A DNA stretch of 64,000 bases from NCBI GenBank assembly GCA_018654745.1, contig JABILA010000026.1, positions 1-64,000 on the forward strand, in the 5' to 3' direction. Positions 1 through 64,000 of this stretch are shown here, piece by piece (position 1 is the first letter of the stretch; every line of letters starts with the position of its first letter). Source of the stretch: Alphaproteobacteria bacterium. Its GTDB lineage: Bacteria > Pseudomonadota > Alphaproteobacteria > UBA2966. The notes beneath the pieces are model-generated. The model did no database searches and was not told where the DNA came from. It was given only the letters and a program-made list of their open reading frames with translations. A program made the position numbers and the translations under genes.

Positions 1-479
1 CTGGAATCGTAAAACCAAGGAACAAAATTTTCCCATGATGCCCATCTCTCTGCTCCCAAGAACAAAATTCTCCTCTACCTTAGCGCGTTATGAAGTTTTT
101 TCAATGCAGCATCAGACCCTTGTGTTCACTTCTCATGCGGTGGACGATTTCCACCACCGGCTTAGCGAACTTCCGTTCATGGCTAACAATCCCCGTTCTC
201 ACCACTGCCAGATTTCTTCCGCTTTTGCACGCATATCGGACGTTATGTGCAAAATGGCCCATTATGCAGGGAGAAACGGACTTGGACAGAAACAGTTAAT
301 AATGGTGGCTGATGACCCTGAGCATAAGCGGGTCGTTTCGTCAGCTAAGCGTGAGAATTTGTTTGAAGTGGAACCATGTTTGGGTTGAGACATAAACATG
401 GTACAATTTTGCTTCGTGCAAGGAGGCACAAAGCTCACAAATCGTTGATATTCAAGCGTTTGGGGAAATGGCATTCTCC
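1..479. other. Left-edge stretch without a recognisable gene
   Basis: No reading frame here resembles a protein family I know. The longest (117 codons, plus strand, from base 35) has no conserved motif and only a distant AAGGA upstream, so it is not called. The stretch holds two similar short tracts around 17-35 and 57-75 (AACAAAATTtTCC / AACAAAATTcTCC) and an imperfect hairpin near 414-437 (GCTTcGTGC / GCACaAAGC). If the adjacent tRNA-Ser 3' fragment is an attachment site, this would be the distal end of an integrated element; that is inference. Confidence 0.4.
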
Positions 480-496
480 TCCCTCACTCTCCGCCA
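480..496 (+). other. tRNA-Ser 3'-end fragment (possible att site)
   Basis: The sequence TCCCTCACTCTCCGCCA reads as the 3' T-stem strand, acceptor strand, discriminator G and CCA end of a bacterial tRNA-Ser. The ~75 bases upstream do not form the matching acceptor 5' strand, anticodon arm or T-stem 5' strand, so this is not an intact gene. A strong rho-independent terminator follows at once, as after a real tRNA gene. A site-specific integrase that recombines in the tRNA 3' end leaves exactly this: a duplicated 3' end plus native terminator on one side and the rebuilt tRNA on the other, here outside the window. A chance match or a decayed tRNA gene is possible. Confidence 0.5.
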
Positions 497-502
497 TAAA
501 AC

Positions 503-529
503 AGGCCCCGTTTCAGGGGCCTTTTTTTT
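503..529 (+). terminator. Rho-independent terminator after the tRNA-Ser fragment
   Basis: AGGCCCC and GGGGCCT pair around the loop GTTTCA and are followed by eight T residues. A perfect GC-rich stem with a long U tract makes this a strong intrinsic terminator on the plus strand. Confidence 0.85.
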
Positions 530-854
530 GGCGGTGAGCGATCGCTGAACGAACCCATGTTCGACCACCAGCGGGCCATCATCAAATCAAAATTGCTCCC
601 GCGCCGGGGCGGGGAGCTCAGCGACCCAATCCCTGAATGAGCCGCCATAATTAACGTCTTGTGAGAGGTTGCCGTCGCGCTGTTGCAAACGGTTTGAGTA
701 TGCCCGGTAGCACCCTGCGACACTATTACACATTCCTTCAACCCTCGGGGAGAGCGACAGTTAAACATGGTTTTGTATTACGAATAATTCCACTTCAGGA
801 TCGACGTTTTCGCGCCATTCCGATGGGGTGATAGATTTAAGGGAACTTTTGGAT
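530..854. other. Non-coding stretch upstream of the HhH protein gene
   Basis: No frame on either strand gives a recognisable protein; the 94-codon minus-strand frame lacks family resemblance. It presumably contains the promoter of the gene starting at 855, but I cannot pick out clear -35/-10 elements. Confidence 0.4.
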
Positions 855-1430
855 ATGCCTAGTTTGATAGAAATCGAGGGCGTTGGTCCCTCATTGGCAG
901 CGGCGTGTGTAAAGAAGAACTACCGCACCATTGCAAAAATTGCAGCAGCCACGCCTGCGGGACTGGCGAAGGTGCCCGGTATTAGTGAAAAGAGCGCCCC
1001 CCGGATTATTGCTTCAGCAAAGCTGCTATTGCCCGAACCGCGCGTTCAAAAATCGACGCCGAAGAAAAAACGACGCGCCGTGCCAGCCGTGAAAGTCCCT
1101 GCAAAAGCTGTCGCTGCAAAGGCAAAAACAAAGCCGACGAAAAAATCGAAAGCAAAACCTGATCGGAAGACTTCAAAAAAGCCTTCCGCGAAATCATCAG
1201 AAACGGGGAAAAAAATGTCAGCGTCAAATGAAAAGGACAAGATCAAAAAGCTGAAAAAGAAGATCAAGAAGTTAAAGGAGGAAAAGAAAAAAATCCTCAA
1301 GAAAGAGAACAAAAAAGTAAAGAAAGAAAAATCCAAAAAGCCGGACAAGAAGTCGAACAAGAAATCCGATAAAAAGTCGAGCAAGAAATCGGACAAAAAA
1401 CCGGGTAAGAAATCGAGCAAGAAAAAATAG
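855..1430 (+). CDS. Helix-hairpin-helix protein with lysine-rich histone-like tail
   Basis: About 191 residues. The first ~60 carry two helix-hairpin-helix hairpins (EGVGPSLA near residue 8 and VPGISEKSA near 40), a fold that contacts DNA backbone without sequence preference. From about residue 70 to the end the protein is almost only Lys, Ser, Pro, Ala and Asp, finishing in tandem KKSDKKSS-type repeats, like bacterial histone H1-like proteins. I chose ATG 855, which has AAGGGA 10-11 bases upstream, over the GTG at 828 used in the ORF track. The next gene, a polyphosphate kinase, also has a lysine-rich terminus. Nucleoid binding, or binding of polyphosphate or RNA through the tail, is inferred. 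Confidence 0.75.
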   Translation: MPSLIEIEGVGPSLAAACVKKNYRTIAKIAAATPAGLAKVPGISEKSAPRIIASAKLLLPEPRVQKSTPKKKRRAVPAVKVPAKAVAAKAKTKPTKKSKAKPDRKTSKKPSAKSSETGKKMSASNEKDKIKKLKKKIKKLKEEKKKILKKENKKVKKEKSKKPDKKSNKKSDKKSSKKSDKKPGKKSSKKK

Positions 1431-1634
1431 CCTGTGCTGAATTTGGCAAGGGCCTTGTCGGCGAACAAGATGCCCTACATCGGGCGCCCTTGCAGATCAT
1501 AGTCAGCTAGCCTGAGGGGCGGAGGCGGTTCAAAGACAGTTTAGCCGCTTTCTGCCAATCCTGAATGCATAGAAGAGTGACCAGGGGTCTAGTGGCTTGT
1601 AGGTCGATACCGGAATAGCGAACGGAATATTGTC

Positions 1635-2663
1635 ATGACAAAAAAAAGTAAATCCGCCGACGCAGGCAAAAAACCGTCCCTCAAGGGAAAAATCAAGAAC
1701 GACAAGAAGTCGGTAAAAAAGGCCAAAAATACAAAAACAGCGAAAGCCACCACGAAGAAACGTGGCCAATCTGGAAAACTGTCAGCAGAAGAAATCAAGA
1801 GTCATGCCTTGCTCAGGCATGAACTTGTGGAGAAGAAAGGGCGCTCCGCACCACTGCCGAAAAATTATCCCTACAAGAAACGCATGTCACGGGCGACGTA
1901 CGAAATTCGTAAACAGGAGTTGCAGATTGAATTGCTCAAGGTTCAGAACTGGGTAAAGGATACCGGGCAGCGGATTTTGTGCATCTTCGAGGGTCGTGAT
2001 GCAGCGGGCAAGGGTGGCACCATCAAACGTTTTACCGAGCATTTGAACCCACGTGGTTCGCGCGTGGTTGCGTTGGAGAAACCGACAGAGGAAGAACGCG
2101 GTCAGTGGTATTTTCAGCGGTATACCGAACAACTTCCTACGCGAGGGGAAATTGTTTTCTTTGATCGATCCTGGTACAACCGGGCCGGTGTCGAGCGGGT
2201 AATGGGTTTTTGCTCACCTGCAGAATATATGGAATTCATGCGCCAGGTCCCCGAGTTTGAACGCATGCTGGTCAGAAGCGGCATTCACATCTACAAGTTC
2301 TGGTTTTCGGTAAGCCGCAAGGAACAGAGAAGACGGTTTCTGTCACGCCAGAATGATCCTTTGAAACACTGGAAGCTAAGTCCCATCGATCTTGAGTCAC
2401 TGGACCTGTGGGATGATTATTCAGAAGCCAAAGAAGCCATGTTCTTCAATACGCACACGGCCGATTGCCCATGGACGGTTGTGCGCTCGGACGATAAAAA
2501 ACGGGCCCGGTTGAACTGTATGCGGCATTTTCTTTCTGGCCTGGATTATCCAGAATCTGACACGGAAGTTAACCTCCTGCCAGACCCGGGAATTGTCGGC
2601 TATGCCGATACATTCTATGAAACCCTGAACGACTTTGATCCCAGCATGCAAATTCGCGATTAA
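1635..2663 (+). CDS. ppk2: Polyphosphate kinase 2 (PPK2 family)
   Basis: PPK2 enzymes transfer phosphate between inorganic polyphosphate and nucleoside di- or monophosphates. The 342-residue product has the Walker A loop GRDAAGKGG at about 120-128, the Walker B/lid region FFDRSWYNRAGVE and the family segment RRRFLSRQNDPLKHWKLSP. The first ~50 residues are an extension rich in Lys (MTKKSKSADAGKKP onwards) not needed for catalysis, resembling the tail of the preceding HhH protein. It stands as a single plus-strand gene about 200 bases after that gene and converges on the Nudix gene 13 bases downstream. Nucleotide preference (ADP or GDP versus AMP) cannot be fixed from sequence alone. Confidence 0.93.
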   Translation: MTKKSKSADAGKKPSLKGKIKNDKKSVKKAKNTKTAKATTKKRGQSGKLSAEEIKSHALLRHELVEKKGRSAPLPKNYPYKKRMSRATYEIRKQELQIELLKVQNWVKDTGQRILCIFEGRDAAGKGGTIKRFTEHLNPRGSRVVALEKPTEEERGQWYFQRYTEQLPTRGEIVFFDRSWYNRAGVERVMGFCSPAEYMEFMRQVPEFERMLVRSGIHIYKFWFSVSRKEQRRRFLSRQNDPLKHWKLSPIDLESLDLWDDYSEAKEAMFFNTHTADCPWTVVRSDDKKRARLNCMRHFLSGLDYPESDTEVNLLPDPGIVGYADTFYETLNDFDPSMQIRD

Positions 2664-2676
2664 ACCGGCCAGGGGA

Positions 2677-3195
2677 TCAAGTTGATCTTCTCCACGACGA
2701 AACCCAACGCGACTTGAGTTTCTGGAAAAATGAGCGGACTGTTCGGGCCGACGCCGTATCACTGGGCGTATGCTGCGCATCGAGGCCATTCAATGGTTTG
2801 CTGAAGACCATATGCACCGATTTACGATAGCTCTCGCGCATATCCAGATTGTCTATTTCATGGCGGCTGAACAACCTGACATCGGTATGTTCCGTGCTCA
2901 GCACGATATCGGAGAAAGCCCCGCTGAGCGTACACAAGTAGGCGACGACAATCACATTGCTCTTTGAGTCCGCTACGCGACGGAGGCTGCACTGGATCAA
3001 GGGTCCGACGACAATTTCCAGACCCAGTTCCTCTTCGGCCTCGCGCGTCAGACCGAATTCAATTTCTTCGCCATCACCCAGCCGGCCACCAGGTAGGTCC
3101 CATTTCCCGGTAGATTTCCGCAACAACACCACTTTGCCATCCAGGCAAATGACAGCCTTTGTCGTTATTCTGAACTCTTCCGATATTTCTACCAC
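2677..3195 (-). CDS. Nudix hydrolase
   Basis: A 172-residue protein with a complete Nudix box at about 37-59 (GX5EX7REUXEEXGU; here GRLGDGEE...REAEEELGL), which binds Mg2+ and hydrolyses a nucleoside diphosphate linked to another moiety. The start MVEISEEFRITTKA leads straight into the first beta strand, as usual. The last ~35 residues are a variable, basic tail. It is a single minus-strand gene, convergent with ppk2. Substrate unknown: nucleotide-pool cleaning or sugar-nucleotide cleavage are both possible. Confidence 0.9.
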   Translation of the reverse strand: MVEISEEFRITTKAVICLDGKVVLLRKSTGKWDLPGGRLGDGEEIEFGLTREAEEELGLEIVVGPLIQCSLRRVADSKSNVIVVAYLCTLSGAFSDIVLSTEHTDVRLFSRHEIDNLDMRESYRKSVHMVFSKPLNGLDAQHTPSDTASARTVRSFFQKLKSRWVSSWRRST

Positions 3196-3276
3196 GCGCG
3201 CCTCGAATGTGGTTCGCCCCCTGTGGAGAAAATTATAGTCGACAAAATGAAGTAAGTCCGTTGTCGTTCAGGGCAT

Positions 3277-4143
3277 TCAGCTTCGAAACAAACGCGTCAG
3301 TTCGGGCACATAGGCGTCCCCATGACCTGCCTTTGCGACCGCGCCGATCGCTGCCGAGACGCCGTCGGCGACAGTCCGGCTTCCGGCGCCGTCGCCGACC
3401 ATCTCGCGATAATAATCGATGTCCTTGATTGCGTTGCCGATGGCGAAGGGCACATCACTTGCGTCGCCCGTCAGGATACAATTCCGCAGTCGCTCCAGTG
3501 CCGCCCCGGCACCGCCGCCCTTGGCCAGCACATCGACGAAGACCTGAGAGTCCACACCGGCTTCTGCTGCCTGCGCTGCGGCTTCCGCCAGCAGCGTCAT
3601 ATGGCCAATGGAGACATAATTGTGCAACAGCTTCATGCGATGCCCGACGCCGACGCCGCCGACATGATCGATATTTTCAGTGAATGTATCCAGCACGGGT
3701 CGTGCGGCTTCCAGCACATCAGCCTCACCCCCGACCAGAATATTCAGCGTGCCCTCATGCGCCTGCTTTGCCAGACGTGTCATCGGCGCGTCCAGAAACC
3801 GTGCCCCGGCCGCCGCCACCAATGCCGCCATACGCTCGGTCGATTCCGGCAGCGCCGTTGAACAGTCCACGACGATAGTTCCGGGTTTCAGCGCAGTGAT
3901 CACGCCCGCGTCGCCGGTCAGCACCGCTTCCACCTGCGGTGATCCGGTGAGGCAGAGGATCACCAGATCCGCGTCCGCTGCCACCGCGCCCGGAGAGTTT
4001 TGCTGCCCGGCACCCATTTCCATCAGATCATCGACCGGCTGATTACCGGGATGATCCATCATGACCAGCGAGAAGCCGCCCTTCAGCACATTCAGCGCGA
4101 TCCCGTGGCCCATAAGACCCACACCAATAATTCCGACCCGCAT
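3277..4143 (-). CDS. Beta-hydroxyacid dehydrogenase (3-hydroxyisobutyrate dehydrogenase family)
   Basis: 288 residues. The N-terminal Rossmann fold has GVGLMG at 7-12 (GxGxxG) and an Asp at the end of the second strand (MMDH), suggesting NAD(H). The C-terminal helical domain holds the family catalytic lysine (GVGHRMKLLHNY, about K171). The substrate loop, usually DAPVSGG, reads DAPMTRL here, so the substrate probably differs from 3-hydroxyisobutyrate. The gene lies 124 bases downstream of dctM on the same strand and may be the last gene of the transporter operon. The same family includes 2-(hydroxymethyl)glutarate dehydrogenase, which fits the cluster idea in the findings, but tartronate semialdehyde reductase or succinic semialdehyde reductase activity is also possible. 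Confidence 0.85.
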   Translation of the reverse strand: MRVGIIGVGLMGHGIALNVLKGGFSLVMMDHPGNQPVDDLMEMGAGQQNSPGAVAADADLVILCLTGSPQVEAVLTGDAGVITALKPGTIVVDCSTALPESTERMAALVAAAGARFLDAPMTRLAKQAHEGTLNILVGGEADVLEAARPVLDTFTENIDHVGGVGVGHRMKLLHNYVSIGHMTLLAEAAAQAAEAGVDSQVFVDVLAKGGGAGAALERLRNCILTGDASDVPFAIGNAIKDIDYYREMVGDGAGSRTVADGVSAAIGAVAKAGHGDAYVPELTRLFRS

Positions 4144-4267
4144 GTTTCAATCCTTATGTGTTTAACCTATTTGAAAAAACCATAGCAAAGCCCACGCGAC
4201 CGTACCAGTGCCCGTGTCAGTGCAGCGGCCGACCTCTTCCTTAACGAAAGGGCGCGGTATTGGATTA

Positions 4268-5608
4268 TTACATCAGGCTGGGCAGGAACAGCGACAGGGC
4301 AGGGATGAACAACAACAAGGCGATGACGACAACGTCTGAAAGCAGGAAGACCCCGACGCCCTTGAAGATTGTTTCAAGACCGATTTTGTCACCGACTATC
4401 GATTTGATAACAAAGACGTTCAGCCCAATCGGCGGTGTGACCAGGCCGACCTCCAGCAATTTTACGACGATGACGCCAAACCAGATCAGGCTGAGGCCAT
4501 AGCCTTCGATAATCGGCAGGGTGACCGGCAAGGTCAGCAAGATGATGCCGATGGGATCCATGAACATGCCCAGCATCACGTAAAGCACTATCAGGGCACC
4601 GAGAACCACAATCATGGAGACGTCACTGGCGATCAGGAAGTCGTTCAGAAATGCCGCAAAGCCGGTAAGCGCCATGAAGTTGACAAACAGTTTGCCGCCG
4701 ATGGCGATGGCAAAAATCATGGAGGCCTGAAAGGCTGTTTCTTTCAGCGCTGCATAGACTTTTCCAAGGTCGAGCCGCTTCAGTGCAAAGCCAAGGATAA
4801 GGGTCGAGATCGCGCCAACACCGGCGGCCTCGGTCGGTGTGAAAAAGCCGGCATAAATACCGCCGATGACAACCGCAAACAGGGCGATCATCGACCAGCA
4901 TTGACCAAGCGCATGCCAGCGTTCGCCTGAAGAGATTTTTTCGACGGGCTTTGGTGCCGCTTCCGGGTACAGTTTCGCCCAGATCACAATCACGGCAATA
5001 TATCCGGCAAGAGACAACAGGCCAGGAATGACCGCGGCCATAAACAATTTGGCAATCGATTGCTCGGCAAAGACGCCATAGAGAATAAAAAGAATGGACG
5101 GCGGGATGAGAGACCCAAGCGTGCCGCCGATGGCAACACTGCCACTGGCCAGCGCCTTGGAATAACCAAACTTCAACATCTCGGGAATGGCAATCCGGCC
5201 CATGGCCGCCGCGCAGGCAACACTTGATCCGGTGATCGCGGAAAATCCGCCACAGCCAACGACAGAAGCCGCGGCTACACCGCCGGGTATTTTGGTCAGC
5301 CAAAGCCGGGCTGCTTTATATATGTCCGTTGTGAACCCGGCCTCGAAGGCCAGATGACCCATGAAAATAAACAGGGGCACCGTCGACAGGGTATAGGAGG
5401 TCAGAAAGGCATAGGGGCTGTTGCCCAGCAACGAGAATGTCGGCGCCCAGGCATATTCAGGGTGAAAGGTGCTGCCCGGTCGCCAGGCATAAATCACAAA
5501 AATGCCAATCGCGGCGACAATACCAAGCGAAAAGGAAATCGGTACGCGCAGGGCCAGCAACACAAGCACACTGGCCAGGGCAATCGCACCTACAATAATC
5601 GGGTCCAT
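4268..5608 (-). CDS. dctM: TRAP transporter large permease (DctM)
   Basis: 446 residues with about a dozen hydrophobic segments and DctM-type motifs: the N-terminal LALRVPISFSLG segment, GGFSAITGSSVACAAAMG, SLIPPSILFILYG, FFTPTEAAG and the C-terminal VTPPIGLNVFVIKSI. Tripartite ATP-independent periplasmic transporters use the sodium or proton gradient to import organic acids captured by a periplasmic binding protein; DctM is the translocating subunit. It is the third gene after dctP and dctQ, with the stop of dctQ immediately before its ATG. The neighbouring hydro-lyase and lyase genes suggest a branched dicarboxylate as cargo. Confidence 0.95.
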   Translation of the reverse strand: MDPIIVGAIALASVLVLLALRVPISFSLGIVAAIGIFVIYAWRPGSTFHPEYAWAPTFSLLGNSPYAFLTSYTLSTVPLFIFMGHLAFEAGFTTDIYKAARLWLTKIPGGVAAASVVGCGGFSAITGSSVACAAAMGRIAIPEMLKFGYSKALASGSVAIGGTLGSLIPPSILFILYGVFAEQSIAKLFMAAVIPGLLSLAGYIAVIVIWAKLYPEAAPKPVEKISSGERWHALGQCWSMIALFAVVIGGIYAGFFTPTEAAGVGAISTLILGFALKRLDLGKVYAALKETAFQASMIFAIAIGGKLFVNFMALTGFAAFLNDFLIASDVSMIVVLGALIVLYVMLGMFMDPIGIILLTLPVTLPIIEGYGLSLIWFGVIVVKLLEVGLVTPPIGLNVFVIKSIVGDKIGLETIFKGVGVFLLSDVVVIALLLFIPALSLFLPSLM

Positions 5609-6126
5609 TATTGGCTATCCTGGATTTCTCCGGCGACGCCAAATGCGGCCCGAATGTTTTTGATCAGTTCAAGCAACAGGCGCGCAAGAAACAGGGAAAT
5701 GCCGATGGCAAAGACGACTTTCATGGGCCAGACCGTGATCATCAGTTCGCCGTCGTAATAAGCACCGCCGTCGAAATCACGGGGGATCTTGCGGGCCAGA
5801 AACCAGCCAATGCCGCCAAAGAAAACAAGGCCGACAGAATTTGCAAGAATTTTCAGAAAGGCGAGGCCGCGCGGTGACATCCAGTTGGTGAGTACGGTCA
5901 CGGCGATGTGGCCGTCTTCCCTGTGGACTCTGGCCAGCGGCAGCATCAACATCGGGATCATCAAAAGACCCGCGAGGACAATGTCGTCGGGTACACCACC
6001 GCTAAACAATTCGCGTCCAAGGACGGAAGCCCCAATAACCCCGGCAAGTACCAGGATCGTCAGGGCTCCGATGGCCATAGCGGCGTTTTCCAGCGCCGCT
6101 ATGGCTTTATCGATGGATTTCATCAT
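5608..6126 (-). CDS. dctQ: TRAP transporter small permease (DctQ)
   Basis: About 172 residues, four hydrophobic segments, within the normal size for DctQ, the small membrane subunit that pairs with DctM. It contains the DctQ-like segments GALTILVLAGVIGASVLGREL and FAIGISLFLARLLLELI. The ORF track starts at a TTG (6153) directly after the dctP stop codon; I prefer the ATG pair MMKSIDKA at 6126, with AAGGAT upstream, which gives a conventional N terminus. Tight packing dctP-dctQ-dctM indicates co-transcription and translational coupling. Confidence 0.9.
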   Translation of the reverse strand: MMKSIDKAIAALENAAMAIGALTILVLAGVIGASVLGRELFSGGVPDDIVLAGLLMIPMLMLPLARVHREDGHIAVTVLTNWMSPRGLAFLKILANSVGLVFFGGIGWFLARKIPRDFDGGAYYDGELMITVWPMKVVFAIGISLFLARLLLELIKNIRAAFGVAGEIQDSQ

Positions 6127-6153
6127 CGAAGTTTTACGATCCTTCCGGGCCAA

Positions 6154-7230
6154 CTAGCGCTTCCAGGGGTAACCCTTTTCGTCACGCTCTTTGGACAGCT
6201 TGGCAATAAGTCCGCGGTAGGTTGTCATCAGTTCGTCCGCAGGCAAGTTCTTCTTCTTTGCCTTGGCCATCCATTTAACTGAATCCTGATCTGCAATCTT
6301 GATCAACTGATCACGCAGGGATTTTTCAGGCATGTGAACGGTAACCTTGTGGCCATCAATGCCTTTTTGCAACTCGGCTTTGACGTCACGACGTGATTCC
6401 CACATTTTCTGAGCCACATAAGTGGTGAAGTCCTTGCCAAGTTTGGTGATGATGCCCTGGTTTTTTGCGGAAAAGCTGTTGAACGTATTCTTGTTCATGG
6501 CGATACCAAAACCCAGGACCTGACCCATATTCAATTCAGTAATATGGTTGATCAGTTCGTAGTGCTTGTAGGCTTTGACCACATAATAATAAGTCGTTGA
6601 GCCATCAACTGTACCCGTCGACAGGGCTTCGTAGACTTTTGGCTGACCGATAGACACGGTGTTTGCGCCGACAGACTTGAAGGCAGGACCAAAACCGCCT
6701 GTAGCACGAACCGTCATGCCTTTGACATCAGCAATTGATGTAACCGGCTTCTTGCTCAGCAACTGGGTTGGACCGGTGGTGAAATTGGCAAAATAGACCA
6801 GGTTTGCAGCATCCCATTCTTTCAGAACGGCGGCATTTGTGGTCATCAGTTCATGCACAGCATTCATGCCGACCCATTCGTCACCAAACTGGATTGAATC
6901 TGCAATTTCATAGGAAACCAGCTTGCCGGGTGCGTAGACAGGTACAATCGAGCCCATGTCTGCGACGCCGTCTGTAATACCATCAACAGCGGTCTTGGCA
7001 CCCAGAAGGGCACCGCCCCAGATGAACTCGATACCCAGTTCATTGTTGGTGCGGGCGCGCATTTCCTTGTCGAGCCATTTCATGGCTGCAGCGCGTGTTC
7101 CGCGGTTGGGTCCAAATTCACCGTAGCGCAAAATTCTGGTTTCTGCGCTGGCTTCGAAAGCGCTGGACAGTCCAATAACGGCCGAAAGCGCGATAATGGC
7201 TGCTGCAGTTGCCTTGCCTAGTATTTTCAT
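6154..7230 (-). CDS. dctP: TRAP transporter substrate-binding protein (DctP)
   Basis: 358 residues beginning with a Sec signal peptide (MKILGKATAAAIIALSAVIG...; cleavage likely after FEASA). The mature part has DctP-family features, including EFIWGGALLG, ELMTTNAAVLKEW, KPVTSIADVKGMTVRATGG and GTVDGSTTYYYVVKAYKHYE, where the Arg of VRAT normally anchors the ligand carboxylate. It is a soluble periplasmic receptor for an organic acid. It is first in its operon, with AAGGA before the ATG. Upstream lies an operator-like 36 bp element matched by another after the iclR gene, so expression is probably controlled by that regulator. Confidence 0.93.
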   Translation of the reverse strand: MKILGKATAAAIIALSAVIGLSSAFEASAETRILRYGEFGPNRGTRAAAMKWLDKEMRARTNNELGIEFIWGGALLGAKTAVDGITDGVADMGSIVPVYAPGKLVSYEIADSIQFGDEWVGMNAVHELMTTNAAVLKEWDAANLVYFANFTTGPTQLLSKKPVTSIADVKGMTVRATGGFGPAFKSVGANTVSIGQPKVYEALSTGTVDGSTTYYYVVKAYKHYELINHITELNMGQVLGFGIAMNKNTFNSFSAKNQGIITKLGKDFTTYVAQKMWESRRDVKAELQKGIDGHKVTVHMPEKSLRDQLIKIADQDSVKWMAKAKKKNLPADELMTTYRGLIAKLSKERDEKGYPWKR

Positions 7231-7377
7231 TGGTGTTCCAATCCTTCAATGGTGTAGTCGATTTGAATTTTGGGTGGGTCAGAGGAATAAAGTGAAAAAT
7301 CCGGTTCATGAAATGCTGGACGAATACAAAAAATCTCCCTGTCGAACGCATGGATTTGGAAGCAGAATTGTTTATAA

Positions 7378-7413
7378 GTCAATAGATAAAATTAATTTCA
7401 ACAGATGAAATTA
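7378..7413 (-). promoter_or_regulatory. Operator copy 1, facing dctP (putative IclR-type site)
   Basis: On the plus strand this reads GTCAATAGATAAAATTA, eight bases, then AGATGAAATTA. Exactly the same two blocks with the same eight-base spacing occur in the other orientation at 8291-8326. Each block carries AGATrAAATTA, so the site is a direct repeat of that core. Read toward dctP, the far end gives TTGACT, a plausible -35 box; a matching -10 is not convincing. Binding by the adjacent IclR protein is inferred from the conservation and position. Confidence 0.75.
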
Positions 7414-7477
7414 GATTGAATACGTGTTACAGTTGATCTTGAGTGTCCGAAATATTTTATCCAGGAGAGATACCTAA

Positions 7478-8293
7478 ATGGCGCGTACCGGTGATGGCAG
7501 CACTCTTGCCCGGGTCAGGGCAGTTAGTCGGGCAATATCAATTTTGCGGGTCTTTTCAGCCCGGGAACCGCGATTGCCGTTAAGCGAAATTGCCGGCAGG
7601 ACTTCTCTTGACGCTGGCACCGTGCGCAGAATCCTGATTACGCTGCGCGATGAAGGTATCATCAGACAGGATGATGGCACCGGCCTCTATGAACTGACGC
7701 TCGAGGTTATCCGCCTGGCCAGTGCGGTACCGGAAGGCAGTGGCTTGAAGGAACTTGCGGAAAACACACTGACGGCGTTGGCCAACGAAACGCAGGCAAC
7801 CACTTTTCTCTCCATCTATCGATCGGGCGTTGCCATATGCCTGGCCCGTTTTCACGGTGCGGCACCCGTCCAGGTAAACTGGTGGTCGGTCGGAGAATCT
7901 CTGCCGATTAATTGCGGTGCTGCGCCAAAACTTTTGCTGGCCTATGCAAGCAAAGAGGATCGGGAGGAGGTGCTGGCAGGAGAACTGACCGGGTTGACGT
8001 CTCAAAGTGTCACCGATCCTGACATCCTTCGAACAGTGCTCGATGAAATTCGCCAGCAAGGTTGGGCGTTATCTCATGATGATGTTGCCCTTGGCCTGTC
8101 AGCCGTTGCCGTGCCGCTTGATCTGGGGCCGCAACCAGGATCGACTTCCAGGGCTGTTGCCGCAATTTCTGTGGGCGGTCTCACACCCCAACTTATGCAG
8201 GATGGCAAAGTAGCCTGCCTCGACCGGTTGCTGGAGAGTGCTTCTGCGCTTTCCGAGAAGATCGGAAACAGCAGTAATCTGCTTCTTGAGTAA
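7478..8293 (+). CDS. IclR-family transcriptional regulator
   Basis: 271 residues. The N-terminal winged helix-turn-helix (about 13-73: LARVRAVSRAISILRVFSA, LPLSEIAGRTSLDAGTVRRILITL) is followed by the IclR effector-binding domain (about 80-265). IclR proteins sense small organic acids and repress, sometimes activate, neighbouring catabolic genes. Here the gene sits between the divergent TRAP transporter operon and the hydro-lyase/lyase operon, and each target side carries one copy of the same 36 bp operator-like sequence. The downstream copy begins at this gene's own TAA. The likely effector is the substrate of the pathway or an intermediate. Confidence 0.92.
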   Translation: MARTGDGSTLARVRAVSRAISILRVFSAREPRLPLSEIAGRTSLDAGTVRRILITLRDEGIIRQDDGTGLYELTLEVIRLASAVPEGSGLKELAENTLTALANETQATTFLSIYRSGVAICLARFHGAAPVQVNWWSVGESLPINCGAAPKLLLAYASKEDREEVLAGELTGLTSQSVTDPDILRTVLDEIRQQGWALSHDDVALGLSAVAVPLDLGPQPGSTSRAVAAISVGGLTPQLMQDGKVACLDRLLESASALSEKIGNSSNLLLE

Positions 8294-8326
8294 TTTCATC
8301 TAGTGACGATAATTTTATCTATTGAC
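8291..8326 (+). promoter_or_regulatory. Operator copy 2, facing the hydro-lyase operon
   Basis: TAATTTCATCT, eight bases, then TAATTTTATCTATTGAC: the exact reverse complement of both conserved blocks of the copy at 7378-7413, with equal spacing and 28 of 28 conserved positions identical. It starts at the stop codon of the regulator gene and ends inside the -35 box of the downstream promoter, a position where a bound protein would block RNA polymerase. Confidence 0.78.
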
Positions 8327-8349
8327 GAATTGTATTAATCCCGTTTAAT
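8322..8349 (+). promoter_or_regulatory. Putative sigma-70 promoter of the hydro-lyase operon
   Basis: TTGACG at 8322-8327 and TTTAAT at 8344-8349 are separated by 16 bases, 56 bases before the ATG at 8406. The -35 box overlaps the operator. This is a pattern match without transcript evidence. Confidence 0.5.
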
Positions 8350-8405
8350 GGCTGTGGATAATAACCACCGATATCGTTCGGACTATTCGCCGGAGCCACC
8401 CAGAG

Positions 8406-9683
8406 ATGCCTTTCACCATTGCAGAAAAGATTTTGGCCCGGGCCGCGGGCCAGGCTGGCCTCACGGCCGGGGATGACATCCAGGTCAAACCGGATTTTGT
8501 CCACGCCTACGATTTCCCCGGCTACACAGATGTAATCTTTAAAACCATGAAGGAAGAATTTGGTATCGACCAAATTCCGGAACCTGAACGCTACGCCATT
8601 TTTATTGACCATATGGTCCCGGCCATTGATCCCAAGGAAGAGCTGCTGCACGCCGGAACCCGCGAATGGTGTGCTGACAACAACGTCGCACTGTTCGAGC
8701 GCAAAGGCATTGGCCACCAGGTCGCATCTGAAGTCGGTTATGCCGTACCCGGATCGTTCCTTGTCCATTTTGATGGTCATATTTCTCAAATGGGTGCCTT
8801 TGGCATGTTGGCGGTCGGCTTGCGCCGCCATTTGCTGGAAGCCTTTGTGCGGGAGACGATTACCTTTCAGGTCCCGGCAACAACCAGGGTCAATCTGACG
8901 GGCAAGTTACAGCCCGGCGTTATGGCGCGGGATGTATTTCACCATGTCGTGCGCACAATCGGCCCCAGGTCCTGCAATTTCCAGGTCCTTGAGTTTGGCG
9001 GTGATGGCATGATGAATTTTACCATTGCGGACCGGCAAACCCTGTGCGGACTTGCCATGTTTACGGGGGCCATTACCGCCATCGTCAATCCGGATGAAAT
9101 GACGCTGGCCTATACCGGGCCTTTGGCGTGTCTGGAACTGGATCCTGTTTGCAGCGACGACGATGCCGAATTTGCCGCCGTGCATGATATCGACATTTCA
9201 GACCTGGCGCCGATTGTTGTTGTGCCGCCCAACCCTTCCAATACGGAAGACCTGACGGATCATCTGGGTCTGGAAGTGCATACCGGTTATCTCGGTTCCT
9301 GTGCCTCGGGTCGCCTTGAGGACCTGCGCGCTGCAGCCCAGGTTCTGAAAGGTCGCAAGATCAAGGAAGGTTTTGCCTTACACGTCATTCCCACCAGCAA
9401 CGTCATTATGGCCCGGGCGGCGGAGGAGGGGTTAATCACCATTCTGGCCGACGCCGGTGCCTTCATATCTTCCAGTTCCTGTGATTATTGTTTTGGCCGG
9501 ATTGCGACAATGTCCGCCGGGCAACGTGCCGTATCGACGGGCACCCTGAATGTCCGTGGCCGTATGGGTAGCCCCGATTCTGAAATTTATATTTGCAATG
9601 CAGCAGCCGTTGCAGCGGCAGCGCTGGAGGGGAAAATAGCTGACCCTCGTGACTATTTCGATGGCCCCGGAGACACACAATAA
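8406..9683 (+). CDS. Aconitase-family hydro-lyase, large subunit (LeuC/DmdA-like)
   Basis: 425 residues, the length of the bacterial isopropylmalate/homoaconitate dehydratase large subunit. The three 4Fe-4S cysteine ligands are present: GSCASGR (about C299) and SSCDYCFGR (about C359 and C362). The C-terminal signature, normally NRNFEGRQG in LeuC, reads TLNVRGRMGS here, and the cluster has no other leucine gene, so leucine synthesis is unlikely. With the small subunit, whose gene overlaps at the ATG, it would hydrate or dehydrate a branched dicarboxylic acid. Dimethylmaleate hydratase of the anaerobic nicotinate pathway has the same two-subunit design. Exact substrate unknown. Confidence 0.88.
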   Translation: MPFTIAEKILARAAGQAGLTAGDDIQVKPDFVHAYDFPGYTDVIFKTMKEEFGIDQIPEPERYAIFIDHMVPAIDPKEELLHAGTREWCADNNVALFERKGIGHQVASEVGYAVPGSFLVHFDGHISQMGAFGMLAVGLRRHLLEAFVRETITFQVPATTRVNLTGKLQPGVMARDVFHHVVRTIGPRSCNFQVLEFGGDGMMNFTIADRQTLCGLAMFTGAITAIVNPDEMTLAYTGPLACLELDPVCSDDDAEFAAVHDIDISDLAPIVVVPPNPSNTEDLTDHLGLEVHTGYLGSCASGRLEDLRAAAQVLKGRKIKEGFALHVIPTSNVIMARAAEEGLITILADAGAFISSSSCDYCFGRIATMSAGQRAVSTGTLNVRGRMGSPDSEIYICNAAAVAAAALEGKIADPRDYFDGPGDTQ

Positions 9684-10207
9684 TGTTGAAAAATCTCAAA
9701 GGCCGCGTCGCCTTCATCTTCGATGAAGAAGACTTTGATGTTGATCAGATCGTCGGCGTCAAGAACATCAAATTGCGCGACATTGATGAAATGGCAGCGG
9801 TTGCCATGCAATCCTATGACCCGGATTTTGCCAAAAATGTTCAAGCCGGTGACTTGCTGGTTGGCAATGTCAATTTTGGCTATGGCCATCCCCACTATCC
9901 GCCACTGAAAGCCATGCGGCACCTGGGTATTGCAGGCATCGTCGCGGAGTCGTTTTCGCCAGGTTACTGGCGCGGTGAAGTGGCCAATGGTTTCCCGCAA
10001 GTTGCCTGTCCTGGCATCATGGAATTCGTCGACCGCTGGGATCAAATTGAAGTTGATTGGCAGGGAGGCGTTGTGCGCAATCTGACAAAGGGTGCAGAAC
10101 GTCCATTTGATCCGTTGTCAAAAGGCGATCTGGATATGATCAGCGCAGGTGGCCTCGAAGGATTTATCAAAAACAAGATACAGCAGGAAAAGAAAGCACA
10201 GTCATGA
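9683..10207 (+). CDS. Aconitase-family hydro-lyase, small subunit (LeuD/DmdB-like swivel domain)
   Basis: 174 residues forming the swivelling aconitase domain 4. The core DLLVGNVNFGYGHPHYPPLKAM (about 57-78) matches the LeuD stretch in which NFGCGSSREHAPWAL carries substrate-binding Ser and Arg. Here SSREHA is replaced by GHPHYPP, a marked change in the substrate loop. The start codon ATG overlaps the stop of the large-subunit gene, and the next gene also overlaps, giving a tightly coupled three-gene unit. It works only as a complex with the large subunit, in the cytoplasm. Confidence 0.88.
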   Translation: MLKNLKGRVAFIFDEEDFDVDQIVGVKNIKLRDIDEMAAVAMQSYDPDFAKNVQAGDLLVGNVNFGYGHPHYPPLKAMRHLGIAGIVAESFSPGYWRGEVANGFPQVACPGIMEFVDRWDQIEVDWQGGVVRNLTKGAERPFDPLSKGDLDMISAGGLEGFIKNKIQQEKKAQS

Positions 10208-11064
10208 ACCGAGAAGAATTTGCCAAAGCAGCGCGCGCCGGACAAACCGTCTGGGTTGGTGGCGCCTATGATGCACTCAGCGCCAAGCTGATCGAAGAAG
10301 CCGGCATGTCCGCCATTATGACCACAGGGTTCGGCGTCTCTGCGTCGCACCTCGGTGCCCCCGATCTTGAACTGTACACGATGACTGAAAATCTGGCAGT
10401 TGTGCGTAATATTGTGAACGCAGTCGATGCGCCGGTTATTGCGGATACTGATACGGGTTATGGCAATGCCCTGAATGTCATGCGAACCGTGCGCGAGTTT
10501 GAAGCCGCCGGTGTTGCCGCGATGATTTTTGAAGATCAGGAGTCACCAAAAAAGTGTCCGGCAGCGGCCAACAAAATCGAGATTCTGGAAATTCAGGAAA
10601 GTATTGGAAAAATACGGGCAGCTGTAGAAGCGCGCAAAAACCCTGATGTCCTGATCATTGCGCGCACCGATGCAACAACCGAAGATGAAGCCATTGAACG
10701 TGGCAAAGCCTATGCAGAGGCGGGCGCTGATTTGATCCAGCCAATTTCGAAATGTTTCAAGGATATCGATGGTCTGCGCCGCTATCGCGAGGCGGTCGGC
10801 AAGCCACTGTCTCTGCAAATACTTGGTTGGCTCGAGTCTGATTTGTCGCCTGAGGAAATTGAAGAGGTAGCTGGCCTGGCAGTCTTCCCTCTGGTTGCGC
10901 TTTTCACAGCAACAGCCGCCCTGCGTGCAAATCTCGCAACTCTTGCAGTGACTCGCTCTGCGAAACAGCTGCCCAATGCCATGGTCGATATGTCCGACTT
11001 CAAAAAATTGATCGGGTTTTCGGAGCTGGAACTTCTGCAAAGCAAGTTCCTGTTTGGTAAATAG
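10204..11064 (+). CDS. Isocitrate lyase / PEP mutase family C-C lyase
   Basis: 286 residues with the family's (beta/alpha)8 hallmarks: GAYDALSAKLIEEAG at the start, the metal-binding DTDTGYGN (about 81-88), the catalytic-loop region EDQESPKKC (about 110-118) and IIARTDA. Lyases of this family have K(K/R)CGH in the gating loop; here it is KKCPA, keeping the Cys but not Gly-His. Members include methylisocitrate lyase and 2,3-dimethylmalate lyase, which split a hydrated branched diacid into pyruvate or succinate plus a short acid. The gene overlaps the small subunit by four bases, so the hydro-lyase product is the likely substrate. Confidence 0.88.
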   Translation: MNREEFAKAARAGQTVWVGGAYDALSAKLIEEAGMSAIMTTGFGVSASHLGAPDLELYTMTENLAVVRNIVNAVDAPVIADTDTGYGNALNVMRTVREFEAAGVAAMIFEDQESPKKCPAAANKIEILEIQESIGKIRAAVEARKNPDVLIIARTDATTEDEAIERGKAYAEAGADLIQPISKCFKDIDGLRRYREAVGKPLSLQILGWLESDLSPEEIEEVAGLAVFPLVALFTATAALRANLATLAVTRSAKQLPNAMVDMSDFKKLIGFSELELLQSKFLFGK

Positions 11065-11096
11065 CGGATTGCCGCACCATATCCATGATAAGTAAA

Positions 11097-11118
11097 AGGC
11101 CCCGCAAGGGGTCTTTTT
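11097..11118 (+). terminator. Rho-independent terminator of the hydro-lyase/lyase operon
   Basis: AGGCCCC and GGGGTCT pair (one G-T) around a GCAA tetraloop and are followed by a short T run, 33 bases after the lyase stop codon. Confidence 0.85.
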
Positions 11119-11359
11119 CATGAGAACAATTCAGACAACGGTTCTGGTTCAGGGAATTGCCGCTACCGTAGATTATATGATTTTTTGCATCGCCCCTGTT
11201 CCATACAATTTTCTGGTGGTAATATCCCGAACAACTAATATGCAAATTTAGTTGTTTTTTCGGTGGTGGATGGTGGTGAGCGGGTTTGCAATTGATTTGG
11301 CTGGTATTGAGTATGGCCATTTGATTTAAGCAACACGCTGTATTAATCGATGTGTTGGT

Positions 11360-12562
11360 ATGCGTGAATTAGACGAAAAATATCAGAATGCCTGGTTGCT
11401 GATTGTAGATGACAATCCTGCGAATGTGGCCTTGCTGGAGAAAATGTTGAAGCGTTCCGGTTATCGGAATGTTGAAAGTACAACTGACTCCCGTTTGGCA
11501 AAAGGTATGTATGAGGAACGCCGTCACGATCTGGTTCTTCTGGATATTCGCATGCCGCACTTTGACGGCTATCAAATCATGGAACAGCTCAAGGAAGTAT
11601 CGTCGGAAGATTATGCGCCGGTACTTGTGCTGACCGCGCAGACGGATATGGAAACCAGAATCAAGGCGCTGGAAGCCGGGGCTCGTGATTTTCTCAACAA
11701 ACCCGTCGATCAGGCCGAAGCCCTGAACCGCATCCGGAACTTGCTGGAAGTCCGGTTGCTGCACAAGGAAGTCAGCCGACATAATCATGAGCTCGAAGAA
11801 ATTGTCGCTGAACGAACAACCGATTTGCGCCGCGCAATGGAACTGGCTGAAACCGCTGACAAAGCCAAGTCAGAATTCCTTGCCATCATGAGCCACGAGC
11901 TGCGTACACCTTTGAATGCGATCATCGGATTTTCCGATATCATCGAGCAACAGTTGTTTGGTGAAATTGGCGACCAATACAGAGATTATTCGGGCGAAAT
12001 CAATTCTAGTGGCAAACAGCTTCTGGAACTGATCAATAATATTCTGGATGTCACCAGGGCCATATCCGGCGAAACAGATCTGGATGAAACGGAACTGGAT
12101 CTCGCCGCAATCATCTCGATTGTACGGGATGGTCTGTCGACAGAAATTTCAGAACAGAATATTGATTTGACGATCACTCTTGTCGAAAATCTGCCCGCTT
12201 TACGTGGCGACCATGAGCTGATTGAGCGCACATTCCGAAACCTTTTGTCCAACAGCGTCAAGTTCAGTGACCATGACGGCAAGGTCGAGGTTTCCTTGAT
12301 CAAGACAGCGGGCGGCGGCGTGAATGTGCTCTTCGAGGATTATGGCTGCGGTATTGATGATCAGGATCTACCGCGCATTATCGTGCCCTTTGGGCAAAGT
12401 GATTCTGAATTCAATCGCTCGAAGGAAGGGGCCGGTATTGGTTTGACGCTAGCCATATCCTTTATCGAACTACACGATGGAAAATTGAGCATCGACAGCC
12501 AGCCGGGCGAAGGGACGATTGTCACGGCAAGTTTTCCGGGTAACCGGTGCGTTGTGCAATGA
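11360..12562 (+). CDS. Histidine kinase with N-terminal receiver domain
   Basis: 400 residues. An N-terminal receiver domain (about 12-130; acid pair D17/D18, phosphoacceptor D62 in LLDIRMPHFDG, K in FLNKP) is followed by a coiled-coil linker, a HisKA domain with the H box SHELRTPLN (about H179) and a HATPase_c domain with the N box RNLLSNSVKFS and G boxes YGCGIDD and GAGIGLTLA. There is no transmembrane segment or PAS sensor, so the protein is cytoplasmic and receives its signal by phosphotransfer or partner contact. The next gene overlaps by four bases and shares a very similar receiver, so the pair likely forms one phosphorelay. Confidence 0.92.
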   Translation: MRELDEKYQNAWLLIVDDNPANVALLEKMLKRSGYRNVESTTDSRLAKGMYEERRHDLVLLDIRMPHFDGYQIMEQLKEVSSEDYAPVLVLTAQTDMETRIKALEAGARDFLNKPVDQAEALNRIRNLLEVRLLHKEVSRHNHELEEIVAERTTDLRRAMELAETADKAKSEFLAIMSHELRTPLNAIIGFSDIIEQQLFGEIGDQYRDYSGEINSSGKQLLELINNILDVTRAISGETDLDETELDLAAIISIVRDGLSTEISEQNIDLTITLVENLPALRGDHELIERTFRNLLSNSVKFSDHDGKVEVSLIKTAGGGVNVLFEDYGCGIDDQDLPRIIVPFGQSDSEFNRSKEGAGIGLTLAISFIELHDGKLSIDSQPGEGTIVTASFPGNRCVVQ

Positions 12563-13626
12563 CCAAAAGCTTACCTGACGAATTCCGCACAGCGTCGGTT
12601 GTGGTTGTTGACGATAAGGAAGCCAACGTTGCGTTGCTCGCCAAAATTCTGAAATCCGCCGGATATGAAAATGTCATTGGCTTTACGGATCCTCGGGAAG
12701 TGGCCCCGCATTACGAAAATAACCGGGTCGATATCGTTCTTCTGGATATCCGGATGCCACATATGGACGGCTTCGAAGTTCTGGCAGCGCTGAAAGAGAT
12801 CGCCGTCGATGACTATCTCCCTGTCCTTGTTCTGACAGCGCAAACCGATATCGAAACCCGGCACAGGGCATTGGCGGAAGGTGCCAAGGATTTCCTGAAC
12901 AAACCGTTTGAACGGTCCGAAGCGCTGAACAGGATTTACAATATTCTTGATGTTCGACTGATGCATAGCAAGATCAGGGACCAGAATTTGCAACTGGAAA
13001 GACGGGTTCAGGAGCGGACCCGCGCCGTTGAGGAAACGCGTCTGGATGTGATCCGGCGACTGGGGCGTGCTGCTGAATATAAAGATAATGAAACCGGCTA
13101 CCACGTCATTCGCATGGGCAAATATTGTGAACGGCTTGCGTTGGCTGCCGGTGTGTCACCCGATGAGGCGAGCATGCTGTTGACCGCCAGTCCCATGCAT
13201 GACGTCGGCAAGATCGGTATTCCCGATGCGGTGCTTCTGAAGCCCGGAAAGCTTGAGGGCGAAGAATGGGAGATCATGAAATCCCATGCCACGATTGGCG
13301 GCGAAATATTGTCTGGTGGTGATTCCGAGCTGATGGAAATGGCCAGAGTGGTTGCCCTGACTCATCACGAAAATTTTGACGGCAGTGGTTATCCCTTAGG
13401 GTTGGCCGGTGAAGAAATTCCGCTTATGGGCCGGATAACAGCCATTTGCGATGTCTTCGATGCCTTGCTTTCAGAACGTCCCTATAAAAAAGCCTGGCCC
13501 CTGGACAAAACGATCAACATGATACGGGAAGAAGCCGGCAGCAAGTTTGATCCTGACCTCGTTGATACCTTTCTGGGCATTATTGACGAGATTCAGGAAA
13601 TCCGGGCGCTTTGGACCGAAAAGTAA
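12559..13626 (+). CDS. Response regulator with HD-GYP phosphodiesterase domain
   Basis: 355 residues from ATG 12559, which overlaps the kinase stop as ATGA; the ORF track's GTG at 12547 is less likely. The receiver domain (about 11-133, phosphoacceptor D63) closely resembles the receiver of the preceding kinase. After a coiled-coil linker comes an HD-GYP domain with the catalytic HD of SPMHDVGKIGIPD (about 214-215), KSHATIGGEIL, THHENFDGSGYP and ICDVFDAL, so all metal and GYP residues are present. HD-GYP proteins hydrolyse cyclic di-GMP, so the operon probably lowers c-di-GMP in response to a cytoplasmic signal. Confidence 0.93.
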   Translation: MTKSLPDEFRTASVVVVDDKEANVALLAKILKSAGYENVIGFTDPREVAPHYENNRVDIVLLDIRMPHMDGFEVLAALKEIAVDDYLPVLVLTAQTDIETRHRALAEGAKDFLNKPFERSEALNRIYNILDVRLMHSKIRDQNLQLERRVQERTRAVEETRLDVIRRLGRAAEYKDNETGYHVIRMGKYCERLALAAGVSPDEASMLLTASPMHDVGKIGIPDAVLLKPGKLEGEEWEIMKSHATIGGEILSGGDSELMEMARVVALTHHENFDGSGYPLGLAGEEIPLMGRITAICDVFDALLSERPYKKAWPLDKTINMIREEAGSKFDPDLVDTFLGIIDEIQEIRALWTEK

Positions 13627-13726
13627 ATACATTTGTCCTTTGGGACCTGACTGATTCATCTGTATAATCCGGTTTACAGAATAAAGCCTTGTTCGCCCGA
13701 GCAATAACCCGGTTCAAACAGTGATT

Positions 13727-14299
13727 ATGTCGATAATGCACAAACCATGGATTGCGATCCCGATGATCAGACGCCGCCTGTTGGTGGCGGCTCTGGCGCT
13801 TTGTCTATCCGCGACTGCAACTGTTTATTCTGATCCGGCTTTTGCCGCCGGAGATGAAAAAACCGACAAGGCGGCGAAAAAAGCACCCACGAAAGCGCCT
13901 GTGGCGCCACCCGCCGTCATCGCACCAACCAAACCAAAGGGCGATGTGGTTATGGAATCGATTTCCCAACCCATTGTCCGTGGACGCAGGATCGTCGGTT
14001 ATGAACATGCCACGATTATTCTCTGGTTGCGGACCCGTGACCACGCCGTGCTGGTTTGTGAAAATCGCTACAAACTGGCCGATTCATTTTTGTTGAACCT
14101 GCACGACAATCCAATCTCTTCACGCGGCAAAAAAGATGGCCGCTCGGAAGCAGAACAACGATTGTACGATATCGCTGTTGAAACTTTCGGCCCCCGTGTT
14201 GTTAAACGGTTGAGGGTCGAATGGGCCCGGTCACCAACAGGCGGCAAAACAACAATTTTTGGTACCTTCACGGACGTGCAGTGTGATGCGTCCAGCTAG
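13727..14299 (+). CDS. Exported protein of unknown function
   Basis: About 190 residues. An N-terminal signal peptide (IRRRLLVAALALCLSATATV, cleavage likely near AFAA) precedes an Ala/Lys/Pro-rich linker and a compact domain of about 120 residues containing HATIILWLRTRDHAVLVCENRY and RLYDIAVETFGPRVVKRL. I do not recognise the family. The start is uncertain: GTG 13721, ATG 13727 or ATG 13763 are possible, none with a clear ribosome-binding site. The stop codon lies within a paired-hairpin repeat element. It follows the HD-GYP gene by about 100 bases and may or may not be co-transcribed. Confidence 0.65.
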   Translation: MSIMHKPWIAIPMIRRRLLVAALALCLSATATVYSDPAFAAGDEKTDKAAKKAPTKAPVAPPAVIAPTKPKGDVVMESISQPIVRGRRIVGYEHATIILWLRTRDHAVLVCENRYKLADSFLLNLHDNPISSRGKKDGRSEAEQRLYDIAVETFGPRVVKRLRVEWARSPTGGKTTIFGTFTDVQCDASS

Positions 14300-14400
14300 G
14301 GCGTTTCCGGGTTTAACGGAAACGCAGCGTTGCATTTAACTCAAGGTGTGCGCCAAAATTTGGAGCAGAATCGATTCCGTTGAAGTCGGAATCGCCCTGG
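14296..14400 (-). repeat. Paired-hairpin repeat element, copy 1
   Basis: About 105 bp with two hairpins: GCGTTTCC/GGAAACGC at the left and GATTCC/GGAATC at the right, bounded by CTAGGGCG and CGCCCTGG. Reverse complemented, it has the same order, arm sequences and spacing as the element at 25251-25352. A further partial copy of the left arm (GGGCGTTTCCGGGTTTA) follows directly at 14400-14416. This resembles REP or miniature palindromic elements, and it may also stop or stabilise the 3' end of the preceding transcript. Confidence 0.75.
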
Positions 14401-14447
14401 GGCGTTTCCGGGTTTAGGCGGTTTCGCTTCGCCTTTGTCCTCTGACG

Positions 14448-15347
14448 TCATTTTTCAAGAAATTCGATAACCAGGTCGCTGAGATCTTCGCCGTACAGAT
14501 CCCTGTAAAAATGCCCGGCACCATCCACGATTTCCAGTTTCACGTGATCGCCAAATGATCGATCCTGCATCTGAGTGCCGAGATCACGCACAACCTTGTC
14601 ATCACTGCCAGCAACAACCAGGGTTGGCTTTGAAATCTTCGGCAGCAAATCCGGTGTGTTAAAGCGCATGTCCGGAATGTAATAACTGAGGAAGGTATCA
14701 GCCGTCACCTTTGCTTCCGGGCAATATAAAAAACCGGTCGAGGACATAAAGCTGTCTCCCTGTCCGTTTTGGGACAGGTTCCGTGCTTTTTTCAGGACAG
14801 TTGCAAGCGGCACTTTATAGCGTGCTTCGTATCCCTCGCTCTGTCTGGTTTTGATCCAGGTTGCCGGGGCAATCAGGACAACTTTTGTGACAATGTCATC
14901 TGGTTTTTGTGCCGCATACCAGGCGGTCTGGTTGCCACCGCGTGAGTGACCGACAACTGTTACCGATGACGTGCCTTTGGTCTTCAACCAGGTAACCCAG
15001 GACTCAATTTCGACCATGGCATCGTGGAAACGGTGGTTGTGAGGCACTTTGCAGTCATACATAAATTCCCGGTCAGGATTGCCGAGAGACAGGTTGATGG
15101 CCAGAGAGGAATGGCCGGCATTTTGCAGATTGTCTTGCAAGGCCTGGACGATGTCCATCTTGCTGTGAGCAAGGGTGCCATGGGTAATCAGGGCGATGCC
15201 GTCGGCAAAGGTTTTTCCTTCGGCCAGAACCAGTTCGGCGGTTAGAGTCGTATCACCGATTGTGTTCTGCACCGGATCCGCGGCAAGAGAGGAGGGCATA
15301 CTGGTTGCCAACAACAATAAGGCTGTTTTCAGGAATTTGCCTGTCAT
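14448..15347 (-). CDS. Secreted alpha/beta hydrolase
   Basis: 299 residues with a signal peptide (MTGKFLKTALLLLATSMPSSLA, cleavage near AAD). The alpha/beta-hydrolase fold shows the oxyanion region LITHGTLAHSKMD, nucleophile elbow GHSRGG (about S135), the acid in GSDDKVV and the catalytic His in GAGHFY. It should act in the periplasm as an esterase or related hydrolase; the substrate is not evident. It is the last gene of a four-gene minus-strand group, 25 bases after the dehydratase stop. Confidence 0.85.
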   Translation of the reverse strand: MTGKFLKTALLLLATSMPSSLAADPVQNTIGDTTLTAELVLAEGKTFADGIALITHGTLAHSKMDIVQALQDNLQNAGHSSLAINLSLGNPDREFMYDCKVPHNHRFHDAMVEIESWVTWLKTKGTSSVTVVGHSRGGNQTAWYAAQKPDDIVTKVVLIAPATWIKTRQSEGYEARYKVPLATVLKKARNLSQNGQGDSFMSSTGFLYCPEAKVTADTFLSYYIPDMRFNTPDLLPKISKPTLVVAGSDDKVVRDLGTQMQDRSFGDHVKLEIVDGAGHFYRDLYGEDLSDLVIEFLEK

Positions 15348-15372
15348 CTCATCCTCCCCGGGGGTCGTTTAT

Positions 15373-16386
15373 TCAGACGCTATGTCTGTTGACAATATCA
15401 GCAAAGGCGGCCGGGTCGACATTGCCGCCAGATGTGACCACTGTAATGGTCTTGCCGGTGGCGTCAAATTTTCCGGACAAAACTGCCGCCAGTGCAACAG
15501 CGCCTCCAGGTTCAACCACAATCTTCAAATCACTGAAGGCCACGGCCATGGCATGTTCGACTTCTGCGTCTGTGACAGCAAACCCGCCGCTCAAAAGTTC
15601 CTTGTTGATCGGGAATGTCAGCTCCCCTGGCATGGGTGTGACGATGGCATCGCAAATGCTGGTTGGGCCGGGAACATTTGCCTCACGCTGACCGGAGATC
15701 AGCGAACGACGATAATCATCAAAACCCTCCGGCTCGCAGCAATAAATCTCCGCACCTGGCATATCAGATTTCATGGCAAGGGCCGTTCCTGCAATCAATC
15801 CGCCACCACCGGCAGGCGCAAGCACTGCATCCAGCAAGATCTCTTTCTCCCGGCATTGTTCAGCAATTTCAAGGCCGGTTGTTCCTTGTCCGGCAATCAC
15901 CCAGGGATCGTCATAAGGCCTGACCAGACGGGCACCGGTTTCCTTGCAAAGCTTTTCACCAATCGCTTCCCGGTTCCCCGAGTTGCGATCATAGGTGACA
16001 ACACTGGCGCCATATTTTTGGGTATTGGCGATTTTTGATGCCGGTGCATCTGCGGGCATGATGATGGTTGCGGTGGTATCGTTCAGGGTTGCCGCCAGGG
16101 CAACACCCTGGGCGTGATTGCCGGAAGAATAAGCAACGATGCCCCCCTGCAATTGGTCCTTGTTCAAACGGCTGATGTGATTAAAGGCACCCCGGAATTT
16201 GAACGACCCTGTGCGCTGTAATACTTCTGCCTTGATCAGAACGCGACCACCGACCCGTTCATTCAATAGCCGGGATTCAAGCAACGGCGTGCGCACCGCA
16301 TGGCCCGACAATTGACGCGCAGCATCCCGCACATCGTCAATGGTCGGGATAAAATTTTCGGTGTCAGAGTCTTGCAATAAACTCAT
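15373..16386 (-). CDS. PLP-dependent threonine/serine dehydratase-like enzyme
   Basis: About 337 residues from ATG 16386 (MSLLQDSDTEN). This start overlaps the end of the upstream hydrolase gene by 23 bases; the longer frame to 16455 would overlap much more. Fold type II PLP enzyme: SFKFRGA holds the Schiff-base lysine (about K63), SSGNHAQG binds the substrate carboxylate and GGGGLIAG the PLP phosphate. There is no C-terminal ACT domain, so it is of the catabolic type (threonine ammonia-lyase, threo-3-hydroxyaspartate ammonia-lyase, or the EutB-like enzyme of ectoine use). The amino acid substrate cannot be chosen from sequence. Confidence 0.88.
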   Translation of the reverse strand: MSLLQDSDTENFIPTIDDVRDAARQLSGHAVRTPLLESRLLNERVGGRVLIKAEVLQRTGSFKFRGAFNHISRLNKDQLQGGIVAYSSGNHAQGVALAATLNDTTATIIMPADAPASKIANTQKYGASVVTYDRNSGNREAIGEKLCKETGARLVRPYDDPWVIAGQGTTGLEIAEQCREKEILLDAVLAPAGGGGLIAGTALAMKSDMPGAEIYCCEPEGFDDYRRSLISGQREANVPGPTSICDAIVTPMPGELTFPINKELLSGGFAVTDAEVEHAMAVAFSDLKIVVEPGGAVALAAVLSGKFDATGKTITVVTSGGNVDPAAFADIVNRHSV

Positions 16387-17251
16387 CAATCGCCTCCCTG
16401 CAAACAGGTTCAACAAGTTCAGGTGTATGCCCCCGATTGGACACTGTGACAGCAACCATATCGGAGTTCATCTCCTGCATGCGCTGGAAGGTTTCTTCAC
16501 TCAGGATATCTGACAGGGCACCACGCAGGGCAAGTGTGGGTACGGATTGAAGTGCAGCAAAATAGGGCCACATGTCCGGGCTTGCTCCGGCCTCGGCCAG
16601 TGCCTTGCCCAGGTTCAGATCATAGTCAGGGACGATCATGCCTGACTTGTTGATCTGGAAACTGGTGCGCGCCATGTGCATCCAGTCATCGTCGGAATAG
16701 TCCGGATAAGCCGGGCTGTAGGAATGCATCATCCGCCGGGCGACGTCGTCCCAATTGCTGAATTCAACCTTTGCCCCGACATATCCAGCAATACGCGCCA
16801 GACCGTTCGGGTCGATTTCCGGGCCGACATCATTCAGCACCACACCGGCCAGTATTGTTGGCCTTGATACAGCCATGGCCATGGACAGCAAACCGCCAAA
16901 GGACGTTCCTATGATGACAACCTTGTGCAGATTAAGTGCCGTCAGCAAGTTGTCGACATCACCAAGATGGGTAAAGGGATTATAGTTGCGCCAGTCAGGA
17001 TCATAGGAAGACTTTCCACGACCGCGATAATCGGGTGCGATTACCCGATGTCCGGCTGCAGCCAGGCGCAAGGCGGTTTCATGAAAATCCACCGAGTTCC
17101 GGGTCAACCCGGCCAGACACATGACAGGCACTTTGTCCCTGGATTTTTGACCATAGTCCCGATAGCTCAGGATCAGACCGTCAGAAGCCGAATATTGTTT
17201 GGTGTCGAAACCTTCCGCACCCTGAACTTCTTCGTCCGCGATAACCGTCAT
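16364..17251 (-). CDS. Alpha/beta hydrolase
   Basis: 295 residues, cytoplasmic (no signal peptide). It has the nucleophile elbow GTSFGG (about S117), DYRGRGKSSYDPD typical of the fold's second strand region, and a C-terminal NRGHTPEL holding the catalytic His. The nucleophile is Ser, so it is an esterase/lactonase-type enzyme and not a haloalkane dehalogenase, which would need Asp. It overlaps the haloacid dehalogenase gene by four bases and the dehydratase gene by 23, indicating one transcript. Confidence 0.88.
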   Translation of the reverse strand: MTVIADEEVQGAEGFDTKQYSASDGLILSYRDYGQKSRDKVPVMCLAGLTRNSVDFHETALRLAAAGHRVIAPDYRGRGKSSYDPDWRNYNPFTHLGDVDNLLTALNLHKVVIIGTSFGGLLSMAMAVSRPTILAGVVLNDVGPEIDPNGLARIAGYVGAKVEFSNWDDVARRMMHSYSPAYPDYSDDDWMHMARTSFQINKSGMIVPDYDLNLGKALAEAGASPDMWPYFAALQSVPTLALRGALSDILSEETFQRMQEMNSDMVAVTVSNRGHTPELVEPVCREAIDEFIARL

Positions 17252-17937
17252 ACAGAAAGACCTACAATCGCTGGAAGTGCAGCCAGGGTTTTGACTTCAA
17301 AATCAGGTTGATCGGGCAGGCGTTCCGGGGCCTGACCAAAACGGTTTACCCAGACAACACGAAAACCAAATGTTGCAGCACCTGCGGCGTCCCAGGCATT
17401 GGAAGATTGAAAAGACACGGCTTCAGGCGCAATCGAGAAATGATCGATGACCATCTGATAGACCAAAGGATCCGGTTTGTAGATGCCCACATCCTCAACG
17501 GACAAACTGACATCAAGTACATCATCAAGTCCGGCATTCCTGACCGCGGAGGCCAGCATGTCGGGTGATCCATTTGAAAGAATAGCCGTCTTCAACCCGG
17601 CGTCTTTCAGGGTTGTCAGCACATCCTTGACTTCGTCATAGGCGTCCAGCTGCATATAAAGGTCGAGCAACTTCTGACGAAGGGCAGCATCGCTCACACC
17701 CATCGTGTCCAGGGCGTAGTCGAGGGCATCTGTCGTCACCTGCCAGAAATCGACATGTCGGCGCATGAGGGAGCGCAACCAGGTATATTGCAATTGCTTG
17801 TTTCGCCAGACCTCCGCAAGGGGTTGCCACTTGTCGCCCAGATCATCGGCGCAATGTGCGGCGGCGGCGTTCACATCAAACAAAGTGCCATAGGCGTCAA
17901 ACACGCAGGCTGTGATGTTTTCCAGTTTGTCAGTCAT
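17248..17937 (-). CDS. (S)-2-haloacid dehalogenase, HAD type II
   Basis: 229 residues, the usual length. The full type II haloacid dehalogenase set is visible: nucleophile Asp14 in FDAYGTLFD, WRNKQLQYTWLRSLM with the halide-binding Arg, SNGSPDM, the Lys/Tyr pair in YKPDPLVY, and SSNAWDAAGA with Ser, Asn and Asp. The enzyme removes halide from short 2-haloalkanoic acids to give the 2-hydroxy acid with inverted configuration. It is first of a four-gene minus-strand operon (dehalogenase, hydrolase, dehydratase, secreted hydrolase). Related HAD proteins can have other phosphatase-like roles, but the residue set favours dehalogenation. Confidence 0.9.
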   Translation of the reverse strand: MTDKLENITACVFDAYGTLFDVNAAAAHCADDLGDKWQPLAEVWRNKQLQYTWLRSLMRRHVDFWQVTTDALDYALDTMGVSDAALRQKLLDLYMQLDAYDEVKDVLTTLKDAGLKTAILSNGSPDMLASAVRNAGLDDVLDVSLSVEDVGIYKPDPLVYQMVIDHFSIAPEAVSFQSSNAWDAAGAATFGFRVVWVNRFGQAPERLPDQPDFEVKTLAALPAIVGLSV

Positions 17938-17968
17938 TTCCCAGCTTCCCCGTTTGGCGCGAACGTTA

Positions 17969-20014
17969 TTACCTGTTCAGGTCCTGCAAAAGTACAAGCC
18001 TGGTTTTTCGATCGGACCCGGCCAGTCTTTGCCGGTAGACCTGCAGGCCTTCCATGATGCGTTGAACATAATTGCGTGTTTCAGAAATAGAGATCATTTC
18101 GACCCAGTCAATAGGATCGACGTCAGGCTTGCGCGGATCACCGTAATCGCGAACCCATCTTTTTACACGCGGCGTACCGGCATTGTAGGCCGCCAGCGCC
18201 ATGATATATGAGCCTTTATACTGGTCCAGCAATTCAGCGAGATAGGCTGTGCCGAGGCGACTGTTATAATCCGGATCCCGGGTCAGGCGCGTGCGGCTGT
18301 AGCGCCAGCGATGTTTACGGGCGACATATTTTGCCGTGGGCGGCATCAGTTGCATCAGACCAAGGGCACCGGCATGACTGCGCGCCTTGATATCAAACTG
18401 GCTTTCCTGTCGGGTGACGGCAAGCTGCAGGGCTTTTTCAACATTGCGATGCCCCTCATAATCCGTGACCGGAAAATTGGCTGTGCCGATTTCGATGCCA
18501 ACCCGCGCCGCCAGTTTCGCCGTGGCCAGCGCCCGGTCTTTCCGATCCACTTCCCGCGCCAGGTCGACCACAAGTTTGAAATCTGCGGGGTCACTGGCAT
18601 TGTTAGCAAGTGCCGTGAGGAACGGCCGGATGTAATCTTTCTCTTTCAATTTGTGCAGCAAGCGCACCGCAACGACCAGTTCAAGCCGATCAAACTCCAA
18701 GGCCTTCATTTCGTCCGGTTGGGGGTCGCGGGGCAGGCTGTCGGTACGGGTCGTCCCGAGCGCCAATACAGCCAGGTGCCCGTAATAGGTTCTGGGGTGA
18801 CGTGCGGCAGTTTCGTACCATTCCCGGGATTGCTCGTTTTTTCCCTGCAAGTCATTGGCACGTGCAATCCAGTATGCGCCTTTGGCCCTGCTGACGGGGT
18901 AGCGAACGACATCGTACACTTTGCGGAAATGATCTGCGGCAATTTCCGGACGTCTCAGTTTTTTCAAGGCAATCCAGCCCGCCAGCCATTCTGCTTCGGC
19001 CAGGGCAGCGCGATCCGTCTGGCCATGATCCCGCGCCAGAATATAGGCGTCCGATGGTCGGTCCTTGGCCAACAGGCGACGGACCAGAATATGGCGTTCC
19101 AGCCACCACTTTTTCGGGCGAGGACCAATTGAAGCAATCGCCAGCGATGGTGGCAGCAACATTTTTGCCGCATCCAGCGGTTTGTTTTTGCGACGACGCC
19201 AGCGCACGCGCTCATAGACAAGGCCTGGATCATCTTTCAACTCGTCCGGCACACGCCTGATCGCACCGTCCACACCACCGGCAAACTCCATCAACGCCAG
19301 CCGGGCATGGGCAAGGGCCCGCTGTCCCGGGTCAACCCGCCGCATCATGCGCCTGGCACCCCGACGCTGGCGGTCCCATAACAATCGGGCGAGGCGGTCG
19401 GCGTGATCTGCCTTGGTCAACAATTTTCTGTGTTTACGCAATACGGACCGCTCGCGCCTGCCGGGGAAGCGTCCTTCTACCCAGGCTCTGCGTAATAATT
19501 TCAGGCCTTCTTCTTTTTCACCCTTCGCCAAAGCCATTTCAGCCAGGCGCAACAATCCGTCACCGGTCAGCGGTTCATGGTCCTTGAACCAGGCTTCAAT
19601 CACAGGGTCCGGTGTCTTGCCCGAAATTGTGTATTCAGCATTCTTTCGCAGCGTATTCAGTTGCGGCCAAGCAGGATTTTGGCGGACAAATCCGGTTATT
19701 TCAGAAAAGCTGACATTGGCACCGGTTCGGCGGTATTCCAGCCATCGAATGATTTTCGCCGGAAGTTTATTGTCCGTGCGTTTTGCCTGCCGATGGGCTG
19801 ATTTCCAGTTGTGGGTTTTTGCCGCGGCAAATGCGCCCCGATAGCGCTGCTGATCCCGTGCACTGAGAACCGCACTGTACCGGCCGGGTTTGACCTGAAC
19901 CTTCTCAACTGCCGCCGGTTCCGGTTGCGCCGGTACGCCTTCCACAGCCATTACCGGCGAGGCAATAGCCATCGTTGCCGCTAACAGCAGGGAGAAGAAA
20001 AGGGGGATGTTCAT
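17969..20014 (-). CDS. slt: Soluble-type lytic murein transglycosylase
   Basis: About 681 residues from ATG 20014, which gives a clean signal peptide (MNIPLFFSLLLAATMAIASPVMA); the ORF track extends 17 residues further. A long alpha-superhelical part (to about residue 500) with repeated helical hairpins precedes a C-terminal SLT domain: RQESQFDIKARSHAGALGLMQLMP holds the catalytic Glu and GLMQ motif, then AYLAELL and ALAAYNAGTPRVKRW. It cleaves peptidoglycan to 1,6-anhydromuropeptides in the periplasm. It is divergent from dapA, with a short shared promoter region. Confidence 0.93.
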   Translation of the reverse strand: MNIPLFFSLLLAATMAIASPVMAVEGVPAQPEPAAVEKVQVKPGRYSAVLSARDQQRYRGAFAAAKTHNWKSAHRQAKRTDNKLPAKIIRWLEYRRTGANVSFSEITGFVRQNPAWPQLNTLRKNAEYTISGKTPDPVIEAWFKDHEPLTGDGLLRLAEMALAKGEKEEGLKLLRRAWVEGRFPGRRERSVLRKHRKLLTKADHADRLARLLWDRQRRGARRMMRRVDPGQRALAHARLALMEFAGGVDGAIRRVPDELKDDPGLVYERVRWRRRKNKPLDAAKMLLPPSLAIASIGPRPKKWWLERHILVRRLLAKDRPSDAYILARDHGQTDRAALAEAEWLAGWIALKKLRRPEIAADHFRKVYDVVRYPVSRAKGAYWIARANDLQGKNEQSREWYETAARHPRTYYGHLAVLALGTTRTDSLPRDPQPDEMKALEFDRLELVVAVRLLHKLKEKDYIRPFLTALANNASDPADFKLVVDLAREVDRKDRALATAKLAARVGIEIGTANFPVTDYEGHRNVEKALQLAVTRQESQFDIKARSHAGALGLMQLMPPTAKYVARKHRWRYSRTRLTRDPDYNSRLGTAYLAELLDQYKGSYIMALAAYNAGTPRVKRWVRDYGDPRKPDVDPIDWVEMISISETRNYVQRIMEGLQVYRQRLAGSDRKTRLVLLQDLNR

Positions 20015-20128
20015 GCCAGACACTATATACGTTCGATTATTCCAGTCATATGCTTGCCGCAACACCCCGGTTTCGGGTAGTTTGCCCCAAATCGAGATTA
20101 AGTAATATCTTATGTAAGGGACAAGACA

Positions 20129-21004
20129 ATGTTTTCGGGTTCAATTCCAGCGCTGATTACACCTTTTGCAAATGGTGCCGTGGATGAGAAAAGCTTTCAG
20201 GCATTTTGCGAGTGGCAAATTGCCGAAGGCAGCAGTGGCCTGGTGCCCTGCGGCACAACAGGCGAATCTCCTACATTGTCCCATGACGAGCACAAACGTG
20301 TTGTTGAACTCTGTGTCGAGGCCACCAATGGCCGGGTGCCTGTTATCGCTGGTGCAGGATCAAATAACACAGCCGAAGCCATTGATTTGTCCCAGCACGC
20401 AGAAAAAGCCGGGGCGGATGCGGTTCTGATTGTCATGCCATATTATAACAAGCCTACCCAGGCAGGCATGTATGCCCATTTCAAGGCAATTCATGATTCT
20501 ATCAATCTGCCAATCATTATTTACAATGTTCCAAGCCGGTCCGTTGTGAGCATGTCTCTGGAGACGATGAGTGAGTTGTTCAAGTTGCCAAATATTGTGG
20601 GTGTCAAAGACGCGACGGGCAGCCTTGAGAGGGCAAGTGCAGCAAGGATGCTGATGGGATCGGATTTCTGCCAGTTGACAGGTGAAGACAGCATTGCACT
20701 GGGTTTTCGCGCCCATGGTGGACACGGCTGTATTTCCGTGTCGGCCAATATTGCCCCGCGTCTGTTGGCTGAAATGCACATCGCCTGCGATGCTGGTGAT
20801 TATTCAACTGCTCTGGCGATCCAGGACCGTCTTCTGCCTATACACATTGCCTTGTTCAGTGAAACCAGCCCAGGCCCCGTAAAATTCGCGGCAAGCTTGC
20901 TGGGTAAATCGACTGGTGAATTGCGACTGCCCATGGTTGAGGTCGCTGATGCAACCAAAAAACAGGTTGAAGTGGCCATGAAGTCGGCCGGTTTGCTCAA
21001 CTAG
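20129..21004 (+). CDS. dapA: 4-hydroxy-tetrahydrodipicolinate synthase
   Basis: 291 residues, full length. It condenses pyruvate with aspartate semialdehyde in lysine and diaminopimelate synthesis. Seen are [24 protein letters not shown], the Tyr of YNVPSRS and the Schiff-base Lys in [15 protein letters not shown] precedes the ATG by nine bases. smpB follows after 11 bases, an order common in alphaproteobacteria. Confidence 0.97.
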
Positions 21005-21015
21005 GAACAAATCCC

Positions 21016-21495
21016 ATGGCGAAGAAGAAAAAGGGAGATGGCCCGCGCGCGGTGGCCGTCAACCGCAAGGCTCGCCACAACTATTTCATCACGGATACGG
21101 TTGAGGCAGGTATCATGCTGACCGGGCCCGAGGTGAAATCACTTCGTCTTGGCAGTGCCTCAATTGGTGAAGCCTTTGCCAGCGACAGGGACGGTGATTT
21201 GTTTCTGATGAACGCCCACATCCCGCCATATGGTCCGGCAACAGCCTTCCAGGCTGATTCGCCCTTGCGTCCGCGCAAGCTTTTGCTGCACAAAAAGCAG
21301 TTGGCGAACTATGTCGGGCACAAAAACCGAACCGGCATTACCGTTGTGCCGCTTTCGATCTACTTTAATGACCGGGGCATTGCCAAGGTGGAACTGGGCA
21401 TTGCCAAGGGCAAAAAGATGCACGACAAGCGCGCCACGGAAAAAGACCGTGACTGGAACCGTGACAAGGCCCGCTTGATGCGTGACAAAGGCTAG
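21016..21495 (+). CDS. smpB: tmRNA-binding protein SmpB
   Basis: 159 residues. SmpB binds tmRNA and enters the stalled ribosome in trans-translation. The oligonucleotide-binding barrel is clear ([54 protein letters not shown]) and the basic tail [17 protein letters not shown] ends as usual. It overlaps no gene and lies directly after dapA. The partner ssrA RNA is not in the window. Confidence 0.97.
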
Positions 21496-21521
21496 ATATA
21501 CCACCAGTTAGCGGGGGCGAC

Positions 21522-22178
21522 ATGGCTGACGGCATTACCGGGAAACTCAAAGACAAACTGATCGCGACCAAGGAAAAATGGGCGCGGGAAGGCAAACTAC
21601 CGGGCAGGGTCAGGCATGGTGACGGGGTGCGTTTGCCGCCGGGCCAACATCTGGTCTCCAACTGGCCGGTGCTGGATCTCGGCATTCAGCCCTATATCCC
21701 TGAAAAAGACTGGAAACTTGCCATTGATGGCCAGGTTGAAAACCCGGTCCGCTGGGATTGGGATCAGTTCATGGCCCAGCCACAATCAAGTTTTGTGACC
21801 GATATCCACTGCGTCACAAGTTGGTCCCGCTACGATAATCGCTGGGACGGCGTATCAGCGCTTGATGTGATTGAACTGGTCAAGCCAAAAGCGTCCGCCA
21901 CCCATATCATCCAGCATTGCCACGACGGTTATACCACCAACGTTCCGCTGGACGTATTTGCCCAAAAAGACGTTATCCTCGCCCACAGTTGGGAAGGGGA
22001 CTGGTTGACCCGCGAACACGGCGCGCCCATGCGTCTGGTTATCCCGGCAAAATACTTCTGGAAGTCGTCAAAATGGCTGAAACGCCTGGAATTTGTCGAT
22101 GCCGACCGTTACGGCTTCTGGGAAGACCGCGGCTATCACAACGAAGGCGACCCGTGGAAGGAACAGCGCTTCGATTGA
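21522..22178 (+). CDS. Sulfite oxidase-like molybdopterin oxidoreductase
   Basis: 218 residues made of one oxidoreductase molybdopterin-binding domain. The region DIHCVTSWSRYDNRWDGV contains the Cys that ligates molybdenum, followed by HCHDGYTTNVPL, LTREHGAPMRLVIP and KYFWKSSKWLKRLEF. It has no signal peptide and no C-terminal dimerisation domain, so it is a short cytoplasmic relative of sulfite oxidase and MsrP. Physiological substrate unknown. It follows smpB by 26 bases. Confidence 0.87.
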   Translation: MADGITGKLKDKLIATKEKWAREGKLPGRVRHGDGVRLPPGQHLVSNWPVLDLGIQPYIPEKDWKLAIDGQVENPVRWDWDQFMAQPQSSFVTDIHCVTSWSRYDNRWDGVSALDVIELVKPKASATHIIQHCHDGYTTNVPLDVFAQKDVILAHSWEGDWLTREHGAPMRLVIPAKYFWKSSKWLKRLEFVDADRYGFWEDRGYHNEGDPWKEQRFD

Positions 22179-22187
22179 CGGCGTAGC

Positions 22188-23078
22188 TTACAAAATTGGT
22201 ACGGGTTTTCGTCTCAGGCCAGACAAGGCGTTTCCGGCGATGGCAGCCAGCAGGATTGCGCCGCCCAAAAGGGTGTATATTCCAGCCGTTTCGCCCAGTA
22301 TCAACCAGACCCAGAGGGGTCCCAGGATGACTTCCCCCAGCGATAAAAGCGCCAGTTCTGCAGCCGGAACCGCTTTCGAACCCATGGTGTATAGCACCAG
22401 ACCAGCACCCACCTGAAATACCCCCAGTGCCAGTGAAATCAGAATGTCGTTGGTCGGAATGTTCAGGCTGTAGCCTGCAGACGTACAAACCAGGCCGGAT
22501 ACAACAGTTGCGAAGACCCCGCCCAGAAAAACGGTCGGCATCATGTCATCCAGCTTTCGCCAGCGCAGGGCGATTGTAAATGAGGCAAACCCCAGGGCCG
22601 AGAGCAGGGCAGCGACATTGCCATACAGAAAACCCAGCGATATGCCCTCCCAGACCATAACCGATATACCAGCCAGGGCCACGGCAATCGCAATCCATGT
22701 CGCCTTGCGAACGACCTCCCGCAAGATGATCCAGCCGAGCACGGCTGCAATCAAGGGGGCCGCAGCAAACAGGATCATGGCATTTGCCACAGATGTCACC
22801 TGAATAGAATAGATGCCACCCGAAAACGCCATAACCAACGCCGCGCCGCCGACTATGCCGGCCAGGCCTGATTTACGAATGGCCGCCAGCGACTTGCCTT
22901 TTGAACGAAAAGAGATGACCAGCAGCAGGAAAGGCATAAGGGCACAGGAACGGAAAAACAAAATCTGCCAGACATTCGCCACTTCCATAAAACGGATGCC
23001 CACGCCCATGGAAGACCAGCAAACACCCGCCAACATCACGAGCATCACACCCCGGCGATAGTCTGAAGACCGTATATT
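22188..23078 (-). CDS. EamA/DMT-family membrane transporter
   Basis: About 296 residues from ATG 23078 (MNIRSSDYRRG), with ten hydrophobic segments in two EamA repeats (LVMLAGVCWSSMGVGIRFM; ALSALGFASFTIALRW). The family exports metabolites and drugs; substrate unknown. The ORF track's start adds 14 polar residues. It converges with the oxidoreductase gene. Confidence 0.87.
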   Translation of the reverse strand, partial: NIRSSDYRRGVMLVMLAGVCWSSMGVGIRFMEVANVWQILFFRSCALMPFLLLVISFRSKGKSLAAIRKSGLAGIVGGAALVMAFSGGIYSIQVTSVANAMILFAAAPLIAAVLGWIILREVVRKATWIAIAVALAGISVMVWEGISLGFLYGNVAALLSALGFASFTIALRWRKLDDMMPTVFLGGVFATVVSGLVCTSAGYSLNIPTNDILISLALGVFQVGAGLVLYTMGSKAVPAAELALLSLGEVILGPLWVWLILGETAGIYTLLGGAILLAAIAGNALSGLRRKPVPIL

Positions 23079-23151
23079 CATTGATTGTTGGATGATTTGC
23101 CTCCAGATGCGATCAGCCACAAAGCTGCTGCCTCGCCCTTATCTGACCTTG

Positions 23152-23787
23152 CTACACCAATCCCCTGAATACATCCGCAAACATGTCCGGCGTCAAGCGC
23201 CCGGTATTTACGTTATAGCGTGAGCAATGGTAGCTGTCGGCCAGGATCAGGCCGTTGGGCAGGGTGTGTTGGGCATTGTGGGCGAATTTGTAGTCGGTTT
23301 TGCGCAGATCGAACGTTGAAAGAATGGCGTCGTGGGCGATTTTGCCAAGGGCCAGCAGGACTTTCAGGTTCTTGAGCGCTGCCATTTCATCCAGCAGGAA
23401 GGGGCGGCAGGTCCGGGCTTCCAGGCCGGTGGGCTTGTTTTCGGGCGGCACACAACGCACAGCATTGGTGATGCGCACACCTTTCAATTTAAGCCCGTCG
23501 TCAGGTCGTTTGTCGTATGTGCCTTCAGCGAGATCAAAATCTACCAGGGTTGGATATAACAGGTCACCGGCACCGTCACCTGTAAAAGGCCTGCCGGTGC
23601 GGTTGGCGCCCTTGAGGCCCGGTGCAAGGCCCACGATCAACAGCCAGGAATCGCCGCCACCAAAAGCGGGGACGGGGCCGTTGTGCCAGTCAGGATTGGC
23701 CTCCCTGTGGGATGCGATGAATGCGGCAAGGCGCGGGCAAAGGACACAATCCTTGCCTGGTCCCGCCAACGCAGAAGCTTTACTCAT
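23152..23787 (-). CDS. Uracil-DNA glycosylase, family 5 (UdgB type)
   Basis: 211 residues. It removes uracil and other deaminated bases from DNA at the start of base-excision repair. The active-site motif GLAPGLKGANRTGRPFTGD (GLAPxxxGxNRTGRxFTGD) is that of family 5, which lacks the Asp or Asn of other families. Cysteines for a 4Fe-4S cluster are seen in CVLCPRL and in RCVPPENKPTGLEARTC. The C-terminal motif DSYHCSRYN contains the conserved His. The NYN gene lies 8 bases upstream on the same strand. Confidence 0.93.
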   Translation of the reverse strand: MSKASALAGPGKDCVLCPRLAAFIASHREANPDWHNGPVPAFGGGDSWLLIVGLAPGLKGANRTGRPFTGDGAGDLLYPTLVDFDLAEGTYDKRPDDGLKLKGVRITNAVRCVPPENKPTGLEARTCRPFLLDEMAALKNLKVLLALGKIAHDAILSTFDLRKTDYKFAHNAQHTLPNGLILADSYHCSRYNVNTGRLTPDMFADVFRGLV

Positions 23788-23795
23788 CCGTTGGC

Positions 23796-24431
23796 TCAGG
23801 AATTGATGGTTTCAGTATCCGGCAGTAAAGCGTCAGCCGGGGTTGAATGTACGATATCTTCCTCGTCATCCATTTCAGGCTGGGCTATTGGCATGGGCCG
23901 ACCGCCCTTACGCGCGATTTCAGCCTGTAAATCGACCAGATCAATAAAAACATCAGCCTGACGCCGTAGTTCGTCAGCGATCATAGGCGGTTGCGAGCGA
24001 ACGGTACTGACGACCGTGACGCGCAGGCCTTTATGCTGAACGGCCTCTATCAGACGCCGGAAATCGCCGTCGCCCGAGAACAGGACCATATGGTCCAGAT
24101 GATCCGCCATCTGGATGGCATCGACGGCAATCTCGATGTCCATGTTGCCCTTGATCTTCTTTCGACCCATGGAATCCGTAAATTCCTTGGTGGGCTTTGT
24201 GACCATCGTATATCCGTTATAATCGAGCCAGTCGACCAGCGGACGGATGGGAGAATACTCCTGGTCTTCGATTAACGCGGTGTAATAAAAGGCGCGTATA
24301 ATACGTGTTTTTTCGCGAAAAACTTCAAGCAGTCGACGGTAGTCGATATCGAAACCCAAAGCCCTGGCGGCCGCGTAAAGATTGGATCCGTCAATGAATA
24401 TTGCGGTTCTCTCAGTACCGATAAATTCCAT
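23796..24431 (-). CDS. NYN-domain protein (LabA/DUF88 family)
   Basis: 211 residues. The NYN (PIN-like) fold is shown by the N-terminal AIFIDGSNLYAAARALG, central KGNMDIEIAVDAIQMA and HMVLFSGDGDFRRLIEAVQHKG, each contributing acidic metal-binding residues of a putative ribonuclease. The last ~35 residues form an acidic, low-complexity tail. It starts in a divergent AT-rich intergenic region shared with folK. LabA-like proteins are linked to RNA turnover; the target here is unknown. Confidence 0.88.
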   Translation of the reverse strand: MEFIGTERTAIFIDGSNLYAAARALGFDIDYRRLLEVFREKTRIIRAFYYTALIEDQEYSPIRPLVDWLDYNGYTMVTKPTKEFTDSMGRKKIKGNMDIEIAVDAIQMADHLDHMVLFSGDGDFRRLIEAVQHKGLRVTVVSTVRSQPPMIADELRRQADVFIDLVDLQAEIARKGGRPMPIAQPEMDDEEDIVHSTPADALLPDTETINS

Positions 24432-24564
24432 AATATCAATTTCTTAAAAAGAAAAATTAAGGTAAAACAGTAGAAGTTGCGAAGTTATACCCGCTCTAAC
24501 AATAATAGTATACTTAGGGTGTTCGCGGCAATGACCAAGGACTTTATGTCGCAGTCAATTTCAA

Positions 24565-25119
24565 GTGAACGGAAAAGGCCAGTTGAAGCTAAAAAATAAT
24601 ACAATATACGAACATGTGCTTATCGCCCTTGGTGCAAATTTGCCTTCAGCGCTGGGTACGCCGCTGCAAACACTGGTCGCTGTGCTCGGAGAATTTGAAA
24701 GTCGGGGCATTGAAGTCGATCGTCGTTCGCGCTGGTATAAAAGCGCGCCGGTGCCGGTATCTTCACAGGATTGGTATATAAACGGGGTAATCTCCGTCAA
24801 AACGACGCTGGGGCCAGAAGACTTGCTGGCGCTGTTGCACCGGATTGAAGACGAATTTGGCCGTACACGCGGCGAACGCAATGCGGCCCGCGTGCTCGAT
24901 CTTGATTTGATTGCCTATGGCGATCTGGTCCGGCAGGGAGGGCAGGCTCCGGAATTACCGCATCCCCGCATGCATGACCGGGCGTTTGTCTTGTTACCCA
25001 TGGCGGACATTGTAACTGACTGGGTTCACCCGGTATCAGGTGCCACACTTTCGGACCTGATTGCTGCGATTCCCCCAGACCAGACCATAGAACCTCAGGA
25101 CGAGCCCCAGGATGCGTAA
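24565..25119 (+). CDS. folK: 2-amino-4-hydroxy-6-hydroxymethyldihydropteridine diphosphokinase
   Basis: 184 residues from a GTG. It transfers pyrophosphate from ATP to hydroxymethyl-dihydropterin in folate synthesis. Motifs: IALGANLPS, SRWYKSAPV, WYINGVISV, LHRIEDEFGRTR and ARVLDLDLIAYGD with the Mg-binding Asp pair, then LPHPRMHDRAFVL. No folP or folB gene lies nearby; the gene order folK-rpoZ-rsh is common in alphaproteobacteria. Confidence 0.95.
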   Translation: MNGKGQLKLKNNTIYEHVLIALGANLPSALGTPLQTLVAVLGEFESRGIEVDRRSRWYKSAPVPVSSQDWYINGVISVKTTLGPEDLLALLHRIEDEFGRTRGERNAARVLDLDLIAYGDLVRQGGQAPELPHPRMHDRAFVLLPMADIVTDWVHPVSGATLSDLIAAIPPDQTIEPQDEPQDA

Positions 25120-25250
25120 ATCGGTATTTATTGATCGGGTAGCGCGGTAATTGGCCCTTTTCTTTGGTTATGAGCCTTTTTCTTTGAATGTTGGGCACTT
25201 ACGTGCTTGCTTTGATGCCAGGACTTGCATATTTAATGCATTACAGCATT

Positions 25251-25352
25251 AGAGCGATTCCTGTTCAGACGGGATCGTCTTCGCTTATCTATTTGATGCC
25301 CAACCCGGGTTTAATGAAACGCTGCGTTTCCACCAGGCAGGAAACGCTCTGG
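25251..25352 (+). repeat. Paired-hairpin repeat element, copy 2, in the rpoZ leader
   Basis: About 102 bp: AGAGCGATTCC/GGGATCG hairpin, about 40 bases of linker ending in GTTTAATG, then CGTTTCC/GGAAACG hairpin closing with CGCTCTGG. It shares order, arms and the AACGCTGCGTTTCC junction with the reverse complement of 14296-14400. It ends 20 bases before the rpoZ ATG and so may lie in the rpoZ leader RNA. Confidence 0.75.
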
Positions 25353-25372
25353 CTTTTATCGGAGAACCAACG

Positions 25373-25738
25373 ATGGCTCGCGTCACCGTCGAAGATTGTA
25401 TTGAAAAAATCCCTAACCGCTTTGACCTCGTCATGTTGTCAGCGCAGCGGGCCCGCCAGATTTCATCCGGTGAGGAAATCACCATCGAGCGCGATAACGA
25501 CAAAAACCCTGTCGTCGCCTTGCGTGAAATCGCGGACGAAACCGTTTTGGTTGAAGACCTTGTTGAAGGTGTTGTTTCCAGCTTCCAGAAGCATGTCGAA
25601 GTCGATGAGCCTGAAGAAGATGATATGGCTGCATTGATGGCTGGCAACGGCTGGGGTGGTGAAACCGGTGATGCGCCAATGCCATTGCCGGAAGTACCGC
25701 TTGATAACACTGACGACGCTGAACTGGGGGGCGAGTGA
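25373..25738 (+). CDS. rpoZ: RNA polymerase omega subunit
   Basis: 121 residues. Omega helps fold and assemble beta' and is part of a ppGpp-binding site, which fits its place before the (p)ppGpp enzyme gene. The start [20 protein letters not shown] and [29 protein letters not shown] are diagnostic. The acidic tail of about 40 residues after the conserved core is typical of alphaproteobacterial omega. GGAGAA lies 7 bases before the ATG. Confidence 0.97.
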
Positions 25739-25830
25739 GCGCCAGCCTGGGATCACACTCGGGCATTAAAAGTCGCCGTTTGGTGACTGGCACTTCCAGA
25801 CAAGCCGGTTTGACGAGATTGAAAAGATTA

Positions 25831-25863
25831 GCGCGCACCATGTCTCATGGTTGCGCGTTTTTT
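25831..25863 (+). terminator. Rho-independent terminator between rpoZ and rsh
   Basis: GCGCACCATG and CATGGTTGCGC pair around TCT with one bulged T, followed by six T residues. It separates rpoZ from the (p)ppGpp synthetase gene starting 22 bases later, so rsh must have its own promoter or rely on read-through. Confidence 0.82.
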
Positions 25864-25884
25864 GATGGTCGGGTGTAATAAGGC

Positions 25885-28041
25885 ATGATCCGCCAGTTTG
25901 AACTCGTTGAAAATGTCTGCAGCTATGATGGCAATGCAGACGAGGAGATGTTGAACAAGGCCTACGTCTTTTCGATGAAGGCCCATGGCACCCAGAAACG
26001 GGCCTCGGGCGACAGCTATTTCACCCATCCCCTGGAAGTCGCCGGGATCCTTACGGATCTGAAACTGGACAGCAACACAATCGTCACCGCCTTGCTGCAC
26101 GACACAGTTGAAGACACTGTTGCGACTCTGGAGGAAATTGAGACCAAATTTGGCCCGGAAATCGCCGTCCTGGTTGATGGCGTAACCAAGTTATCGTTGC
26201 TGGAAATGAGTTCTGCCTCTGATTCCAGTCGCCAGGCAGAGAACTTCCGCAAGCTTGTGCTGGCCATGTCCAACGACATTCGTGTGCTGCTGGTCAAACT
26301 GGCTGACCGGCTGCACAACATGCGCACCCTGCATTTCCTCAAGAAAGAAGAGAAACGTCGCCGTATTTCCCTGGAAACCATGGAAATCTATGCGCCGCTG
26401 GCTGAGCGCATCGGCATGCAGAACATCAAGGATGAGCTGGAAGATATCTCGTTTGCCAATCTGAACCCTGAGGCCCGCGAATCCGTTACGGCCAGACTGT
26501 CATTTTTGCGCGAACGCGGGTCCAACATCGTTGAAGTCATCACCAACGAGTTGCAGGATACGCTTGAAACTGCAGGCGTCCAGGCGGAAATTTATGGTCG
26601 GGAGAAGCGGCCTTATTCGATCTGGCGCAAGATGGAGCGCAAGAACGTCACGTTTGAGCAGCTTTCCGACATCATGGCTTTCCGCGTCCTTGTTGATACG
26701 GTTGAGGATTGCTATCGCACGCTGGGTACGGTGCACGGGGCCTATCGCATGGTGCCGGGCTGTTTCAAGGATTATATCTCCACGCCCAAGCGCAACGGCT
26801 ATCAGTCCCTGCATACATCCGTGATCGGCCCTGAAAAACAGCGTGTGGAAATCCAGATCCGCACCCGGGAAATGCACCAGATTGCTGAAATCGGTGTGGC
26901 TGCGCACTGGCTTTACAAGCAAAAAGAGGGGGAACCCGAAACCCAGAATTACCGCTGGTTACGGGAATTGCTGGAAATCCTTGATCATGCGTCGAACCCG
27001 GAAGAGTTTCTGGAAAATACCAAACTGGAGATGTTCCAGGATCAGGTGTTCTGTTTTACGCCGAAAGGGGACCTGATTGCGCTGCCCCGTGGGGCATCAC
27101 CCGTCGATTTTGCCTATGCAGTGCATTCAAATGTTGGCGATACTTGCGTTGGTGCCCGCATCAATGGACGCATGGCACCGCTTAGAACCGCGCTGCAGAA
27201 CGGTGATCAGGTCGATATCCTGCGCTCCAAGGTCGCGGCCCCGTCGCCAACCTGGGAAAACTTTGTCGCAACGGGCAAGGCCCGTTCAGCCATCCGGCGT
27301 TATGTACGAAAGCAGGAACGCTCCCAATATGCTGATCTCGGCAAGGCGATCCTTGAGAAAGAATTCCGCGCTGGCGGACATACCTACACCGAAAAAGCCA
27401 TAGAAGGCGTTCTGAAGTCCCTGCGCCAAACCACTGTCAATGACGTCTATGCCCAGGTCGGGCAGGGCGAGATGACGTCCCGCTATGTGCTGGAAAAGGT
27501 CTTTCCGGGTCTGAAAGTCCGCCGCCACGCCGGTGATTTGCTGCAGCTTGTACGCGGACGCAGCAAACAACCCCGCAAGGGCGGGGATCATTCAGTGCCC
27601 ATTCGGGGATTGATACCGGGTATGGCCGTGCATTTTGCAGGTTGCTGCCATCCACTGCCGGGTGATCGCATTGTGGGCATCGTCATGACAGGCAAAGGCG
27701 TTACGGTTCACACTATCGATTGTGAAACGCTGGAACAGTTTTCAGATACGCCTGAACGCTGGCTGGATGTCGCCTGGGAAATTGATGGCAAGGATCCTGA
27801 CACGCATGTCGGTCGAATTTCCGTGGTCATGGTCAACGCGGCAGGCAGTTTGTCGACCATGACAGCCGTCATCGCACGGAACTTTGGCAATATTTCCAAC
27901 CTGAAAATTACTGAACGCTCTACTGACTTTTTTGAGATGATCGTGGATATTGAGGTTCGCGACGTTAAACATTTGACCAACATTATTGCGGCCTTGCGCG
28001 CCGACCCGTCCATCAGTTCCGTTGACCGGGCCCGCAGCTAA
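25885..28041 (+). CDS. rsh: Bifunctional (p)ppGpp synthetase/hydrolase (Rel/SpoT, RSH)
   Basis: 718 residues, full length. Domains in order: HD hydrolase (about 25-190; TALLHDTVEDT and KLADRLHNMRTL intact, so hydrolysis is expected), synthetase (about 235-350; DIMAFRVLVDTVEDCYRTLG, KRNGYQSLHTSV, VEIQIRTREMH), TGS (about 390-450), helical and zinc-finger-like region with CCHPLPGD, and C-terminal ACT. Like most alphaproteobacteria, the organism probably has this single long enzyme for the stringent response. It follows rpoZ and precedes pyrE. Confidence 0.97.
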   Translation: MIRQFELVENVCSYDGNADEEMLNKAYVFSMKAHGTQKRASGDSYFTHPLEVAGILTDLKLDSNTIVTALLHDTVEDTVATLEEIETKFGPEIAVLVDGVTKLSLLEMSSASDSSRQAENFRKLVLAMSNDIRVLLVKLADRLHNMRTLHFLKKEEKRRRISLETMEIYAPLAERIGMQNIKDELEDISFANLNPEARESVTARLSFLRERGSNIVEVITNELQDTLETAGVQAEIYGREKRPYSIWRKMERKNVTFEQLSDIMAFRVLVDTVEDCYRTLGTVHGAYRMVPGCFKDYISTPKRNGYQSLHTSVIGPEKQRVEIQIRTREMHQIAEIGVAAHWLYKQKEGEPETQNYRWLRELLEILDHASNPEEFLENTKLEMFQDQVFCFTPKGDLIALPRGASPVDFAYAVHSNVGDTCVGARINGRMAPLRTALQNGDQVDILRSKVAAPSPTWENFVATGKARSAIRRYVRKQERSQYADLGKAILEKEFRAGGHTYTEKAIEGVLKSLRQTTVNDVYAQVGQGEMTSRYVLEKVFPGLKVRRHAGDLLQLVRGRSKQPRKGGDHSVPIRGLIPGMAVHFAGCCHPLPGDRIVGIVMTGKGVTVHTIDCETLEQFSDTPERWLDVAWEIDGKDPDTHVGRISVVMVNAAGSLSTMTAVIARNFGNISNLKITERSTDFFEMIVDIEVRDVKHLTNIIAALRADPSISSVDRARS

Positions 28042-28075
28042 GACCGTCATTACAAACTAACAGGTAAGACCCGCC

Positions 28076-28663
28076 ATGAATCAGGATGAAGTCCTGCGCC
28101 ACTTCCGCGAAACCGACGCCTTGCTGGAAGGCCATTTTTTGCTGTCGTCTGGTTTGCACTCCTCGCGCTATCTGCAATGCGCCAAAGTCCTTTCCCACCC
28201 GGAGCGCGCCGCAACCTTGTGCCGGGCCCTGGCAGACAAGGTGATCGCCGCTGTGGGCGAAGGCGGCATTGATATTGTCGTTGCACCTGCCATGGGCGGT
28301 GTAGTGGTTGGTTACGAAATGGCCCGCCAGCTAGGCGTTCCCGGCATATTTACGGAACGCGTTGATGGCGAGTTTACGTTTCGTCGGGGGTTTGAGCTTG
28401 AGCCAGGGGCCAGGGTGCTAATGTCGGAAGATATCGTCACCACCGGCAAATCCAGCCTCGAATGTATCAAGGCCATCAATGCAGCCGGGGGCACGACAGT
28501 TGCCGCCAGCTGCCTGATTGACCGTTCTGACGGTGAAGTCGACCTTGGTTTGCCCCTGGTTTCCCTGACCGGTCTCAAGGTGCCATCTTACGAAGCAGAC
28601 GCCTTGCCGCCCGAATTGGCCGCTATTCCTGCGATCAAACCCGGCAGTCGCGGTCTCAAATAG
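28076..28663 (+). CDS. pyrE: Orotate phosphoribosyltransferase
   Basis: 195 residues. It makes OMP from orotate and PRPP. Seen are [20 protein letters not shown], the type I PRTase motif [18 protein letters not shown] and the flexible-loop region [17 protein letters not shown]. It belongs to the compact form common in alphaproteobacteria. It is 34 bases after rsh. Confidence 0.95.
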
Positions 28664-28684
28664 GCTCTGTCAGGGTCCAACACC

Positions 28685-29263
28685 ATGTTTCAACGTCGGA
28701 ACAAGCTGACCTTTGCTCAACGCCTGCGCGGTTTTTTCTGGCCCCATATTGGCTGGAAACGGGCTGGCATCTATCTGAAGCACCGTCTGGCGCGTCTGCC
28801 CGGCACGCCCCATTCCATCGCTGCTGGTTTTGCCGTTGGTGCCGCATTGTGCTTTACGCCCTTTGTCGGCTTTCAGCTTGTCATGTCCGCCTTGCTGGCT
28901 GGTATTTTTCGCATCAGTGTATTTGCCTCGGTTCTGGGCACATTTGTAGGCAATCCGTGGACGTTTCCGTTTATCTGGTGGTTGGTGTATACAACGGGCA
29001 AGACCATGATGGGCGGGGAATCCATTGAGGCACTGCCCGACACGCTCACCATGGGTTACGTGTTTGACAATTTCCTCGATATTTTCTTGCCCATGTTGCT
29101 TGGCAGTGTGCCAATCGGAATTATAGTCTGGCTCATGTTTTACCTGCCGCTGAGAAAGCTGGTTGCCGGTTATCAAAAAGCCAGGCGGGAACGAATGGGA
29201 CGCAAGCGCATCGTTGCTTCGGCCCCTGAACAAGACTCGGTAAAGACGGAAGGGAATAGCTGA
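28685..29263 (+). CDS. DUF2062 membrane protein
   Basis: 192 residues. Characteristic start with RLPGTPHSIAAGFAVGAALCFTPFVGFQL and FVGNPWTFPFIWW, with two to three membrane segments and a basic, positively charged tail. The family has no established biochemical role. The stop overlaps the ATG of pdxJ by one base; this position between pyrE and pdxJ is conserved in alphaproteobacteria. Confidence 0.9.
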   Translation: MFQRRNKLTFAQRLRGFFWPHIGWKRAGIYLKHRLARLPGTPHSIAAGFAVGAALCFTPFVGFQLVMSALLAGIFRISVFASVLGTFVGNPWTFPFIWWLVYTTGKTMMGGESIEALPDTLTMGYVFDNFLDIFLPMLLGSVPIGIIVWLMFYLPLRKLVAGYQKARRERMGRKRIVASAPEQDSVKTEGNS

Positions 29264-30015
29264 TGGAAATTTCACCACTTCGCCTGGGAATCAACATTGA
29301 TCACGTTGCGACCATTCGCAACGCCCGTGGCATTCAAAACCCGGATCCTGTGCGTGCCGCTCATCTGGCCGTAAAATCCGGCGCGGATGGCATTACGGCT
29401 CACTTACGTGAAGATCGCCGCCATATCTCTGATGACGATATCCAGCGACTGACAAACGAAATTGACCTGCCGCTTAATCTGGAAATTGCCGCCACCGACG
29501 AAATGCTGGCGATTGCGCTGCGTCACAAGCCCCATGCGGTTTGTATCGTACCCGAAAAACGCCAGGAACTGACGACTGAGGGGGGGCTGGACGCGATTGG
29601 TGGCCATAACCACCTCAAACCCATCATTGATCAACTGAACGCCAATGGCAGCCGTGTCAGCCTGTTCATCGACCCGGATAAAGGGCAACTGGACGCGGCC
29701 CGTTCAATGGGCGCGCCCGTGGTTGAACTCCATACTGGCAAATATTGTGAAGTCTCCGGTGAGGAGCGCGATGCCGAGCTTGAAAGGCTCGCCATTGCCG
29801 CAGCCCATGCATCTGAAATCGGTCTTGAATGTCATGCCGGACACGGACTGGCTTACGATACCGTTGAAGCGGTCGCGGAAATACCCAATCTCGTGGAACT
29901 GAATATTGGTCATTTCCTGATCGGTGAAGCCATCTTTGTCGGCCTGGAAAACGCCATCAAACGCATGCGTGACCACATGGACCGGGCGCGTACCCGCATT
30001 GCCTTGCCGAACTGA
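29263..30015 (+). CDS. pdxJ: Pyridoxine 5'-phosphate synthase
   Basis: 250 residues. It condenses 1-deoxyxylulose 5-phosphate with 3-amino-2-oxopropyl phosphate to pyridoxine phosphate. Diagnostic stretches: LRLGINIDHVATIRNARG, GADGITAHLREDRRHI, NLEIAATDEM, CIVPEKRQELTTEGG, SLFIDPD, VELHTGKY and NIGHFLIGEA. Full length. acpS follows after three bases. Confidence 0.97.
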   Translation: MEISPLRLGINIDHVATIRNARGIQNPDPVRAAHLAVKSGADGITAHLREDRRHISDDDIQRLTNEIDLPLNLEIAATDEMLAIALRHKPHAVCIVPEKRQELTTEGGLDAIGGHNHLKPIIDQLNANGSRVSLFIDPDKGQLDAARSMGAPVVELHTGKYCEVSGEERDAELERLAIAAAHASEIGLECHAGHGLAYDTVEAVAEIPNLVELNIGHFLIGEAIFVGLENAIKRMRDHMDRARTRIALPN

Positions 30016-30018
30016 TCC

Positions 30019-30420
30019 ATGATGATGATCGGCATGGGCAGCGACCTGATAGATATCCGGCGCATCGAAAAAACGCTGGAACGCTTTGGCGAGCGCTTTA
30101 CCAATCGTATATACACAGAGCTTGAACGCACCAAGTCGGACAAACGCATGAACCGGGCGGCATCCTACGCCAAGCGATATGCGGCCAAGGAAGCCATGTC
30201 AAAGGCACTTGGCACCGGCTTTCGCAAAGGGGTGTTCTGGCGCGATATGGGGGTTATTAATTTGCCAGGCGGCAAGCCAACCATGGCTTTGACAGGCGGT
30301 GCCGCTGCCCGCCTTGAAGAAATAACACCAGATGGTATGAAGGCCTTGATTGAGCTGACAATCACGGATGAACCGCCTTTGGCGCAAGCTATTGTTATCA
30401 TTACGGCTATGCCAAATTGA
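30019..30420 (+). CDS. acpS: Holo-[acyl-carrier-protein] synthase
   Basis: 133 residues. It transfers phosphopantetheine from CoA to apo-ACP. The start [22 protein letters not shown] has the metal-binding Asp, and [29 protein letters not shown] the second metal-binding Glu. Two adjacent ATGs (30019, 30022) plus a third at 30025 leave the exact start open. Confidence 0.96.
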
Positions 30421-30462
30421 TAATTAAAATAAACAATTACAGATAGATAAAGCAGTTACTTA

Positions 30463-31248
30463 ATGGTGGATGAGAATAAAGAAATCGTGAAAAAAACGGA
30501 ATCCTGGGGCGAAACCATTCGCACGGTTTTCTATGCAGTCCTGATCGCCATCGGCATTCGGACGTTCGCATGGGAGCCATTTAACATTCCATCGGAATCC
30601 ATGTTGCCGACCCTGCAGATCGGCGATTATCTGTTTGTTTCCAAATATGCCTATGGTTATTCGAAACATTCGTTCCCCTTCAGCATGGGGCCGTTTGATG
30701 GTCGTAAATTTGAAAGCCCGGTTAAACGCGGCGATGTCGTGGTCTTCAAACTGCCGCGGGACAACACGACGGATTATATCAAGCGCATCGTCGGGCTGCC
30801 GGGTGACAAACTGCAGGTGACCAATGGCGTGCTTCATATCAACGGCAAAGCGGTGCCAAAAATCCGCACTGACAGTTTTCCCTACACCTCATATCCTTAC
30901 GACGAGCAGTACGGTATTGAGCGCAATTTCCCCACATATGATGAAACACTGCCAAACGGGGTCAAGTATCTGAGTTACGATCTGGCACCACGGGGGCCAT
31001 TGGATAACACGGATGTCTACGAAGTGCCTGCAGGTCATTATTTTGCCATGGGCGACAACCGGGACAATTCTACGGATTCAAGAGTACCCATCAATCAGCA
31101 CGGCGTTGGCTTCGTGCCTGCCGAAAATCTGGTCGGGCGCGCCGAGGTCCTGTTCTTTTCGACCAATGGCAGTGCTGCATGGTGGGAAATCTGGGGCTGG
31201 CCTGGCAGTATTCGCTGGGGCCGTCTTTTCCAGTCGATCACCGAATAA
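30463..31248 (+). CDS. lepB: Signal peptidase I
   Basis: 261 residues. It cleaves signal peptides at the outer face of the inner membrane. One N-terminal membrane segment (TIRTVFYAVLIAIGIRTFAW), catalytic Ser in PSESMLPTL, catalytic Lys in YIKRIVGLPGD and box E GDNRDNSTDSR are present. It lies between acpS and rnc as in other alphaproteobacteria. Confidence 0.97.
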   Translation: MVDENKEIVKKTESWGETIRTVFYAVLIAIGIRTFAWEPFNIPSESMLPTLQIGDYLFVSKYAYGYSKHSFPFSMGPFDGRKFESPVKRGDVVVFKLPRDNTTDYIKRIVGLPGDKLQVTNGVLHINGKAVPKIRTDSFPYTSYPYDEQYGIERNFPTYDETLPNGVKYLSYDLAPRGPLDNTDVYEVPAGHYFAMGDNRDNSTDSRVPINQHGVGFVPAENLVGRAEVLFFSTNGSAAWWEIWGWPGSIRWGRLFQSITE

Positions 31249-31263
31249 TGCCCGGGATATCTT

Positions 31264-31965
31264 ATGTCTGAGGAGCCGGATAAATCGCGTGAGGGGCTGT
31301 TGAAATGCCTCGGCCATACGTTCAAGGACCCCGATCTGCTGGAAGAAGCGCTGACCCATCCCAGTGTGACAACGCGAAAAAGCACACGTCAGGGTGAAGG
31401 GCGGGATTACGACAGGCTTGAATTTCTTGGCGACCGGGTCCTGGGAATGGTGATCGCCGATCATTTACTGAAAACCTATCCGCAAGCCGATGCCGGCAAG
31501 CTGGCAACGCGATATAATGCGCTGGTGCGCCGTGAAACGCTGGCCGCAGTGGCGGAAGAAATCGGCCTCGGCCCTCATATTCGTTTTGCCAGGGGTGAGC
31601 GGAATTCAGGCGGCGGAGCCAAACCGGCCTTGCTGGCCAATGCCTGTGAAGCCGTCATAGCCGCCTTGTTTCTGGACGGCGGCCTCGAAGTCGCAGCCAG
31701 TTTTATCCATCGCTACTGGGATGATCTGGCAGACGAATTGACAACGGCCCCGAAAGACCCCAAGACAAGCCTGCAGGAGCTTGCTCACGCGCGTAACGCA
31801 ACGCCACCCGCCTATCGTGAAACGGATCGCTCCGGGCCGCCACATGCGCCGGTTTTTACAATTGAAGTAGAAGTCGGCAACCTCGGCAGTGCCTCCGGTA
31901 CGGGCAGCTCGAAACGTGCAGCAGAACAAATTGCGGCTGAAACGCTGTATAACAAGATAAAGTGA
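31264..31965 (+). CDS. rnc: Ribonuclease III
   Basis: 233 residues. The RNase III domain has the signature RLEFLGDRVLGMVIAD and the second metal site ACEAVIAALFLDGG; the C-terminal double-stranded RNA-binding domain (DPKTSLQELAHARNATPPAY ... SSKRAAEQIAAETL) is complete. It processes rRNA precursors and structured mRNAs. era follows after 41 bases. Confidence 0.97.
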   Translation: MSEEPDKSREGLLKCLGHTFKDPDLLEEALTHPSVTTRKSTRQGEGRDYDRLEFLGDRVLGMVIADHLLKTYPQADAGKLATRYNALVRRETLAAVAEEIGLGPHIRFARGERNSGGGAKPALLANACEAVIAALFLDGGLEVAASFIHRYWDDLADELTTAPKDPKTSLQELAHARNATPPAYRETDRSGPPHAPVFTIEVEVGNLGSASGTGSSKRAAEQIAAETLYNKIK

Positions 31966-32006
31966 TTCCGGTTTTAGCGAAGTCACTCTTTTGAAAGACA
32001 ACTGAC

Positions 32007-32939
32007 ATGAATGCCGAAGCGACGCGCTGCGGATATGTTGCCCTGATCGGCGCTCCAAACGCTGGTAAATCAACTTTGCTCAACGCTCTGGTGGGGGCGA
32101 AGGTCGCTATCGTCAGCCCCAAGGTGCAGACCACACGGGCGCGCCTGACGGGTATCGCCATCGAAAATAAAAGCCAGATGATCTTTGTCGACACGCCTGG
32201 TATTTTCGAGCCCAAGCGGCGCCTGGAACGGGCCATGGTCAGCGATGCATGGACGGGGGCAGGGGATGCCGATGTCGTGGCCCTGCTGGTCGATTCTCGC
32301 CGTCCTGTCAAAGCCAATAATGACGACACCCAGGTGATCCTTGATGCGCTGCGCAAACGCGGCAAACAGGCCTTGTTGCTGATTAACAAGGTCGATGCCG
32401 TTGAACGCCCGGAACTGTTGAAACTGGCCGAGAAACTAAGTGCTGAAAAAATGATCGACGATACGCCACTGTTCAGCGATATCTTCATGATTTCGGCCCT
32501 GACCGGCGATGGTGTCCAGGATCTGAGCCGGTTTTTTGCCCGTTCCGTACCGGAAGGGCCATGGTTGTATCCCGAAGACCAGATCGCGACGGCGCCCATG
32601 CGTTACCTCGCGGCCGAAGTCACACGCGAAAAGCTGTTTCTCAATTTGCACCAGGAATTGCCGTACCAATTGACGGTCGAAACCGAAGCCTGGGAAGAAC
32701 AAAAAGACGGTTCCGCCAAAGTCTCCCAGGTTATCTATGTCACCCGCGCCAATCACAAGGGCATTGTGCTGGGCAAGGGTGGCTCACTGATCAAGAAGGT
32801 CGGCGAAATGGCCCGCAAGGACCTCGAAGCTCAGATGGAACGCCGTGTCCATCTATTCCTGTTTGTCAAAGTCCGCGAAAACTGGCTCGACGATCCCGAA
32901 CGCTACCGCGAAATGAACCTGGATTTCCCCAAGAAGTAG
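32007..32939 (+). CDS. era: GTPase Era
   Basis: 310 residues. G1 GAPNAGKST, G3 DTPG, G4 NKVD, and a C-terminal KH domain (KGIVLGKGGSLIKKVGEMARKDLEAQM ... VKVRENWLDD) that binds the 3' end of 16S rRNA. It acts in small-subunit maturation. It is last in the lepB-rnc-era run. Confidence 0.97.
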   Translation: MNAEATRCGYVALIGAPNAGKSTLLNALVGAKVAIVSPKVQTTRARLTGIAIENKSQMIFVDTPGIFEPKRRLERAMVSDAWTGAGDADVVALLVDSRRPVKANNDDTQVILDALRKRGKQALLLINKVDAVERPELLKLAEKLSAEKMIDDTPLFSDIFMISALTGDGVQDLSRFFARSVPEGPWLYPEDQIATAPMRYLAAEVTREKLFLNLHQELPYQLTVETEAWEEQKDGSAKVSQVIYVTRANHKGIVLGKGGSLIKKVGEMARKDLEAQMERRVHLFLFVKVRENWLDDPERYREMNLDFPKK

Positions 32940-33034
32940 ATCCGCAAGCCTTCCAATATCGCCAGTGTGACTTTGAGGCTTGATTTAGAATTTGAAGCCT
33001 TCCACTCGCGATAAATTTCGCCATACTCCGCGCC

Positions 33035-33937
33035 ATGGAACTCTGGATACCTATCACCATCGCGGCTGCGTTCTTTCAGAACTTGCGCTCGATGCTGCAA
33101 AAGTACCTGAAAGACAGGCTCAGCACGGGTGGGGCGACCTATGCCCGGTTTATCTATGCGTGGCCATTTGCGGTCATTTATGTGCTGGTGCTGGGTGAGC
33201 TGCCTGAGTTTGATATGCCGTCGCTCAATACGAATTTTGCATTTTACGCGGCAATTGGTGGTGCGGCACAGATGCTGGCGACGACCTTGCTGATCTATCT
33301 GTTCTCGTTTCGAAATTTTGCTGTTGGCACCACTTTTTCCAAAACCGAGACCGTGCAGGCAGCGATATTCGGTGCTGTGATCCTGGCTGATCCGCTGTCT
33401 GTATCCGCCATCATCGCCATCCTGATCAGTCTGGTTGGTGTGGTGGCGTTGTCTGCGGCCCAAAGCGGCATCGGTCTGGGGCGGATTGTCTTTGCCTGGA
33501 CTGAACGGACATCGCTGATCGGGCTGGCTTCCGGTGCCAGTTTCGGTGTGTCTGCTGTGTCCTATCGCGCGGCTTCTCTCAGTCTGGGGGGCGACGGATT
33601 TCTCATTCAGGCCGCCTTTACACTGGCCTGGGTGCTGGGCTTTCAGACCATTGTTATGGGCGTGTATCTGCTGATCCGTGAACCGGGTGAATTGGCCAGG
33701 GTGTTACGAAACTGGCGGGTTGGAAGCTGGGTCGGCGTTACCGGCATGATTGGATCAGTGGGCTGGTTTACAGCCATGACAATACAGAACGCAGCTTATG
33801 TTCGGGCATTGGGTCAGGTCGAACTTGTCTTTACCTTCATCGCCGCCCATATGTTTTTCGGGGAACGATCAACCCGGCTTGAAGTCGCCGGTATTGTCCT
33901 GGTCGTTGTGGGTATTCTGGTTTTGTTGCTTGGGTGA
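33035..33937 (+). CDS. EamA/DMT-family membrane protein
   Basis: 300 residues with about ten hydrophobic segments in two repeats; the second half ends VELVFTFIAAHMFFGERSTRLEVAGIVLVVVGILVLLL, typical of EamA. Substrate unknown. The gene stands alone about 95 bases after era. Confidence 0.85.
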   Translation: MELWIPITIAAAFFQNLRSMLQKYLKDRLSTGGATYARFIYAWPFAVIYVLVLGELPEFDMPSLNTNFAFYAAIGGAAQMLATTLLIYLFSFRNFAVGTTFSKTETVQAAIFGAVILADPLSVSAIIAILISLVGVVALSAAQSGIGLGRIVFAWTERTSLIGLASGASFGVSAVSYRAASLSLGGDGFLIQAAFTLAWVLGFQTIVMGVYLLIREPGELARVLRNWRVGSWVGVTGMIGSVGWFTAMTIQNAAYVRALGQVELVFTFIAAHMFFGERSTRLEVAGIVLVVVGILVLLLG

Positions 33938-33996
33938 ATTTTCGGGGGTGTCACCAGTTTTGTTGAAGTGTTTACCAGCTTCGTTATAACAACAGG

Positions 33997-35094
33997 ATGA
34001 CCCCGGACATGAACCAGGAACTAACCATAAGTGCGATCAATTTCACCGCTGCTGTCGTGCCGCTTGATCGGCCCGTCCATACAGCCAGCGGATCGGTTGA
34101 AGTTTCTCCACTTATACTGATTGACCTTCTGACAGAAGAGGGGGTCACCGGGCATGCCTATTTGTTCTGTTATACCCCGCTTGCCCATAAGCCTGTATTT
34201 GAAACGCTGTTGAACCTTGAGCCTTTGCTGATTGGTCAAAAGGCCGATCCGGTGAATGTCAGAAAAATCCTCGATGGGGCCTTTCGTCTGGTCGGGGATC
34301 AGGGCTTTGCGGGTATGGCTGTTGCCGGTATAGACATGGCCTGTTGGGATGCACTAGCCAGAGCGGCCGAGCTGCCCCTGAACCGCCTGCTGGGTGGCAA
34401 TAACAGCAGTCCATTGGCGACCTATGACAGCCTTGGCATGATTGCACCGGATAACATCGAAAGTGTCTTGCAGGAGACGCTGGACGCAGGTTTCAAGGCC
34501 GTGAAGATCAAACTGGGCTTTCCCGATGTGGCGACCGATATCGAGGTCGTGCGAAGGGGACGGGCAGTACTTGGTGACGACGTTGATTTTATGGTCGACT
34601 ATAACCAGTCCCTGCGCGCGCCCGAAGCTATCAGTCGTATTCAGAAGTTGAGTGAATTTGATTTGTTGTGGATTGAAGAACCTGTGCTTGCCACGGCCCA
34701 CGAAGACAGCGCCACAGTTCGCAGTTCCGTCAACACGGCCATTCAGCTGGGTGAAAACTGGTGGGGTCCAGCGGATATGAAGCTCAGTCTGGACTACGGG
34801 GCTTCGGATTTTGTGATGCCCGATGTGATGAAAATTGGTGGTGTCAGCGGTTGGAAAAAAGCGGCTGCCATGGCTGAGGCCGAAGGACTGCCGATGTCGA
34901 GCCACTTGTTTTGTGAAATTTCAGCGCATCTGATGCTGGTGACCCCGACCCGGCACTATCTTGAATACCTGGATGTGGCCAGCGCCGTGCTTCAATCGCC
35001 ACTGCAAATCGAAGACGGTGCGGCCATTGTCCCCGACCGTCCCGGCAGCGGTCTTGAATGGGACCTGGATGCTGTGAAGCATTATCAGGTCTAA
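33997..35094 (+). CDS. Enolase-superfamily enzyme (mandelate racemase-like)
   Basis: 365 residues with the two-domain fold. Catalytic KIKLGFP (the KxK motif), metal ligands D in MVDYNQ, E in IEEP and E in QLGENWWG, and the general-base His in SSHLFCE identify the mandelate racemase subgroup. These enzymes abstract an alpha proton from a carboxylate; racemisation or sugar-acid dehydration are possible. ATG 33997 has no good ribosome-binding site, whereas ATG 34009 lies 11 bases after AGGA, so the start may be there. A terminator follows the gene. Confidence 0.88.
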   Translation: MTPDMNQELTISAINFTAAVVPLDRPVHTASGSVEVSPLILIDLLTEEGVTGHAYLFCYTPLAHKPVFETLLNLEPLLIGQKADPVNVRKILDGAFRLVGDQGFAGMAVAGIDMACWDALARAAELPLNRLLGGNNSSPLATYDSLGMIAPDNIESVLQETLDAGFKAVKIKLGFPDVATDIEVVRRGRAVLGDDVDFMVDYNQSLRAPEAISRIQKLSEFDLLWIEEPVLATAHEDSATVRSSVNTAIQLGENWWGPADMKLSLDYGASDFVMPDVMKIGGVSGWKKAAAMAEAEGLPMSSHLFCEISAHLMLVTPTRHYLEYLDVASAVLQSPLQIEDGAAIVPDRPGSGLEWDLDAVKHYQV

Positions 35095-35114
35095 TTGAAT
35101 ACATTTTGATGGTT

Positions 35115-35138
35115 TTGCCTGCAAAATAGGCAATTTTT
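35115..35138 (+). terminator. Rho-independent terminator after the enolase-superfamily gene
   Basis: TTGCCT and AGGCAA pair around GCAAAAT and are followed by five T residues, 20 bases after the stop codon. The stem is short but the U tract is clear. Confidence 0.7.
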
Positions 35139-35352
35139 CCAAAATCTATCGTAAATCCTCATACTAATCGACTGGCGGCGGCGTGAATATTTGTATAAAT
35201 TAGGGCTGATTTAAAGGTTCCATTTTTGCGAGAACGCTTTCGATGACTCTTTGATCATTGAAGCTGCCCGGCGAATAGATTTTGTGCAATTTTTGTAGAA
35301 AATGGCTTGCCTGTTTTCTTTATTATTGCTCTAGCGTTGAAGGTTGATAAAG

Positions 35353-35859
35353 ATGTCGGACATCGACACGTCAGTTGGTAATCCAGTAGACAAGATTGAA
35401 GTCGGCAAGGGTTTGTATCTTGAAGCCCTGCAGCTGATTGAAAGATTGCACAGACAGTTTCTGGACGTCGTAAAGGCGGAACTGGATCGTGAAGCGATCA
35501 AGGATTGCAATAATATCCAGGCCTTGATCCTGTATAATATCGGTGAAGACGAAATGACCGTCGGTGAGCTTACGACCCGCGGATATTATCTCGGCTCCAA
35601 CGTCACCTACAATTTGAAGAAGCTGGTTGAAAACGGATTTGTCGATCAGGAACGTTCAGCCCATGACCGTCGCTCTGTGCGCATCAAACTCAGTGAAAAG
35701 GGTCTGGAATTGCACGCGTTTATGGAAAAGCTGTACCACAAACACGTTGTGACCCTGAATGAAGGCGTTATTGAAACCGAAGCGTTGGGAGATATCAACG
35801 AGGCCCTGCGCACATTGGAGCGCTTCTGGGCTGATCAATTAAGGTTTGGCGGTCGCTGA
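35353..35859 (+). CDS. ldtR: MarR-family winged-helix regulator, LdtR-like
   Basis: 168 residues from ATG 35353; the ORF track starts three codons earlier at TTG. The winged helix is preceded by a long helix (LIERLHRQFLDVVKAELDRE). The stretches INIQALILYNIG-like CNNIQALILYNIG, LTTRGYYLGSNVTYNLKKLVENGFV and ERSAHDRRSVRIKLSEKG match what I recall of the alphaproteobacterial LdtR group, regulators tied to L,D-transpeptidase and cell-envelope genes. The symbol is given from resemblance, with moderate certainty. It converges with an EamA gene two bases downstream. Confidence 0.8.
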   Translation: MSDIDTSVGNPVDKIEVGKGLYLEALQLIERLHRQFLDVVKAELDREAIKDCNNIQALILYNIGEDEMTVGELTTRGYYLGSNVTYNLKKLVENGFVDQERSAHDRRSVRIKLSEKGLELHAFMEKLYHKHVVTLNEGVIETEALGDINEALRTLERFWADQLRFGGR

Positions 35860-35861
35860 TT

Positions 35862-36782
35862 TTAGTCTGGCTTTGGCAGAACGACAGTCGCCAGGGCACC
35901 CAGTAACAAGGCAAGTGCCGTCAATTCGGTAACGCCAATTGTCTCATCCAGTATCAAGGCACCCGATACGACGCCGATGGCCGGTATCGCCAGAACCGAC
36001 AATGATGCGACGGAAGCCGGCACCATTTCAATAATCCTGAACCAGGCCCAGAAGCCGAACGCGAGCGCCAGCACAAGCGTATAGCTTACGGCCAACGCGA
36101 CCTTCGTGCCAGGCCATACCAGTGTCGCCAGATCATTCCACATCAGCGGTATAAACGGCACGCTGCCGATCAAAAATTGCCAGCCGACAACAAATGACAT
36201 CGGTTTTTGCCAGTCCATCTTTTTCATGATTACGGTGCCTGTTGCCCAGCAAATGGCACCGGCACCCATGAGAATGATGCCCATGGGCGCTTCACCCAGT
36301 GTGCTCCAGCCTTTAAGCATCAAAACGGCTATGGCCCCCAGTCCCAGTGCCAGACCCAGCCATTGCGCCGGGCGCGGACGATCACCCAGGACCGGAATGC
36401 CGATCAGAAATACCCAGAGCGGCATCGTATAGGCCATCACCGAAGCGTGGCCCGACGGCATGATTTGCAGGGCGACAGCCGAGAAATACAGAAACAAGGT
36501 GACGTTGATAATGGCCATGGCCAGAATTGGCAGCCAAAGTCTGCGGGGCAGGGCGAGGGAGCGACCCGTCATGCGAGTCAATGTGAGCAAAAAAACGCCG
36601 CAACCGAAGGCGGAGATAAACCGATACACAAAGATCGGCATACCCTCGACGGCAATTTTCATGATCGGCCAACTGGCGCCCCATACCAGGGTCAGGCCGA
36701 TCAGAAGCAACAAACCTTTCAGGGGAAGTCGGGTATCGACGTTACTTGTCCGTTGGCAGAATTGCGTAGGTTTCAATCTCAA
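35862..36782 (-). CDS. EamA/DMT-family membrane transporter
   Basis: 306 residues at most, with ten hydrophobic segments (LLLLIGLTLVWGASWPIMKIAVEGMPIF opens the first EamA repeat; SLSVLAIPAIGVVSGALILDETI lies in the second). The TTG start at 36782 makes it overlap the RidA gene by 41 bases; a TTG a little further in would shorten the overlap but no ATG is available. Coupled expression with the RidA gene is likely. Substrate unknown. Confidence 0.85.
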   Translation of the reverse strand: MRLKPTQFCQRTSNVDTRLPLKGLLLLIGLTLVWGASWPIMKIAVEGMPIFVYRFISAFGCGVFLLTLTRMTGRSLALPRRLWLPILAMAIINVTLFLYFSAVALQIMPSGHASVMAYTMPLWVFLIGIPVLGDRPRPAQWLGLALGLGAIAVLMLKGWSTLGEAPMGIILMGAGAICWATGTVIMKKMDWQKPMSFVVGWQFLIGSVPFIPLMWNDLATLVWPGTKVALAVSYTLVLALAFGFWAWFRIIEMVPASVASLSVLAIPAIGVVSGALILDETIGVTELTALALLLGALATVVLPKPD

Positions 36783-37140
36783 CCAGGGCTTTGCTCTCGA
36801 TCAAGCGGGAAATTTCGATCACCGCCATGGCCGGAAAGTTCTTGCCCATAACATCTTTCCAGGCCGCGCCAATGTCCCTGATTTCTGCAATATAGGCGTC
36901 CCGGTCCCTGATATACCAGGTCTGGCGAACGACATGTTCCGGGCCAGCACCGGCTTCAGCCAGCACATCCACCGTGTTTTGCAGCGCCTGTCGGACCTGT
37001 CCGCCAAGTTTATCAGACGGGAAACTGCCATCGGGCAGCCAGCCGATCAGTCCGGCAACATGAACTTGACGACCTTCGGCCGCAATTCCGAGTGAATATC
37101 CGCTGGGGCGGGGCCAGCCTTCCGGCAAAAGGGTTTGCAT
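36742..37140 (-). CDS. RidA-family protein (YjgF/YER057c/UK114)
   Basis: About 132 residues from ATG 37140 (MQTLLPEGWPRPSGYS); the ORF track uses a TTG five codons upstream. RidA proteins form trimers that deaminate reactive imines and enamines. GIAAEGRQVHVAGLIGW, QVRQALQNTVDVLAEAGAG, YIRDRDAYIAEIRDI and FPAMAVIEISRLIESKALVEIE fit the family. The catalytic Arg of canonical RidA (PRxA near the end of a strand) is not obvious, since the text here reads ISRLIES, so this may be a divergent subgroup. Confidence 0.87.
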   Translation of the reverse strand: MQTLLPEGWPRPSGYSLGIAAEGRQVHVAGLIGWLPDGSFPSDKLGGQVRQALQNTVDVLAEAGAGPEHVVRQTWYIRDRDAYIAEIRDIGAAWKDVMGKNFPAMAVIEISRLIESKALVEIETYAILPTDK

Positions 37141-37461
37141 TGATTTTATCCACAAAAAAGGTGAAGATTGATGTTAATTAGTAAAGCGACATATAAGAAG
37201 TCATTGTTGGAATAATATTTTAAACCTAAAATATATTTCCGGCAACTGCGGACTGGTACAGGCATTTCAGGCTGCGTCATCGAGACGCATTTGCGGATGG
37301 GCATTTTCGGGGTATATGAGCTAGACTGTTTCCAATATTGAAGGAAACCTCGCGTTGTTTTGTCATAGAATATGAGTGAGACAGAACACGTTAGCGATTT
37401 CGTTGGAAACGGGATTGCTTTGGAAATTTTATTTTGGTGGCACAAGGTGGAGCGCCGGGTT
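37141..37461. other. Intergenic region between the RidA gene and hemA
   Basis: About 320 bases without a gene, AT-rich near the RidA side. It should hold the divergent promoters of the RidA/EamA genes and hemA. I looked for an Fnr-type box (TTGATnnnnATCAA) because hemA is often oxygen-regulated; TTGATGTTAATTAG near 37170 is only a partial match. Confidence 0.35.
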
Positions 37462-38673
37462 ATGGATTACACACAGTTTTACGCTGATCGGATCGCTGAA
37501 TTGAAGCAAGAAGGCCGTTACCGGGTCTTTGCTGAATTGGCTCGACACGCTGGCGATTTCCCCCGTGCGACACGTTATATTGACGGCGAAACGCACCAGG
37601 TAACGGTTTGGTGCAGCAACGATTATCTGGGCATGGGGCAGCATCCGAAAGTCCTCGACGCCATGCGCAAGGCTTTGGGTGAAGTTGGCGCCGGTGCAGG
37701 TGGCACACGGAATATCTCGGGTACTAATCATTATCATGTGTTGCTTGAAGAAGCGCTTGCTGACTTGCATGGCAAGGAAAAGGGCCTGATTTTCACATCT
37801 GGCTATAATGCCAACGAAGCAGCGCTCAGCACCCTGGGTAAATTGCTCAAGGGTTGCATTATTTTTTCAGACTCCCTGAATCACTCCTCCATGATCGAAG
37901 GCATCCGGCATGCCGGCACGGATCGCAAGATTTTTGAACATAACGATCTTGCCGATCTAGAAGCGAAACTGAAGGCAGAGCCGCTGGAGCGACCGAAGAT
38001 TATTGCCTTTGAATCTGTGTATTCAATGGACGGTGATATCGCGCCGATTGAAGCTTTTTGCGATCTGGCAGACAAATACAATGCCATGACCTATCTGGAC
38101 GAAGTCCATGCGGTTGGCCTTTACGGTCTGCGCGGTGGCGGTGTTGCGGAACGCGAAGGTGTCATGGATCGTGTCGATGTGATCAATGGCACGCTTGGCA
38201 AGGCTTATGGTGTTGGTGGCGGCTATGTCGCCGGACCGGCTGCCATGCTTGATGCAATCCGCTCTTTCGCCCAGGCCTTTATTTTTTCAACGTCCCTCAG
38301 CCCGGTTATTGCTGCAGGCGCACTGGCCAGTGTCACCCACCTGAAACAGTCGACGGTTGAGCGTGAACGCCATCAGGAACGTGCAGCGCGCCTGAAGCGA
38401 TTGTTCCGTGATGCAGGTTTGCCTGTTATGGACTCTGTCACACATATCGTCCCGCTGATGGTGGGCGATCCGGTATTGTGTAAACAGGCCTCGGACATGC
38501 TGCTGGATGAGCACAATATCTATGTTCAGCCTATCAACTTCCCGACGGTGCCACGCGGTACAGAGCGGTTACGCTTTACCCCGACACCATTGCACACCGA
38601 CGAAATGATGGATGATCTTGTTAAATCTGTCTGTGCAATCTGGGGCCGCATCGGCCTGCAACGCGCAGCCTGA
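37462..38673 (+). CDS. hemA: 5-aminolevulinate synthase
   Basis: 403 residues from ATG 37462 ([29 protein letters not shown]), the normal length; the track's start adds 30 unrelated residues. It condenses glycine and succinyl-CoA, the Shemin route to heme used by alphaproteobacteria. [58 protein letters not shown] and the PLP-lysine region [14 protein letters not shown] are all present. Confidence 0.97.
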
Positions 38674-38717
38674 TTACAGGCATTAAACTGAATACCTGAA
38701 TTAAGGGGGAGTGAAGA

Positions 38718-38936
38718 TTGAGCCGAGGTGGTAGCGGTGAATATCTGATCGAGATGCAGCGGATTGGTAATTCTGTGAAGGTGACAGCGGTTGACCCTGT
38801 TACCGGCATGGAAGCGTCCATCGTTGGTCCAGCGAACGCCGGTAAGCATATTCTGAGCAAGAATGCTGTGCGCAAACTCGAATATGTCATGAACAAACAG
38901 ACAAAAAGTCCGGATTCAGGCGGAATTCTTGCCTGA
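38718..38936 (+). CDS. DUF6898-like small protein
   Basis: 72 residues starting at TTG 38718, supported by a strong GGGGGAG eight bases upstream. The compact beta-rich text (EYLIEMQRIGNSVKVTAVDPVTGMEASIVGPANAG, then KNAVRKLEYVM) resembles a small alphaproteobacterial family, DUF6898, from memory. Function unknown. It lies 44 bases after hemA, probably on the same transcript. Confidence 0.75.
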   Translation: MSRGGSGEYLIEMQRIGNSVKVTAVDPVTGMEASIVGPANAGKHILSKNAVRKLEYVMNKQTKSPDSGGILA

Positions 38937-39105
38937 AAGCCCTTACGACTTGTCCAGGGTCTGTGCCACAATCACCCAAATAAAAAATCACCCGGTACGA
39001 ATTCGAAACTAACGGATCGTGCAGCTGAATAATTCGTGCAGGCCCGATGGGTAACTGTACGCCGGTGTTCCCGCAAGAAGCGGTATCACCTCAGGGAGAA
39101 CAGTT

Positions 39106-39927
39106 TTGAGTTTGGATACGAACGCTGAGACCAGCGCTACGCCCGAGGGGCAACCCGTTCTATCGATACAAGGTATATACAAGAGTTTCGGCGGCGTTCA
39201 CGCAGTCGATGGATGCTCTTTCGAAGTCAACAAGGGATCGATAACCGGTTTGATCGGCCCGAACGGGGCCGGGAAAACCACGCTTTTCACCATTGTTACA
39301 GGCTTTATCAAACCTGATTCAGGGTCAGTTCTGCTGCATGGCAAGGATGTCACCGGTGAGGAGCCACACGAGCTGTTTCACAAGGGACTTGTCAGAACCT
39401 TCCAGATTCCCCACGAATTTCACGGGCTAACGACGCTGGAAAACCTGATGGCCGTGCCGGCGGAACAGGATGGTGAAAACCTCTTTAAAACCTGGTTTAT
39501 GCCAGGGGCCGTGGCCAAACGTGAAGCCGAAGTCCGGGCGCTTGCAGAAGATACCCTGAGCTTCCTCGGTCTCGATCGTGTTCGTGATGAACTGGCAGGC
39601 AATCTGTCAGGTGGTCAGAAAAAGTTGCTGGAACTTGGACGCTCAATGATGTCGGGCGCTGAAATCGTTTTGCTGGATGAGCCGGGCGCTGGCGTTAATC
39701 CGACCTTGCTGCTGCAACTCGGTGAAAAGATCCAGCGACTGAACGAGGAGCGTGGCATTACATTCTGTATTGTTGAACACAACATGGACATGATTGCCCG
39801 CCTGTGTGATCCGGTGGTCGTAATGGCCGCTGGCAGTGTCCTGACCCAGGGCAACATGGATGACATCCGTAAAGATCAACGGGTGCTCGAAGCTTATCTG
39901 GGCTCACAAACTGCGGAGGCCAGCTGA
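39106..39927 (+). CDS. livG: Branched-chain amino-acid-type ABC transporter ATPase LivG
   Basis: 273 residues from a TTG, with GGGAGAA eight bases upstream. ABC ATPase with Walker A GPNGAGKTT, LSGGQKK signature, Walker B IVLLDEPGAG and the H loop EHNMDMI. The GVNPT segment after Walker B is the LivG type. First of livGFHM; together with LivF it drives import through LivHM. The substrate may be an amino acid or an aromatic acid, since the binding protein gene lies elsewhere. Confidence 0.95.
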   Translation: MSLDTNAETSATPEGQPVLSIQGIYKSFGGVHAVDGCSFEVNKGSITGLIGPNGAGKTTLFTIVTGFIKPDSGSVLLHGKDVTGEEPHELFHKGLVRTFQIPHEFHGLTTLENLMAVPAEQDGENLFKTWFMPGAVAKREAEVRALAEDTLSFLGLDRVRDELAGNLSGGQKKLLELGRSMMSGAEIVLLDEPGAGVNPTLLLQLGEKIQRLNEERGITFCIVEHNMDMIARLCDPVVVMAAGSVLTQGNMDDIRKDQRVLEAYLGSQTAEAS

Positions 39928-40634
39928 TGAGTGTTCTTGAACTGGTCGACGTCACCGCCGGATATGGCGAGGGTGCGGATATCCTGCACAATGTTTCTCT
40001 GAAACTGGACCCGGGTGAAATCGTTTCCATCGTCGGCCCTAACGGGGCTGGCAAATCAACAGCCATGAAAGCCATTTTTGGTTTACTGGTCATGCATGGC
40101 GGCAAGATCACCATGGGTAGCCATGACATCACCGGCATGCCGCCGGAAGAGGTCGTTGGCAAGGGCGTCGGATTTGTGCCCCAGACAGATAATGTCTTTC
40201 CGAACCTGTCTGTGGAAGAGAACCTGGAGATGGGTGCCTTTACCTATGACGGTCCCCTGGAGGGACGTCTTAAAAATGTCTACGAATTGTTTCCGCCGTT
40301 GCTCGAGAAGCGCAATCAGGCGGCAGGGACCTTGTCCGGTGGACAGCGTCAGATGGTGGCCATGGGTCGCGCCCTGATGCTGGAACCCCAGGTGCTGATG
40401 CTGGATGAGCCGACGGCCGGACTGTCGCCCAAATACGCACAGGAAATCTTTGAACTGGTTATCCAGGTCAACGCATCCGGGACACCGGTCTTGATGGTCG
40501 AACAGAATGCCAGACAGGCATTGGCCATATCACATCGCGGTTACGTACTTGTCGACGGCCAGAACCGGCACGAAGGCAGCGGACCCGAGCTTATCGCCGA
40601 CCGTGAGGTCGCCGAAATGTTTCTGGGAGGTTGA
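39927..40634 (+). CDS. livF: Branched-chain amino-acid-type ABC transporter ATPase LivF
   Basis: 235 residues. Walker A GPNGAGKST, Q loop PQTDNVFPNLSVEENL, signature LSGGQRQMVAMGRAL, Walker B VLMLDEPTAGLSPK and H-loop region VEQNARQAL, where Asn-Ala replaces the usual His as is common in LivF. The ATG overlaps the livG stop by one base. Confidence 0.95.
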   Translation: MSVLELVDVTAGYGEGADILHNVSLKLDPGEIVSIVGPNGAGKSTAMKAIFGLLVMHGGKITMGSHDITGMPPEEVVGKGVGFVPQTDNVFPNLSVEENLEMGAFTYDGPLEGRLKNVYELFPPLLEKRNQAAGTLSGGQRQMVAMGRALMLEPQVLMLDEPTAGLSPKYAQEIFELVIQVNASGTPVLMVEQNARQALAISHRGYVLVDGQNRHEGSGPELIADREVAEMFLGG

Positions 40635-40652
40635 GCGTGAAAGAGATTCAAC

Positions 40653-41552
40653 ATGGGTGATCTACTGCTTTTTATCAATTTCTATCTGATCCCCGGTATT
40701 GTCCTGGGTTCGATTTACGCGCTGGGTGCTATCGGCGTTTCCATGGTCTTCGGCATTCTCAGGTTTGCCCACTTTGCCCATGGTGACATGATGACCCTGG
40801 GGGCTTTTATTGCATTTTCGGCCATCGGCTGGCTGGGCGTTGGTCCTATATTGGCGCTGCCATTTGCGATGATTGGCACCATTGTTGTGACCCTTGGCAT
40901 CGACAGGGTTTTCTATAAACCGCTGCGAGAGAAATCAACGATCATTGTTGTCATAGCATCCTTTGGTGTGGCCCTGATGTTGCGTTCGTTGATCATGGTC
41001 GTCTGGGGCGTGAACACGGAAACCTATTCCTCCGGTATTTCCATGCCACTGGTTTTCCTCGACAGCTTCCGCATAGCCGAGCGACATATCTGGATGATGG
41101 CAATAACCATCGCTGCCATGCTGGGCATTCACTGGACCTTATCCAAAACCCGGATCGGCAAAGCCATGCGCGCTGTCAGCGATTCGCCTGAACTGTCGCG
41201 CCTTGCCGGTATCTCAACGGAAAAAGTTGTTCAGGCCACCTGGATCATCGGTGCTGGTCTGGCGGCAATTGGCGGTGTTTTTATCGCCTGGGATTCGCAA
41301 ATTCATGCCAACGCCGGCTGGGACTTGATCCTGCCAATTTTCGCCGCCGCAATTCTGGGCGGTATTGGCAAAGCCTATGGTGCCATGGCAGGTGGCATGG
41401 TCATCGGTATCGCTGAAGAAGTTTCGTCCTATCCCTGGCTCGGGGATGGCCCGTTGCTCTCGCCTGGTTATAAGACCGGCATCGCCTTTGCGATCATGGT
41501 CATCATGTTGATCTGGCGACCCAGTGGTCTCTTCCGCGGGAGGGTCTATTAA
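40653..41552 (+). CDS. livH: Branched-chain amino-acid-type ABC permease LivH
   Basis: 299 residues with about eight membrane segments. LivH features: GSIYALGAIGVSMVFGILRFAHFAHGDMMTLGAF at the start, RVFYKPLR-like DRVFYKPLREKS, MRAVSDSPELSRLAGIS (the EAA-type coupling loop) and AAILGGIGKAYGAMAGGMVIGIAEE. It follows livF by 18 bases. Confidence 0.94.
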   Translation: MGDLLLFINFYLIPGIVLGSIYALGAIGVSMVFGILRFAHFAHGDMMTLGAFIAFSAIGWLGVGPILALPFAMIGTIVVTLGIDRVFYKPLREKSTIIVVIASFGVALMLRSLIMVVWGVNTETYSSGISMPLVFLDSFRIAERHIWMMAITIAAMLGIHWTLSKTRIGKAMRAVSDSPELSRLAGISTEKVVQATWIIGAGLAAIGGVFIAWDSQIHANAGWDLILPIFAAAILGGIGKAYGAMAGGMVIGIAEEVSSYPWLGDGPLLSPGYKTGIAFAIMVIMLIWRPSGLFRGRVY

Positions 41553-42517
41553 TGTCAGACCAGATGATCGGCTACTCAAGCTATTTAATTACCTTGCTGA
41601 CGATGGTCGCGATTTATGGCGTCATGGGCCTGGGGCTGAACCTCAACTGGGGTGTTACCGGTCTGTTCAATGTCGGTATCGCAGGCTTCTTTGCCATTGG
41701 TGCCTACACCGCAGCCATTCTGACCACGGAAGAAACCGGCAAGCATATTGGCGGTTTCGACATGCCATTCTGGGTCGGGGCCATCGCGGCAATGATTACG
41801 TCGGCGATCCTCGCCTGGTTTGTCGGCAAGATTTGTATCAGGTTACGCAGTGACTATCTGGCTATCGCCACTATCGGTATTGCCGAAATCCTGCGTCTGA
41901 TTCTGAAAAATGAAATGTGGGCCACCAATGGCGCCCGGGGTATCTCGAACATTCCCAAGCCCTTCGAAAGCCTCGGCGGCCTCGCCGGACCTCTGGCTTT
42001 CCTGGCGCTGGTCGTGGGCATTCTGATTGTCGTTTATGTCTTGTTGGAGAAGGGGCAGCATTCACCCTGGGGCCGGATCATGCGCGCCATTCGGGACAAT
42101 GAACTTGCTGCCAGGGCTTCGGGTAAAAACGTCGAACGCCTGCGCCTTGAAGCCTTTATTATTGGCTCATCCATCATGGGTCTGGGCGGTGCGCTCAGTG
42201 CCCACTATTTCAAGTTCATCGGCCTTGAAGCTACCGAGCCTTTGCTCACCACATTCCTGATCTGGGTGATGATGATTGTCGGCGGCAGCGGCAATAATCG
42301 CGGTGTCCTGTTGGGTGCCTTGATCATTTGGTCGCTCTGGTCCATGTCCGAAATGGTCATCCAGGCCTTCAGCCTGACCGGTGAATTTGCTGTCCGCGTT
42401 CCTTACATGCGCATGTTCATCATCGGCCTGGTCCTCAACATCGTCTTGCAGAAATACGGCCAGGGCATCCTCCCCGAACGCCACCCCGGCGGCAAAGACG
42501 CCCAGCCGAAACGGTAG
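41552..42517 (+). CDS. livM: Branched-chain amino-acid-type ABC permease LivM
   Basis: 321 residues with about nine membrane segments. VMGLGLNLNWGVTGLFNVGIAGFFAIGAYTAAIL and the coupling loop GRIMRAIRDNELAARASGKNVERLRLEAFIIGS are LivM hallmarks. The ATG overlaps the livH stop by one base, giving tight coupling. No binding-protein gene follows; the accessory block begins 140 bases later. Confidence 0.94.
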   Translation: MSDQMIGYSSYLITLLTMVAIYGVMGLGLNLNWGVTGLFNVGIAGFFAIGAYTAAILTTEETGKHIGGFDMPFWVGAIAAMITSAILAWFVGKICIRLRSDYLAIATIGIAEILRLILKNEMWATNGARGISNIPKPFESLGGLAGPLAFLALVVGILIVVYVLLEKGQHSPWGRIMRAIRDNELAARASGKNVERLRLEAFIIGSSIMGLGGALSAHYFKFIGLEATEPLLTTFLIWVMMIVGGSGNNRGVLLGALIIWSLWSMSEMVIQAFSLTGEFAVRVPYMRMFIIGLVLNIVLQKYGQGILPERHPGGKDAQPKR

Positions 42518-42657
42518 AGGTTGCAGCTTTTCTATATTGCATAATCACATAGCCGTGCTCGTGCTTGACACGGCTATCCACGTCTTGGGCATTTAGGACT
42601 GAATGGATTAACTGTATACAGCCTTAGTCTTTCTCAGAGAGAATAATAGGTCAGAAC

Positions 42658-43551
42658 ATGATAATCGAAGGCTACGGATTAACATTGACCTCGCTGCCAA
42701 ATATTTCAGAATCGGTTCCGGGAGCCAACCTCAAGCAGCATGACTTGCTTCTTGAACTGATAGCATTTGCCGAGTCGATATTTCCTGAATTAAATGTCGA
42801 AGGGCAAGAAACCCTTGAAGAACAACAGAAGTTGCTTGCTTTAGTTACGTTGGTCAGGTTGCAGGAAGTTGTCCAAGCGATAGCAATTCTTGCTGCGCAC
42901 GGTGCCCGAGAAGAACTAAAGTCAAATTTCCGTATTTTCCTGGATGCGTATTGGGTACATGCTAATATCTGCAATGATGTTGAATTTATAGGTCCTTATC
43001 TTCGCACCGACGACAAAGCCCGCTTAAAACTTCTTAATTCAGCTAAACAACACAGTGGTCCCGTGTTTCACAAAGTGAACGAACTTGCTACCCCCGAACT
43101 AAAAGGTGAATTGGAGCAACGAATAAAGGATGAAGGAATTCTGGAATTCCAATCTCAACGAAATGCGCAAAATGTTGGTTGTGGGGAAATATACAACTCA
43201 ATGTTCAGACTTTGGAGCGCCTCTGTCCACACCACACCTAGATGTTTAGAGAATTATATCCAAATAGATGACGACGGAAAACCAACTTCAATTACCCACC
43301 GACCAGACCCTAAAGCGACTAATCAACTGGTCTACGATGCAATCCACTTTTTCATAAAGTCGCTCAGTGGGACGGGCGAAGTTTTTGATTTAGGCTTGGC
43401 GGTCAAGTTGGACGATTTTGAAAACCGACTAGAGGCAGTCCAGAAAGATGTTAACTTAAGTCAAGATAGAGCTTCCATCGTTACTCATATTCTTGACACC
43501 ATATTTGGCCTATTTGGATATCAACTCGCCAAACTTCCAAAACATCGGTAA
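42658..43551 (+). CDS. DUF5677-like protein of unknown function
   Basis: 297 residues, mostly helical. The middle LKSNFRIFLDAYWVHANICND and IYNSMFRLWSASVHTTPRCLENYI resemble DUF5677-type proteins, where an Arg-rich helix and a Y-x-x-x-x-x-x-VH motif recur; this is from memory. Base composition is visibly lower in GC than in the flanking liv and MaoC genes, with codons such as AAA, ATA and TTA, suggesting horizontal acquisition. It is convergent with the protease gene, their stops only 23 bases apart. Role unknown; possible member of a defence or stress module. Confidence 0.6.
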   Translation: MIIEGYGLTLTSLPNISESVPGANLKQHDLLLELIAFAESIFPELNVEGQETLEEQQKLLALVTLVRLQEVVQAIAILAAHGAREELKSNFRIFLDAYWVHANICNDVEFIGPYLRTDDKARLKLLNSAKQHSGPVFHKVNELATPELKGELEQRIKDEGILEFQSQRNAQNVGCGEIYNSMFRLWSASVHTTPRCLENYIQIDDDGKPTSITHRPDPKATNQLVYDAIHFFIKSLSGTGEVFDLGLAVKLDDFENRLEAVQKDVNLSQDRASIVTHILDTIFGLFGYQLAKLPKHR

Positions 43552-43574
43552 AACGAGCACCTTCCATAAAGTGA

Positions 43575-44402
43575 TCAGGGCCAACGTCGGTTGATCTCAT
43601 CGAGCAAGTTTTCGAAAATGCTTTCCGGTCCGTGGCCAATAATTTTCCGGTTCGGCAGGTCTGTTTCCCAAAACGCGACACCGATGAGCTTGTTTTGCCT
43701 GTGAGAATAGCACCCATTCTCCTGCTTCTTCACAAGGACGCGCCATATCCCACCACCGCTGGTCCCTCCATACGAGGCAGGAAGTTTGAAATTTGGTCCT
43801 GGATTTGGTTGAAACGTAACGATGTCGAAGCCATTCAACGTTACAGTTGAAATTACATTTCCTACGTTCATGAGTCCGCTTATTTCTTGGACTGCTTTTT
43901 TATCTTCTATCCGTAAGGGGGGAGTTAGATCCTGTATCGCGCCTGATACGGCTTCGAAGCACTCTTCGTCTACGGGGACAGAGGTAAATGCTCTTGTCTT
44001 TCCAATATCCAAATCGACAAAGGTTCCCAAGGAAGCTAAATTTTCTGCATGCTGATCAGGCAATGGAATAAAAGCTAAATCTGGCCCGTCAGCTGACTTC
44101 GGTGTGGCGCTGAATATTATTGAGTCTGACACGAATTCAGGCACATCTATTTTGAACTGCTGCCTCGTTGTCGAGACTACTGGGTATAAGAGTATCCCAA
44201 TTTCATTTTGTGTCGCTACCGCCTCAAAGACATGACCGCAGGTCAATATTCCTCTCAAATTTCGACATTTGACTAGAGTTCCAGATCCAAATAGCACCGG
44301 CGCAGCAGGGTTTGCTATTTTCAAAAAGGAAATTGTACTTGGAGCGATATTCGCATCCATTATTGGCCCAAAATCAAAACTCATATTAAATTCCTCTATC
44401 AA
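43575..44402 (-). CDS. Trypsin-like serine protease domain protein
   Basis: 275 residues. The chymotrypsin-like triad is readable: FGSGTLVKCRNLRGILTCGHVF with His about 57, DGPDLAFIPLP with Asp about 108, and YGGTSGGGIW with Ser about 215. There is no signal peptide, so unlike HtrA-type proteases it is cytoplasmic. The ATG overlaps the stop of the upstream DUF2971 gene as ATGA, so the two proteins are translationally coupled and likely work together. Low GC for this genome. Cytoplasmic trypsin-like proteases are known as effectors in several bacterial defence systems; that link is inference here. Confidence 0.72.
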   Translation of the reverse strand: MIEEFNMSFDFGPIMDANIAPSTISFLKIANPAAPVLFGSGTLVKCRNLRGILTCGHVFEAVATQNEIGILLYPVVSTTRQQFKIDVPEFVSDSIIFSATPKSADGPDLAFIPLPDQHAENLASLGTFVDLDIGKTRAFTSVPVDEECFEAVSGAIQDLTPPLRIEDKKAVQEISGLMNVGNVISTVTLNGFDIVTFQPNPGPNFKLPASYGGTSGGGIWRVLVKKQENGCYSHRQNKLIGVAFWETDLPNRKIIGHGPESIFENLLDEINRRWP

Positions 44403-45307
44403 GTTTCACTGAATACCAAACCATATTGGGAAGGGTCTGTTGAAGCTTGAAGCTGAGTAGCGTGTGAAAACTTGGCAGCCAAGATTTCTTGAATCTCTGC
44501 TTTGGCGTCACTGGAAATTCGACATCCAAAAATAATTCCGGAAACTTCTTCAGGGAAGATTTTGTAGTCCACATACCCTTGATAAACTAATTCTGGATTA
44601 CGGAATTTCGATATCATTCGCCATTCTTTCTCATACTCCCAAGCAGTAGATTTGGTGGCTGCGAGTCTGTGAAAATGATGAATTGTTCCAAGTGGTTTTT
44701 CAGCAAACAAGTCCTCAATCAACTCATCCAAAGTTGCCCAGGCAGGCATATCAGGTTGATATTGTACAGGTGTCGCCGCGCAGAAAGCAGTATCCAATTC
44801 CGGAAGACAACGAAACTTTATGACTGCCCCAGTATGTGAGGCTGCATAGTGAGACCACATCAACAAATCATCGTATTTTTCCGACATACAAAAAATGCAC
44901 AAGCCAAAAAGGGAATCGCGAACAAATTGATTCTTGGATTCCAAGTTTCCTTGCACCTTTTGATATCCTTCTATTGCTGAAGGCCTAACGATTTCGTCAA
45001 TATATTCGTTGATCTGCGCAGGGTCGCCTTTCCCCATAACATCCAAGAGATAATTGAATGCAGCTACAGTCGTAGAATCGGCGACGACCTCTTGTTTCCT
45101 ACCGTCCTTAAAGTGAGTCCGCATTTTCTTGACCACTGCGTCTACGTATTTTTCTTCAGTGAATGGAAACTGCAGATCGAACTGAACATCAAAAGGATCA
45201 TTAAACAGGCGCGGTGAAGACCAGCGTACTTTCTCTGTGGTCAGTATAGCTTTGGCCGTTTCTGCTGATACATATTTATAAAAGTATTCTCTGTCGTGAG
45301 TTATCAT
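44399..45307 (-). CDS. DUF2971 protein
   Basis: 302 residues. The family signature SPRLFNDPFDVQFD (about 31-44) is present, then GLCIFCMSEKYDDLLMWSHYAASHTGAVIKF and YEKEWRMISKF in their usual order. DUF2971 has no firmly assigned activity to my knowledge; members often occur in accessory and defence-rich regions. It is the upstream partner of the cytoplasmic trypsin-like protease gene (four-base overlap). AT-richer than the flanking backbone. Confidence 0.82.
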   Translation of the reverse strand: MITHDREYFYKYVSAETAKAILTTEKVRWSSPRLFNDPFDVQFDLQFPFTEEKYVDAVVKKMRTHFKDGRKQEVVADSTTVAAFNYLLDVMGKGDPAQINEYIDEIVRPSAIEGYQKVQGNLESKNQFVRDSLFGLCIFCMSEKYDDLLMWSHYAASHTGAVIKFRCLPELDTAFCAATPVQYQPDMPAWATLDELIEDLFAEKPLGTIHHFHRLAATKSTAWEYEKEWRMISKFRNPELVYQGYVDYKIFPEEVSGIIFGCRISSDAKAEIQEILAAKFSHATQLQASTDPSQYGLVFSET

Positions 45308-45595
45308 CGCTTCCTCGGTCTACTTGACGGAATTCAGGTACAGATTACTTTTGATTTGGTTTCCCCCGTGGATAATCTCTCTGGCCGCCAGTTGTTCCTG
45401 CGGGTTAGTTTTGTGGCAAATGGGAAATATGATGACCTGCATTCTTCGTGCCAGCCACCATTATTCCGAGGCGAGTCGAAAGAATTTGGTAGTCGTAAAT
45501 ACGACACTCACCGTTTCAGGAGTCGCCAGATTTGCAAAATAGACTTCCGCCAAAACTGGAGCCAGGCACGAAGAATACCAGGCACCGTTTTTTGG
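45308..45595. other. Non-coding stretch between the DUF2971 gene and the MaoC gene
   Basis: About 290 bases without a supported gene. Two overlapping plus-strand frames exist, but one is mainly the complement of the MaoC gene and neither resembles a family. It should include the promoter of the DUF2971/protease pair and mark the right border of the AT-richer block. No direct repeat flanking the block was recognised by eye. Confidence 0.35.
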
Positions 45596-46060
45596 CTATT
45601 CGTACAGCACAGCCATGGTTTCGGCGATCAGGGCAGGGCGTTCCTGGCCGTCGATTTCGACGCTGACTTCGGCGATGACCTGGTGGCCGCCGCTTTTGTG
45701 TTCTTCGACAGATTTCAAAGTCAGGTGGCCGCGGACTTTTGATCCGGCGGGGACCATGTTCAGAAAGCGCAATTTGTTGCCGCCGTAATTCACGGCATGG
45801 ACAACGCTTTCGACCTGATAGATTTCATAATTCATCATCGGGATCAGTGACAAGGTCAGATAGCCGTGGGCGATTGTGCTTTTTATAGGCAGTTCCTTTT
45901 GCGCCCGTTCGACATCGACATGAATCCACTGATGGTCACCGGTCGCATCGGCAAATTTGTTGATGCGGTCCTGGTCGATGGTCGTCCAGGTGCTTGTGCC
46001 CAGCACACTGCCGACAGATTTTTTCATCTCTGCAATTGTCGCAAAATTATTGATCGCCAT
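45596..46060 (-). CDS. MaoC-like enoyl-CoA hydratase
   Basis: 154 residues from ATG 46060, preceded by GGAGAA at good spacing; the track's 194-residue start is upstream of that site. Single hot-dog fold with the MaoC/NodN motif FADATGDHQWIHVDVERA (catalytic Asp and His), then IAHGYLTLSLIP. It likely hydrates a 2-enoyl-CoA. It follows the flavoprotein gene on the same strand, 37 bases after its stop. Confidence 0.88.
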   Translation of the reverse strand: MAINNFATIAEMKKSVGSVLGTSTWTTIDQDRINKFADATGDHQWIHVDVERAQKELPIKSTIAHGYLTLSLIPMMNYEIYQVESVVHAVNYGGNKLRFLNMVPAGSKVRGHLTLKSVEEHKSGGHQVIAEVSVEIDGQERPALIAETMAVLYE

Positions 46061-46097
46061 TGGAAATTTTCTCCGGGGTTGGATTGGAAATAATTGA

Positions 46098-47303
46098 TTA
46101 GCCTGCCGTGTCGAGGTTGCCGCCATAAAGCCAGGCAAGACCGGCATGAGGGTCGGCGTCGGCCGGGGCCGCGCCGCCAAAAACCATGTTGCGCAATTCG
46201 CGCACGGGACCAGCGGCGTGATAGATGTCGCCGAGGAAACGTGCTGTCATTTGCACTCGCGCTGTCCGCAAGTAGCGGGCTTTTTGATAGCCCTGAAAAG
46301 CCGCGGCAAAGTCACCATCGAACTTCTCCACCATGTCGGCCAGGCAGACAGCATCCTCTGATGCCATGCAGGCACCTTGCGCAAAATATTGCAGCATGGG
46401 GTGGGCCGCATCGCCCAGCAAGGTTACGCGACCATCACTCCAGTCTTCTATTGGCTCGCGATCACACAGAACCCACATGCGCCAGTCATTCACTTTTTTC
46501 AGCATGCTCATGGGACGATCATCGACGCCTTCGAAACAACGCATCATTTCGTCCTTGGCACCAACAGCGTTCCAGCCTTCTTCATAACGGTCACTGTGAA
46601 AGACCGCGACCAGATTAAACAGCTCCCAGTTTCGCAATGGATAATGCACGAGGTGATTACGTGGTCCTGCCCACAGGGTTGCAGCATTCCATTTCACTTC
46701 TTCCGGCACTTCCGCCAGAGGCAAGACCGCGCGATAGGCAATGTGTCCGGAGACGCGGGGCTTTTCGCCGCCGTGCATCTGACCGCGAATGGAGGACCAC
46801 AGGCCGTCTGCACCAATGGCAGCGCAGCCCTTGATTTCACTCCCGTCGCTTGTTGTCAGGGTGATCTCGTCTCCGGCTTGCGCATATTTTTCGACACTGG
46901 TATCTGTCGTCAGCTTGATAAGGTCAGTCGCATCACAGGCGGATAACAATGCTTGGTGCAAGTCGGCCCGGTGGATGACAGCGTAAGGATCCTTGAAGCG
47001 TTCACGGATTGTGTCACCAAGGGGAATTTTTTTGATGGGCGTGCCTGAGACGCTGTCCATCATGATCAGGTCGTCAACGAACACGGCCTTGTCGCAGACA
47101 GCATCATAAATACCAAGTTCGCGGAAGGCTCTGAAAACGTTCGGGCCCAGCTGGATACCCGCACCGATTTCGGCAAATTCTGACGACTGTTCCAGGACAT
47201 GGCTGGCGACACCCTTTTTGGACAAGGCAACGGCAGCCGCCAGACCGCCGATACCGCCACCAACAATCAGAACCGGCGTGTTCAGGTTTTTTATGGCTGT
47301 CAT
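46098..47303 (-). CDS. FAD-dependent aromatic hydroxylase (3-hydroxybenzoate 6-hydroxylase-like)
   Basis: 401 residues from ATG 47303, with GAGGAAG upstream. Group A flavoprotein monooxygenase: GGGIGGLAAA (about 14-23) binds the FAD adenosine, GADGLWSSIR is the DG motif contacting FAD and NAD(P)H, and GDAAHPMLQYFAQGACMA closes the flavin site. Overall text (IGAGIQLGPNVFRAFRELG) resembles 3-hydroxybenzoate or salicylate hydroxylases. No ring-cleavage genes are in the window, so the aromatic substrate is uncertain. Confidence 0.85.
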   Translation of the reverse strand: MTAIKNLNTPVLIVGGGIGGLAAAVALSKKGVASHVLEQSSEFAEIGAGIQLGPNVFRAFRELGIYDAVCDKAVFVDDLIMMDSVSGTPIKKIPLGDTIRERFKDPYAVIHRADLHQALLSACDATDLIKLTTDTSVEKYAQAGDEITLTTSDGSEIKGCAAIGADGLWSSIRGQMHGGEKPRVSGHIAYRAVLPLAEVPEEVKWNAATLWAGPRNHLVHYPLRNWELFNLVAVFHSDRYEEGWNAVGAKDEMMRCFEGVDDRPMSMLKKVNDWRMWVLCDREPIEDWSDGRVTLLGDAAHPMLQYFAQGACMASEDAVCLADMVEKFDGDFAAAFQGYQKARYLRTARVQMTARFLGDIYHAAGPVRELRNMVFGGAAPADADPHAGLAWLYGGNLDTAG

Positions 47304-47385
47304 GATCTTCCTCAGTGCGGGTGAGATGATCTGCAATGGTCGACCCGGAAACAAACAAGGTCAAGACAGGTCGTGATAATCAGGC

Positions 47386-47419
47386 AAAAAAAACCTCCCG
47401 CCGCCGAAGCGGGGGAGGT
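47386..47419 (-). terminator. Rho-independent terminator of the binding-protein gene
   Basis: On the minus strand CCTCCC and GGGAGG pair around a GC-rich inner stem (CCGC...GCGG) and are followed by eight T residues. It ends the livJ-type gene 35-70 bases after its stop codon and isolates it from the hydroxylase gene. Confidence 0.85.
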
Positions 47420-47454
47420 CATTTCAGCTCGAAAGCTTAAGCTTGATCGAAGGC

Positions 47455-48669
47455 TTATTTGATGTCCAGCGGATCGCTGTCGACCAGCATGTTGCCTTGA
47501 ACCTGGTATTCAGCAAACACGCCGGCGACTTCACCTTTGGCGTCAAATTCATGACTACCGGAAGCACCTTCGTAGTTGATGTCCTTGCCAGCCTTGATAG
47601 CTGCCACGGCTTTGGCCCACTCGCCTGGTCCAACGATCATGCCAGGAGCGTTTGCTACCTTGCGCAAGTTGTCGCGGATTGCGGTACGGTCCGAAGAGCC
47701 AGCCATTTGAGCTGCCAGAGCCACCAGCATTACTGCGTCATAACCCTGTGCGGTGAACGGTGAGCCAAACTTGAACTTCTTGCCGTCGCCATACATGGCC
47801 TTGAAGTTATCCAGCTGCGGGGAAGGCTTTGCTGCTGGCAATGTGCCCCAGAATTTACCTTTCAGGTTCTTGCCGCCAATGCCTTCAACCAATTTGTCGG
47901 TACGCATGCCGTCTGCACCGATGAAGGTGTCGAACATGCCACCTTCAAGAGACTGACGGATCATGGTCATGCCACTGCCTTCGCCCATGGCGATAATGAC
48001 AAGTTTGCTTGAACCACCGGAAGCCAGTGAAGCCAGTTCGGAACGATAGGACTGCTTCTTTTCCTCGTGGACCTGGTCAGCGGTAATGACGCCGCCCATG
48101 GCTTTGTAGGTAGACCGGAATGTACCGGCGAGACCAACACCATAATCGTTATTGATGTATGTCAGCGCGACTTTCTTGATGCCCTTGCTGAGAACCAGCT
48201 TGGCGAGAACGCCGCCCTGGAATGCATCAGAAGGTGCTGTACGATAAAGATAGTCATTATCTTTCAGGTCGGTGATTTCAGGCGAAGTTGATGCCGGAGA
48301 AATCATCACAACACCGGCCGGAACAGCAACGTTACTGGCAGCCGGGATGGTGGCACCTGAGCACAGGGCACCGGCAATGCCGACAACTTGTTCGATGTTG
48401 ACCAGTTTGTTGGCCGCGTCTACAGCTGTCTGTGAGTTACAGCCGGTATCGCCAAAGACGATGACGGCCTTGTCGCCATTAATGCCGCCGCCTGCGTTGA
48501 TTTCGTCAATCGCGGCTTGCTCGGCAAGATTGATTTCTTTTACCAGACTCACGATTGGGCCAGTAATGGCACCCAGCGAGCCAATTTTCACATCAGCTGT
48601 GGCCGGTGCGGCTGCCAGCATTGCTACAGCAACGCCCGCGAGTGCGGCACGGGTTGAAATGGTCTTCAT
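47455..48669 (-). CDS. Branched-chain amino-acid-type ABC substrate-binding protein
   Basis: 404 residues with a signal peptide (MKTISTRAALAGVAVAMLAAAPATA, cleavage before DVKIG). Type I periplasmic binding fold: KIGSLGAITGPIVSL, VVGIAGALCSGATIPAASNV, YGVGLAGTFRST and FGSPFTAQGYDAVMLVALA. It is a LivJ-type receptor, possibly serving livGFHM 5 kb away although it is on the other strand and has its own terminator. Neighbouring MaoC and hydroxylase genes leave open an aromatic or other acid ligand. Confidence 0.92.
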   Translation of the reverse strand: MKTISTRAALAGVAVAMLAAAPATADVKIGSLGAITGPIVSLVKEINLAEQAAIDEINAGGGINGDKAVIVFGDTGCNSQTAVDAANKLVNIEQVVGIAGALCSGATIPAASNVAVPAGVVMISPASTSPEITDLKDNDYLYRTAPSDAFQGGVLAKLVLSKGIKKVALTYINNDYGVGLAGTFRSTYKAMGGVITADQVHEEKKQSYRSELASLASGGSSKLVIIAMGEGSGMTMIRQSLEGGMFDTFIGADGMRTDKLVEGIGGKNLKGKFWGTLPAAKPSPQLDNFKAMYGDGKKFKFGSPFTAQGYDAVMLVALAAQMAGSSDRTAIRDNLRKVANAPGMIVGPGEWAKAVAAIKAGKDINYEGASGSHEFDAKGEVAGVFAEYQVQGNMLVDSDPLDIK

Positions 48670-49026
48670 TTAAGATCTCCCTGTTTTTTAAACGTCTGGC
48701 CGGGCAAGGTTCCCCTGCATTACCGACCGTTTCAAATCTCACCCCTGCAATCAGCAAGGCTACTGACCAAAATCCAGTATATGAAAGTCCTGCGCATCCC
48801 TTAAATCAGCAGGGACATATTCGCGTAAGATACTGGACCGGCCCGTTAATCCGAGTGTAGCCGCATTTTATCGAGCCAGGCAACACGCTTCATACCCCTG
48901 GTGTTACTCTTGAAACACTATAGCGCCTCAAAATTGTCGACAAGATGACAAACCTTCTCTGGTGTGATACTGGCGCGTGGCCCCGACATATGGTAATCAG
49001 GGGGCCAATCTGGAGATTTTAGACCG
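48670..49026. other. Divergent promoter region of the binding-protein and rpiB genes
   Basis: About 355 bases without a gene. It should contain the promoters of the livJ-type gene and the rpiB-glyA run. The perfect 10 bp palindrome TTGTCGACAA lies at 48934-48943; its role is unknown. No riboswitch fold was recognised, including glycine-type motifs before glyA. Confidence 0.4.
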
Positions 49027-49467
49027 ATGTCTCGCGAAATCGTTGCCATTGCAGCTGATCATGGCGGCTATGAAATGAAAGAGTTGTTGAAAGCTGACCT
49101 CGATGGGTTGGGCTTTGATGTGCTTGATCTGGGCACAAACAATGCTGATTCCGTGGATTATCCAGACTTCGGTCATGCAATCGGCGAGGCCATCGCAAAT
49201 AGCCAGGCCCGTTACGGTGTTGCCATTTGTGGATCGGGTATCGGCATTTCCATTGCCGCAAACCGTCACGCCAACGTCCGCGCAGCGCTTTGCCATGATG
49301 GATTGACCGCAAAACTTTCGCGCCAGCATAACAACGCCAATGTATTGGCCCTTGGCGCCAGAATTATCGGCATCGAGACGGCGCGAGACGCCGTTTCTGC
49401 CTTTTTCACAACCGATTTTGAAGGCGGGCGACACGAACGCCGGGTCGACAAGATCGAACTCACCTGA
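49027..49467 (+). CDS. rpiB: Ribose 5-phosphate isomerase B
   Basis: 146 residues. It interconverts ribose and ribulose 5-phosphate. Motifs: [56 protein letters not shown] with the catalytic Cys, and [15 protein letters not shown]. The pair rpiB-glyA is a conserved alphaproteobacterial order. Confidence 0.96.
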
Positions 49468-49498
49468 TCCCGACATATTTGACGCAGGAAACCAACAC

Positions 49499-50815
49499 AT
49501 GTCTTCTATAGATGTCGCTGAAAACACCCCGGCGACCCAGGATTTTTTCTCAGGCAATCTGGCCGATACAGATGCCGCCGTATTTGGTGCTATCAGCCAG
49601 GAACTGGACCGTCAGCAAAACGAAATTGAGCTGATCGCGTCTGAAAATATCGTCAGTGCCGCTGTATTGCAGGCAACGGGGACAATCCTCGCCAACAAAT
49701 ATGCCGAAGGTTATCCGGGCCGGCGTTATTATGGCGGTTGCCAGCACGTCGATATCATCGAGCAACTGGCAATTGACCGGGCAAAAGAATTATTCGGCTG
49801 TGGTTTTGCCAATGTGCAGCCACATTCCGGCAGTCAGGCCAATCAGGCCGTGCTTATGGCATTGGCCAAACCCGGTGACACAGTGATGGGATTGTCTCTG
49901 GCCGCCGGCGGACATCTGACCCACGGTGCACCACCAAACCAGTCCGGCAAATGGTTTAATGCCGTTCAATATGGTGTGCGCCAGCAGGATTCCCAGATCG
50001 ACTATGACGAACTGGCCGATCAGGCAGCCCAGGCTAAACCCAAAATCATCATTGCGGGTGGTTCTGCTTATCCACGCACATTTGATTTCAAGAAATTCCG
50101 CGCCATTGCCGATGATGTTGGTGCCATTTTGATGGTCGATATGGCGCACTTTGCCGGTCTCGTTGCCGGTGGCGTTCATCCATCACCATTCGGTATTGCC
50201 GATGTAGTCACGACGACAACACACAAGACCTTGCGCTGCGCCCGTGGCGGCATGATCCTGACCGATGACGAAGCAATTGCCAAAAAAATTAACTCGGCGA
50301 TCTTCCCGGGTATTCAGGGTGGTCCCTTGTTGCAGATGATTGCCGGTAAGGCCGTCGGCCTGGGCGAAGCCCTGCAGCCGTCTTTCAAGGTCTACGCTCA
50401 GGCGATTGTAGATAATGCCCAGGCGCTGGGGAATGCCCTTGGCGCGCGGGGTGTTGATCTGGTTTCAGGCGGAACAGATACGCATCTGCAACTGCTGGAT
50501 CTGCGATCCAAGGGCCTGACCGGGAAAGCAGCCGAAGCCGCTATGGAACGCGCACATATAACATGTAACAAAAACGGCGTGCCTTTTGATCCCGAAAAGC
50601 CAACGGTAACATCAGGTGTTCGTGTTGGCACACCGGCTGCAACGACACGTGGTTTTGGCACTGCTGAATTCGCCGAAGTTGGACGTATGATTGCGGATGT
50701 GCTTGATGGACTGGCAGCCAATGGTGAAGAGGGCAATGCAGCCCAGGAAGCAACGACGCGTGAAGAAGTGATTGCACTATGTGCCCGGTTCCCGATTTAC
50801 GGCCAGGGTGCTTGA
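49499..50815 (+). CDS. glyA: Serine hydroxymethyltransferase
   Basis: 438 residues from ATG 49499, with GGAA upstream; the track's start lies 53 codons earlier inside rpiB. It converts serine and tetrahydrofolate to glycine and methylene-tetrahydrofolate. [44 protein letters not shown], and [15 protein letters not shown] with the PLP lysine are clear. Confidence 0.97.
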
Positions 50816-50888
50816 GCAAGAGATTGATATAACAAGACGGCTGAATATCAGCCGGAACTGAAAAAAAACACGTAAGAAAGGGGAGGCC

Positions 50889-51365
50889 ATGCGCTGTCCG
50901 TTCTGTGGCAACGACGATACGCAGGTGAAGGATTCGCGACCGACAGAGGATAATTCTGCTATTCGGCGCCGACGTCTTTGTCCAGGCTGTGGCTCAAGGT
51001 TCACAACCTTCGAGAGGGTGCAACTGCGTGAGCTGACCGTGGTCAAGAAAAATGGCCAGCGCGTCGCATTTGATCGCGACAAGCTTGCCCGTTCAATCGG
51101 CATATCGACACGCAAGAGACCGGTTGAGCCGGAGCGCGTTGATCGTCTGATCAATGGTATTGTCCGGCGTCTCGAAAGCCTGGGTGAAAGCGATATCCAG
51201 TCTGACATCATCGGTGAAATCGTGATGGAGGCTCTGGCAAATCTCGATCAGGTTGCCTATGTGCGCTTCGCTTCTGTTTACCGGAACTTCCGCGAAGCGA
51301 AGGATTTCGAAGAATTTGTCGGAGGCCTCAGCGGTCTGCGCGGCATGAACGGCATTGAGGATTGA
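50889..51365 (+). CDS. nrdR: Transcriptional repressor NrdR
   Basis: 158 residues. The N-terminal zinc ribbon ([17 protein letters not shown] ... [17 protein letters not shown]) and ATP-cone domain ([23 protein letters not shown]) are intact. NrdR senses ATP/dATP and represses ribonucleotide reductase genes. GAAAGGGG precedes the ATG. ribD overlaps its stop. Confidence 0.97.
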
Positions 51366-52513
51366 GGCCAGAGGCCAGAGATAACGCCTATATGAAAGTT
51401 GCGCTGGGGCTCGCCCGGCGCGCTCTTGGGACGGTTGCTCCCAATCCTGCTGTTGGATGCGTTCTGGTTCGCCAGGACCAGGGATCCAGCGCCGGACTTC
51501 CCGGTCGCATTGTCGGCCGCGGCCATACCATGCCCAGTGGCAGACCACATGCAGAAACCTGCGCTCTGGACGCTGCCGGACCCTTGGCGAAGGGGGCAAC
51601 AGCCTATGTCACGCTTGAGCCCTGTGCCCATCACGGCAAAACCCCACCCTGTGCCAACGCCCTGATTGATGCGGGCATCGCGCGAGTTGTTGTTGCCTGT
51701 ACCGACCCGGACCCTCGTGTCGATGGTGGTGGTCTGAAATTGCTGGAAAAAGCAGGTTGTGAGGTTGTTACGGGTGTTTGCGAGCAAGAAGCCCTGGCCC
51801 TGAATGCCGGTTTCTTTTCAACGCTGGCGCGGGATCGACCGCTGGTCACCATCAAAACCGCGACAACACTGGATGGACGCATCGCAACACGCACTGGCGA
51901 AAGCCAGTGGATAACAGGCGGTGACGCCCGTGCACGAGGTCATCTGCTGCGCGCTACGCATGATGCAATCATGGTTGGATCAGGCACGGTGCGAAGCGAC
52001 AACCCCGAATTGACCTGCCGATTACCCGGAATGATGGATCGCTCGCCTATCAGGGTGGTTCTTGACGGACGCCTGGCGACGCCTTTGACATCCAGACTGG
52101 TTGCAACTGCCCAAGACCATCCAACATGGATTGTCACCCTTGCCGGGCTTGAGCCAACCAGAGCCCGTGTCTTCGAAGATGCAGGCGTGCAACTGATTAC
52201 TGTTGATGCCGACGAAGATGGCCGTCCGTCCTTGCATCAGGCCCTGAGGGCGCTTAAAACTCGGGGCGTAACCCGTTTACTTGTCGAGGCAGGAGGACGG
52301 CTGGATGCAGGCTTTTTCAGAGCCCGTCTGGTTGATCGCGTGGTCTGGTTCCATGCGCCGATGATCATCGGTGGCGATGGCATTCCAGCAGCACAGGGCT
52401 TTGGCATAGATGGTTTGCATCAGGCACCCCGTCTGAAACGGATAGATGTGCAGCAGGTCGGACCGGACCTGATGGAGACCTACGAAGTGTTTCCATCCAC
52501 AGAAGCAGAGTGA
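51362..52513 (+). CDS. ribD: Bifunctional riboflavin deaminase/reductase RibD
   Basis: 383 residues from TTG 51362, which overlaps the nrdR stop and supplies the usual N-terminal helix ([32 protein letters not shown]); ATG 51392 is the alternative. Deaminase domain: [11 protein letters not shown] and [14 protein letters not shown] bind zinc. Reductase domain from about 150 ([48 protein letters not shown]). It performs two successive steps after GTP cyclohydrolase II. Confidence 0.96.
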
Positions 52514-52521
52514 GAGAGCAA

Positions 52522-53118
52522 ATGTTTACCGGAATTATTACGGACAAAGGTGTGGTTCGCGCTGTTGAAAAACGTGGCGATACCCGGTTTGTCATTGGTA
52601 CAGCCTATGACCCGGATGATTTTGATATCGGCGCGTCCATTGCCTGTTCCGGTGTCTGTCTGACAGTTGTCGACAAGGGATCGGATGACAAAGGTGGCTG
52701 GTTCGCTGTTGATGCTTCGGGCGAGACGCTTTCGCTGACGAACCTCGGCAACTGGGCTGAAGGGGCAAACATTAATCTTGAACGCAGTTTGCGGGTGGGC
52801 GACGAACTCGGTGGGCATATTGTCAGTGGCCATGTAGATGGCAGTGCCAAAATTGTATCGATCACACCTGAGGGCGATTCCAAACGCTATTTATTCGAAG
52901 CACCGGACAAGCTGGCCAAATTTATTGCGGCGAAGGGATCTGTTACCCTGAACGGTGTTTCCCTGACAGTGAATGAAACCAATGGCAGCCAGTTCGGCGT
53001 AAACCTGATCCCGCATACCCAGACGGTTACAACCTTCGGGGAAGCGGCGGCAGGTGATATTATCAATCTTGAGATAGATGTGCTGGCGCGCTATGTGGCG
53101 CGGCTGGCAGAGGAGTAA
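52522..53118 (+). CDS. ribE: Riboflavin synthase alpha subunit
   Basis: 198 residues from ATG 52522, giving the family's invariant MFTGII start. Two lumazine-binding repeats; the C-terminal half holds KGSVTLNGVSLTVNE and the first half SIACSGVCLTVVD. It disproportionates two dimethyl-ribityllumazine molecules to riboflavin. It overlaps no gene but directly follows ribD. Confidence 0.96.
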   Translation: MFTGIITDKGVVRAVEKRGDTRFVIGTAYDPDDFDIGASIACSGVCLTVVDKGSDDKGGWFAVDASGETLSLTNLGNWAEGANINLERSLRVGDELGGHIVSGHVDGSAKIVSITPEGDSKRYLFEAPDKLAKFIAAKGSVTLNGVSLTVNETNGSQFGVNLIPHTQTVTTFGEAAAGDIINLEIDVLARYVARLAEE

Positions 53119-53123
53119 CCCAA

Positions 53124-54239
53124 GTGAGTGACCACGAATTTTTGTCCACCCCGGAAGAGCTTCTGGAAGAGGCCCGTGCCGGTCGCATGATCGTTCTGGT
53201 GGACGATGAAGATCGCGAAAACGAGGGTGACCTGGTCATCCCAGCCGAAATGGCAACGCCGGACATCATCAACTTCATGGCCAAAAATGGCCGTGGCCTG
53301 ATCTGCCTGACACTTTCCAGCGAACGAGTGAAGGAACTGGATTTGCCTTTGATGGCAGCCCACAACCGCACCCGTCACGGCACAGCATTTACAGTTTCAA
53401 TCGAAGCCGTTGAAGGCGTTACCACCGGCATCTCCGCCGCAGATCGTGCAAAAACAATTGAAGTTGCTATCGATCCTGCCAAGGGAAAAACGGACATTCA
53501 CAGCCCGGGTCACGTATTCCCGCTGGTTGCCAAGGATGGTGGCGTATTGGTGCGTGCCGGTCATACCGAAGCTGCGGTTGATATCGCCAGGTTGTCCGGG
53601 ATGAACCCTGCCGGCGTCATCTGTGAGATCATGAACGATGATGGCACCATGGCGCGGTTGCCCGACCTCGTGAAATTTGCCCAGTTCCATGGTTTGAAAG
53701 TCGGCACGATTGCGGATTTGATCGCGTACCGCCGCCGCAACGACAAACTGGTAGAAAAAACAGTTGAGACGGATTTCAGCAGCCGGTATGGCGGCGATTT
53801 CAAGCTGCATGTTTATATCAACAAGGTCGAGTATGCAGAGCATATTGCCCTTGTAAAAGGCGATATAAGTGGTGACGAGCCGGTACTGGTTCGGATGCAC
53901 GCCCATTCTGTTCTGAACGATGTTCTGGCAGGGGAAGGCCCTGCTGGCTGGCAACTTGAATCGGCCATGCGGGAGATCGAGCGGGAAGGGCGCGGCGTTA
54001 TTGTGTTGCTGCGTGAGCCTCGTCGAACAAGCCTTTCTGACCAGGTTCGGCAAAGTCTTGGGCAGCCCATTGATGACGGCAAGCATCTACGCGATTACGG
54101 CATTGGCGCCCAGATCATTGCTGATCTTGGCATCCACGAGATGATCCTGCTGTCGAATACCAAACGCAGTGTTGTTGGTATCGAAGGTTATGGATTAAAA
54201 ATTGTCGAACAACGGGCCATTCCAACGCTGGAAAATTAG
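53124..54239 (+). CDS. ribB: RibB with degenerate GTP cyclohydrolase II-like domain (RibBA/RibBX)
   Basis: 371 residues. The N-terminal 3,4-dihydroxy-2-butanone 4-phosphate synthase domain (about 1-205) is intact: [53 protein letters not shown] and [12 protein letters not shown]. The C-terminal half aligns with GTP cyclohydrolase II but lacks its three zinc cysteines: [21 protein letters not shown] is [20 protein letters not shown] here, and RQEGRGIGL is REPRRTSLS. So it should make only the butanone phosphate, as in RibBX-type hybrids; GTP cyclohydrolase II must come from elsewhere. Confidence 0.93.
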
Positions 54240-54328
54240 GCTTTTGGCGGCTATTGTAGCGGTTACGTATTGTTAAATGTGCAAGTTGTAGACTGGCACA
54301 GGTTTTTTCTGATTAAAGGTACAAGACG

Positions 54329-54790
54329 ATGGATGAAGGTCCTTATCTGCTGGTCATCGATTCCGAGTATTACGCGGACGTTTCGGAAGAATTGGTCAAA
54401 GGTGCATTGGCGGAAATAGGCAAATCTGGCGGCACCTATACCCGTGTATCAGTGCCCGGCGCATTTGAAATTCCAGGTGCAATCCGGATGGCTGTGCGAT
54501 CACTGGAACTGGTTGGCGGTCGACGTCGTTTTGATGGCTATGTTGCGCTGGGGTGCGTGATCAGGGGCGAAACCAGCCACTATGATCACGTCTGCCAGGA
54601 AGTGACCCGCGGTCTTATGGATATTGCCCTGAACTTCTCGGTCGCTGTTGGAAATGGCGTACTGACTTGTGAAAACAAGGAACAGGCGATGTTTCGCGCC
54701 AACCCTGAAAAAGGCAACAAGGGTGGATTTGCCGCTGCTGCTGCGATCCGTATGATTGACGTCAAACGTCAGATTTTGCCGCCTCGATGA
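54329..54790 (+). CDS. ribH: 6,7-dimethyl-8-ribityllumazine synthase
   Basis: 153 residues. VPGAFEIPGAIRMAVRS, YVALGCVIRGETSHYDHVCQEVTRGL with the catalytic His, and GVLTCENKEQAMFRA are diagnostic. It joins the RibB and RibD products. ATG follows AAGG at short spacing. nusB overlaps the stop by four bases. Confidence 0.96.
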   Translation: MDEGPYLLVIDSEYYADVSEELVKGALAEIGKSGGTYTRVSVPGAFEIPGAIRMAVRSLELVGGRRRFDGYVALGCVIRGETSHYDHVCQEVTRGLMDIALNFSVAVGNGVLTCENKEQAMFRANPEKGNKGGFAAAAAIRMIDVKRQILPPR

Positions 54791-55284
54791 ACGAAAACTC
54801 ACAAAGCGTGCGCCGCAGCGCGGCGCGGCTTGGCGCTGTACAGGCGCTTTATCAGATCGAAACAGCCGATGCGACACCTGATACTGTTATTCGCGAATTT
54901 ATCGACATCAGATTGGGATCAGAAATAGAAGGCGTCGAATATGCCGACGCCGACCCTGAATTTTTTACCGACATCGTTCGTGGTGTATACGGGCAACTTG
55001 AAGATATCGATGCCAAAATAAATGGTGCCTTGTCAGGCAGTTGGGTTACAGCTCGACTGGACCGTACCCTGCGCCAGATATTGCGTGCAGGTGCCTATGA
55101 ATTGATGGCCCGTATTGATGTTCCATCGCGCGTGATTATCAATGAATATGTCGACGTTACGCATTCCTTTTATGAAAACCAGGAACCCGGATTTGCAAAC
55201 GGCGTTCTGGACAAACTGAGCCGTGAACTTCGCCCGGGCGAATTGAAAGACGGTACTTCAAAAGGCAAAGGCAAGGGAAAGTAA
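54787..55284 (+). CDS. nusB: Transcription antitermination factor NusB
   Basis: 165 residues. RRSAARLGAVQALYQIE at the start and LDRTLRQILRAGAYELMARIDVPSRVIINEYVDVTHSF are typical. NusB binds boxA with NusE (S10) in rRNA antitermination. The end is a Gly/Lys-rich tail. Overlap with ribH and one-base spacing to thiL indicate one transcript. Confidence 0.96.
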   Translation: MNENSQSVRRSAARLGAVQALYQIETADATPDTVIREFIDIRLGSEIEGVEYADADPEFFTDIVRGVYGQLEDIDAKINGALSGSWVTARLDRTLRQILRAGAYELMARIDVPSRVIINEYVDVTHSFYENQEPGFANGVLDKLSRELRPGELKDGTSKGKGKGK

Positions 55285-55285
55285 A

Positions 55286-56278
55286 GTGGCCGGTCGGGGC
55301 GAATTTGACCTGATTGCCGACCTGTTTGCGCCGCTGACTTCTTCAACACCCGCTGCACTTGGTCTGAAAGACGACGCCGCTGTCTTCAGCGTCCCGGAAG
55401 GTTTTGACCTGGTGACCACTGTTGATGCAATGGTGGAAGATGTTCATTTTTTTCCGGCAGATGCTGCGAACCTTGTTGCCCGGAAACTGCTCCGCGTAAA
55501 TCTCTCTGATCTTGCGGCCATGGGTGCAAAACCCATCGGGTATCTGCTGACACTGGTCCGGCCATCGACCGTTGGCGAAGATTGGCTGCAGCGTTTTGCG
55601 CATGGCCTGGCTGCCGATCAACGTACATTTAATATTGGTCTGCTGGGTGGGGATACAGTTTCGACCGCAGGGCCACTTGTATTGTCCCTGACGGCCCTTG
55701 GTCAGGTCGCTGCCGGTAAATCTCTTCTTAGAAGCGGGGCGAACCCAGGCGATACAATATATGTATCCGGTACTATTGGTGATGCTGGTCTTGGTCTGGC
55801 GCTTGTTCAGGACCCGGAGGGGCAGGGCTTTGACAATGTCTCCAGGGATGACCGAAATGCCCTGGTCGCCCGATTGCAGTGTCCGGAACCCCGTCTGGAA
55901 TTGGGGCAGGCTCTGGCAGGTGTTGCCACTGCTGCGGTAGATATCTCGGATGGCCTGGTTGCTGATCTTGCCCATATTGCTTCTGCAAGCGACGTTGGCA
56001 TGAAACTGGTATTGTCAGATGTTCCGGTTTCAGATGCTGCTGCCCGTATTGTCGGTACCGATGAAAACTCACGACTGAAGTTGATTGCTGGCGGTGAAGA
56101 TTACGAGCTCGCCTTCACAGCGCCTGAATCGGCCGCATCCAGGATTCGCAAGATTTCAAAGGATCTTGAATTATCCATAACGCCCATTGGCACGGTCACA
56201 GCGGAAAAGATAATCGAGGTCCGGGGGCAAAATGGTGATAGTTTGCCCGTAACATCGAGTGGCTGGACACATTTTTGA
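55286..56278 (+). CDS. thiL: Thiamine-monophosphate kinase
   Basis: 330 residues from a GTG. It phosphorylates thiamine monophosphate to the diphosphate. GLKDDAAVF, TTVDAMVEDVHF, RKLLRVNLSDLAAMGAKP, GLLGGDTVS, VDISDGLVADLAHIA and AGGEDYELAF match the family. Confidence 0.96.
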   Translation: MAGRGEFDLIADLFAPLTSSTPAALGLKDDAAVFSVPEGFDLVTTVDAMVEDVHFFPADAANLVARKLLRVNLSDLAAMGAKPIGYLLTLVRPSTVGEDWLQRFAHGLAADQRTFNIGLLGGDTVSTAGPLVLSLTALGQVAAGKSLLRSGANPGDTIYVSGTIGDAGLGLALVQDPEGQGFDNVSRDDRNALVARLQCPEPRLELGQALAGVATAAVDISDGLVADLAHIASASDVGMKLVLSDVPVSDAAARIVGTDENSRLKLIAGGEDYELAFTAPESAASRIRKISKDLELSITPIGTVTAEKIIEVRGQNGDSLPVTSSGWTHF

Positions 56279-56379
56279 AACGCCTGGTTCGGCCGTCTGT
56301 GGTATCTTAGCTGGATGACCATGAATAAATGTGGCATTATCCGGGCTTCGAATTATCCGCTGGAATTGGCAGGTGACCC

Positions 56380-56826
56380 TTGAGCACTAAAAAGATCATG
56401 ATCGCCGCGTTTGTATTTATCTTCCTGCTGGCTGGCGCAGGCGGTTCGATCTTTCTTGTCTTGGGTAACTTTGAACAATTGTCGGAAGAAGGTATCACCT
56501 TCGAAAAGGTCCCGGGCTATGTCGCCCTTGACGGTGTCAGCCTGCCCGTTTCCCGAAATCGACAGTTCTCTCATTATATGTTTATGGACGCCAAAATCGT
56601 TCTCAAGGATCGTTCTGACTCGGATCTGGTTTTTGCCGAACTGCCGTTTTTCAGAGACAAGGTCTTTCGGGTATTACACAAAGAGAATGTAAACCGCGAA
56701 GATGGCGTACCGGGGATCGACATTCGAGCCATAAAGGACAGCATGTTCAAGGTTGCGATCGAATTGTATGGTGACAAAATCGTCGATGGTGTTCTCGTGA
56801 CAAAATTGATTTTATCGTCTAATTAA
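56380..56826 (+). CDS. Membrane-anchored protein of unknown function
   Basis: 148 residues from TTG 56380, with AGGTGA six bases upstream. One N-terminal membrane segment (MIAAFVFIFLLAGAGGSIFLVL) and a periplasmic beta-rich domain of about 115 residues (PVSRNRQFSHYMFMDAKIVLK ... DIRAIKDSMFKVAIELYGD). The size and architecture resemble FliL-like proteins, and GIDIRAIKDSM-type helices occur there, but no flagellar gene is near, so I leave the function open. Confidence 0.7.
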   Translation: MSTKKIMIAAFVFIFLLAGAGGSIFLVLGNFEQLSEEGITFEKVPGYVALDGVSLPVSRNRQFSHYMFMDAKIVLKDRSDSDLVFAELPFFRDKVFRVLHKENVNREDGVPGIDIRAIKDSMFKVAIELYGDKIVDGVLVTKLILSSN

Positions 56827-56954
56827 AATAATCAATTTTTCGGCACCTGCATGCCGATAACTTCCAAATTCTGCTTGTCAGGTTTTTTCGGCCTGAGAGT
56901 AGTTCCGCACAAGAGTCCGATAAACCTGGTCCCGCCTGTATTTATCTATGGGCG

Positions 56955-58199
56955 GTGGAGATACCCGCCTTGGAACACATGAAACGCAACGTGGCTGTCC
57001 TGTCAGTCTGTCAGGCTCTGGCCAATACAAACAATACTATCCTTATTGCACTTGGTGCCCTGGTCGGATATTCGCTGGCAGATAATAAATTGCTTGCAAC
57101 CTTGCCAGTTGCGAGCGTGATGATTGGAACCATGCTTTTTACGATTCCAGCTTCCTTCTGGATGCGTCGTGTTGGCCGAAAATATGGATTTATAACGGGT
57201 ATCCTCATTGGCATGACGGGTGCTTCAATTTGTTCCTGGGCGATTTACACCCATAATTTCTGGCTATTCTGCGTGGGCACTGGTCTGGTTGGCGTCAATA
57301 ATTCGTTTGTCCAGCAGTATCGCTTTGCTGCCGCGGATGCAGCCAGTGTTGAGTTTCGACCGACAGCAATATCACTGGTCATGTTTGGTGGTGTCGCAGC
57401 CGCTTTTCTGGGACCTCAAAGCGCAAAACTGACCCAGGGGTTATTTGCGTCGTACACTTATCTGGGGTCCTACGTTTCCACGATTGGTATCGCCTTTGTG
57501 GCGGGAACGTTATTACTCCTGGTGCGGATTCCAAATCTGACAGCGGAGCAACGCAGCACATCCGGTCGCCCGCTTAAGGAAATTGCCAAACAACCGGCAT
57601 TTATCGTCGCTGTTGTCGGCGCCATGGTCGGTTATGGGGTCATGAGTTTGATCATGACTTCCACACCGCTTTCTATCGTTGCAGATGCCGAGGCAAGTGC
57701 GAGGGAATTGGGTATCGCATTTGATAAAAAAGCGGCCTTGGGAAATTCCTTTGACGTTATCACGGCCCATGTTGTTGGCATGTTCGGACCTTCCTTCTTT
57801 ACGGGAACGGTGATCAAACGATTCGGTGTTTTAAACGTCATGATGGCTGGAGCTGTATTATTGGCTGCATGTGTTGGCGTTTCCCTGGTTGGTCACGAAC
57901 TGCATCACTATTTTGGTGGTTTGATCGTACTGGGGATTGGCTGGAATTTTCTTTTCATCGGCGGCACGACCCTGCTGACGGAATGTTATAGCGAAAGCGA
58001 GAAAGCCAAGGTTCAGGGCTTTAACGATTTCCTTGTTTTTGGCACGGTTGCTATCGCATCCCTGTCTTCGGGATCGATCTTTCATTTTATGGGCTGGGAG
58101 TCGCTTAATCAGGTCGCCATTCCATTCCTCATCATATCTTTCCTGGCGAGCCTTTGGCTGGCATTGAAACGTCGAAAAGAGGCCCGTATCGCGACCTGA
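56955..58199 (+). CDS. Major facilitator superfamily transporter
   Basis: 414 residues with 12 hydrophobic segments. MFS marks: FWMRRVGRKYGFITGILIGMTGASIC (loop 2-3 motif) and FRPTAISLVMFGGVAAAFLGPQSA. The start could be GTG 56955 or ATG 56979; both precede the first membrane segment. The substrate is unknown and no partner genes adjoin. Confidence 0.87.
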   Translation: MEIPALEHMKRNVAVLSVCQALANTNNTILIALGALVGYSLADNKLLATLPVASVMIGTMLFTIPASFWMRRVGRKYGFITGILIGMTGASICSWAIYTHNFWLFCVGTGLVGVNNSFVQQYRFAAADAASVEFRPTAISLVMFGGVAAAFLGPQSAKLTQGLFASYTYLGSYVSTIGIAFVAGTLLLLVRIPNLTAEQRSTSGRPLKEIAKQPAFIVAVVGAMVGYGVMSLIMTSTPLSIVADAEASARELGIAFDKKAALGNSFDVITAHVVGMFGPSFFTGTVIKRFGVLNVMMAGAVLLAACVGVSLVGHELHHYFGGLIVLGIGWNFLFIGGTTLLTECYSESEKAKVQGFNDFLVFGTVAIASLSSGSIFHFMGWESLNQVAIPFLIISFLASLWLALKRRKEARIAT

Positions 58200-58447
58200 T
58201 AATCGATCGGGCAACGTTCCGATCTGATTATTTCCGGCCCTTTGTTGCAGTGCAGCATGAGGGCTGTTGAAGCGGTTGCCTTTTGTGTCGTTCTCGCTTA
58301 TGTTCCCGCCCGACTTTAAGTGTGGCTTTCATGTTTTTCAGGGCCTTGAGTGACTTTTTGTCGCGAACAGACCTGAATAACGTCGTTTTTTTGCGGGGCC
58401 GCAGGGCTTTAACCAAATTATCTGATTTAACAAGAGGGATACCAACC

Positions 58448-60532
58448 ATGCCAACGTTGTTGTGGTTCGTAATCGGTTGCGGCGTATTAGCCGTACTTTA
58501 CGGTTTATATACCAGCCGATCTATCATGGCCTCCAGTGCCGGTAACGAACGTATGCAAGAGATTGCAGGCGCTATTCAGGAAGGCGCATCTGCCTATCTG
58601 AACCGCCAATACAGGACAATCGCCATCGCCGGTGTTGTCGTTTTCATCATCGCCTTCATCGCACTTGGTTCACTGGCAGCTGCCGGTTTCGCCATTGGCG
58701 CTGTTCTTTCCGGCGCAGCTGGCTACATCGGCATGATCGTATCCGTACGCTCAAACGTCCGTACAGCTGAAGCTGCCCGTGTCGGCCTGGCTGAAGGCCT
58801 GGATGTTGCCTTCAAGGCTGGTGCTGTAACAGGTATGCTGGTTGCCGGTCTGGCACTGCTGTCTGTCGGTGGCTACTACGGTATCCTGCTGAGCATGGAA
58901 GTCAGTGGGCGCGAGCTTATTGATGCCATGGTTGCGCTGGGCTTTGGTGCTTCGCTGATTTCCATCTTTGCCCGTCTGGGCGGTGGTATCTTCACCAAAG
59001 GCGCTGACGTTGGTGCCGATCTGGTGGGTAAGGTTGAAGCCGGTATTCCGGAAGATGATCCCCGTAACCCTGCCGTTATCGCTGATAACGTTGGTGATAA
59101 CGTTGGTGATTGTGCCGGTATGGCAGCTGATTTGTTCGAAACCTATGCTGTGACAGTTGTCGCAACCATGGTTCTGGCCTCGATCTTCTTCGCCAGCGAC
59201 GCCGCCCTGAGTGCTGCGACAATGACCTTGCCTTTGGCCATTGGTGCTGTCTGCATCATCACGTCAATCATCGGTACGTTCTTCGTGAAGCTTGGCGCAA
59301 GCCAGAGCATCATGGGTGCCCTGTACAAAGGTTTCGTGGTTTCAGCTGTTCTTTCAGCCGTCGCCATTTACCCGACCATTGAATATGTTCTTGGCATGGG
59401 TACGGAAATGACCGTAGCCGGTCAGACTTTCACGGGCATGAGCCTGTTCATCTGTGCCGTTGCCGGCCTGGTGGTTACAGGTCTGGTGATCTGGGTGACT
59501 GAATATTACACCTCAACCGATTATCGTCCTGTGCGTATGATTGCAAAGGCTTCCGAAACCGGTCACGGCACGAACGTGATCCAGGGTCTGGCCATTTCAC
59601 TCGAAGCTACGGCTATTCCAGCGCTGATCATCTGCGGTGGTATCGTGGTTGCAAACATGCAGGCTGGCCTCTTTGGTATCGCTATTGCAGCCACCGCCAT
59701 GCTGGCCCTGGCCGGTATGGTTGTTGCTCTTGATGCCTACGGTCCTGTTACAGATAATGCCGGTGGCATTGCAGAAATGGCTGAAATGGACGAATCAGTT
59801 CGTAAAACAACTGATGCGCTCGATGCCGTGGGTAACACAACGAAAGCCGTTACCAAGGGCTATGCCATTGGTTCTGCCGGTCTGGCAGCCCTGGTGTTGT
59901 TTGCTGCCTATACAGAAGACCTCAAGGCATTCTTCCCGGATGTCGTTGTCGACTTCTCTCTCAGCAACCCGTATGTCGTTGTTGGCCTGTTCATCGGTGG
60001 CATGTTGCCGTTCCTGTTCAGTGCCATGGCTATGACCGCTGTGGGCCGTGCTGCTGGTTCTGTTGTGCTGGAGGTTCGCCGCCAGTTCAAGGAAATCCCC
60101 GGTATCATGGAAGGCACAGGCAAGCCTGACTACGGTCGTGCTGTTGATCTGCTGACCAAAGCTGCGGTTAAGGAAATGATGATCCCATCACTTCTGCCAG
60201 TTCTGGCACCTATTGTTGTCTATTATGTCTTCAACTTCATCGCGGGCCAGGGTGCTGCTTTCGCAACCGTTGGCGCCATGTTGATGGGTGTTATCGTTAC
60301 AGGACTGTTTGTCGCCATCTCCATGACGGCAGGCGGCGGTGCCTGGGACAACGCCAAGAAGTACATCGAAGACGGTAACCACGGTGGCAAGGGCTCAGAC
60401 GCTCACCATGCCGCAGTGACCGGTGACACCGTTGGTGATCCTTACAAGGACACCGCTGGTCCAGCCGTGAACCCGATGATCAAGATCACGAACATCGTGG
60501 CTCTGCTGCTTCTGGCAACGCTGGCTCACTAA
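58448..60532 (+). CDS. hppA: Membrane-bound proton-translocating pyrophosphatase, K+-independent
   Basis: 694 residues from ATG 58448 ([12 protein letters not shown]), preceded by AGAGGGA; the track's start adds 55 unrelated residues. It couples pyrophosphate hydrolysis to proton export. [48 protein letters not shown] is the substrate site, present intact. [10 protein letters not shown] has Lys at the position that marks K+-independent enzymes (Ala in K+-dependent ones). About 16 membrane segments. A strong terminator follows. Confidence 0.97.
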
Positions 60533-60555
60533 GCCTGCGATACCGAAACAAAAGA

Positions 60556-60586
60556 ACCCGCCCCGGGAAACCGGGGCGGGTTTTTT
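60556..60586 (+). terminator. Rho-independent terminator after hppA
   Basis: ACCCGCCCCGG and CCGGGGCGGGT pair perfectly around GAAA, followed by a run of T residues. It lies about 24 bases after the hppA stop and ends the convergent transcript from the left. Confidence 0.92.
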
Positions 60587-60613
60587 GTTGTCACAAAAAG
60601 AAGCTAAAAAAAA

Positions 60614-61111
60614 CTAGCCGCCGGTACTGTCATTTGTAAAGCGGCCAAGGTTGCCGAACATCTGTTTCAGGATACCCAGTTCACGCCCGTGCGAGACCGT
60701 CCTGTGGCCAACGGGAATAATATTGCGTGCGTCATCCATGGCGTAACGACGTACAGCTTTCACAAAGCCGGTTTTGTCAAAGTCGATTGCCACGACCTGC
60801 TGGTCCAGCATTTCTTCCTCAAAAAAGGCCAATTGCTGGCTGCGTCGCGATACATAATACCAGGTACTGCTTTCGAAAGTTGACACGCTGGTAGGGGAGC
60901 CCACCAGACGAACAACTTTTCGTTTGTTGTCTACGCCGTTCTTGAGCTTGTTTATGGTCTCGGCGGTCGGGACGTAGCCACGGACATATTCTGTGGGTGT
61001 ACAGGCCCCGACGGCCGTCAACAGGCCCAGCACGACCACAGACGCCCTGACAGCACGGTTCAGGCTCTTCAGGCCTCCGGTTTTTTGCAATATATTTTTG
61101 TCAGAAAACAT
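60614..61111 (-). CDS. bamE: Outer-membrane assembly lipoprotein BamE (SmpA/OmlA)
   Basis: 165 residues. A lipoprotein signal peptide with lipobox LTAVGAC (lipidated Cys about 37) precedes the BamE domain: RGYVPTAETINKLKNGVDNKRKVVRLVGSPTSVSTFESSTWYYVSRR. BamE is part of the beta-barrel assembly machine at the inner face of the outer membrane. Its place before the cytochrome chaperone and DUF177 genes, divergently, is usual in alphaproteobacteria. Confidence 0.94.
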   Translation of the reverse strand: MFSDKNILQKTGGLKSLNRAVRASVVVLGLLTAVGACTPTEYVRGYVPTAETINKLKNGVDNKRKVVRLVGSPTSVSTFESSTWYYVSRRSQQLAFFEEEMLDQQVVAIDFDKTGFVKAVRRYAMDDARNIIPVGHRTVSHGRELGILKQMFGNLGRFTNDSTGG

Positions 61112-61256
61112 CAGCTATCGTTTTGTTTGATCCCGTGTTAGACACTGCGTCCAGCACCGGGTATTTGTCTCGTCGCGCAAAACTGCACTGCTCACCGGTC
61201 CCTGTCAACGACAGCGCAGGCCGCAACGCCAGAATAATGTAAAAGTTCGAAATCTT

Positions 61257-61823
61257 ATGTTCTTAAGCCGTCTTTTCAAAGAGCCAAAACGCAAGGCAGA
61301 CGCCCGAAATTTGTACGAGGCATTGGTCATTCAGGCCCGTACACCAGCCTTTTACGCCGATCACAGTGTCCCGGATACCGTCGATGGCCGTTTTGACATG
61401 ATAATTCTGCATGTCTGGATCGTCTTGAGCCATTTCAAGACGGTGCCGGCGGACCTGCAGGCAAGACGCGAGAAGCTCGGGCAGGCATTGTTTGACCACA
61501 TGATTCAGGATTTTGACCGGAACGTGCGCCAGATCGGCATTTCCGATGTGCGCGTTGGCAAACATATGAAGGCCATGGCCAAGGCTTTTTATGGCCGTCT
61601 GGCGGCCTACGATGAAGCTGTATCAACCGGATCATTGGCCAACGCCCTGAAACGAAACGTTTTTGGCAAGGTGGATTTAGTGGATGAAGTACTCGACATA
61701 CAGTCGCAATACCTTGAGGAATATGTGCAAAAACAGGCCGTTTTTCTGGCGACTCAGGACTTTGAAGCACTTTTAGATGGAAAAATAGCTTTCCAGGCTG
61801 AATTCAGTGCGGAAAGCCGTTGA
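61257..61823 (+). CDS. Ubiquinol-cytochrome c chaperone family protein
   Basis: 188 residues, fitting the Cbp3/UQCC-type family: LYEALVIQARTPAFYADHSVPDTVDGRFDMIILHVWIVLSHF and HMIQDFDRNVRQIGISDVRVGKHMKAMAKAFYGRL are characteristic. It assists assembly of the cytochrome bc1 complex. ATG follows an AT-rich leader without a strong ribosome-binding site. The DUF177 gene comes about 175 bases later. Confidence 0.92.
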   Translation: MFLSRLFKEPKRKADARNLYEALVIQARTPAFYADHSVPDTVDGRFDMIILHVWIVLSHFKTVPADLQARREKLGQALFDHMIQDFDRNVRQIGISDVRVGKHMKAMAKAFYGRLAAYDEAVSTGSLANALKRNVFGKVDLVDEVLDIQSQYLEEYVQKQAVFLATQDFEALLDGKIAFQAEFSAESR

Positions 61824-61948
61824 CCCGGGCCAAAGCATTGCGTATTTTGCCGCGCGCTTACCATATTTTGGGAGCTAGGGTGTTATCAATCTTGATTGAA
61901 ACACTTGATGACTGTAACCAGCTGCGAAGCAAAGAAGATTTGAGAAAA

Positions 61949-61975
61949 AGCGATCCCGGGCGAACCGGTATCGCT
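61949..61975 (+). repeat. Hairpin resembling one arm of the paired-hairpin repeat
   Basis: AGCGAT and ATCGCT, with inner CCGG/CCGG, form a 10 bp stem with one mismatch. The outer arms match the GCGATTCC/GGAATCGC hairpin of the repeats at 14.3 and 25.3 kb. It lacks the second hairpin and has no U tract, so it is a single degenerate arm at most. It ends just before the DUF177 ribosome-binding site. Confidence 0.4.
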
Positions 61976-61997
61976 CTTGATACCGGTGGAGGACAAT

Positions 61998-62663
61998 ATG
62001 TCCGATAACAACGGTAATGTCATTCAGGAAGCCGAGTTCAGCCGTATCATCCGTGTTGATAATATCGCGGAAGATGGGGAAGTTATTGCGTTTTCAGCGA
62101 CGGAAGCTGAACGTGAAGCTCTGGCAACAAGAATGGGATTATTGGCGATGGAAAGTTTCCAGGCTGACGTGACCGCGTCGCCGTTGCTTTCACGTCAACA
62201 GCAGCGGGGTCCTTACAAGGGGATTCATCTGCATGTCGCATTCCGGGCGGATGTGATACAGTCTTGCGTCGTGACACTTGAGCCCGTAACGGCGACGGTG
62301 TCACATGAGTTTGAAGTTGATTTCCTGCCGAAAGGCGCTGATCCGGCTGATGTTATTGGCACGGGATCGCCCGGGACGACAGGGAATGACAAAAAGTTGC
62401 CTGAAACCGTCGATGACTGGCTGGAAAGCCTGGAAGACGGTGAAATGGTATTTGATGCCGATGATGTAGATCCGCCTGAAATATTGCGTGGCGGTGTTGC
62501 TGAAATCGGTGAGTTGATAGTCGAAAACCTGTCCCTGTCTCTGGACCCCTATCCCCGTCGTGACGATGTGGAGATGGAAAAAACCCGGAGCGGAGACAAT
62601 GACGAAGATAATGTGGTGCGGGACAACCCGTTTGCTGTATTGGCTTCGTTGAAGACGGATTGA
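61998..62663 (+). CDS. yceD: DUF177 (YceD family) protein
   Basis: 221 residues from ATG 61998, with GGAGGA seven bases upstream. EFSRIIRVDNIAEDG starts the YceD fold, and RADVIQSCVVTLEPVTATVSHEFEVDFLP carries the conserved Cys and the VTLEPV motif. Acidic stretches fill the rest. YceD-type proteins take part in 23S rRNA maturation and nearly always precede rpmF, as here. Confidence 0.92.
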   Translation: MSDNNGNVIQEAEFSRIIRVDNIAEDGEVIAFSATEAEREALATRMGLLAMESFQADVTASPLLSRQQQRGPYKGIHLHVAFRADVIQSCVVTLEPVTATVSHEFEVDFLPKGADPADVIGTGSPGTTGNDKKLPETVDDWLESLEDGEMVFDADDVDPPEILRGGVAEIGELIVENLSLSLDPYPRRDDVEMEKTRSGDNDEDNVVRDNPFAVLASLKTD

Positions 62664-62763
62664 GATCGCGACTGGAATTCCCGTTTTCGGGAACATTCAG
62701 GAATTTGAGCGTACCGGTATGATGTTGTATTGTACCGGGAACTGATAGAGGAATAACCGAGTT

Positions 62764-62949
62764 ATGGCCGTACCAAAGAGTAAGATTTCGACGTCCCGGC
62801 GTGGACAACGACGATCACATGACAGTCTGGTGTCAGCATCACACGAAGAATGTCAGGAATGCGGTGAGCTGAAGCGCCCGCATCACGTTTGCGGTGAATG
62901 CGGCCACTACAATGGCCGTGAAGTAGTCGACGCCTCGGCTTCAATTTAA
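62764..62949 (+). CDS. rpmF: 50S ribosomal protein L32
   Basis: 61 residues. [22 protein letters not shown] and the zinc-ribbon-like CQEC ... CGEC pair are typical of L32. It lies between DUF177 and plsX, a conserved order. Upstream at 62678-62692 a small TTCCCG/CGGGAA hairpin precedes its leader but lacks a U tract. Confidence 0.96.
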
Positions 62950-62984
62950 AGTCGGATCACCCGGAATGACCGGAGTGAACCGCT

Positions 62985-64000
62985 TTGAGTAAAAGAATTA
63001 CTGTTGCTCTGGACGCCATGGGGGGCGACGGTGGCCCTGGCATGGTTGTCGGTGGCGTCGTCATTGCGTGTGAGCGGTATCCCGATCTGGATGTTCTTTT
63101 ATATGGGGATGAAGCACGGATAAAACCGTTGCTGGATGCACAGCCTGGCCTCAAGGGTCGGGCTGAAATTCGTCATACACCCCATGCGATTGGCAGTGAC
63201 GATCAGCCTGCCCAGGCCCTGCGCCGGGGTCGGGAAAGCAGCATGCGACTGGCGATCAATGCCGTCAAAAGCGGTGAGGCCCAGGGGGTGTTGTCTGCGG
63301 GCAATACCGGTGCCCTGATGGCCATGGCCAAGTTTGTACTGAAAACCCAGTCGGATATTGACCGACCGGCGATGATTTCGTTTTTCCCGACAATCCGCGG
63401 CGAAAGCGCCATGCTGGACCTCGGGGCAAACGTTAAATGCGATGCCGAAAATCTGGTGCAATTTGCCATAATGGGCGCTGCCTGCGCACGTATTGAGCTG
63501 GGCATCAAACGACCGACCGTCGGCTTGCTGAATGTCGGTGTTGAAGACGCCAAAGGCAATGAGACTGTCAAGCTGGCCGGTCAGATGCTACGTGACGGCG
63601 AATTCGCATTCGATTTTTATGGCTTTGTTGAGGGCGATCATATCGGCGAAGGTACCGTCGATGTCTTTGTCACGGATGGCTTCAGCGGCAATGTCGCGCT
63701 GAAAACAGCCGAAGGTACGGCGCGTTTGTATTCAAGTTTCCTGCGTGATGCTTTTCAGTCCTCTTTGCTTTCCAAACTCGGTTATTTGCTCGCCAAGCCT
63801 GCCTTGAACCGCCTTCGGGCCCAGGTCGATCCTGGTGCTTACAACGGGGCGGTGTTTCTTGGATTAAACGGTGTCGTTGTCAAAAGTCACGGTGGCACCG
63901 ATGCAACCGGCTTTGCCAATGCTATCGGCGTTGCTGTTGATATGGCCAGAAGTGATTTCGCCGAGCGCATCAGTCGTGATTTGCATCATGATGGTGTTGA
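62985..64000 (+). CDS. plsX: Phosphate acyltransferase PlsX (partial, runs off right edge)
   Basis: Missing from the ORF track because no stop falls in the window. From TTG 62985, with GGAG nine bases upstream, the frame reads SKRITVALDAMGGDGGPGMVV onward for about 338 codons. PlsX makes acyl-phosphate from acyl-ACP for phospholipid synthesis. Typical segments: LSAGNTGALMAMAKFVLK, AMLDLGANVKCDAENLVQFA, GLLNVGVEDAKGNETVK, DVFVTDGFSGNVALKTAEG, and the C-terminal GAVFLGLNGVVVKSHGGTDA. The family is about 340-350 residues, so only a few codons are missing. Confidence 0.95.
   Translation, partial: MSKRITVALDAMGGDGGPGMVVGGVVIACERYPDLDVLLYGDEARIKPLLDAQPGLKGRAEIRHTPHAIGSDDQPAQALRRGRESSMRLAINAVKSGEAQGVLSAGNTGALMAMAKFVLKTQSDIDRPAMISFFPTIRGESAMLDLGANVKCDAENLVQFAIMGAACARIELGIKRPTVGLLNVGVEDAKGNETVKLAGQMLRDGEFAFDFYGFVEGDHIGEGTVDVFVTDGFSGNVALKTAEGTARLYSSFLRDAFQSSLLSKLGYLLAKPALNRLRAQVDPGAYNGAVFLGLNGVVVKSHGGTDATGFANAIGVAVDMARSDFAERISRDLHHDGV

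Follow-up and report, generated by a model that had tools for sequence, protein, structure and literature searches.

In Hachiman and AVAST, a trypsin-like protease activates a gated MBL pro-nuclease, and the same pairing of protease and nuclease occurs in Lamassu and DRT variants, with Canu as the variant that carries a caspase (PMC12799240). Candidate systems are also listed in PADLOC, where a PDC label marks a phage defense candidate only (PMC11514479). The stretch analyzed here (the window) comprises 64,000 nucleotides of an Alphaproteobacteria bacterium contig and contains a locus that resembles the Hachiman and AVAST pairs, with a candidate effector gene directly upstream of the gene for a likely cytoplasmic trypsin-fold protease. 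In contrast with the nuclease-protease pair of Tuck 2025, the upstream gene encodes a DUF2971 protein for which neither Pfam nor a PDB fold search gave an MBL match, and the protease is a free-standing domain of 275 aa rather than one fused to HamA, Avs or LmuA. Because it lacks both an MBL nuclease and such a fusion, the locus is not a pair of the Tuck type, but by analogy it could still work like one. It is best read as mobile, probably defensive cargo in a variable slot, composed of the following features.

42521..45595, no strand: variable segment from the livM stop to the MaoC stop; similarity to a congener stops at 42520 and picks up at 45596.
42658..43551, forward strand: DUF5677 protein, 297 aa (PF18928, E 2.5e-16, above the Pfam cut-off).
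43575..44402, reverse strand: S1 (chymotrypsin-fold) serine protease by its triad and predicted fold; 275 aa from TTG 44402 or 269 aa from ATG 44384.
44382..44402, reverse strand: junction as read from the sequence, with the DUF2971 stop TGA at 44401-44399, AGAGGA at 44397-44392 and ATG at 44384-44382; alternatively a TTGA overlap.
44399..45307, reverse strand: DUF2971 protein, 302 aa, first gene of the operon; PADLOC PDC-S31 / PHROG 1762 by profiles and model.

The three open reading frames (42658-43551 forward; 43575-44402 and 44399-45307 reverse) were re-found where an earlier note on this DNA had placed them. They fill an AT-richer block between livM and the MaoC gene, which that note had called accessory; its G+C content of 41-47%, against 50-57% on either flank, and the different content of the same slot in a congener agree with that description. 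In the congener genome, similarity to the window extends up to 42520, just past the livM stop, and begins again at 45596, where the MaoC gene has its stop. The slot between them is occupied instead by two other, unrelated genes (L127:4324-6235), neither of which matches a Pfam family; one resembles, by eye, a membrane-anchored signal-peptidase-type protein. In two genomes from another genus of the same family, similarity passes from livM directly to the livJ-type gene. Because the congener and the genomes of the other genus differ in this slot, the block is horizontally exchanged cargo, separate from the transporter and hydroxylase operons, and the site is variable among relatives rather than a conserved part of a metabolic operon. 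The livM-MaoC slot seems to be a small hotspot for cargo genes. Neither a tRNA nor a convincing flanking repeat was found around the block to mark the boundaries of an element, and the rest of the source genome was searched for single proteins or families only.

The DUF5677 gene is convergent with the other two genes, and 23 nt separate the two stops, the gap that had been described earlier. No DUF5677 relatives were found near any of the DUF2971 or protease loci examined, and one distant plasmid match was obtained. As it has no recurring tie to either DUF2971 or the protease, the gene is excluded from the proposed module and is probably independent cargo.

The first gene of the operon has been catalogued before. 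Its product matches Pfam PF11185 (E 1.5e-8, above the cut-off), five PDC-S31 models of PADLOC-DB 2.0 (best E 3e-42, with residues 5-300 on profile positions 5-256 of 259) and phrog_1762 (E 1.8e-45), for which PHROG lists the function as unknown. By these profiles the protein is a PDC-S31 member, and the earlier description of it as an orphan domain of unknown activity was an understatement given its existing entry as a defense candidate. The likeness extends to the full-length profile match and to the family's occurrence as prophage and plasmid cargo. The difference is that the PDC-S31 label, which going by PADLOC naming we take to be a single-gene candidate, covers one gene, whereas in the window the operon also includes a downstream protease gene. 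A literature search found neither a tested member of PDC-S31/DUF2971 nor a DUF2971 experiment.

Of 399 genomes sampled from the phylum, 69 (17%) have a member of the DUF2971 family; the family also occurs at 254 IMG/VR loci and in 351 plasmid records, yet just 2 of 50,697 phage records contain it. This contrast fits cargo of prophages or host islands better than core phage genes. In 35 of the best 80 IMG/VR loci, DUF2971 lies at most 2 kb from a contig end, against 18 expected. The family is mostly single-gene cargo of prophages, plasmids and genomic islands. In single loci it adjoins genes for SIR2_2, FRG, KAP NTPase, integrase or resolvase. Direct adjacency to SIR2_2 was seen in two separate settings with opposite gene order (L055:52-1866 and L056; L231:1311-3568), and an independent DUF2971-SIR2 pairing is possible. 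At a prophage contig end, an FRG-domain gene lies 36 nt beyond DUF2971 (L035:5929-7572). On a Vibrio plasmid (L007:3983-7269), DUF2971 is followed after 48 nt by a YiiX-type NlpC/P60 cysteine hydrolase and then by a DUF4365 gene, and several Vibrio plasmids carry a DUF2971 match of the same score. A peptidase beside DUF2971 was considered as a general rule and set aside, as this neighbor did not recur in the other loci examined. Around prophage DUF2971 genes, PADLOC matches were not clearly commoner nearby than farther off among the top 25 families listed, and within those families a few methyltransferases dominated both sets.

The residues N36, D37, M150, W151, H153, Y154, K219, W223, E226, E228 and R230 are invariant in 68 sequences with a mean column identity of 17%, an invariance that is partly by construction, as the scan patterns used for collection covered MWxHY and WxYE. 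The motifs NDP, MWxHY and K...W.YExExR are all present in the window protein. These 11 invariant residues, mostly polar or aromatic, suggest that DUF2971 is an enzyme. The structural model, although confident (pLDDT 89.2, pTM 0.83), gave no significant match in a PDB fold search, with none below E 0.8, and its best matches in BFVD were mostly uncharacterised or unnamed phage proteins (E 0.01-0.08). An ADP-ribosyltransferase fold was raised by the motif order, since the first strand and helix of DUF2971 are arranged around a YKY motif in an order similar to that of DarT-type enzymes. The comparison with the DarT profile was negative (probability 0.2%), and the PDB fold search lent no support either; the ADP-ribosyltransferase CteC appeared among its non-significant matches (E about 1-3). 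The window protein is also longer than most of its relatives in the intervals 36-151 (115 against a median of 91) and 183-219 (36 against 26), although six intervals were compared and both lengths fall close to the margin of the family's range. The longer intervals are compatible with cleavable insertions.

The predicted fold and an invariant triad uphold the assignment of the second gene as a trypsin-like protease, whose match to Pfam Trypsin_2 (E 0.036) is below the Pfam cut-off. The triad is H57, D108 and S215 (numbered from the TTG), in the contexts GILTxxHV, PDLAF and GxSGG. All three residues are invariant in 14 aligned sequences and in all 6 of another alignment, so the complete His-Asp-Ser triad that had been read from this protein alone is conserved in its relatives as well. 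The AlphaFold2 model (mean pLDDT 85.6) has 66 fold matches in the PDB at E <= 0.001, the best at 1e-6, and those listed are S1/HtrA or viral chymotrypsin-like proteases. With HtrA/DegP/DegS, SplA and the mammalian S1 proteases it shares the chymotrypsin fold and the triad; unlike them it has no visible signal peptide and no PDZ domain, and identity in the structural alignments is about 11-17%. Inspection by eye reveals no hydrophobic leader, in line with the cytoplasmic site of action that had been proposed. A weak profile match to the LmuA-type defense trypsin (E 0.013) was rejected as generic, as the same profile has matches in 153 of 299 genomes, the E. coli and B. subtilis controls among them.

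Nineteen relatives of the protease were found, in genomes and, in one case, in a Nostoc phage; pattern scans of viral contigs returned no close relatives. The surroundings of these genes are varied, with no constant neighbor. One relative, in L019, adjoins an HNH gene, and others stand, by eye, beside a formate dehydrogenase-like gene (L016) and a recombinase (L025). In L003/L010 and L031 the relatives are split over two frames and apparently decayed, and one of them adjoins a transposase-like ORF. A further relative (L024) adjoins a KAP NTPase (L024:5845-9081) that is homologous to the KAP NTPase beside DUF2971 in L202:471-3632 (27% over 703 aa), with one locus for each.

At the junction of the two genes, an ATGA overlap had been reported; the letters in fact read TTGA, an overlap that implies a TTG start for the protease at 44402. 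An in-frame ATG at 44384 lies 14 nt past the DUF2971 stop and has AGAGGA about 7 nt ahead of it. The closest relative of the protease, in L019 (42-43% identical), starts near the position equivalent to this ATG. Because of the preceding AGAGGA and the better fit to the L019 start, the ATG appears to be the likelier start. With either start, the genes are contiguous on one strand and form a predicted two-gene operon. The proposal that the two products are made together is therefore retained as co-transcription judged from gene layout, but the ATGA coupling on which it had been based is not.

The combination of DUF2971 with this protease was seen in the window alone. The protease-family profile had no match near the best 80 prophage (IMG/VR) DUF2971 loci, and neither it nor a simple S1 motif scan gave one in 60 cellular regions around DUF2971, each roughly 6 kb long; the DUF2971 profile re-found 54 of these 60. 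Conversely, the DUF2971 profile matched at none of the 19 protease-family loci (200 kb in total). The check proposed in the earlier note, a search for DUF2971 adjacent to S1 proteases in other genomes, thus yielded no second case in the loci sampled, and the pair is not a conserved system on these counts. Its absence from all sampled loci leaves two readings: a rare or recently formed pair, or two independent cargo genes. Of the suggested sensor-effector immunity module, a probable defense flavor survives through the PDC-S31 assignment, whereas the pair as a conserved system does not.

The account we favor, at somewhat less than even confidence, is that of exchanged defense cargo in which DUF2971 is the effector and the co-transcribed protease is its controller, most likely by acting on the DUF2971 protein itself or on its trigger. 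DUF2971, the first gene of the operon, is the most likely effector because its 11 invariant residues point to an enzyme. Infection would switch on cleavage, and cleavage would unleash DUF2971. Neither gene shows an evident sensor domain. The defense role is probable from the PADLOC candidate label and mobility. We infer an anti-phage function, with DUF2971 as effector and a protease-DUF2971 interaction, and the proteolytic link is drawn by analogy. The hints for that link, each of them weak, are the tight junction, the precedent of Hachiman and AVAST, the two longer DUF2971 segments and the homologous KAP NTPases. The two genes may form a dedicated immune module. A more specific form of it, a rare module in which an infection-responsive, free-standing cytosolic trypsin-fold protease cuts inhibitory insertions in a DUF2971 pro-effector, is unlikely.

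Nearly as likely as the proteolytic-control account is that the neighbors are unrelated. The two would then be independent cargo genes side by side, DUF2971 acting alone, probably in defense, and the protease being an orphan from a family scattered mainly through proteobacteria, with incidental co-transcription. Such independence agrees with the counts of 0 of 140 DUF2971 loci with the protease and 0 of 19 protease loci with DUF2971, with the occurrence of both families without a constant partner and with PDC-S31 understood as a single-gene label; it sits less easily with same-strand genes that overlap or lie 14 nt apart, their junction carrying a ribosome-binding site; this spacing is tighter than that of most DUF2971 neighbors. 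A candidate effector and a protease in a tight operon, within an AT-rich mobile setting, would also suit a toxin-antitoxin-like system in which the protease degrades DUF2971 in uninfected cells and its loss or inhibition frees the toxin. DUF2971 is usually alone, however, so it normally needs no neutralizing partner, and the protease family is usually alone as well; we consider this arrangement quite improbable. A non-defense role, such as protein quality control or small-molecule metabolism tied to the adjoining branched-chain amino acid transporter, draws on the position of the block directly after the livGFHM-type operon. It is already disfavored and is given the smallest chance of all, as in the congener the transporter and MaoC genes are retained around different cargo, and in the two genomes of the other genus similarity leads directly from livM to the livJ-type gene.

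DUF2971 is a widespread, mobile defense candidate with no close structural counterpart among solved proteins, and it has apparently received no study. Should its pairing with the protease be incidental, the locus would nonetheless point to a cargo site with exchangeable content and to two mobile protein families that await study. If the unlikely module with cleavage of inhibitory insertions is real, DUF2971 would represent a new effector class under proteolytic control, beyond the MBL nucleases that are paired with trypsins or caspases. The locus provides a concrete case for asking whether proteolytic effector activation extends beyond MBL nucleases.
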